Shown piece after piece: positions 1 to 28,935 of a stretch of DNA of 28,935 nucleotides; the first letter of the stretch is position 1, and each line of letters opens with the position of its first letter. This DNA is from a virus. Location of the stretch: positions 1 through 28,935 of IMG/VR virus record IMGVR_UViG_3300028829_004021. The stretch is one strand, 5' to 3'. The notes under the pieces were generated by a model. That model saw only the letters and a program-made list of their open reading frames with translations. It made no database searches and was not told where the DNA came from. A program made the position numbers and the translations under genes.

Positions 1-230
1 CACCACAACCAGCAAAACCAGATTGGACGCAGACAACGGGCCAGCATGGAATATCTAAGAGCCTCTCCGATTTTAAGAAATCTCTCCGACGGACGGACGA
101 GGAGGCGTGGGGAATGATAAACCAAGCTCGAAATGACAAAGCAGCGATAAACAACGATCCGCGTCTTTGGCGCATGCTAACCACAGAAGGCCATAATGCG
201 CCTGATGGCTACTATTTTAACAACCAATGA
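1..230 (+). CDS. Partial CDS, C-terminal 75 residues of an unknown phage protein
   Basis: An open frame runs in from the left edge (first full codon at base 3) and stops with TGA at 228-230. The visible part is rich in Lys, Arg, Asn and Asp and ends in a Tyr-Tyr-Phe-Asn-Asn-Gln tail. I recognise no domain. The stop overlaps the next start in an ATGA junction, which supports it as a real translated gene and ties it to the following small basic protein. Composition resembles the small basic virion-like proteins at 227-742 and 1447-1974, so it may belong to the same group. The start lies outside the window. Confidence 0.6.
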   Translation, partial: PQPAKPDWTQTTGQHGISKSLSDFKKSLRRTDEEAWGMINQARNDKAAINNDPRLWRMLTTEGHNAPDGYYFNNQ

Positions 231-742
231 ACTACAATTACACACAACCGGACGGAGGACGCGTAGTGCAGTCCCTTAAATCTCCATCACATTACGCCCA
301 CCCTCAGACACCTAAAAGTAAGACATACAATGCTTCGAAAGGTATCGGACAGACCTACGGTCCCCCAAAAAAATGGCGCAATATACACGGGGATCAAAGC
401 TACAACTTTAAGGACGGGTATTACGATGTGTCTACCGAAGATGGGTACAACCAACATCGCGATCAGAGAAATGCTTATATTGAGCAGCTCAAGGCTCAGA
501 AAGCTGCAGCCCAGGTCCCACTAGCGGAACTACCAGGCGGGCACCACAACTTACACCCTACCCCTCGCTACAGAAATGGCGTACCTTATAATGAGAGACA
601 ACCAGGTATGGCGACAGGCCAACAGAGATACCAATACACCACACCAATCGCAATGTCTACTAAAAGCCCTCAACAGCGCAGAAAATATGCGGAAGGGAGA
701 GATGCTTACGATCGTAAGTACAAGCAAGGTAAGTATAACTAA
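227..742 (+). CDS. Small basic Tyr/Gln/Asn-rich protein, function unknown
   Basis: This 171-residue protein is strongly basic and low in hydrophobic residues, with many Tyr, Gln, Asn, Pro and Lys, so it is probably largely disordered. No signal peptide, membrane segment or catalytic motif is visible. The start ATG overlaps the upstream stop (ATGA). Near residues 126-134 it carries PGMATGQQRY, which resembles PGMNTGQNRY at the end of the protein at 1447-1974, so the two may be paralogues. Composition would suit a minor virion or DNA-associated protein, but that is inference. No Shine-Dalgarno sequence precedes it. Confidence 0.6.
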   Translation: MNYNYTQPDGGRVVQSLKSPSHYAHPQTPKSKTYNASKGIGQTYGPPKKWRNIHGDQSYNFKDGYYDVSTEDGYNQHRDQRNAYIEQLKAQKAAAQVPLAELPGGHHNLHPTPRYRNGVPYNERQPGMATGQQRYQYTTPIAMSTKSPQQRRKYAEGRDAYDRKYKQGKYN

Positions 743-757
743 TCTTTTTAATGTTTA

Positions 758-1204
758 ATGGACTTCATACTAGCAGTAGATCCAGGAGTCTCCGGAGGGA
801 TGGCCGTCTGGCGTCCGGGCAAAGACATAAGGCTTCAGAAGTTCACCACAGAAGGCGAGTATATAGACTTCGTAAAGAACTTGCACGGGAACGGGCGAGC
901 AGTCGTAGAACACGTGCCGAAATACATAGGGAACGAGATGAGAGCCAGCCACAGCTTCGTACTTGGACACAACGTGGGATTCGAGATTGGGGTGATAAAA
1001 ACTTTAGATATACCTTTAGATCTCGTTCGCCCTCAGAAATGGCAAGGGAAATTGAATGGGCTGAAGGGTTTAAAGGGCGCTCCACGGAAGAGAGTTTTAA
1101 AAGACATCGCGAAGAGGTTATATCCTGGATTAAAGGTTACCCTAGCAAATGCGGATGCCCTACTAATACTGGACCACTATATGGATGGGAAGACACATCA
1201 ATGA
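758..1204 (+). CDS. RuvC-like Holliday junction resolvase (RNase H fold)
   Basis: The 148-residue protein starts with a beta-strand carrying AVDPGVSGG (Asp8), has a second acidic strand VVEHV (Glu51), and ends with a helix NADALLILDHY (Asp133, Asp139). This is the spacing of the Asp-Glu-Asp metal site of RuvC-family resolvases. The family cuts four-way DNA junctions; phage versions debranch replicating DNA before packaging. Length is close to RuvC (about 150-170). ATG 758 is chosen because the family motif begins five residues later. A longer frame starting at 751 is out of phase and has no family match. The stop overlaps the next gene as ATGA. Confidence 0.82.
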   Translation: MDFILAVDPGVSGGMAVWRPGKDIRLQKFTTEGEYIDFVKNLHGNGRAVVEHVPKYIGNEMRASHSFVLGHNVGFEIGVIKTLDIPLDLVRPQKWQGKLNGLKGLKGAPRKRVLKDIAKRLYPGLKVTLANADALLILDHYMDGKTHQ

Positions 1205-1401
1205 AAAAAAGAGATAAGAATAAACAAGGAACCGCAGGGCCTGTGAGCTATAGTGCGTCACAGGACACATACATACATAATTTTACAGACATGTTTAAAA
1301 ATGAAGATGGAAAAAATAATCGAGTGCCTCTTAGCACTTTTGCTCGCATTAAGTCTTTTGTACTACGCCTCTTGCGCAAAGTCCTCCGACCAAAGAGCTA
1401 A
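1201..1401 (+). CDS. Small hypothetical protein (66 aa), coupled to the resolvase gene
   Basis: This frame opens at ATG 1201, sharing ATGA with the resolvase stop, and runs to TAA 1399-1401. The product is polar at its N-terminus and ends in a basic amphipathic stretch (FVLRLLRKVLRPKS). It has no membrane segment and no motif I recognise. Its last ~100 bases overlap, in another frame, the small lipoprotein gene starting at 1301. The ATGA junction is the main support. It could instead be a by-product of frame overlap, with the lipoprotein as the only real gene here. Confidence 0.45.
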   Translation: MKKRDKNKQGTAGPVSYSASQDTYIHNFTDMFKNEDGKNNRVPLSTFARIKSFVLRLLRKVLRPKS

Positions 1402-1450
1402 GACCTGGGGCAAAACACCTAAACACCACGACAACTGTTGTAAACCATGA
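1301..1450 (+). CDS. Tiny putative lipoprotein (49 aa), spanin-like
   Basis: From ATG 1301 (or ATG 1307) the frame encodes a short charged start, a strongly hydrophobic stretch of Leu, Ala and Tyr (about residues 6-23), and then YASC, a lipobox-like site with Cys25. A short polar tail with two Cys near the end follows. This is the plan of a lipoprotein signal peptide, so the mature product would be about 25 residues anchored in a membrane. Phage o-spanins (Rz1-type) and some superinfection-exclusion proteins look like this. The stop shares ATGA with the next gene. It overlaps the 1201-1401 frame by about 100 bases. A start at 1253 is possible but adds a poor, charged leader. Confidence 0.5.
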   Translation: MKMEKIIECLLALLLALSLLYYASCAKSSDQRAKTWGKTPKHHDNCCKP

Positions 1451-1974
1451 AAGATGTCAATAGACAAGACTTTAACTTTGGCACTATGAGCCCAGGCTAT
1501 AAGGCCGGTGCCGCAAAGGCTTTTGGTAGTCCGCTAGCGGCCCAGCGTTTTTTTGATAGATACAAAAAAACAGTTCCACAATCGAGAGGAGCTTATGTAG
1601 GAAAGTCTTACCAAATGAACAAACCTCGAGGGCCGATGACCGCTGAGGATCAGGAATGGGAAGCGTATTGGAATGAGTACCGACAAAATGCCGTCGATGA
1701 ACATAGAAAGAAAGGTGTGGGGAATTTATACTTAGACCCTGAAGCAATTAGAAAAGCATGGAGTGATAGTAGAGAGGCTCAAGGAGTCTCAGCAACCCCT
1801 CAATACTCTAACAATAGACAGACGAGCGGATACAGAAAAGGTAGTCCGACAAAACATTTTAAAAGAGGGTTAGACGGATCCTTAACTCCGCACACTATTA
1901 CAGGCATGCCCGCAAATGGCTGGGGTAGTTTACCTGGCATGAATACTGGGCAAAATAGGTATCGCAGTAGATAA
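1447..1974 (+). CDS. Basic Gly/Asn/Arg-rich protein, function unknown
   Basis: A 175-residue basic protein with many Gly, Asn, Gln, Arg and Tyr. A more structured-looking acidic and aromatic middle (about residues 60-100, with the EDQEWEAYW segment) sits between flexible ends. It ends in PGMNTGQNRYRSR, similar to an internal segment of the protein at 227-742. No enzymatic motif is seen. The start overlaps the lipoprotein stop as ATGA. It is the last gene before a ~100-base gap, so it may end a unit. A minor virion component is possible but unproven. Confidence 0.6.
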   Translation: MKDVNRQDFNFGTMSPGYKAGAAKAFGSPLAAQRFFDRYKKTVPQSRGAYVGKSYQMNKPRGPMTAEDQEWEAYWNEYRQNAVDEHRKKGVGNLYLDPEAIRKAWSDSREAQGVSATPQYSNNRQTSGYRKGSPTKHFKRGLDGSLTPHTITGMPANGWGSLPGMNTGQNRYRSR

Positions 1975-2078
1975 AATACTACTGCCGTCAGAAAAAAATC
2001 AGGTTTTTTACATTTAAAGCTTCCTTTTTGTGTATGTATGTATAACAATGTAATCTTAACTTTAACAAATATATACAG
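1975..2078 (+). other. AT-rich intergenic gap
   Basis: This ~100-base gap separates two gene clusters. It holds an A-run and a T-run around TCAGG (about 1992-2009), a (TGTA) repeat, and TATAAC at 2041-2046, a fair -10 match. No good -35 sits at normal spacing. A promoter for the downstream cluster is plausible but not shown. Confidence 0.25.
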
Positions 2079-2201
2079 ATGAACATAATATTAATGCTGG
2101 TTTTATCATGCACTATAGGTTGCTCTCCATGTAGAGTTGCAGACCACAGCTGTCCTGAACCTGGACACGGGCCCTGTTACCTATGCGATGACGATCGATG
2201 A
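2079..2201 (+). CDS. Tiny Cys-rich putative lipoprotein (40 aa)
   Basis: ATG 2079 opens a 40-codon frame. Its first 14 residues are almost wholly hydrophobic ([10 protein letters not shown] then TIG), with possible lipobox cysteines at 11 (VLSC) and 15 (TIGC). A short tail contains four more Cys (18, 25, 33, 36) and an acidic end. There is no positive n-region, unusual for a signal peptide. The TGA stop at 2199-2201 shares ATGA with the zinc-ribbon gene, the same junction style as its neighbours and the main reason to accept so short a gene. A small membrane-anchored, disulfide-rich or metal-binding peptide is possible; function unknown. Confidence 0.45.
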
Positions 2202-2518
2202 TCTGCCCCATCTGCAATGACCCAAAAACAAAAGTCATCGATTCGCGTCAAAAGGAGGACAGTGTATACAGACGCCGATCTTGCTCGCGTTGTAACACCC
2301 GTTTCTCAACCGAAGAAAGAACCGTCCAACAGCTTAATGACTTCAGCGAAGACTTCCAAAACCTTGAAGCTAAAGAAAAGCGTCTTCGACACTGGAAGCA
2401 AACTATGGAAAGACGCTCCTTCGGCTATACGCTTCGCCCGATCGAGGAGCGAGTTGATGTATCGAGACCCAAGCGCAAACGACGAAAGAGTGGACGAGAA
2501 GTTACGAGAGATGTGTGA
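2198..2518 (+). CDS. NrdR-type zinc-ribbon protein lacking the ATP-cone
   Basis: Residues 1-45 closely resemble the N-terminal zinc ribbon of the ribonucleotide-reductase repressor NrdR: CPIC at 3-6, VIDSR at 13-17, YRRRSCSRC at 24-32 and TRFSTEER at 34-41, giving a C-x2-C...C-x2-C site (Cys3, Cys6, Cys29, Cys32). Normal NrdR is about 150 residues with an ATP-cone after the ribbon. Here the rest (to residue 106) is a charged, Arg/Lys-rich segment with no ATP-cone, so nucleotide sensing is not expected. It probably binds DNA. The gene overlaps the sigma-like gene by about 60 bases. It may act on host nrd operators or on phage promoters; both are inference. Confidence 0.7.
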
Positions 2519-2750
2519 TAAAGCTTATATCACTGGCGAGCTTGAGAACAAGGCGTATACGCTCGAAGAAATAGGAGAATATTGCGGGCTAACCCGTGAG
2601 CGTGTCCGACAAATTCAAGAGGAAGCTTTGAACCATGTACGAACAGAGATTAAGGAGTCGTTTGGTTGGGAGATAGACCTTGAGGACTTGTTACCAAGAG
2701 AGCATCGCAGCGCCCCCGAATTCAATAAGAGACCGGAGATAACGTACTAA
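2457..2750 (+). CDS. Sigma-70 region-4-like DNA-binding protein (97 aa)
   Basis: Residues 35-62 ([20 protein letters not shown], continuing EEALNHVR) match the helix-turn-helix of sigma-70 region 4, which contacts the -35 promoter element and the RNA polymerase beta flap. Regions 1-3 are absent. The frame is open from ATG 2217, but 2217-2456 lies inside the well-supported zinc-ribbon gene, so I take ATG 2457, which gives a compact protein with the domain in the middle; ATG 2337 is another option. The stop overlaps the helicase start (TAATG). Lone region-4-like proteins occur in phages as transcription regulators or anti-sigma/co-sigma factors. Here it is a candidate reader of the late motif found upstream of three structural units. 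Confidence 0.65.
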
Positions 2751-4087
2751 TGACTAATTTATACGATTGGCAAATCCCACACGCTGCGAAGCTTATAAGA
2801 GCGGTAAAGAAGTTTGGCGTAGGTAAAGATGGGAGCGATACTGGTGTCGGTAAGACTGTTATTGCAGTAAACGTAGCTAAGCAGCTAGACCTTATACCCT
2901 TCGTCATTTGCCCTAAGTCCGTAATCCCTAGCTGGAAGACGTGGGTACAATGTACATACACCAATGTCAGTATGCCCCTAGTGCACAATTATGAGGCGTT
3001 GACTGGCGGCCGCTCACCTTATGTTAAGAGAAGAGGTAAAGGCCTAGCGTGGCAGATGGATAATAAAAAAGTAATACTTATCTTTGACGAAGACCACCGA
3101 TGTAAGAGTGAGAAGTCATGGCACGCTAAGCTATTAATCGCTGCTAAGAAACAAGGTTATAAGATTTTATTATTAGGAGCAACCTCATGCTCTTCGCCCT
3201 TAGACATGAAGGCAATGGGCTACGCCCTAGGGCTTCACGACAATAGAAACTTTTGGGGTTGGTGTTTAAAAAACGAATGCCGACCTAAGCAGTGGGGTGG
3301 ATTGGAATACCGAGGAGGTGCCGATCACTTATCCATGTTGCATGATATGATTTACAAAGACAAAGGTTCAAGAATCAGAATATCAGATTTACCTGAGGGA
3401 GCTTTTCCCGAGCAAGTCATAGAGTCAAACGCTTACCCCATGGGTGACGCTAGCAAGATAGATAAAATCTATAAAGAGATGGCTAAAGAGCTGAAGGAGC
3501 TGGAGAAAAGAAAGGAAGAGGACGAGGAGATGGGTTTGACCATTCAGCTACGGGCTCGTCAGGAAATAGAACTACTTAAGGTGCCATTGTTGTATGATTT
3601 AATTGTAGACCACATAAAGGATGGAAATTCCGTCATCGTATTCCTGAACTTCAAGGCAAGCCTCGAGGCCCTTAATAAAAAGGTAGTGACTAATGGCTAT
3701 TGGACTGAGGATAAGACTGGTCACGACTACCCATCTGTTATCTATGGCGGTCAATCTTCTGAAGAGAGGGAGCGACATATTCAAGACTTTCAAGACGGAA
3801 AGACTCAACTCTTATTCTCTACGATTCAGGCGGGTGGAGTTGGGATTAACTTACACGACACGGAAGGTACTCGACCAAGGGTGTCTCTTATATGTCCTAG
3901 CTTTTCAGCAATTGATCTGAAGCAAGCGCTAGGGAGAGTTTACCGATCAGGAGCAAAGAGCCCTGTACTACAGCAAATCGTATTCGCAGAAGGCACCGTT
4001 GAAGACGCGGTATGCTCAGCAGTGCGAACAAAACTAAACAATATTGACCTAATTAACGATAAGGACGTGACACCATGTGGAATCTAG
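2750..4087 (+). CDS. SF2 (SNF2-type) DNA helicase
   Basis: A 445-residue protein with the ordered motifs of superfamily 2 helicases: Q-motif-like DWQIP (6-10), Walker A DTGVGKT (30-36), Walker B DEDH (113-116; the usual form is DEAH or DEGH), motif III GAT (143-145), GVGINL in motif V, and motif VI QALGRVYRSG (Gln392-Arg399). A Lys/Glu-rich coiled segment separates the two RecA-like lobes. Such compact SNF2-like helicases are common in phage replication cassettes next to DUF2800 nucleases and family A polymerases, as here. It would unwind or remodel DNA using ATP in the cytoplasm. TAATG links it to the sigma-like gene. Confidence 0.88.
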   Translation: MTNLYDWQIPHAAKLIRAVKKFGVGKDGSDTGVGKTVIAVNVAKQLDLIPFVICPKSVIPSWKTWVQCTYTNVSMPLVHNYEALTGGRSPYVKRRGKGLAWQMDNKKVILIFDEDHRCKSEKSWHAKLLIAAKKQGYKILLLGATSCSSPLDMKAMGYALGLHDNRNFWGWCLKNECRPKQWGGLEYRGGADHLSMLHDMIYKDKGSRIRISDLPEGAFPEQVIESNAYPMGDASKIDKIYKEMAKELKELEKRKEEDEEMGLTIQLRARQEIELLKVPLLYDLIVDHIKDGNSVIVFLNFKASLEALNKKVVTNGYWTEDKTGHDYPSVIYGGQSSEERERHIQDFQDGKTQLLFSTIQAGGVGINLHDTEGTRPRVSLICPSFSAIDLKQALGRVYRSGAKSPVLQQIVFAEGTVEDAVCSAVRTKLNNIDLINDKDVTPCGI

Positions 4088-4206
4088 ATACAATAAAAGA
4101 GATCAATAGGCCTGAGCCCGATCTCGATACCGAGAAACGAACTAAGCTATGGCACTACCTAAGAGCTTGGAAGATTTTTAACACCAACAAAAAGGAAAAA
4201 CAATGA
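4075..4206 (+). CDS. Tiny hypothetical protein (43 aa)
   Basis: ATG 4075 lies 13 bases inside the end of the helicase gene, and the frame stops at TGA 4204-4206, sharing ATGA with the next gene. The product is polar and charged with several Trp (W2, W26, W32) and a basic end (NKKEKQ). No motif is recognised. The close packing on both sides, in a region with no other frame to fill the gap, supports it as a gene rather than spacer. Confidence 0.5.
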   Translation: MWNLDTIKEINRPEPDLDTEKRTKLWHYLRAWKIFNTNKKEKQ

Positions 4207-4505
4207 GGATAAATCCAGAATGGGAAGACGATAGCTCGACAGAGTATGTAAAGATTAAAGTGGACGTGGGGGATACTAAGGCTCTTCCCGAGCCATTAAA
4301 AACAGACCATAAGAAGATAGCTACTAAACTTGCGATACGAGGGGAGGAGCGAGAGGTGGAGTTGGTCAACCTAGCAGCACAGATGAGCGAAAGCGGATCA
4401 TCGCTAGACTTCCATAAGATCAATATGTGTGAGCAATTAGCTTTCTTACAAATGCAAATAACCGAAATACAAAAACAACTACTAAAAGAAAATGACAAAA
4501 ACTAA
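4203..4505 (+). CDS. Small acidic hypothetical protein (100 aa)
   Basis: The N-terminal half is acidic and polar. The C-terminal part (about residues 68-98, with LDFHKINMCEQLAFLQMQI) is a heptad-like helix that could form a coiled coil. No known domain. It starts within an ATGA overlap and overlaps the following gene by 14 bases. The position in the replication operon suggests a small accessory factor, but nothing in the sequence fixes a function. Confidence 0.6.
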   Translation: MRINPEWEDDSSTEYVKIKVDVGDTKALPEPLKTDHKKIATKLAIRGEEREVELVNLAAQMSESGSSLDFHKINMCEQLAFLQMQITEIQKQLLKENDKN

Positions 4506-4746
4506 AAAAAAACCTGCAGAACCTGCAGAATCTGTTGACCTCACGCCCTACGAGAATCTCGTTGGGGAGAGACTTCAAATGTTGCAACAAGACTATGATA
4601 GTTTCGAAAGACCGGAATACTTAGAAAAAGGTCAGACAAAACTAGTACCATTTTTAATGTCAACGATAGCGGAACTCTTTGTCCGCGTAGACATTATGTT
4701 GGACAGAATAACCCCTGAGGATCAACCCTCAGACACCAAAGAATAG
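4492..4746 (+). CDS. Small hypothetical protein (84 aa)
   Basis: It starts with a Lys-rich stretch, then a short tandem repeat at DNA level (CCTGCAGAA twice at about 4512-4529) coding Pro-Ala-Glu twice. The remainder is a probable helical protein with alternating Leu, Val and charged residues. No motif recognised. It overlaps the upstream gene by 14 bases and ends 4 bases before the nuclease gene, so it is part of the same operon. Confidence 0.6.
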   Translation: MTKTKKKPAEPAESVDLTPYENLVGERLQMLQQDYDSFERPEYLEKGQTKLVPFLMSTIAELFVRVDIMLDRITPEDQPSDTKE

Positions 4747-4750
4747 TCAT

Positions 4751-5878
4751 ATGGAAGGGGATGAAGAAGCACATCATCCGCTAGGACCATCGACTCTCAA
4801 AAATGTGGAGATTTGTCCGGGCTATCGCAGCTCGGGCGAGTCTTCCATATTTGCAGAGGAAGGGTCTATGCTGCATGAGAAAGTTGAAAATGGCGACCTC
4901 GAGGATCTTGATGACGAGCAGATGCACGCTGTGTGTCTTTGCTTAAACTACGGAGATGCTATTATTAAAAATAATCCGCATGTTGACGTCTTAAAAGAGG
5001 AAAAAATTAAGATATTGTTAACTAAGGATGAGGCAGATAAAGTCGAAGGGTTTGAATACATATTTGGATCCGCAGACTTGACTATTCTGGACCAGACTAA
5101 AAAACACATCGATCTGATCGACTATAAGTTTGGTCGTAATGGAGTGGATGACGCAAAAGAAAACATTCAAGGTTGGGCGTACATGCTTGGCATGATGGAT
5201 AAGTTTGAATGGGCAGAGACGTGTACAATTCACTTCATATTGCCGAGAAGGGATGAGGTCAGCCACCACACTTTCAAAAGAAAGGAGATGGAGGATATCA
5301 GAATGCGGATCAGGCTCGTTGTTGAGCGAGCGTGCGCTGAGACCCCGACACTTAACCCAAGAACTGAGGTATGTAAATTCTGCAAGTTCAGGTTATCGTG
5401 TTCGGCCTTATCAAAAAAGCTTCTTCCGATTGCGAGTAAGCATGAAGGCAGCAACTTTCACTTAAGTCTACAAGCAAAGAACTCTCCCGCTGAGGTCACA
5501 GACCCAACGGAGTTAGGTAGGATGTTAGAAATAGCGCCCGTGATGGAGCGGTGGGCTCAGGCAGCAAAGAAGCAAGCAGCTAAGATTGCTCAGGAAACCG
5601 GTGATGAAATCCCAGGACACACCTTAAGATACCGCTCAGCGTCGCGTAAAATTGCGGATGCACAGGAGTGCTACGATGTCATGTCGGATAAGTTGTCGCC
5701 CGAAGAGTTTATGGAAGCGTGTTCAATAACAATCCCTGCATTAACTAAGGTATATAAAGACAAATTACCTAAAGGTTCTAAGAAAAATGCTAGGCCTGAG
5801 ATTGAATTATTATTGATCCAGAACTACTTAATTCCTGAGGAAGAAGAAAAAACAGCTTTTTTAGTAAAAAAGAGTTGA
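4751..5878 (+). CDS. Cas4/DUF2800-like PD-(D/E)XK nuclease with Fe-S cysteines
   Basis: A 375-residue protein with the plan of phage DUF2800/Cas4-like nucleases. His42 lies in MLHE. Then GSADL (Asp109), IDYKFG (Asp124, Lys126) and NIQGWAY (Gln140, Tyr144) form the PD-(D/E)XK active site. Four cysteines are set as in Cas4/AddB Fe-S nucleases: Cys22 near the N-terminus and C-x2-C-x5-C (208, 211, 217) at the end of the nuclease domain. The last ~150 residues are helical and charged. The family processes DNA ends, probably 5'-resection for recombination or replication. It sits between the helicase group and the putative ssDNA-binding gene, the usual DUF2800 context. A sigma-70-like promoter overlaps its stop codon. 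Confidence 0.82.
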   Translation: MEGDEEAHHPLGPSTLKNVEICPGYRSSGESSIFAEEGSMLHEKVENGDLEDLDDEQMHAVCLCLNYGDAIIKNNPHVDVLKEEKIKILLTKDEADKVEGFEYIFGSADLTILDQTKKHIDLIDYKFGRNGVDDAKENIQGWAYMLGMMDKFEWAETCTIHFILPRRDEVSHHTFKRKEMEDIRMRIRLVVERACAETPTLNPRTEVCKFCKFRLSCSALSKKLLPIASKHEGSNFHLSLQAKNSPAEVTDPTELGRMLEIAPVMERWAQAAKKQAAKIAQETGDEIPGHTLRYRSASRKIADAQECYDVMSDKLSPEEFMEACSITIPALTKVYKDKLPKGSKKNARPEIELLLIQNYLIPEEEEKTAFLVKKS

Positions 5879-5903
5879 CGAGTAAAACAATGTATTACAT
5901 AGT
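5875..5903 (+). promoter_or_regulatory. Putative sigma-70-type promoter
   Basis: TTGACG (5875-5880, 5 of 6 to consensus) lies 17 bases before CATAGT (5898-5903, 4 of 6). It overlaps the stop of the nuclease gene and sits about 35 bases before the start at 5938. This would give the putative ssDNA-binding gene its own early transcription. Confidence 0.45.
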
Positions 5904-5937
5904 ACAATTTCATATAACAAAAGAAAACGAATAAAAC

Positions 5938-6684
5938 ATGAAAAATTCATTAACAGATACAGTAACATTAGACGAAGCCACAATAGGTGCAGACGAAATA
6001 GTAACCGGAGCTCCCCGCGCACAATTGACCACAGTGTCAAACGCTGGAGTTTCTGGAGAGGTAGATAATACAGATCTTAAATTCCCAAGACTTCAGATCG
6101 TACAAGGGGTTGGCCCTCTTTCGGAAGTAAAGGAACTCAACAAGGGAGATATCGTTTTAAATGGCGAATATCGAATCTCGGATGGAGAAACTCCAGTTGA
6201 GCTAGTTGTCTGTCAAATTGGAAAACAGTTTGAGGAAGACATCCCTTATGGGTCAGAAGAGATACCAAGGATTGTTAACACTAAGCAGGAAGTCCTTAAG
6301 CTAAACGGCACGACCGAAGGCCATCGCGAAAACGGCAAATGGGTTCGCCCTAGCTGGAAAGCCATTGCTGACGCACTCATAGCCATTAGAGCTCCAGAGG
6401 GTATTAGTGATGACGATCGCGATATGTACTTCCCTTTTGACGCGCCTGATAAATCTCACTGGAGCTTCGCCCGCTGGGTTATTAAAGGAGTGGCTTATAA
6501 AGAAGCTGCCGTTGATATTTTTACCGCAGCCTCTATGTACTATAGGGACGGGTTAAAGAACGGAACTTTTAAACTCACTACACATAAAAAGACCTACGGT
6601 CCGAATAATGTAATGGTTCCACAAATCGTAAAAGGTTCACGTATTGACAAGAAACTTTCTTCTTGGCTAGGCACGCTCGCCTAG
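5938..6684 (+). CDS. Putative ssDNA-binding/recombination-associated phage protein
   Basis: A 248-residue protein. After a polar Thr/Glu-rich leader (1-45), it has the segment KFPRLQIVQGVGPL followed by KGDIVLNG, a pattern I know from a broad group of phage proteins usually found beside nucleases and polymerases and often suspected to bind ssDNA. A C-terminal region has several aromatic residues (WSFARW, YKEA, MYYRDG) that could stack on bases. Its own promoter before it and a strong hairpin after it suggest separate, high expression, as expected for an SSB-like protein. The function is inferred from context; I see no clear OB-fold signature. Confidence 0.5.
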   Translation: MKNSLTDTVTLDEATIGADEIVTGAPRAQLTTVSNAGVSGEVDNTDLKFPRLQIVQGVGPLSEVKELNKGDIVLNGEYRISDGETPVELVVCQIGKQFEEDIPYGSEEIPRIVNTKQEVLKLNGTTEGHRENGKWVRPSWKAIADALIAIRAPEGISDDDRDMYFPFDAPDKSHWSFARWVIKGVAYKEAAVDIFTAASMYYRDGLKNGTFKLTTHKKTYGPNNVMVPQIVKGSRIDKKLSSWLGTLA

Positions 6685-6705
6685 TCTCTTGTTGGGGTAT
6701 AAGTA

Positions 6706-6745
6706 GAGGGGTGCTGGCCGTTCATCCGGCACCCCTCATTTCTTT
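6706..6745 (+). terminator. Strong hairpin, probable intrinsic terminator
   Basis: GAGGGGTGCTGG (6706-6717) pairs with CCGGCACCCCTC (6726-6737): 12 pairs including one G-T, with an 8-base loop. ATTTCTTT follows. It would stop transcription after the ssDNA-binding-like gene. It ends only 8 bases before ATG 6746, so the same hairpin may also limit read-through into, or translation of, the HTH and polymerase genes. Confidence 0.7.
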
Positions 6746-6961
6746 ATGAAGCCAGAGCGAAAAGCAAAAGCGTTTAAGAGGGCGCACGAACTCTCTAAAT
6801 CTGTAGGTATAGTCAGAGCCGTAAAGGCTGCTGGAGTAAGTAGATACGGTTATTACAAATGGCTCGACCGACACGGATTGAAATCAGTAACACGATTTTC
6901 ACCCACACTTATAACCAATGAAGAAGAAGAAGAAGAAGGAACCGATTCATGTCGCATTTGA
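6746..6961 (+). CDS. Small helix-turn-helix protein
   Basis: A 71-residue basic protein. Residues about 20-42 (GIVRAVKAAGVSRYGYYKWL) look like the helix-turn-helix found at the start of IS3-type transposase OrfB and related small regulators; no transposase catalytic domain follows. A run of six Glu (59-64) near the end comes from the triplet repeat that also encodes the poly-Lys start of the DNA polymerase. The ATG lies 8 bases after a strong hairpin. It overlaps the polymerase gene by 44 bases. A small DNA-binding regulator or replication accessory factor is likely, but no target is known. Confidence 0.6.
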   Translation: MKPERKAKAFKRAHELSKSVGIVRAVKAAGVSRYGYYKWLDRHGLKSVTRFSPTLITNEEEEEEGTDSCRI

Positions 6962-8837
6962 CACAGAAACATTTTACCGCCCAGGGTATTCGATAACCGA
7001 CGAGGGGACTCGCGGCTATGTAGAGCATGATGATTTTGATTGCTACTTAGTCACCTTAGCTAACAAAGAAATTAAGATTGCTCTACATCCGAAAGAGGTC
7101 GAGTGGGAGCAGTTTGATGGGGCAACATTCTATTGCCACAACGCCAGCTTTGACCAAGCAGTTTTTTTGCAGATGCAGGTATTAGGAATAGTGCCAGACA
7201 TAAAAGTAAATTTCGTATGTACGGCAGATATGTGCGCATACTTTCAACTACCCCGAAACTTAGCAGGCGCTCTTAAAGCTATGTTTGATTACGAGATGCC
7301 CAAAGCGATGAGAGATTGGATGAAGGGTAAGACTTGGGAGGATGCGGTAGCAGAAGGTAAGTCAGAAGAGCTTCTTAAGTATGGTATCGACGATGCTATA
7401 TGGTGTTGGAAGCTTGTTGAGGCGTTGTATCATCTGTGGCCTGAGAATGAAAAGTTTCTTAGCCAATTAACTCGAGCGATGGGTTGGGAGGGATTGCCGA
7501 TGGCTGAACCTAAATTGAGAGAGGCAGTAAAAAGCATGGAGAAAGGGATCTGGGAAGTTCAAAGAAAACTACCATGGGTTGGGGAGATCGATCCCGACAC
7601 TAAGAAAGAGTACGCCCTATATAGTAAGAAAGGGTTGTCTGTTTATTTAAATAAATTAGGCTTAGAACCCCCTAAGTCTTTAGCTAAAGACTCGTCTGAC
7701 TGTGATAATTGGATCAAGCAACATGGGACTGTGTGTAGCTATGTAGCTGACCTACAGACATACAACCGAATGACCAAGCACTACAAATCATTGAAGAGAA
7801 TGTTAGAGCGAACGGGAGAAAACAATCGTATGTCTTACGGTTTAAAACTTTATGGAGCGACAGCAACCCACCGCTGGTCAGGTGAGTCGGGGTGGAACGC
7901 TCAAAACATGCCGCGATCTGCGCAGTTCGGCCAAGACATTAGGGGTATGATCTGCGCCCCTGACGGCCACCAACTAATAGTGTCCGACTCTGCACAGATT
8001 GAGCCTCGCACAATAGCAAAGATTGTAGGCGACAAAGCGTTTCTGGAATCGTGTTCCGCAGGGATCAGCCCATATGAGGCACACGCCCGCCTGTCCATGG
8101 GTTGGACAGGAGGCACATTAAAGAACGAAGACCCCGAAATGTACGCACTAGCAAAGACCCGTGTGTTAGGTTTAGGTTACGGTGCTGGATGGAAAAAGTT
8201 CTTAGACACGATCGCGGCCCAGGGGATGTTATCAATCCTTGAAGGCCCTTACGACTTTAACGATGAGAAAGCTTTTCTCTCATTTCTAGAATATGTGACT
8301 TCTCAATCTCACTTTATCGAGGTGTATGAGAATTCAACATACAACGAACGTAGGAATATGATTAACGCTTGGCTCCAAGTAATGGATTTTCGCAGAAAAA
8401 ACCCTCTAATAAAACAAGCATGGGATGCTCATGCTGAGGCATACAACCATGTAGGAGGGACTGGAGGAGACTACGACATCAATCTACCTTCGGGACGGGT
8501 AATGCGCTTTTTTAGAGTACGTCCCGAGCTTCAAGGATATAGTTGCACACATGCTAAGGGAGACAAGCGTAGGTTAAGAGAATACGGGCCGTCATTGTTT
8601 CAGAAAAGTGTGCAAGCGACAGCGCGAGACATCTTTGCTAGTCAACTATGCTTACTCGCTAAGCGTGGCGTCAAGGTCGTGCTCCATGTACACGATGAGA
8701 TCGTGGCCGAAGTTAAGGAAGATGAGGTAGATAAAAAATCAGAAATAATAAGAGAGTGCATGACTACAGCTCCAAGCTGGTGGCCAGACATCCCTCTCGA
8801 AACATCACTAGAAGTAACAAAGACATATTTAAAATGA
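6918..8837 (+). CDS. Family A DNA polymerase with 3'-5' exonuclease
   Basis: A 639-residue replicative polymerase without a 5' nuclease domain. Proofreading motifs: Exo I FDTET (Asp15, Glu17), Exo II NASFD (Asn75, Asp79), Exo III YGIDD (Tyr155, Asp159). Polymerase motifs: A, SDSAQIEPR (Asp357, Glu362); B, AKTRVLGLGYG (Lys413, Tyr421); C, VHDE (His592, Asp593). Aligned to E. coli Pol I, position 762 is Leu417, and the Arg754 position is Tyr409. In motif A the residue after the catalytic Asp is Ser rather than the common Tyr. The start encodes six Lys from an AAG repeat and overlaps the HTH gene. The stop shares ATGA with the next gene. Confidence 0.95.
   Translation: MKKKKKKEPIHVAFDTETFYRPGYSITDEGTRGYVEHDDFDCYLVTLANKEIKIALHPKEVEWEQFDGATFYCHNASFDQAVFLQMQVLGIVPDIKVNFVCTADMCAYFQLPRNLAGALKAMFDYEMPKAMRDWMKGKTWEDAVAEGKSEELLKYGIDDAIWCWKLVEALYHLWPENEKFLSQLTRAMGWEGLPMAEPKLREAVKSMEKGIWEVQRKLPWVGEIDPDTKKEYALYSKKGLSVYLNKLGLEPPKSLAKDSSDCDNWIKQHGTVCSYVADLQTYNRMTKHYKSLKRMLERTGENNRMSYGLKLYGATATHRWSGESGWNAQNMPRSAQFGQDIRGMICAPDGHQLIVSDSAQIEPRTIAKIVGDKAFLESCSAGISPYEAHARLSMGWTGGTLKNEDPEMYALAKTRVLGLGYGAGWKKFLDTIAAQGMLSILEGPYDFNDEKAFLSFLEYVTSQSHFIEVYENSTYNERRNMINAWLQVMDFRRKNPLIKQAWDAHAEAYNHVGGTGGDYDINLPSGRVMRFFRVRPELQGYSCTHAKGDKRRLREYGPSLFQKSVQATARDIFASQLCLLAKRGVKVVLHVHDEIVAEVKEDEVDKKSEIIRECMTTAPSWWPDIPLETSLEVTKTYLK
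6921..6938 (+). repeat. (AAG)6 triplet repeat read in two frames
   Basis: Six AAG units directly after the polymerase ATG encode Lys2-Lys7 of the polymerase and, in the upstream frame, six Glu near the C-terminus of the HTH protein. Unit gain or loss would stay in frame for both. Confidence 0.85.
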
Positions 8838-9031
8838 AAACAGTATTACAAACTTTAAAGAAGCAACCAGTAATTGCTGGCGGGTTAGGGATGGCCAACG
8901 GATATTTATGTATCGCAGTGGTGGGGCCAGACAACCCTCCAGCTAGAAAGACAATTCCAGTTTACGAGATGAGGCTCGATAACAAACTATATGAGTTGTT
9001 AAAGAGCCACAGAGAAACTTGGGATTGCTAA
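8834..9031 (+). CDS. Small hypothetical protein (65 aa)
   Basis: The ATG at 8834 shares ATGA with the polymerase stop, and I prefer it to an in-frame ATG at 8756 that lies deep inside the polymerase gene. The product has a short basic helix, then a Gly/Ala-rich strand-like segment (IAGGLGMANGYLCIAVVG) and a charged end. No known family recognised. The tight junction suggests a polymerase-linked accessory protein. The stop is followed by a palindromic operator-like site. Confidence 0.6.
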   Translation: MKTVLQTLKKQPVIAGGLGMANGYLCIAVVGPDNPPARKTIPVYEMRLDNKLYELLKSHRETWDC

Positions 9032-9052
9032 ATATTAATTATACCGTATAAC
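9025..9052 (+). promoter_or_regulatory. Putative promoter overlapped by palindrome TTATAC-C-GTATAA
   Basis: TTGCTA (9025-9030) and TATAAC (9047-9052) are 16 bases apart, a fair sigma-70-type promoter. The -10 lies within a perfect 13-bp palindrome at 9039-9051. A near-identical palindrome occurs at 13523-13535. A regulator bound here would block the promoter, so repression is the simple reading. It would control the dNMP kinase gene and perhaps the primase-helicase. Confidence 0.5.
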
Positions 9053-9062
9053 ATGTAGAACA

Positions 9063-9656
9063 ATGAAGAACAAAAAGGGACAAATGAAAATGATTGGATT
9101 AATAGGGAAAGCCAGAGCAGGCAAGACGACAGTGGGGAAGATTCTAGAGAGTGAGTTTGAATATAAGAGGTATGCAATGGCTGACCAAATTAGGGAAGCA
9201 ATTGTGCACGGACTGCCTTTTGTAACCGAGTGGCAGTTACGCCAAGGTAAACAATCCAACATCCCCGAGATTGGGGTAACTGGGCGCGAGCTGCTTCAAA
9301 AAATGGGACATGAGTGGGGCCGAACCTTAAACCCTAACATGTGGATCCACGCCATTCAGAGGCGTATTGAATTAGATGAAGCCGACATAAACAGAATAGT
9401 TATTGACGATGTGCGATACGATAACGAGGTCGAGTGGATTAAAAAACATGGTGGAATAATCTTAGGGGTAGACCGCCCCAAGATAAACGCTGATGGTTCG
9501 GTATGGAGGAGCCACGCGAGTGAGAGCGGTATAAATCCGGATTTGGTAGATGAGTGGATAGGCAATGTGTCGTGCTACATCACCGATCTTGAGTACGCAG
9601 TCTTTGACGTCATGCACAAACTGTTCGACCCCCGGACACTAGTAAGCGGCGTATAA
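9063..9656 (+). CDS. Deoxynucleoside monophosphate kinase
   Basis: A 197-residue P-loop kinase. Walker A is GKARAGKT (15-22). Further segments typical of phage dNMP kinases are a GRELLQKMGHEWGR-like helix followed by NPNMWI (around residues 74-95) and a strand VIDDVRYDNEVEWI (around 113-126), with a hydrophobic strand ending in acidic residues. The enzyme phosphorylates dNMPs to dNDPs using ATP, feeding dNTP supply for the adjacent polymerase. ATG 9063 is used; ATG 9084 and 9090 are also possible, since the P-loop region starts at residue 10. The gene overlaps the primase-helicase gene as TAATG. Confidence 0.82.
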   Translation: MKNKKGQMKMIGLIGKARAGKTTVGKILESEFEYKRYAMADQIREAIVHGLPFVTEWQLRQGKQSNIPEIGVTGRELLQKMGHEWGRTLNPNMWIHAIQRRIELDEADINRIVIDDVRYDNEVEWIKKHGGIILGVDRPKINADGSVWRSHASESGINPDLVDEWIGNVSCYITDLEYAVFDVMHKLFDPRTLVSGV

Positions 9657-11758
9657 TGTTGTACACAATTGAAAACTTAAAAACCAGTGTAGTAGAGCCT
9701 AAAGAGCCTTGGTCTATCTGGAGGGAGTTTGAAGTACCCGAGTTCGAGAGCCCAATTAAATTTAAAAAATGGGCCGCTAAGGCAGAAACAAAATATCTAG
9801 CATACAGCACTTTCGCAGGGCTCGACCCCACGGTCAGAGTCAACGCGAACAACAAAGCTACGAGAATGGTGGGGGTTGTTGCTGATTGGGATATTGAGTT
9901 TACCGATGAGGAGTTCAAATCGTTTATGAAGCGAGCTGTCGATCAGGAATATCCAATGCAGTGGGTCAGCCGATCATACTCAGGAGGCATCCATGCGGTT
10001 TGGTTTTTTGAGGCTCCTGCTCTAAGCCACTCGACTGAAGGGACTAAAAGATTTTTAAAGAAAGTAGCGAAAGAGCTAGGGCTTGATAAACTCGGCCCCT
10101 CATGGGATGAGGCTGCGTTCTACGACCCTCATAAATATTACCTATTAGGTTCAGACTGGGAGAAAGTAGGTATAAAAAGTATACCTTCATCTCACATTCA
10201 CCTATGGCAGTATGAGACTAGTCACGCTTCAGATTTCAAGAAACAGACATCTGAAATCCCTCTTGAAACAGTCCGAGCTGAGATTGAAAAACAATTCCCA
10301 GGAGACTGGGAAGGGCCTTTTAAAGAGAAGTCACGTGGCCGTCGTTTCTGGGATCCCTCATCAACTAATGATAGTAGTGCTGTTGTGTTTCCCCAAGGGA
10401 TGCGATGTTTCACTGGACCTGCGCCCTTCGTCCCTTGGTCTGAGATCTTAGGCCCAGGGTTTGTGAAAAAATTCGAAGTAGGTAGGATTGGGCAGGCTAT
10501 AGAAAAGTATTGGTACGACGGGAAAAACTATTTCGTAAGGCTAGACAATGGCGAACATTTTATGGCTTTAAAAGACGAGGTTAGATTAGATCTAAGAGCT
10601 AGGCACGGGCTCTCGGCTAAAGTTGGGAAAGGCGAGAACCTCAGTGAGGTGGAGAAAGCGTTGTTCACGATTCATAATGAGAAAAGAGTTTCGGCCGCCC
10701 TCCCCTTCGCGATGATTAAAGAACATATCGTAGATTACGATGGTGAGAAATATTTCAACACATCAAACATCCGACCTTTAAAACCGGCAAACGGTGAGCA
10801 AAAGTGGGGTGAGAATTTCCCAATAATAGCTGATTGGTTAGACACAATATTTGGAGAAGAACAATTAAAATATGAATTGGCGTGGCTACATTACGGGTAT
10901 AAAGGAGCGATTGATGGGAGGCCTGAGAAAGGGCATGCACATTTTCTTGTGGGTGAACCGAACTGTGGTAAGACGTTGTACAATACCACAATCTTGGCGG
11001 GCTTGTTTGGAGGACATATTAAAGCATCTGAATATCTGGTAGGTAAGGCTGACAACTTTAACGAACACCTGTTTACTAAATTTTTGTGGACTGTGGACGA
11101 CGAAGCACCCACAGCAAGCCGCGCAATGCACACCAGCTTTACAGCTAAGATTAAAGAGCATGTCGCAAACAACGAGTTCTTAATGAACGGAAAGTTCAAG
11201 ACACCTGGACGTGCGAAATGGTCTGGGCGATTATCAATCACACTGAATGATGACCCAGTGTCACTCCGCATACTGCCTGACCTCGACATGTCTGTGAAGG
11301 ACAAGGTGATGATTTTTCGGATGAAACCTTTTACTAAATTTACAAGATGTTTCAAAGACAAGATCACAAAAGAACTGCCCTACTTCGCTAAGTTTGTTCA
11401 CGATTTTTCGATACCAGACGACATGCTAGACGTACGCTTTGGCGTACAAGCATATATTGAAGACAGTATCAAAGAGATCTCTGAAGCGGACAGTCAGTGG
11501 GGCCCGATTGTTGAACTATTAAGGATGTTCAGAGATATTTATTTCGATAAAAACAATTCAGCTGAGTCCGATTGGCTCGGCACGACTAGCGATTTAATGC
11601 TTAGACTTGCTGGAATTGAGCGAGCCCAAGTCCTGCTTCGTGATGTCAATCCCAACAAATTAGGCTGGGGTTTGCGCCACTTATTAAAATCAGGATGTGA
11701 ATGGGTGGAACGCGGCAACACCAAAGGCAAGAATGAGTGGGTAATAAAGAAAACATAG
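9656..11758 (+). CDS. Primase-helicase: AEP-type primase fused to SF3 helicase
   Basis: A 700-residue two-domain protein. The N-terminal part has VVADWDIE (Asp77, Asp79) and SGGIHAVW (Ser109, His113), matching the DxD and SxH motifs of archaeo-eukaryotic primases, with an aromatic YYLLGSDW strand near 161-168. The C-terminal part has a superfamily 3 helicase core: Walker A GEPNCGKT (433-440), Walker B WTVDDE (Asp481-Glu483) and motif C SITLNDDP (Asn531). This D5/DUF5906-like layout gives self-contained priming and unwinding for phage replication, next to the polymerase. The end overlaps the nuclease gene by about 22 bases. Confidence 0.8.
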   Translation: MLYTIENLKTSVVEPKEPWSIWREFEVPEFESPIKFKKWAAKAETKYLAYSTFAGLDPTVRVNANNKATRMVGVVADWDIEFTDEEFKSFMKRAVDQEYPMQWVSRSYSGGIHAVWFFEAPALSHSTEGTKRFLKKVAKELGLDKLGPSWDEAAFYDPHKYYLLGSDWEKVGIKSIPSSHIHLWQYETSHASDFKKQTSEIPLETVRAEIEKQFPGDWEGPFKEKSRGRRFWDPSSTNDSSAVVFPQGMRCFTGPAPFVPWSEILGPGFVKKFEVGRIGQAIEKYWYDGKNYFVRLDNGEHFMALKDEVRLDLRARHGLSAKVGKGENLSEVEKALFTIHNEKRVSAALPFAMIKEHIVDYDGEKYFNTSNIRPLKPANGEQKWGENFPIIADWLDTIFGEEQLKYELAWLHYGYKGAIDGRPEKGHAHFLVGEPNCGKTLYNTTILAGLFGGHIKASEYLVGKADNFNEHLFTKFLWTVDDEAPTASRAMHTSFTAKIKEHVANNEFLMNGKFKTPGRAKWSGRLSITLNDDPVSLRILPDLDMSVKDKVMIFRMKPFTKFTRCFKDKITKELPYFAKFVHDFSIPDDMLDVRFGVQAYIEDSIKEISEADSQWGPIVELLRMFRDIYFDKNNSAESDWLGTTSDLMLRLAGIERAQVLLRDVNPNKLGWGLRHLLKSGCEWVERGNTKGKNEWVIKKT

Positions 11759-12168
11759 TCAATGTTTCCGAACAATTAATCCAAGGCGTTCGCTATGAAC
11801 ATTTATTTGTAGCGGGCGCCTTAAGTAAAAGACTTATACCTGAACAACCCGTCGTACCAGTGCCGTGGGACTACTCTGTATGTAGGTTGGACAATCTTCA
11901 AAACATAAGAGTTCAGATAAAAGGCACGGGTAAAATGACCAGGGACAAGAGGTACCAAATCACAGCAAAAACTGGATCAGACAAGACCGTGAGTATTGAC
12001 CCTAAAGTCGTAGATATTTTATCCTGCTATGTGGAAGATTACGACATCTGGTACAACATACCAACCCTGAGCCTCGCCGGAAAATCGGTCTGGCTCTACC
12101 CCCACAATCGTGAAAGCACTGGGCAGTATGAATGTTGGAAACACAATTGGAGTGTTTTCAAGACTTAA
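11737..12168 (+). CDS. PD-(D/E)XK-type nuclease (putative)
   Basis: A 143-residue protein. GVRYEHLFVAGAL (Glu near residue 21), PVPWDYSVCRLD (Asp around 45-52) and IRVQIKGTG (Gln-Ile-Lys around 59-62) form the order Glu...Asp...Q-x-K typical of small PD-(D/E)XK enzymes such as archaeal Hjc or group-I-intron-linked nucleases. It could resolve or trim DNA branches. The start is GTG 11737, inside the primase-helicase gene; a later start would lose the conserved helix. The stop overlaps the convergent integrase stop by 4 bases. It would be a second junction nuclease besides the RuvC-like protein. Confidence 0.5.
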   Translation: MGNKENIVNVSEQLIQGVRYEHLFVAGALSKRLIPEQPVVPVPWDYSVCRLDNLQNIRVQIKGTGKMTRDKRYQITAKTGSDKTVSIDPKVVDILSCYVEDYDIWYNIPTLSLAGKSVWLYPHNRESTGQYECWKHNWSVFKT

Positions 12169-13316
12169 GCAGCCCAAAGCTCAATAACTTTATTACTCAC
12201 AATTAAATCACTGTAGCTGTCGCTTGTGATCTGAGGTGAGGTGTGGCGTAAACATTTCTGAGCTTTATAGAGAGAGTCAGAACTCGCAAGAAATGCACCA
12301 TAGAGTTTACGACATTCATGAAGCGGACTCTGTCGATCCCAGCCCAACGCCCTAAGATCTTTGAGCAAAGGCTCAAATGCATCGTCCATTGAACTTTGTT
12401 TTGTGCGGTCTAAACCTTCAATCAAATAATCAATGCCTTCTGCTCTCGAGTATATGAGCTGAGCCCACGTAGCTTTTAAAACTGTAGTCCCACCCTGACC
12501 TGTTTTTGGGGTGAAATTTCGGTCATTTTTAATCGATATTGAGTTGTCATCATCTCCAGACAGATCAAACCAGTCTCTCCTACAGTGAGCGATTTCACTT
12601 CTCCGCATCCCAGCATGTAGAGCTAACGCCAACATGGTAAATTTAAGGTCGCACTTTAAATTTGCAAGGTACTCGTGAGTACGAACTATTAAATCCTCAT
12701 CAGGCAAGACATAGTGAACGGCAACTTTCTTATAACCTTTAAGCTTTCTTAACCCGACAGCCCAAGTCATGTCCCAATGGGTGTAGTAGTTCATAGCTTC
12801 ATCAGATAAGATCGCTTTAGAGTTTCTCAGGACAGTGTTGCATGTCCTTTTAGTTGAGAGAATCTCGTCCTCATCTACCTTATCTTCGAGCATTTGTCGC
12901 CTGAAGCTATTGAAGATGTCAGCCCAAGACGCTGAACAACTTACCTTGAGTGGGTTTTTAGCTCGACTACCTACCCTGACCAATCTCTTAAAAGCATTCA
13001 CATAAGATTTAACCGATCGAGGTTTTAGATCAAGCAGGTCTTTTGACTCTTCAAAGACTTGTATCAGATCACCAACAGTTGGTATGTCGGTTCTCACAAC
13101 CCTATTCGGGTTGAACTTTGCAACAGTAGTTTCATAGTCATTAAAGTATAGAAACGCATCAATTTGATCCGCAACTTTACACGCCTCTCTCAAGTCTGGA
13201 CCTAAGGCAAAATACCTATCTTTTCCTTCAACATTTTTTCTAAAAGTAAAACTTTTAGCTTGGGGTCTTAATTTATATACACGGTTTCCCCTAACCGTAG
13301 TTTTTTCTGTAACCAT
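12165..13316 (-). CDS. int: Tyrosine recombinase (phage integrase)
   Basis: A 383-residue integrase with a complete catalytic set: Arg238 in AGMRRSEI, Lys271 in the beta-hairpin TPKTGQGG, His333 and Arg336 in HECR, His358 in LRHTS, and nucleophile Tyr368 in SDSYSD. The N-terminal ~80 residues form a basic arm-binding-like region, followed by a core-binding domain (about 80-190). It joins attP to a host tRNA-Tyr gene and, with an excisionase not identified here, reverses this. The gene is read away from attP, which lies about 110 bases upstream. It is convergent with the left arm (4-base overlap of stops). Confidence 0.95.
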   Translation of the reverse strand: MVTEKTTVRGNRVYKLRPQAKSFTFRKNVEGKDRYFALGPDLREACKVADQIDAFLYFNDYETTVAKFNPNRVVRTDIPTVGDLIQVFEESKDLLDLKPRSVKSYVNAFKRLVRVGSRAKNPLKVSCSASWADIFNSFRRQMLEDKVDEDEILSTKRTCNTVLRNSKAILSDEAMNYYTHWDMTWAVGLRKLKGYKKVAVHYVLPDEDLIVRTHEYLANLKCDLKFTMLALALHAGMRRSEIAHCRRDWFDLSGDDDNSISIKNDRNFTPKTGQGGTTVLKATWAQLIYSRAEGIDYLIEGLDRTKQSSMDDAFEPLLKDLRALGWDRQSPLHECRKLYGAFLASSDSLYKAQKCLRHTSPQITSDSYSDLIVSNKVIELWAA

Positions 13317-13378
13317 TTTGTAACGGCTTTATTGTTTGTTGGTATAGACCATAATGGGCTATAGTAGCGTAGTTACAA
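13308..13378. promoter_or_regulatory. Possible integrase arm-type sites (TGTAAC repeats)
   Basis: TGTAAC occurs at 13308-13313 and 13319-13324 in direct orientation and as GTTACA at 13372-13377 inverted, between the integrase start and the attP core. Repeated short sites here are typical of integrase arm binding. A perfect ccaca-tat-tgtgg inverted repeat (13398-13410) lies between them and the core. Confidence 0.35.
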
Positions 13379-13422
13379 GGTTTTTCTTTACAAAACCCCA
13401 CATATTGTGGTTTACCTACGAA

Positions 13423-13476
13423 CTGTAAATCCGCCCGCTTCGGCGTTCGTCGGTTCGAATCCGACCCCTACCACCA
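13423..13476 (+). other. attP: attP core: 3' half of a tRNA-Tyr gene
   Basis: CTGTAAA (13423-13429) is the tRNA-Tyr anticodon loop with GTA anticodon. Then come the 3' anticodon stem TCCGC, a long class-II variable arm (13435-13448), a T arm GTCGG-TTCGAAT-CCGAC (13449-13465), the 3' acceptor strand CCCTACC (13466-13472), a discriminator A and CCA (13474-13476). The bases just upstream (ACGAA) do not pair properly with TCCGC, so tRNA identity begins at the loop. This is not a complete tRNA gene. It is the segment that restores the host gene after integration. Confidence 0.85.
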
Positions 13477-13484
13477 TTCTTTAT

Positions 13485-13513
13485 CCCTTCCGCATTAAAG
13501 ACTTGCGGAAGGG
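13485..13513. other. Perfect 9-bp hairpin next to attP
   Basis: CCCTTCCGC (13485-13493) pairs with GCGGAAGGG (13505-13513) around an 11-base loop. No T-run follows on either strand, so it is not a convincing intrinsic terminator. It may be a weak terminator, a recombination-accessory site or host sequence carried along next to the tRNA. Confidence 0.5.
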
Positions 13514-13522
13514 GCGACATTG

Positions 13523-13535
13523 TTATACAGTATAT
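13523..13535. promoter_or_regulatory. Operator-like palindrome TTATAC-A-GTATAT
   Basis: Twelve of 13 positions match the perfect palindrome at 9039-9051. It lies 31 bases upstream of the gene at 13567, in AT-rich DNA with TATATA, so it probably overlaps a promoter for the two genes after attP. Confidence 0.45.
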
Positions 13536-13566
13536 AAACAAACAGGACTGTACCCGCTTTGTCACC

Positions 13567-13821
13567 ATGAAAGATTGGCTAGATTCACAGAAAAGAATTG
13601 AGAAAGACCTATTAAAAGAGTTAGGTTTTCAATGTAGAGACATCATAGATTTATTACTTCCTCAAATAAGATTAGCAGCTTTAGAGAATGATAATAAAAC
13701 GTCAGTAACGATCAATTTAGATTTCGATTTCGAAAAGGGGGCTTTAGTAAAAGGTGAAGGTTCTGTATCTTTCCCAGCTAAAAAAGCCAGTATCGAATTA
13801 GATATTGTAGAGGATGAGTGA
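13567..13821 (+). CDS. Small acidic hypothetical protein (84 aa)
   Basis: The N-terminal half is a helix with charged residues and a Leu-rich segment (DIIDLLLPQIRLAAL). The C-terminal half looks like an antiparallel beta unit (SVTINLDFDFEKG then GEGSVSFPAKKAS) with an acidic end. It overlaps the HTH gene by 8 bases. I do not recognise the family. It lies just after attP, behind the palindromic site. The position could suit a lysogeny-linked or late-control function, but that is inference. Confidence 0.6.
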   Translation: MKDWLDSQKRIEKDLLKELGFQCRDIIDLLLPQIRLAALENDNKTSVTINLDFDFEKGALVKGEGSVSFPAKKASIELDIVEDE

Positions 13822-14161
13822 AACCCTAAAAAAAATAGGGCTTACAAAAGATCAAGTTATTAAAGCCACAGGTCTGCCCGCAAAAGCTATTAACGCAACT
13901 GCAGTTGTCGCTAGTAAAAGTAAATACCTATACGGCACGGATCAAAAAAGGATGCGTAGGAGGATGAAAACTTATGAGTCTTTCATAGTGGCTCGATTCG
14001 CAGAAGGATGGCACCCAGGCACTATAGCCAGAATCCTGTCAGTCTCGGAAGAAAGTGTGCGGAGTCGCCTAAGAAAACATTCAGTGTTTAAGAACGACAG
14101 CGTAGGCCGACCTCTTAAATCGAAAGCTTCCCTGCTAGGAATCCTAATGTCAGATCAGTAA
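13814..14161 (+). CDS. HTH protein, candidate regulator (115 aa)
   Basis: A basic protein with an Arg/Lys-rich centre (KRMRRRMKTYE, about 45-55) followed by a helix-turn-helix-like unit (about 57-90: GWHPGTIARILSVSEESVRS, then RLRKHSVF), similar in pattern to recognition helices of sigma-region-4/LuxR-type and small-terminase HTHs. It lies downstream of the palindromic site, so it is a candidate autoregulator or lysogeny regulator. A small terminase subunit is another option. The last 47 bases overlap the end of the convergent tail gene, with both frames read through. Confidence 0.5.
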   Translation: MSETLKKIGLTKDQVIKATGLPAKAINATAVVASKSKYLYGTDQKRMRRRMKTYESFIVARFAEGWHPGTIARILSVSEESVRSRLRKHSVFKNDSVGRPLKSKASLLGILMSDQ

Positions 14162-15854
14162 GTACCCAGGGGAAATCAGTGTGCGACACTATAAATAACC
14201 GCACTCGAATTCTTCTACCTCTTAAATTAATAAAAGACTTATGTTGGGTTTTTTGAAAAAGTGAACCTTTGAACCCGCCCTTCACCTGGCCGTCTTCGTT
14301 TTCAGCATAAACCCATAGATGGCCGTACGACTTTCCTTGGAATGTTGTTACGATTTCGTGTATCTGGTTTGGAACGTGGACTCCTTGCATATCTTCATAA
14401 GCTAACTCCACTACCGAAAGGTATGCGTCAGGGTAATATGTAGCATTCTGCAACACCGTATCTCCCACAGCAGAGTCAGCCATAGTGGATGCGTATGTTC
14501 TACCTCCGTAATTAAAAACACCAGCGTTAGAATCGACCTCAACTATAGATGTTGAATTTGGTGTAGTCCCATCGACACCGGTCCAAGGGTCAAAGGTAGG
14601 CCCTTCGATTATCCTAGACTCCTTCAGCTGTTCAGTGTCGCATGACATTAGTTGATTACTTGAACTAACCCCTAGCAACAGTGAGGTGTCGGCAACCGAA
14701 GTCACCGCGGTCATTCTCGGATGGAGTACTGGACCTACAATAGCTTGTTGTTGATCTGAATAATAATATCCTTGAAAGTCCCCACCAGACATTTCCGACC
14801 TTTCTGAGGCAGGCATATAGAAATTATATAACCCACTAAAAGTGTCATAGGTTGAAAACGCTCCTCTATAATCATCGGGCACAGCCTTATTCCAAAGCCC
14901 TTTGGCCTTAGCTGTTACTTGTTCGACATCAGAGTAAGCAGGTTTATTGTCAGGCCCACGCCTAGCGGAACTGTCCTTATATACTTCCCCATCTACACCT
15001 ACATAGTAAGGTTGGATAATAGCCGATCCAGCAACACAGTTTTGATTAATAGCCCCAGAGTTTGTAGCGGCCGAGACTTGCTCCACACGAAAACCGGCAC
15101 TCGATTGAGTTGTCTCAACTGAATAAAGAAGGACTACTCCTGAGTCTGTATGGACTACTACATAGTCTTGGTATGTGGATAGAGCATTAATCTTTGTGGC
15201 GTTTGTCCCAAGGATTTCGACCTTTGACATTTGACTTGAGTATATACCTTCTTTGAACGGATCCTCAGCACTAAGAGGTTCAGACACATAGATTGTTAAA
15301 GGTGTGTCAGGATTACCAGCAGCATAGATACACTTTCTTAACCCCATCACAAAAATGCTACAATTAGGAAAAGGTATATTCTCTAGTTGGTAGATATCTT
15401 TCTCATCAGCCACCAAGTCCTCGACCTGAACAGCTCCTCCTAATGGGTTAATCATTTTTTTAAGAGTCGTCCCATTACCTACTAAAGCTTTATTTGAACC
15501 TACATCATTTATAAATGCTTGGTTAGCGCCCGTCATAGTTGTTGCGGAGTTGAGGGAAATTAAATCACCTATGTTGGATGGGACTGGGTTTTCGTTAACA
15601 AAAACCTTCAACCCATCAACTTTTCCGTCTTTTGTGGTGAATGCGTATTTATTAAAAGTCGTGTCTTGGCCGACCATGACATGGCTTCCTGTTGAGGGAA
15701 TCACTAAAGGAAACTCTTCTTTCCAGATCGGTGCGGATCTTAAAGAACCAGCAGCGCCTAAAACAGCCCCTTCACATACACGTAGAGTTCCTCGATTGGT
15801 GTCTTGTCTATGGTTCTCAATTCCTGAGAATGAAGGTACTCTTAAATATCTCAT
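14115..15854 (-). CDS. Tail protein, 579 aa, beta-rich
   Basis: A large Ser/Thr/Gly/Val-rich protein with repeated short strands, including TYQDYVVVHTDSGVVLLYSV and VADTSLLLGVSSSNQLMSC, that suggest a beta-propeller or similar fold, and an Arg-rich end (RGRRIRVRLFIV). The layout resembles podovirus tail stabilisation or tail-hub proteins (P22 gp10-like), but I see no diagnostic motif. It is the last gene of the leftward tail unit, starting in an ATGA overlap with the gene at 15851. Its stop lies inside the convergent HTH gene (47-base overlap). A virion tail role is well supported by context; the exact role is not. Confidence 0.55.
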   Translation of the reverse strand: MRYLRVPSFSGIENHRQDTNRGTLRVCEGAVLGAAGSLRSAPIWKEEFPLVIPSTGSHVMVGQDTTFNKYAFTTKDGKVDGLKVFVNENPVPSNIGDLISLNSATTMTGANQAFINDVGSNKALVGNGTTLKKMINPLGGAVQVEDLVADEKDIYQLENIPFPNCSIFVMGLRKCIYAAGNPDTPLTIYVSEPLSAEDPFKEGIYSSQMSKVEILGTNATKINALSTYQDYVVVHTDSGVVLLYSVETTQSSAGFRVEQVSAATNSGAINQNCVAGSAIIQPYYVGVDGEVYKDSSARRGPDNKPAYSDVEQVTAKAKGLWNKAVPDDYRGAFSTYDTFSGLYNFYMPASERSEMSGGDFQGYYYSDQQQAIVGPVLHPRMTAVTSVADTSLLLGVSSSNQLMSCDTEQLKESRIIEGPTFDPWTGVDGTTPNSTSIVEVDSNAGVFNYGGRTYASTMADSAVGDTVLQNATYYPDAYLSVVELAYEDMQGVHVPNQIHEIVTTFQGKSYGHLWVYAENEDGQVKGGFKGSLFQKTQHKSFINLRGRRIRVRLFIVSHTDFPWVLTDLTLGFLAGKLSI

Positions 15855-16087
15855 TCTTCTGTTTTACCTTTTTCTCCGTAAGGAAACAAACGGTTGAGTT
15901 TTTCTTGGCGTTCCTTGCATCCTCCGCATGGTTTAATACCAACAGCTGATGTGATCTTTGCTATAGTATCGCCCAACCCTTCAGATACAATCACTCCTTC
16001 GGGTTTAGAATCAATACACTTCATCTCTTCCTCTGTTAGTTTCTCCCCATTTTGATAGGCTTTTATAATTTGTGCTATTTTTCTCAT
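15851..16087 (-). CDS. Small CGGC-motif phage protein (78 aa)
   Basis: The N-terminal half is a helical region (MRKIAQIIKAYQNG). The C-terminal half has a GDTIAKITSAVGIKPCGGC segment followed by KERQEKLNRLFPYG. This C-terminal pattern (a Gly-rich turn with C-x2-C then a Leu-Asn-Phe-Pro end) is one I recall from many marine phage proteins and prophage tail regions, with no assigned function. The two Cys may bind metal as part of a larger site. ATGA overlaps join it to both neighbours, so it is co-translated with tail genes. Confidence 0.6.
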   Translation of the reverse strand: MRKIAQIIKAYQNGEKLTEEEMKCIDSKPEGVIVSEGLGDTIAKITSAVGIKPCGGCKERQEKLNRLFPYGEKGKTEE

Positions 16088-16611
16088 GTAAATACTACTA
16101 AAATGCCTCCGTTAAGGTAGGGTGGGTAAGACTGAGCCCAATCCCATCCGCCGTTTTGATTTGTAGAGTTATAGACCTTAGCAGTGTCGCCGCAGGTGTC
16201 CTCCCCATGAACATATACGGGTGACCAGGTTGGGTCGGCAGGTGACTCCCAAGGACTAACAGAGGTTGGTCCGGCGGTAGGGGTGTTGACGTTGTACGTA
16301 AGTTGACGATTTGAATATCTCCTCATAGTAATAGTTCGGCAGGTAGCGGGGCCGTATTCGTTGTAGTCATACTGAACAAATTCATAGGCGTACACTTTGC
16401 GTGCGTAAATAACTCTAGTAGGGTATGAGCCACTGGCCGGTATAGTCGCAGTCATGTTCATCCTCCAATCGCTCTGACTTGTGGGTATTCCGTATTCAGC
16501 TAATGCATATGGGAGATTCGGAGCTTGAAGCTCGCAGCACTGACAATCAGAACAAGCGTCGCTAGGGCAATCGCTTGAGCCGCAACACGTCGCTTTAAGT
16601 ACATCGACCAT
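16084..16611 (-). CDS. Cys-rich N-terminus, beta-rich structural protein (175 aa)
   Basis: Residues 9-27 contain eight Cys in a short span (CCGSSDC, DACSDCQCC). The rest is Tyr/Thr/Pro/Ser-rich and strand-like, typical of a tail-associated beta protein, with two more Cys pairs of uncertain role. The Cys cluster could bind metal or Fe-S, or form disulfides in the virion. It is coupled by overlap to its neighbours in the tail unit. No family recognised. Confidence 0.6.
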   Translation of the reverse strand: MVDVLKATCCGSSDCPSDACSDCQCCELQAPNLPYALAEYGIPTSQSDWRMNMTATIPASGSYPTRVIYARKVYAYEFVQYDYNEYGPATCRTITMRRYSNRQLTYNVNTPTAGPTSVSPWESPADPTWSPVYVHGEDTCGDTAKVYNSTNQNGGWDWAQSYPPYLNGGILVVFT

Positions 16612-17150
16612 TATTGCTTAAGGACAGGAAATGTTCTTGTTTGAGCAGTCCCTCCTATACAACATTCAAGCTCGATAAAATCGAACTCCACGCCAGTCAT
16701 AACACCTTGAAAATCTACTGAGTCAGGTCTGTAGTTCGGATTAGCGGGCAATGAAAACGGAGTAGAGTTTGCTAGAGGCTGTTGCGTACTCGCCTGCCCT
16801 AAAGGATTAACCACTCCAACGGACACCACATTACCGTACATGTCAGGTCCTCTAACTATATCGCCCCCTTTTGGATCTGGGACAGTTCCATCCCATTCAG
16901 TCGAGTTGTGTAAAGCGTTTACAAATACTGAGGGTGGGTCTGTCTTTACCTGAAGATTCTGGAAAGATGTAGTGTTGTGGGTTGTTCGAAAAGGTGTTGT
17001 TGGATCAATAGAAGCCCCTACTTGACTTTCATCTACCGTAATCTCTTGAGAAGCGGCTACGTCTTGAACGTTCATCGCGTCAGCGACTGCTTTAGCTATC
17101 GCTGCGTTCAGGTCGGCATTATTGATTAATTTATCTTCGTCTTCGGTCAT
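16611..17150 (-). CDS. Hypothetical tail-unit protein (179 aa)
   Basis: It has an acidic helical start (about 1-35, TEDEDKLINNADLNAAIAKA) and then a Pro/Thr/Asn-rich, mostly strand-like remainder ending in a beta segment with paired Cys (LECCIGG). No known domain. The start overlaps the stop of the giant tail protein (ATGA), and its stop overlaps the next start (TAATG). A minor tail component or chaperone is plausible from position. Confidence 0.6.
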   Translation of the reverse strand: MTEDEDKLINNADLNAAIAKAVADAMNVQDVAASQEITVDESQVGASIDPTTPFRTTHNTTSFQNLQVKTDPPSVFVNALHNSTEWDGTVPDPKGGDIVRGPDMYGNVVSVGVVNPLGQASTQQPLANSTPFSLPANPNYRPDSVDFQGVMTGVEFDFIELECCIGGTAQTRTFPVLKQ

Positions 17151-20100
17151 ATAGATTCAGTTATTTGAGAATGGAAAATTCTAATAGGTCCGTAAGTCCT
17201 CTTAACGGAGTTTGAGTTACCCCAGTTGTACCCTGTCCAATAATTAGCACTGAAAACTTCTCCAGAAAGGTTAGGAGTCACTGAAGAACACCAGACACCT
17301 TTAAACCATTGAGGCCCAGAGTTAAAGTTTTGGGTTCCAAGAAAACAGTTCGAAAAAGCTCTGGTCTCAGTAAACGAAGCTCTACCATCAGCCGGCACAG
17401 CAGTGTACTCTAACACACATTGCGGAGGGGCGTAAGGGGCAAGGGAGCTTACATGGGTGACAGTGTCAAGTTTGTGGGTAACTCTTATAGAGATTAAACC
17501 TCGATACCCAGGAGTGAAAATAATTCCCTGACTAGTAAGCTGAGCGTTTCCTGCAAAATTAAAAGAGCGTGATTCTTGAGAGTAGTAATCCTCACTTTCA
17601 GGTTCGAAGTATGTAGTAGTATAAACATCGCTTCTTTTCCCTGCTACGATCTCCACACTAGTGTCAGCTGAGATTAAGGTGAAAGAGCTGCTCGGATGAA
17701 CATACGGGTCAGCTAAAGTTCTGACGACTTCTAGCCGACCCCCTTCAACTATTTGAACTTTTTTAGATAACACTTTTGACCCTGGGTCAAACTCTCTAGT
17801 AGTTATTCGTTTTCGATAGATTCCTGGAGCGACCTGAGTGACATCAAAATCAAACTCGTCAGTGGTAAGGTTTTGAGGATCGGAAGAGTCAGTGGTTAGA
17901 GTCGAATTTATAGTGGTTTTTATATAACCTCTATTTTGTACTGATTTATCCACCCAACCGCCGGGCGTAATTTCGAAGACTTCCTGGGTATACACATTAC
18001 CTACCTTATCGTCTACAAATCGGTAGTTCCCCCAATAATCGCTGGAAGGAGCAGTTTTAGAAAGTGTGGTCGTTTTCTTTATCCCTCCAGCAAGCAGCGC
18101 AGAAAACCCTTCTTCTTTATCAAAATTAGAATCTTCCGCGTTTTGGAATACGTTTTTGAATAGGGACGGTGATACCTGATATGAGCGGGCGGATATTGAG
18201 TCTCCTTTTGGCTGGACAGCTCCAGTAAAAGTTGTACTGGTAACCATGTTTTGAAACTTCCCATATGAAGTTTGGGTATCAACAAAATCAGTTGAACTCA
18301 CTCTTTCTACCAGATTTCTAAAAAGGTTCTCTGAGATTTGGGTTTTATTAAACCTAGTTATTGATGAACCTTCAAGGGAGATGGATCCTCCATCGTCTGG
18401 ATCCGCATTCGTTGACGAAACCGGTGTCGAACTGTCGTAAATTGATTCGGTAACTTGGCTCAACAAACCATTAGAATAGTTTTTATTGTAACTAGAGAAC
18501 TCAGCTTTATCTACTGTAGTAGATCTTAACCTGTAGTACGATTCAGATAATTGCTCAACAGAACCTTCATCACCATAATTATCGCTACTTGCGATTGAAC
18601 CAACGGTGGTTGTTTTTATACCCGCACCCCAGCTTATAGCAGTGTTTTCCCATTTCAGAGGGGTGACAAACTCGTTTTCATACATCAAATTCCTCGAGTC
18701 AATCGACTTAATAGACCGCCCGCGACGATCTCCAGATCCTGAAGGCGGGGCGTTTAGGTTTGAAAGTGTTTGCACTTGTAACCCTCCTTGATACGCAAGG
18801 CTCTCATTCGAGATGGGGTGGTTGCTTAGTTTATCCCAAGTAATAATAGTATAACCATGAGATTTTTGTATTCCTACATTAACTGCATCTATTCCCGCAA
18901 TTACATCTACGGGAGGGTCTGCATATAAAGACATGTATTTTGATGTAGTACGTTTGTAATACAACTCATCCCGATCCTGAACATCTATTAACCCGTCACC
19001 TCGAACAAAAACTTTTGTGATTGCAGGCATGCTTTGGTAATCGTGAGACCTAGAGCTTAATTCATAATACCCATTGGGAGTATTGCTTGCGTCCCACGGC
19101 TCTCCAAAAGCGGTTATAGTTTTAGTAATTAATGCTCCAAAATGTTTATGCTCCTCCCTGATATCGATAATGTCAGTGTCCTCATCAATTACCGAGTAGG
19201 TCATAATAAAATGACCGTCTACTTCTCGAATCGAGTGGCTTAAAACATCGTCTGGAGGGGTTGGTCTGTTGTTATGTAGTGAGGTGTACTCAACTACAAT
19301 TGCTTGGCCAGACTTTCGATACTGACTGCTGATAATTCCCTCCCCTAAAGCAAAGGATTTGGTTATCGCAGGATAGATATTGTAAGTATGGTTCCTAGTG
19401 CTGATCTCAGCCCCATAAGTGGGAGAGTTCCAAACACTACCTAATTGGGTCGCTGTAGTGATTTTTAATTTTCTGTTATGTCGATAATCTGTCTTTAAAT
19501 CGACAAGTCCTGTTTGATCTGTCGTTATCGTAACCCTAAGTTTTTGATAACCGTCAAGCTGATCGACATCTCGCGTCAACTCATTTCCAGAAATATCTCT
19601 AGATAGAACTGGGTTAGAGGGATGGAGAGAGACGGTTTCGGTCACTGTCGTCAGCCCTACTTTTTTTGAGGCGTCACTAATAGTCCCAAACCCTCTTGCA
19701 AAAGTTGTGGTGTACACATCAAATTCATCTTTTGTGTCTTCACGCTCTTCTACTAACACATAGTCGCCTAGTGTAGTCGTGTCTCCGCCAGGGTAGACAA
19801 AATCTAAAACGTTTTGAGATGTGGCTGGGATTCCATAGGAGACAGCTCGAGCAACCTCTAGCTTATGTGCAGGCTTTTCGCCGTGTTTATAGTCCACTGA
19901 TACATCAACCACGCCATTGTCTGTACTTACAACAATGCCCGCAATAGTATGCAGCTCATACCCCTCTTTTTCTTCTTTAGACTCTACAGTTCTTCTAGTG
20001 AAGTTAGGAATCTCTGAGTCAGGAATCACTCCATTCTCCCCAGTCAAATATCTGATAGTAGTTACTTCGACTGTGTTAGGTGGTTTACCTTTTACTTTAG

Positions 20101-20893
20101 CGTCTTTCGATATTAGCCCGTAGCCTTTTGCAAAAACTACTGTCTGTATAGTTTTACCTATCTGACCGAAATCCTGACTCCCAGGCCCCGATTTTTCAGC
20201 TATTTGAAACCACGGCCCGCTTCCTGGACCTTCAGTCGTGGAGGGTGGGGTTGGAGTAGCGACAGACCTTAGTGTTCTAAGTTCAAGTTTGTGGTCTGGG
20301 TACTGACCGTACCTATAGTCTACACTCTCGGAAAGAATCCCATCCTCATAATAAATTTCATTAAATTCTGTATATACTTCCGTAGGTTTTGATGTTATTG
20401 ACCCAAGTAAACAGTTAGTTAAACCGCCAACTCCGTTATCTACATCTACAGCGATCACTCCAACCCGCCCTTCAGCGTAGTGGGCAGAATAAGGGTTTTT
20501 TACTATGTAAGAACGACCTAAAGTTAATCTATCTTGAGCACCCCTATTGATTTGGTCTTTACCCACTAATACAGGCACTCCACTAGCTTCCAACTCCTGA
20601 TAAACTCGCGTCAGTACAGCCTCATTCATGCTCTGTCCTGGAGACACAGCTTGTTGAACTAAGTAAGCCCCCGTAACTTCAGAATCAGATAAACCTCCAT
20701 TAGTAAGGTCTTGCGTGATTGTGGCGTCATACTCCTCGTCAGGCGTACCAAAAGGTAGAAACACCTCATTTTCGATATTCCCTTCTGTGACAGCAGAGCC
20801 CTGAACAACATATGTACGGGTTATCTTTCGAAGCCCGTTCGTATCTCGTTCGATCTTAGGCCTACCAGTAAGTCTTAACTTAGCGTCCGACAT
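17147..20893 (-). CDS. Giant tail protein (~1248 aa) with two repeat arrays
   Basis: A very large Thr/Ser/Val/Asp-rich beta protein. I use ATG at 20893, one base after the adaptor stop, rather than GTG 20905. Array 1 (about residues 185-690) has four diverged copies, 112-144 residues apart, each with a GVVDVSVDYKHG-like block, a VFAKGYGLIS-like block and a DGYxxLxxT-like block. Array 2 (about 758-1040) has about five shorter copies, 50-70 apart, starting with GIKTTT-like strands. Such repeats suit an elongated tail fibre or a ring-forming nozzle. No enzymatic motif is seen. It lies between adaptor and small tail genes in one unit. Confidence 0.65.
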   Translation of the reverse strand: MSDAKLRLTGRPKIERDTNGLRKITRTYVVQGSAVTEGNIENEVFLPFGTPDEEYDATITQDLTNGGLSDSEVTGAYLVQQAVSPGQSMNEAVLTRVYQELEASGVPVLVGKDQINRGAQDRLTLGRSYIVKNPYSAHYAEGRVGVIAVDVDNGVGGLTNCLLGSITSKPTEVYTEFNEIYYEDGILSESVDYRYGQYPDHKLELRTLRSVATPTPPSTTEGPGSGPWFQIAEKSGPGSQDFGQIGKTIQTVVFAKGYGLISKDAKVKGKPPNTVEVTTIRYLTGENGVIPDSEIPNFTRRTVESKEEKEGYELHTIAGIVVSTDNGVVDVSVDYKHGEKPAHKLEVARAVSYGIPATSQNVLDFVYPGGDTTTLGDYVLVEEREDTKDEFDVYTTTFARGFGTISDASKKVGLTTVTETVSLHPSNPVLSRDISGNELTRDVDQLDGYQKLRVTITTDQTGLVDLKTDYRHNRKLKITTATQLGSVWNSPTYGAEISTRNHTYNIYPAITKSFALGEGIISSQYRKSGQAIVVEYTSLHNNRPTPPDDVLSHSIREVDGHFIMTYSVIDEDTDIIDIREEHKHFGALITKTITAFGEPWDASNTPNGYYELSSRSHDYQSMPAITKVFVRGDGLIDVQDRDELYYKRTTSKYMSLYADPPVDVIAGIDAVNVGIQKSHGYTIITWDKLSNHPISNESLAYQGGLQVQTLSNLNAPPSGSGDRRGRSIKSIDSRNLMYENEFVTPLKWENTAISWGAGIKTTTVGSIASSDNYGDEGSVEQLSESYYRLRSTTVDKAEFSSYNKNYSNGLLSQVTESIYDSSTPVSSTNADPDDGGSISLEGSSITRFNKTQISENLFRNLVERVSSTDFVDTQTSYGKFQNMVTSTTFTGAVQPKGDSISARSYQVSPSLFKNVFQNAEDSNFDKEEGFSALLAGGIKKTTTLSKTAPSSDYWGNYRFVDDKVGNVYTQEVFEITPGGWVDKSVQNRGYIKTTINSTLTTDSSDPQNLTTDEFDFDVTQVAPGIYRKRITTREFDPGSKVLSKKVQIVEGGRLEVVRTLADPYVHPSSSFTLISADTSVEIVAGKRSDVYTTTYFEPESEDYYSQESRSFNFAGNAQLTSQGIIFTPGYRGLISIRVTHKLDTVTHVSSLAPYAPPQCVLEYTAVPADGRASFTETRAFSNCFLGTQNFNSGPQWFKGVWCSSVTPNLSGEVFSANYWTGYNWGNSNSVKRTYGPIRIFHSQITESI

Positions 20894-20894
20894 A

Positions 20895-21902
20895 TCAATA
20901 CCCACTACGTTTTATTAGACGCATCGGTTTTCTTTTCTGAGAGGAGTTCAAAGATTTTAATCTTACCTTCGCCTGCTCTCCGAGCCTTAATAAAGCTTCC
21001 CTATTGTCCCCATTATATCTTGGATCAGACAGCGCTAAATTAGCAGAAGCTATTGGGAATAATATATCCCAAGTAACGTTGCCTGGTAGGCGTACTACAT
21101 CATTATCGTTTGTCAACTCAAGAGGTAAAATGTTTGCCCGAACCCTTATGGATTGTGCTTCATCTGGTATTGGGTAAACACAGAACCGATTTCTCACTGC
21201 GCGTTTTGAAACATCTTCCGTATCTGCGCTTTCTGAATAAACCAACAGTTCGGAAGAATCGATGTAGTACCATAAAGGACGGTCGATGTGGTAGTCCCGC
21301 CCTCTATGTGTAATAGTCGGGACGTTCCCATAATGTCTTGAAGGAAATGGCATGAAATCGGTAGCGTAAGAAGCACGCATTATAATCTCTTGCTCTTTGC
21401 CTTGCATTGGAGAAAGTCTCCCCCACCCTACTACTTCAGGAGGGTCACATAGGTCGATCACTTCTCGATCCAACTCAAAAGAGTTAAAATAAACTGTCGC
21501 ATCAAACTGCCCTGAGCCCTTCGCCCAAGGCACTAAGACCTTTATATTTAGGCCGTTGATCTCAGATATTGTGTAAAACTCACCATCAATCTCGATATAA
21601 CTACCTAGATATTTATTCTCAACGAGAGCGTCTAAAACTACATCGTGACTGTTCTCTGTGACGGTCGCTTTTGTTTTTAAAGCTTTAGGTAAATTAATAC
21701 CATAATTCGCTACGGCCCAGTCGGGTCTAGCGCCGTCAGCAGGTGAATAACACTCTCTGTACGCTTGATTAACATATATACCTACCCGCTGCTGATCGAT
21801 AGGGGAAAGGTCGGAAATTCCGTCCGCCCCGTACAATGTAGCTAGCTGGTCTTTTAGATTTCCTAATGTAGGTATTACTCCTGATGTAAGGTTCTCGGCC
21901 AT
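20895..21902 (-). CDS. Head-to-tail adaptor-like protein (335 aa)
   Basis: The N-terminal ~55 residues are helical (LGNLKDQLATLYG, QQRVGIYVNQAYRECY), followed by a mixed strand region. The C-terminal part has VVRLPGNVTWDILFPIASANL and SDPRYNGDNREALLRLGEQA, a pattern I associate with adaptor/connector or tail-tube-A-type proteins of short-tailed phages. It is the first gene of the tail unit, directly after the bipartite late motif (21913-21946). Its stop is followed at once by the giant tail gene. The exact class is uncertain. Confidence 0.5.
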   Translation of the reverse strand: MAENLTSGVIPTLGNLKDQLATLYGADGISDLSPIDQQRVGIYVNQAYRECYSPADGARPDWAVANYGINLPKALKTKATVTENSHDVVLDALVENKYLGSYIEIDGEFYTISEINGLNIKVLVPWAKGSGQFDATVYFNSFELDREVIDLCDPPEVVGWGRLSPMQGKEQEIIMRASYATDFMPFPSRHYGNVPTITHRGRDYHIDRPLWYYIDSSELLVYSESADTEDVSKRAVRNRFCVYPIPDEAQSIRVRANILPLELTNDNDVVRLPGNVTWDILFPIASANLALSDPRYNGDNREALLRLGEQAKVRLKSLNSSQKRKPMRLIKRSGY

Positions 21903-21912
21903 GTTTGTATGC

Positions 21913-21946
21913 TACACAGGCTAACCGATTTAGACCAACGGTTGTA
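21913..21946 (-). promoter_or_regulatory. Late-promoter-like motif, copy B (tail unit)
   Basis: On the minus strand TACAACCG (21946-21939) is followed after 21 bases by GTGTAG (21917-21912; GTGTA matches copies A and C), about 15 bases before the adaptor ATG. It is one of three copies in this window. Confidence 0.6.
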
Positions 21947-21950
21947 AAAT

Positions 21951-22325
21951 CTAAGACTTAACTCCCAACTGGAAAGCTTCGATCAATCTTCTCATAGATC
22001 TTTCTTTATCTTGCGGAAGGATCTCTAAGCCTAATTTTTTACATAACTCCTTTAGTTCGTCTAGATCCATGTTTTTTACATCATATTCAAAAGACTCCAA
22101 CGCTTCCGTCGAGGCTTCCTTATTCAATAAAGGCATGAAGTAATATGCAAATTTATGGTTTTGAGTTTCAAATATGTCTTTTACATCTTCTGCGGAGTTA
22201 CCTCTACTGACATATCCAAAACCTGGCTCTTTAGAAAATGCGTGTTTTTTCCCAGATTTGCCTCTTACTTTTATTATACTCATACCAACCGTACCGGTTG
22301 ATTTCCCTATTAGTTTTATATCCAT
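21951..22325 (-). CDS. Small post-capsid protein with SAP/HeH-like C-terminus (124 aa)
   Basis: The N-terminal ~80 residues are strand-like and basic. Residues about 88-120 (MDLDELKELCKKLGLEILPQ followed by a basic RRLIEAF helix) resemble the short two-helix SAP or HeH/LEM-type unit found in phage head-completion and DNA-binding proteins. It sits just after the capsid terminator and before the tail unit, where head-completion proteins are common. It has no full late motif of its own, only a TACAACC half 10 bases before the ATG, so expression may depend on read-through. Confidence 0.5.
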   Translation of the reverse strand: MDIKLIGKSTGTVGMSIIKVRGKSGKKHAFSKEPGFGYVSRGNSAEDVKDIFETQNHKFAYYFMPLLNKEASTEALESFEYDVKNMDLDELKELCKKLGLEILPQDKERSMRRLIEAFQLGVKS

Positions 22326-22345
22326 GTTTTTTTTGGTTGTAGGTT

Positions 22346-22381
22346 AAAAAAAAGAGCCCTCCGAATACACAGAGGGCTCTT
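22346..22381 (-). terminator. Intrinsic terminator after the major capsid gene
   Basis: Read leftwards, AAGAGCCCTC and GAGGGCTCTT form a perfect 10-bp stem (22352-22381) with a 10-base loop, followed by a run of about eight T. It lies 20 bases after the capsid stop. This is a textbook terminator and marks the end of the scaffold/capsid unit. Confidence 0.92.
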
Positions 22382-22400
22382 AATAAATGAACTGATACTA

Positions 22401-23921
22401 TTAAGCAGCAGCTAAGCCAGGTACTTGACGAACCATCTCGATCATTTGAAGACCGGGAACACGTCCGTTTGTATCCTTATACGCAGCCCATCCTCTAACT
22501 CCCTGTATACCAATAGAGTTAAGGTGTGCTTGGTTTCCGGAGTTGGCATAGTCATCATAGTGAAAAATCTGTTCAGCATCGATTGCACCTTTCGCGTAAT
22601 ACAATGCGTTTTTCGCCATCATTAGACCATAGCAAGTTGGAACACCATTTGCGTCACAAGACACAATCATGTCACCGTCGCTGAAGTTGCCTGCACCCAA
22701 TAGAGTTGCACTAACTCCGTTTCCAGCTGCTCCTGTGGTTGTACCTATTTTAGTCACCCCAGTAAGCTGTGCTTTATCAGCACTTACACCAGTGTACTTA
22801 TAGTTTTGTACTTTACCACGATCTGGTCCTGACATCTTAATTGCTAAGAAGTAGAACTCTGGCGCAATGTCGTCCCACTGTGTATCTCCAGAAATGAGAT
22901 CCAACTGAGATTTACGGAAGTTCGCAAAGAAATCACCGGAACTTGCAGTACCGAGAGTAGTGTTATTACCGTCCCAAGCCAATGTTTCAGTACCTTTCAA
23001 GTAATAGATAGGAGCAAGAGGGCTTCCTTGACGTCCGTCAGCAGTATCAATGATATTGTTGTGCGAATGAATAAGGATGTTGTCCCACATTGCGTACTCA
23101 CCACTGAACAATTTATTGTCCGAGGAGCGAGAATCTGCATAATGAATTGCGTTCAGATAATCTGAGTCACCACGAAGAGGACGAAGACCAGCGTCAGGTG
23201 CAAAGAATAGGTAACCTGGAATCTCATGTCCGCTTTTTCCATCGGTACGAAGATTTGTAGGCTCACCACCAGTTGCGATAAGACGTTGTTTCATATGCTC
23301 GAGAAGATCTGTTGAAAGACCGTCTTTTGCATAATCGAGGTTTCCAGAGTTGGAACCGTATTGCTCAAGAGTGTTTTTCTCACCGAGAAGCGCACAAGTT
23401 TGACGAGCAACATACATTGAATCGTCTTGCTCTTTACGGGCATACCACTCGGACATAACTTCCGAAGAAAGTTGGTCGAGAGTTTTACCAGTAAAACGCA
23501 TAAGTTTAAGAACTTGTGTCCAGGATACAGCATGACGGATAAGGTCAACTTCAACTGGGAATGTTCCGAACTTAAGAGATTCAGCGCTGTTCTTAAGGAT
23601 TGCTTCCCCAAGTACACCTTGTCCACGAATAGGAGCTACAGTTGTGAATACAACTTTATCAGATCCTCCTGCGGATAGGTCGCGTTTCTCTACGATTGGT
23701 TTGCCGCTACCTTCTCCTCCGATAAAGTCTTTAAGGACGTTTTTTTCCCGAGCGTCGCGTTTTACGAGTTCGGACCAGAGTTGAGTGCGTAATTCAGCCG
23801 AACCTTGATTTCCTACGATAGAAGCGTAAGAAGCTGGTGCGCCTGTACTTGAGTTTAATAAATCAACGTTAGTGCCTGCGAGGTTTGCGCCGGCATTTGA
23901 ATTTGGAATGATTTTAGCCAT
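22401..23921 (-). CDS. Major capsid protein (HK97-fold, N4-gp56/DUF4043-like)
   Basis: A 506-residue protein with the pattern of the N4-gp56/DUF4043 capsid family: a helical N-arm with ELRTQLWSELVKRDAREKNV, then GGSDKVVFTTVAPIRGQG and FGTFPVEVDLIRHAV typical of the E-loop/P-domain start, a long helix with MSEWYARKEQDDSMY, and a conserved beta end QMIEMVRQVPGLAA. It forms the icosahedral shell. It directly follows a scaffold-like gene and is closed by a strong terminator, as expected for a highly expressed capsid gene. No Shine-Dalgarno is visible; the upstream 30 bases are almost all A and T. Confidence 0.85.
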   Translation of the reverse strand: MAKIIPNSNAGANLAGTNVDLLNSSTGAPASYASIVGNQGSAELRTQLWSELVKRDAREKNVLKDFIGGEGSGKPIVEKRDLSAGGSDKVVFTTVAPIRGQGVLGEAILKNSAESLKFGTFPVEVDLIRHAVSWTQVLKLMRFTGKTLDQLSSEVMSEWYARKEQDDSMYVARQTCALLGEKNTLEQYGSNSGNLDYAKDGLSTDLLEHMKQRLIATGGEPTNLRTDGKSGHEIPGYLFFAPDAGLRPLRGDSDYLNAIHYADSRSSDNKLFSGEYAMWDNILIHSHNNIIDTADGRQGSPLAPIYYLKGTETLAWDGNNTTLGTASSGDFFANFRKSQLDLISGDTQWDDIAPEFYFLAIKMSGPDRGKVQNYKYTGVSADKAQLTGVTKIGTTTGAAGNGVSATLLGAGNFSDGDMIVSCDANGVPTCYGLMMAKNALYYAKGAIDAEQIFHYDDYANSGNQAHLNSIGIQGVRGWAAYKDTNGRVPGLQMIEMVRQVPGLAAA

Positions 23922-23954
23922 TTTAAATAATATTTAAGAATTTAAGGAAATCCT

Positions 23955-24977
23955 CTACCTTAAATGACGGGTCCCATCTGGCTGACCTAGTAAGTTGTAA
24001 AGATCTTGAGTGCTCAGTTGAGTTATATCCCCGACACCTCTGGAAGAGGGGTTAATCGGTTGACTCGTGGCTCCAGATGTCAACATTCTAGCTTGCTGAG
24101 TATTTGGTGGAGGGCTCGATTGTTGGGCTTCTTGAACGACAGGCTGTGCCTGTGCTGGAAGTTGTCCCTTCATTGTGCCGAACTCTCTCGCCATTAACTC
24201 AGGCCATCTAGAGGACTGAAATATTGGAGCGTAGTCTGGGTCGCTTTGTGCTAAATCTACGAAATGATCGAACTCCTTACGATACATTGATGTATCGTTA
24301 GCTAGTTCGGGAAATTCCGAGACCGCTACATTGCGGCTCTCCGTAGAGCGGGCTCTACGGGATTGTTCTTGTGCGCTACGAGAGCGCTGAACATACATAT
24401 CTCTCTTAGTTTCGACCTTTTGAATCTGTAACTGCTTGTTCGTTATCTGCTGTTGCAGTTTAATTGCTTCTGCAGTGTCCATATTCTCTGCGGCCTCTAA
24501 AACTTTCGAGTTTAGTTCATCAATCTCACTTTGTACATGTCCGACATAATCTTTAACTTCCTTAACATAGTTTCTGGGCGGTGGAGCCTCAGCAGCCTGT
24601 TGTGGAGCTTGCGCAGCTTGAGGCTGGCCGTAGATAATGGAGCTTGCGTCTGCAAACGTTCCCTGAAAACCTTCGCTACGATATAAATCGATAACTTGCT
24701 GGTCTTGGTCACTTTTGGGACGGATCCTTCTCTTAGCTAACCGCTCATCATCAACCCCTTCAGGGATCTCCGACTCTGCGCTTTGTATGTCATTTTCAGG
24801 TACAGCCTGGTCTTGACTCTCGATGTCCGCAGCACTAACTGGCTGGTTTTGTAAACCGTCTAACGGGTTTTCGGACTCGGCACTTTGACTTAGGAGGTTG
24901 CGAAGGTCGTCAGTAGACACGTTCTCAACCGATTCGGTTTGTTGGGGGGAATCAACCACCCCGGTTTCGTTTTCCAT
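23955..24977 (-). CDS. Scaffold-like protein (340 aa)
   Basis: An acidic, low-complexity N-terminus rich in Glu, Ser, Gln and Asp (1-90) is followed by a Gln/Ala/Pro linker, a long coiled-coil helix (about 140-205, YVKEVKDYVGHVQSEIDELN through the KLQQQITNKQLQ region), a helix-rich middle, and a Gln/Pro/Ser tail ending in a short helix (DITQLSTQDLYNLLG). This composition and the position directly before the major capsid gene fit a scaffolding protein, which guides shell assembly and is then lost. Late-motif copy A lies just before the ATG. Confidence 0.7.
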   Translation of the reverse strand: MENETGVVDSPQQTESVENVSTDDLRNLLSQSAESENPLDGLQNQPVSAADIESQDQAVPENDIQSAESEIPEGVDDERLAKRRIRPKSDQDQQVIDLYRSEGFQGTFADASSIIYGQPQAAQAPQQAAEAPPPRNYVKEVKDYVGHVQSEIDELNSKVLEAAENMDTAEAIKLQQQITNKQLQIQKVETKRDMYVQRSRSAQEQSRRARSTESRNVAVSEFPELANDTSMYRKEFDHFVDLAQSDPDYAPIFQSSRWPELMAREFGTMKGQLPAQAQPVVQEAQQSSPPPNTQQARMLTSGATSQPINPSSRGVGDITQLSTQDLYNLLGQPDGTRHLR

Positions 24978-24987
24978 GCTCTATGTA

Positions 24988-25021
24988 TAACACGGTAAAG
25001 ATTTAAAATCTAACGGTTGTA
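24988..25021 (-). promoter_or_regulatory. Late-promoter-like motif, copy A (scaffold/capsid unit)
   Basis: On the minus strand TACAACCG (25021-25014) is followed after 20 bases by GTGTTA (24993-24988), which leads into TTATAC, a fair -10. The scaffold ATG follows about 10 bases later. The spacer holds a perfect AGATTT-A-AAATCT palindrome (24999-25011). Confidence 0.65.
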
Positions 25022-25026
25022 TTTAT

Positions 25027-25302
25027 TTAGCACTTCCAACGCGCTCGAGCTGCTTTGCCTCGTTCACCCTTCCAACTTTTAGAGCGAGAGCAAAAAGCTT
25101 TACGCCGTTTTGCTGCTTTACTGCCTTTTTTGACTTTACCAGTAACGGCGGTCTTAAGTTTAGAACCAGGGTTGGCTTTGCGATATGCGGCCACCCCTTT
25201 TTTAGTCATACCTGCTCCGGCCTTAACTGTGCGGTAGTTAGCTCCTTTACCCTTAGTGGTTTTTGGAATCCGCTTACTTGGCTTTCTTTTAGTAGCCACC
25301 AC
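25027..25302 (-). CDS. Small, very basic KNPGSK-type phage protein (91 aa)
   Basis: About a third of residues are Lys or Arg. The middle and end carry TKKGVAAYRKANPGSKLKTAVTG and then KKGSKAAKRRKAFCSRS and a GKAARARWKC end, a pattern I recall from a conserved marine and cyanophage protein family of unknown function (I believe DUF6321, not checked). Its start is GTG 25302 or GTG 25299; no ATG is available upstream of the conserved part. It overlaps the 47-residue gene by about 14 bases. It may bind nucleic acid or serve inside the virion. Confidence 0.65.
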   Translation of the reverse strand: MVATKRKPSKRIPKTTKGKGANYRTVKAGAGMTKKGVAAYRKANPGSKLKTAVTGKVKKGSKAAKRRKAFCSRSKSWKGERGKAARARWKC

Positions 25303-25432
25303 TTTTACCTGTTACTTGTCCTGGTTTACTTTTTCCTTTGACTGCCATTATACAGCCTCCTTTTCCTCCGTTCATAGTTGGACATTTTTTAGGAAAGGCA
25401 CATTTTTTAGAAGGTGATACACAAGTACTCAT
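25289..25432 (-). CDS. Tiny Cys-containing protein (47 aa)
   Basis: The frame opens at ATG 25432, 2 bases after the upstream stop, and ends at TAA 25289-25291. The product is basic with four Cys (4, 11, 17, 27), Gly/Lys-rich, and could hold a metal or disulfides. Met29 has its own strong Shine-Dalgarno (GGAGG, 7 bases before the ATG), so a 19-residue product may also, or instead, be made. This is one of the few good ribosome sites in the window. No family recognised. Confidence 0.5.
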   Translation of the reverse strand: MSTCVSPSKKCAFPKKCPTMNGGKGGCIMAVKGKSKPGQVTGKSGGY

Positions 25433-25434
25433 AA

Positions 25435-25743
25435 TTAATAAGGGTTGTTAAATGATAAATGATTAGCTCCCCCACTACGACGCGGCATAAAACCACGCTG
25501 CACTAGTTCAGGGTTTATTTTTGTCCATAAATATTCAGGGTCGTGTCGCCAGTTCTCCATGTCTAAATCATACTGCTGTCTATTATCCATCTCCTGCCGA
25601 TAGTTAGTATTAGCATTTTTTAGATTATCAGAAGACTGCATTCGATGGGCGCGGGTATTTGCTCCTTGAGCCCCCTGCTGAAGGTATTGTTTATAGCCCT
25701 TTGCAGTCGAGCTATTTGGAAAATAGTTACCGATCCAGCTCAT
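25435..25743 (-). CDS. Asn/Gln/Arg-rich small protein (102 aa)
   Basis: A polar protein rich in Asn, Gln, Arg, Tyr and Ser, with almost no hydrophobic core apart from a short start (MSWIGNYF). Two segments with helix potential are joined by loops (NANTNYRQEMDNRQQYDLDM, WRHDPEYLW). No domain recognised. It shares the start/stop base pattern (TAATG-type overlap) with the gene upstream. Composition matches the other small proteins here and at the left end of the window, suggesting virion-associated disordered proteins. Confidence 0.6.
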   Translation of the reverse strand: MSWIGNYFPNSSTAKGYKQYLQQGAQGANTRAHRMQSSDNLKNANTNYRQEMDNRQQYDLDMENWRHDPEYLWTKINPELVQRGFMPRRSGGANHLSFNNPY

Positions 25744-26243
25744 CAGAATAAATTGTCTAAACTAAGCCCTTTTCGCTGACTGCCCCCAAAACTTCCGCCA
25801 CCGGTTCCAGAGATATCGCGCCATATACTGTCAAGCCGATCGCGCTCTCCGTCTTGAATACCGTCTCGTAACATAGCGTTAGCGTTATGGTACATTTGCT
25901 GTAAAGCAGGGCTTTGCTTGAAAGAATCTGACCAATTCGCATTGCTGCGGCCTAAACTCCGTAAGTTTTTACCGTATCTCTCGGCATATAGATTATTGTT
26001 TTGCACATTGTGGTTTGAATACCTTCCGCCCCCTAGAGACCCAAAGCTTAAAGTGTTACCTAACGGTTTTTGGCGTTGGTATGCGTTAATTGAACCACCA
26101 TCCCCCATCTGAGATTGCCGAGGACCGTAGGAGTTTGACGTTCTGTTTTGCCTATCCCACTGCGCTCTCATGGAGTTGTCCTTATTTTTATAGTGGTTTA
26201 ACTTTTGATAGTCCTGACCTTCTTTTGATAGTGTTTGATACAT
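25743..26243 (-). CDS. Gly/Asn/Ser/Gln-rich protein (166 aa)
   Basis: A low-complexity, mostly polar protein with many Gly-Gly and Ser-Asn runs, Tyr and Arg, and one helix-like stretch (SPALQQMYHNANAMLRDG). Probably flexible; no enzymatic motif. An AGGAGG that encodes Arg-Arg at the end of the upstream gene lies about 10 bases before the ATG and may act as a Shine-Dalgarno. It is joined to the next gene by a one-base overlap. A structural or minor virion protein is likely by company. Confidence 0.6.
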   Translation of the reverse strand: MYQTLSKEGQDYQKLNHYKNKDNSMRAQWDRQNRTSNSYGPRQSQMGDGGSINAYQRQKPLGNTLSFGSLGGGRYSNHNVQNNNLYAERYGKNLRSLGRSNANWSDSFKQSPALQQMYHNANAMLRDGIQDGERDRLDSIWRDISGTGGGSFGGSQRKGLSLDNLF

Positions 26244-26244
26244 A

Positions 26245-26604
26245 TTAATAAGTCCTCCTATATTTTGAATCCCTAAACGGGTTGTAATAGCTTCTATTTG
26301 GCATTCTCTCTCTTAATCTTTGAAGCCTCATTTCCTCAGCCTCATAAAGCTCCATCCTTTCCCGCTCTTCAGCCTCTCGTTCAGCATAGCGAGCTCTTGC
26401 GTTGTCAAAGAACTTTTTAGACGCATCTCTATTTGCTTGTGTATAAAGAGGGCTTGCTCCTTTTGGAGAGCCGTACCATTCTTCGGGAATCCCATTAGTG
26501 GGAAGCCTCGCAAAACTTAATGCTCCAGAACCAGCATACCCTAACCCGCCCGTACCTCCTTTGCGGTTAACGTCCTGATACTTCCAATCTCGTCTAAAAG
26601 GCAT
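26245..26604 (-). CDS. Small protein with charged helix (119 aa)
   Basis: A Gly/Tyr-rich N-terminus (about 1-50) is followed by a long Glu/Arg-rich helix (about 62-100, with REAEERERMELYEAEE) and a Tyr/Arg-rich end. The helix could form a coiled coil. No family recognised. It begins in a TAATG overlap with the membrane coiled-coil gene, and its last codons carry an AGGAGG just before the next start. Confidence 0.6.
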   Translation of the reverse strand: MPFRRDWKYQDVNRKGGTGGLGYAGSGALSFARLPTNGIPEEWYGSPKGASPLYTQANRDASKKFFDNARARYAEREAEERERMELYEAEEMRLQRLRERMPNRSYYNPFRDSKYRRTY

Positions 26605-26858
26605 TATTTTAAATTGTTACTTCGTACGGTTATGATTAATTCATCTAGTTTCTTAAAAATCTCAGATAAATTAGCATCTATTCGTTTAACGTTTGAATAG
26701 AGCTCCTGATTCTCCTGACCCTGCTTAGCAAGGTCTACTCTTAAATTGTCTATCTTCACTTCATTGTCCCTTATACGTCCGGTCATGTATTTCATAATGA
26801 AACCAAACAATCCCAAAACTATTCCTAATAAAACATCTATAATTGCGTACTCACTCAT
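26604..26858 (-). CDS. Membrane-anchored coiled-coil protein (84 aa), lysis-module candidate
   Basis: The N-terminus has one clear membrane segment (about residues 6-26, IIDVLLGIVLGLFGFIMKYM). The rest (about 30-78) is a heptad-like coiled coil of charged residues, hence a single-pass protein with a long helix. This resembles small phage proteins found beside holins, such as XhlA-like or i-spanin-like proteins. It starts in an ATGA overlap with the holin-like gene, supporting a shared lysis role. The orientation and exact class are not clear from sequence alone. Confidence 0.55.
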   Translation of the reverse strand: MSEYAIIDVLLGIVLGLFGFIMKYMTGRIRDNEVKIDNLRVDLAKQGQENQELYSNVKRIDANLSEIFKKLDELIITVRSNNLK

Positions 26859-27265
26859 TTGCCTGCTGCCTGACCGAAATAAAAAGAAGATAATGCTAAC
26901 AACACTGTTCTGTTTTCTTTAACTAAAAGATAACCATTGATTTCATGGTACGCTATTTGGTCTCGTCCTCCAATTAATCCAAAGACCCACTCTCGCGTCC
27001 GTTCATTAACTTCAACGAAAGTGGGGACTTGGACAAACGCAGCAATGAATGGGAATCCAATAACTGCTAGAACAACACTAACAACCAAAAATCGCCTAAC
27101 CCACACACCTCCTCTTTGAGCCGCAGAGTCTGCGCTTTTAGAGGAAGCTTCTTGGGTTCCAATCAACCTTTTAAAGGCATCGTCCTTAGACTTACGGGCT
27201 TCCGCCATAAATCTAAAGATATAGCCCATAGCAGACGAAACCCCCATTACTAAGAGGTCCGTCAC
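26855..27265 (-). CDS. Holin-like multi-pass membrane protein (136 aa)
   Basis: One strong membrane segment (about 58-82, FLVVSVVLAVIGFPFIAAFV) is flanked by weaker hydrophobic stretches near the N-terminus (4-20) and C-terminus (118-132). Charged segments between them (EARKSKDDAFKR and RTREW) fit loops. This resembles three-TM phage holins of the gene-transfer-agent type. Holins open the inner membrane at the end of infection. The start is GTG 27265, 8 bases after the FN3-like stop; ATG 27247 is an alternative. An endolysin is not in the window, so the assignment is by topology. Confidence 0.5.
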   Translation of the reverse strand: MTDLLVMGVSSAMGYIFRFMAEARKSKDDAFKRLIGTQEASSKSADSAAQRGGVWVRRFLVVSVVLAVIGFPFIAAFVQVPTFVEVNERTREWVFGLIGGRDQIAYHEINGYLLVKENRTVLLALSSFYFGQAAGK

Positions 27266-27273
27266 TATTAAGA

Positions 27274-27630
27274 TTAAGTTAAAGTTATAGCGGCGCTATC
27301 TGCTGGAGCAGAATCACCTATAGCGTTACTTGCATACACCCGATATATGAAATCACCAGTGTTGGATTCAGAATATCTGAGGGTAAATGTGTTTCCAGAT
27401 GTGCTTGGAGCTGCTCCAGTAGTTGGGGCAGTCAACACACCGTCGTTTGATTGAGCTGTGTCAATCACTTCTCTAGTATAATCCCAGACAGAAGTCCCGG
27501 TATTATATGTAATAGTTGCTAGCAGCTCGCTATTTCCGCCTGTTGGACTTTGGCCAGCAGCGCTTCGATAAACTCGGAATAAATCCTCGTTAGTGGAGTC
27601 GTCTTGAAAAGATACTTGTACAGTTGCCAT
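27274..27630 (-). CDS. FN3-like beta-sandwich protein (118 aa)
   Basis: A Ser/Thr/Gly/Asp-rich protein with a strand order typical of fibronectin type III or related Ig-like units: LFRVYRSAAG, LLATITYN and DFIYRVYASNAIGDSAPA then a closing strand. Such domains decorate phage tails and capsids and help weak surface binding. It is the first gene after late-motif copy C and a 19-bp palindrome, and lies upstream of the lysis genes. Confidence 0.55.
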   Translation of the reverse strand: MATVQVSFQDDSTNEDLFRVYRSAAGQSPTGGNSELLATITYNTGTSVWDYTREVIDTAQSNDGVLTAPTTGAAPSTSGNTFTLRYSESNTGDFIYRVYASNAIGDSAPADSAAITLT

Positions 27631-27648
27631 GATAATAATTGGTTAATG

Positions 27649-27667
27649 GTTACTCTATTAGAGTAAC
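27649..27667. promoter_or_regulatory. Perfect 19-bp palindrome (9+1+9)
   Basis: GTTACTCTA-T-TAGAGTAAC is a perfect inverted repeat around one base. It overlaps the GTGTTA box of late-motif copy C and lies about 20 bases before the FN3-like ATG. It could be an operator, or a 7-bp hairpin with a 5-base loop in the leader. There is no T-run after it. Confidence 0.6.
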
Positions 27668-27698
27668 ACGACCAAAAGCTAAAGTCTGACCGGTTGTA
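27664..27698 (-). promoter_or_regulatory. Late-promoter-like motif, copy C (FN3/lysis unit)
   Basis: On the minus strand TACAACCG (27698-27691) is followed after 21 bases by GTGTTA (27669-27664). The gap between genes here is 74 bases. The start codon of the unit lies at 27630, farther away than in copies A and B. Confidence 0.6.
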
Positions 27699-27704
27699 TT
27701 AATT

Positions 27705-28919
27705 TTATGTTACTACATTAGAGATGCTGTCCCCCAGATTTGTCCGAGCAGTAGTTAGATCAGTTATAACAGCGGAGTTGGTAATTAAAACATCAGGTGC
27801 AGCAGATAAACCGCTACCATACATATTGTAATATCCCCATTGGGCCCCCCAACTGTCTAACATTATAGTACCATACTGAGATTGAGAACTGTTTGAATAC
27901 CCCCAGGTGCCTATTGGAGGATTAGTGTCTAAAGTCCAGGTGCCGTCCAGAACCTCATTATTTGGTCCTGTGGAAGTTGTTGACCATACAAAACTTTGGT
28001 ATGGGTATGATACAGGTATGGTAGCAGTTACTAAAGACGGAGCCGTTGGAACCGATCCAGTAGTAGGTGCAGAAGATTTATAAGTGTGATTTGATGGGAG
28101 ATTTGCTGCTAACCCCCACTTGTGGGCGAGGTAACCCTCTATCTTTTCCTGAGTAGAGGTGGAGCTATCCTGGACAACAACAAACTCCGCTATGTCGCCT
28201 GATGGTTGAAAGCTATTAGCTCTATTTGCCCATATCCTTAAAGCGTGTGCACCAAGGGAGGTAGTAAAACTAACGTTCGATCCTGATTGAGAACCGTCTA
28301 CGAATACTTTTCCAACTGTATTAGTGAGGTCTAATTTAAGTAAAAATATATGCCAAGCATCAGCATAATTTGTAGTATTAGAAGTATCAGAACCTAGGCC
28401 AGTGCTGCTGCCTGTCAAATGTGCCCGAAATTGACTATTTACACCTGCTTGTAGCTGGAAACTTGGAGCTGTTCCTGACATGGAAAATATGGCGTCCTGA
28501 CCTGCCAATCCAGCACTGTTTACCTTACAAAGCATGGCAAAGGTTATATCTCCTGACATAGAACCAATGGGTTCTGAGTAATAATCGTCCGTATCGTGTC
28601 TAACTACATCTAGGTTATTAAGTCCTGCAGATACTAAGGTGTGGTTATTCGTGCTTCCATTATTTTTAGGGGTGAGGTGGTTTCCATTTCCGCTTAGGTC
28701 GTCCCATTGTGTTATATCAGTTCCGCTTACTTGGACGCCACTTGTTGCATCGTACCAGGCTTTGGTTGTGATGTCCTCGGGACTCCATGTTCCTGGAATT
28801 GGATTAGCCCACTTATCATCCTTGTGGTACAAACTCATGCTCCTTAGATCATACAACCCTCTATTTTGCCCCTTAGTGGGTTCTTGGTGTGCACCAATTC
28901 TGGAACCGTTCCACCTCAT
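27705..28919 (-). CDS. LamG/concanavalin-like adhesin, tail or capsid decoration (404 aa)
   Basis: Residues about 45-285 form a concanavalin/laminin-G-like domain. The order is a Trp-rich start (WSPEDITTKAWYD), a DLSGNGNHLTP turn, repeated strands, an FVDGSQSG hairpin, and the closing helix EKIEGYLAHKWGLAANLP followed by NHTYKSSAP. That end is highly characteristic of LamG-like domains found in marine phages and in Planctomycetes/Verrucomicrobia proteins. The C-terminal ~110 residues are Gly/Ser/Tyr/Trp-rich. It probably binds glycans on the host surface. The ATG is 16 bases from the window edge; its promoter is outside. Confidence 0.7.
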   Translation of the reverse strand: MRWNGSRIGAHQEPTKGQNRGLYDLRSMSLYHKDDKWANPIPGTWSPEDITTKAWYDATSGVQVSGTDITQWDDLSGNGNHLTPKNNGSTNNHTLVSAGLNNLDVVRHDTDDYYSEPIGSMSGDITFAMLCKVNSAGLAGQDAIFSMSGTAPSFQLQAGVNSQFRAHLTGSSTGLGSDTSNTTNYADAWHIFLLKLDLTNTVGKVFVDGSQSGSNVSFTTSLGAHALRIWANRANSFQPSGDIAEFVVVQDSSTSTQEKIEGYLAHKWGLAANLPSNHTYKSSAPTTGSVPTAPSLVTATIPVSYPYQSFVWSTTSTGPNNEVLDGTWTLDTNPPIGTWGYSNSSQSQYGTIMLDSWGAQWGYYNMYGSGLSAAPDVLITNSAVITDLTTARTNLGDSISNVVT

Positions 28920-28935
28920 TAGGCTATTTCTTCGT

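Follow-up and report, generated by a model that had tools for sequence, protein, structure and literature searches.

The 28,935 nt stretch of viral DNA analysed here (IMG/VR record IMGVR_UViG_3300028829_004021, hereafter the window) carries, ahead of genes on its minus strand, copies of an element that comparison with relatives redefines as the hexamer CAACCG at predicted positions -42 to -37, a T at -35, and a sigma70-type -10 hexamer (TAnnnT) 24 bp downstream of the box. These sites are probably late promoters, at which the host housekeeping (sigma70-type) polymerase would act with the help of an activator that the phage encodes and that would bind CAACCG, as in class II activation. The numbering takes the start codon as +1, which places the hexamer at offsets 30-35 exactly at -12 to -7. 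Conservation, fixed geometry and gene content strongly support a dedicated late promoter class, as an earlier note on this DNA had proposed, and this class is not reported in the literature searched, which took in few subscription papers.

Copy A has the upstream box TACAACCG at 25014..25021 (core CAACCG at 25014-25019, predicted -42 to -37) and the -10 hexamer TATACA at 24984..24989 (predicted -12 to -7), all copies being on the minus strand. Its predicted +1 is the start codon, at 24977, of a scaffold-like gene (23955..24977, minus strand; PHROG head scaffolding match, E=0.007; same position in relatives), which forms one unit with the major capsid protein gene downstream of it (Phage_capsid_3; 22401..23921, minus strand). 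Directly 3' of the capsid gene lies a strong terminator-like hairpin with a T run (22352-22381, minus strand), so that the scaffold-capsid unit would end before the next gene. Copy B, with TACAACCG at 21939..21946 and the hexamer TAGCAT at 21909..21914, has as predicted +1 the start codon at 21902 of an adaptor or tail-tube-like gene (20895..21902, minus strand), recognised by a weak SU10_adaptor match below the Pfam cut-off and by PHROG tail matches. Copy C (TACAACCG at 27691..27698, hexamer TACTCT at 27660..27665) has a box-to-(-10) spacing longer by one base and a predicted +1 near 27653, with a leader of ~23 nt up to the ATG at 27630 of a small gene (118 aa; 27274..27630, minus strand) that is Fn3-like by eye and has no Pfam or PHROG match.

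The earlier note had located these three copies as pairs of boxes, placed each pair in an intergenic gap directly before leftward genes, and judged the pairing unlikely to be chance, and all of this holds: TACAACCG-N18..23-GTGT occurs exactly three times in the window, always on the minus strand (21946, 25021, 27698), with 0 expected in shuffles, and the gaps holding copies A, B and C, before the scaffold, adaptor-like and small gene respectively, measure 48-74 bases. Its further statement that no other copy was found is correct for that two-part pattern and fails for the CAACCG box, of which a fourth copy, D (15896-15854, minus strand), precedes a tail gene: the box at 15891..15896 overlaps the end of the preceding gene, a -10-like TAAAAC occupies 15861..15866, and the ATG at 15854 of the late (tail) gene (579 aa; 14115..15854, minus strand; no family match) is the predicted +1. 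The second box that the note had read as GTGTWA we reject, since relatives conserve TAnnnT and not GTGT; in the window copies GTGTWA marks the left-hand margin of the -10, its final two bases opening that hexamer. TACAACCG is also found at 7761-7768 on the plus strand, within the DNA polymerase gene and without a partner box. Directly upstream of copy A, 25027-25302 (minus strand) encodes a small, highly basic protein that matches DUF6321 and starts with GTG.

Scanning viral_contigs with the major capsid protein (MCP) yielded 92 relatives, of which 80 were kept (50-73% identity), and the cultured phage collection gave no match to this protein at 1e-5; the phage family carrying the promoter class is large, uncultured and tailed, without a close cultured relative. 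One further relative, at 77% MCP identity, is a contig (L245, CALIKS010000023.1) binned in an 'uncultured archaeon' MAG, probably by misbinning, and carries promoter copies A, B and C. A motif search in relatives, also suggested beforehand, finds the box again ahead of the scaffold gene, mostly at a fixed distance: among the 76 contigs in which the scaffold start is visible, CAACCG lies at 42 nt in 64 and at 43 nt in 5 (69/76), CAATCG is present in 4, and neither box in 3. Contigs L079, L080 and L081 share the same scaffold N-terminus and have no CAACCG box upstream; this lineage perhaps uses a different late promoter. The first scaffold codons (24944-24977, minus strand) are conserved at the DNA level, as GGGGTGGTTGATTCCCC in the window and GCGGAGGTTGAATCCCC in relatives, which may reflect protein constraint, (E/V)V(D/E)SP.

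A DNA-only pattern, CAACCGGTT-N21-TAnnnT-N6-ATGG, matched 84 stretches in a scan of 2.9 million viral contigs, and a reversed-box control pattern in the same contigs matched 15 altogether. We read 80 of the matches: 67 open the scaffold gene of the window's phage family and 13 open no evident relative. Matches that precede an ORF in the long relatives fall mainly at scaffold, adaptor, tail, tail-fibre-like and Fn3-like genes; a small gene lying ahead of a terminase-like ORF was recognised by position and by eye only, the families searched giving no support. No comparable sites occur in the MCP regions compared from LASTA, Itty13 and Atu_ph08, cultured phages with ~24% MCP identity.

The distance from CAACCG to an ORF start is 42 nt in 134 cases (81 sequences), the next commonest distance accounting for 10, and for control hexamers not overlapping the box no single distance occurs more than 9 times; in 13 contigs of 29-71 kb and the window, CAACCG is mostly 42 nt from the start codon in several gene contexts. 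Deduplicated logos of the scaffold (n=31), adaptor (n=25) and tail (n=6) sites have in common CAACCG, a T at offset 7, and T30-A31, the last at 94/94%, 96/96% and 100%, respectively, with T35 strong in the scaffold logo and at 96% in the adaptor logo. At the tail sites, and in much of the adaptor group, coding sequence from upstream extends into the box, so conservation there is possibly in part coding. Sites with other start distances have nAnnnT at offset 30 in 29/52 cases vs a mean of 5.4 over offsets 8-59, and CAACCG inside genes has no such peak (23/279, mean 19.4). That the box-to-(-10) spacing is kept where the start distance varies indicates that the constraint is one of promoter geometry, and the hexamers kept there carry the A-11 and T-7 of a sigma70-type -10.

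As had been recognised before, the box lies farther upstream than a -35 hexamer could. The -35 slot lies directly downstream of it and is degenerate, with TTGA at -35 to -32 common at leadered sites and TTAC or TAG elsewhere, the T at -35 being nearly invariant; the box is thus better described as an activator site abutting the -35. Given a -10 hexamer at -12 to -7, a conserved site at -42 to -37 has the class II arrangement, and its centre, near -39.5, differs from that of a T4-type box, which replaces the -35 and is centred near -30. An ECF-sigma promoter was rejected on the excessive distance from box to -10, and an archaeal-type promoter was rejected by eye, there being no consistent TATA box near -26 and an att sequence that resembles bacterial tRNA-Tyr. 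This sequence (13400-13480, in the gap beside the integrase gene) resembles the 3' half of the tRNA, with a GTA anticodon, a long variable arm and CCA, and is probably the attachment site; ARAGORN finds no complete tRNA there, and no match was found in 299 sampled Pseudomonadota genomes or two MAGs.

From this architecture we infer a phage-encoded activator that would bind CAACCG directly upstream of the weak -35 slot and, from -42, touch sigma region 4 at -35, whereby the host polymerase would use a promoter with a weak -35 while host sigma region 2 reads the -10 through A-11 and T-7. Made early, such an activator would switch on the virion genes as a set. Its best candidate is P1 (2217..2750, plus strand), a lone sigma70 region-4-like protein (Pfam Sigma70_r4, E=7.8e-9; sigma region-4 structures in PDB, E=1.9e-15), an assignment we hold tentatively, at a little short of an even chance. 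P1 has the region 4.2 helix-turn-helix (HTH), with RERxRQI conserved in 9/9 aligned homologs, and is not a complete sigma factor: the matches cover region 4 only, without region 2, residues 1-87 are predicted to be disordered, and the structure model is confident over the HTH region only (mean pLDDT 57.6). Homologs are present in all eight other long relatives spanning the region, plus G319, and missing from two contigs, both of which end around that region. In 10/10 genomes P1 and the late genes are encoded on opposite strands, which is what an early product should show. Co-occurrence, opposite-strand placement and a recognition helix identical to that of sigma make it plausible that P1 reads the box.

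It is possible, at a lower probability, that the architecture is as described and the box is read by another phage DNA-binding protein, in particular P2 (13814..14161, plus strand), a second conserved small HTH protein. P2 is better conserved than P1 and co-occurs with the promoters almost as well; it is found in 11/14 sequences searched plus G319 with a well conserved HTH, its fold weakly resembles LuxR/NarL-type and sigma region-4 HTHs, and its gene adjoins the late module. Searches of PDB by fold returned nothing at E<=0.001. However, G010, a 54-kb sequence that may be a fragment, yielded no P2, and P2 lies on the late-gene strand in 10/13 genomes, as a late product would, whereas P1 lies opposite, which favours P1 as the reader. 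An attempt to trace box specificity through sequence change in P1 or P2 was uninformative, because the recognition helices of both are unchanged in the CAATCG clade (G319). Among the window proteins searched there is no region-2 partner, and a selection of these proteins scanned against Pfam and PHROG shows no AsiA or MotA. Neither P1 nor P2 matches the RinA, ArpU or Ltr families in Pfam, and 18 records gave no PF00940 match to a T7-like RNA polymerase, the control set being likewise without a match.

P1 might also act by sigma appropriation, as a replacement sigma domain that displaces host sigma region 4 on the polymerase and reads the box as a shifted -35, which we consider unlikely. A sigma-like region 4 behind a disordered N-terminus, with no region 2, would suit this role, as would the degenerate canonical -35 slot of many of these promoters; but the box is displaced ~7 bp upstream from where a -35 normally lies, the T4 MotA box that does replace the -35 element is centred near -30 (PMC6755090), and many sites have TTGA at exactly -35 to -32, the keeping of which suggests that host region 4 stays on the DNA. 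Binding of the sites by a host regulator instead of a phage factor is very unlikely: it gains from the phage reader being still a candidate only, but the box is conserved across MCPs of about 50-77% identity, probably in several hosts, and real promoter matches in the DNA-only scan are limited to the window's phage family.

At scaffold, adaptor and tail genes the -10-to-ATG spacing predicts leaderless mRNAs, and their late transcripts should start at or within ~1 base of the start codon; copy C and the relatives' tail-fibre and Fn3-like genes would keep a leader of roughly 13-75 nt. Ribosome-site-like sequence precedes 0/69 scaffold starts, and family-wide it is scarce (19% of ORFs vs 15% in a control stretch). 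The scaffold group has inverted repeats around the -10 at 15/31 sites, where column shuffles average 5 and reach 13 at most (300 shuffles, shared ancestry not fully removed), and in the adaptor group such repeats do not exceed the shuffles (4 vs a mean of 4.2). Copy C has a perfect inverted repeat, GTTACTCT-AAT-AGAGTAAC (27649-27667, minus strand), across the -10 and the predicted start; in its L245 counterpart, GTTATTTT-AAT-AGGGTAAC, pairing would be kept via G-U pairs, and in L004 it is not kept. That the sites are not promoters but elements acting in translation or RNA structure ahead of start codons is scarcely credible: the fixed 42-nt distance to the start codon and the scaffold repeats would fit such elements, but where the start distance differs the spacing is held to the -10 and not to the start codon, and the constrained positions are the sigma70 -10 positions A-11 and T-7.

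For late promoters activated in the class II manner, a more specific scheme, improbable as a whole, has P1 binding the inverted TTG (CAA) of the box while host sigma region 4 occupies the adjacent -35 slot; with two region-4 domains side by side, the entire virion gene set would then be transcribed without leaders, and the -10 inverted repeat of many scaffold promoters would prevent translation of read-through transcripts. The architecture amounts to a sequence rule for the late promoters of a large family of uncultured phages, for which a single scan gave 92 capsid relatives; the rule predicts transcription starts almost to the base and is accompanied by two named candidate readers. If P1 is the reader, this would be a new use of an isolated sigma domain to redirect host polymerase, and the predicted leaderless virion mRNAs would couple late timing to another way of initiating translation.

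Several known systems share parts of this arrangement. SigO/RsoA of Bacillus subtilis is a split sigma factor whose regions reside on separate proteins, including a lone region-4 protein like P1; unlike that pair, the window's phage has no region-2 partner among the proteins searched, and host sigma would supply region 2. In class II activation, for example by lambda CI at PRM, the activator site abuts the -35, a position suited to contact with sigma region 4. The window family likewise has its putative activator site next to the -35, but the box is short and only partly palindromic, the candidate reader is itself sigma-region-4-like, and the role is in late genes. Papers on sigma region-4 contact are listed in PMC2988021. 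T4 middle promoters, which work by sigma appropriation (AsiA/MotA), also combine a phage factor with host sigma70 polymerase, and an upstream box with a -10 element, the MotA box being centred at about -30 in place of the -35 element (PMC6755090). The window-family box, by contrast, is at -42 to -37 and would control late virion genes.

At the middle and late promoters of Thermus phage P23-45 the host sigmaA polymerase is redirected and transcripts are leaderless. Redirected host polymerase and leaderless transcripts are the likeness to the window family, where they are predicted only; no CAACCG box is known at the P23-45 promoters. These promoters belong to the extended -10 class, and Gp39, a protein acting on sigma region 4, has less effect on them (PMC7403470). 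For Ltr, from phages of Gram-positive bacteria, the proposed binding site is a set of repeats upstream of a single late promoter (PMC13123087). RinA, ArpU and Ltr resemble the proposed activator in that a small (~130 aa) phage protein turns on the late operon from an upstream site; in the window family, unlike these, several promoters have one fixed-geometry box in common.
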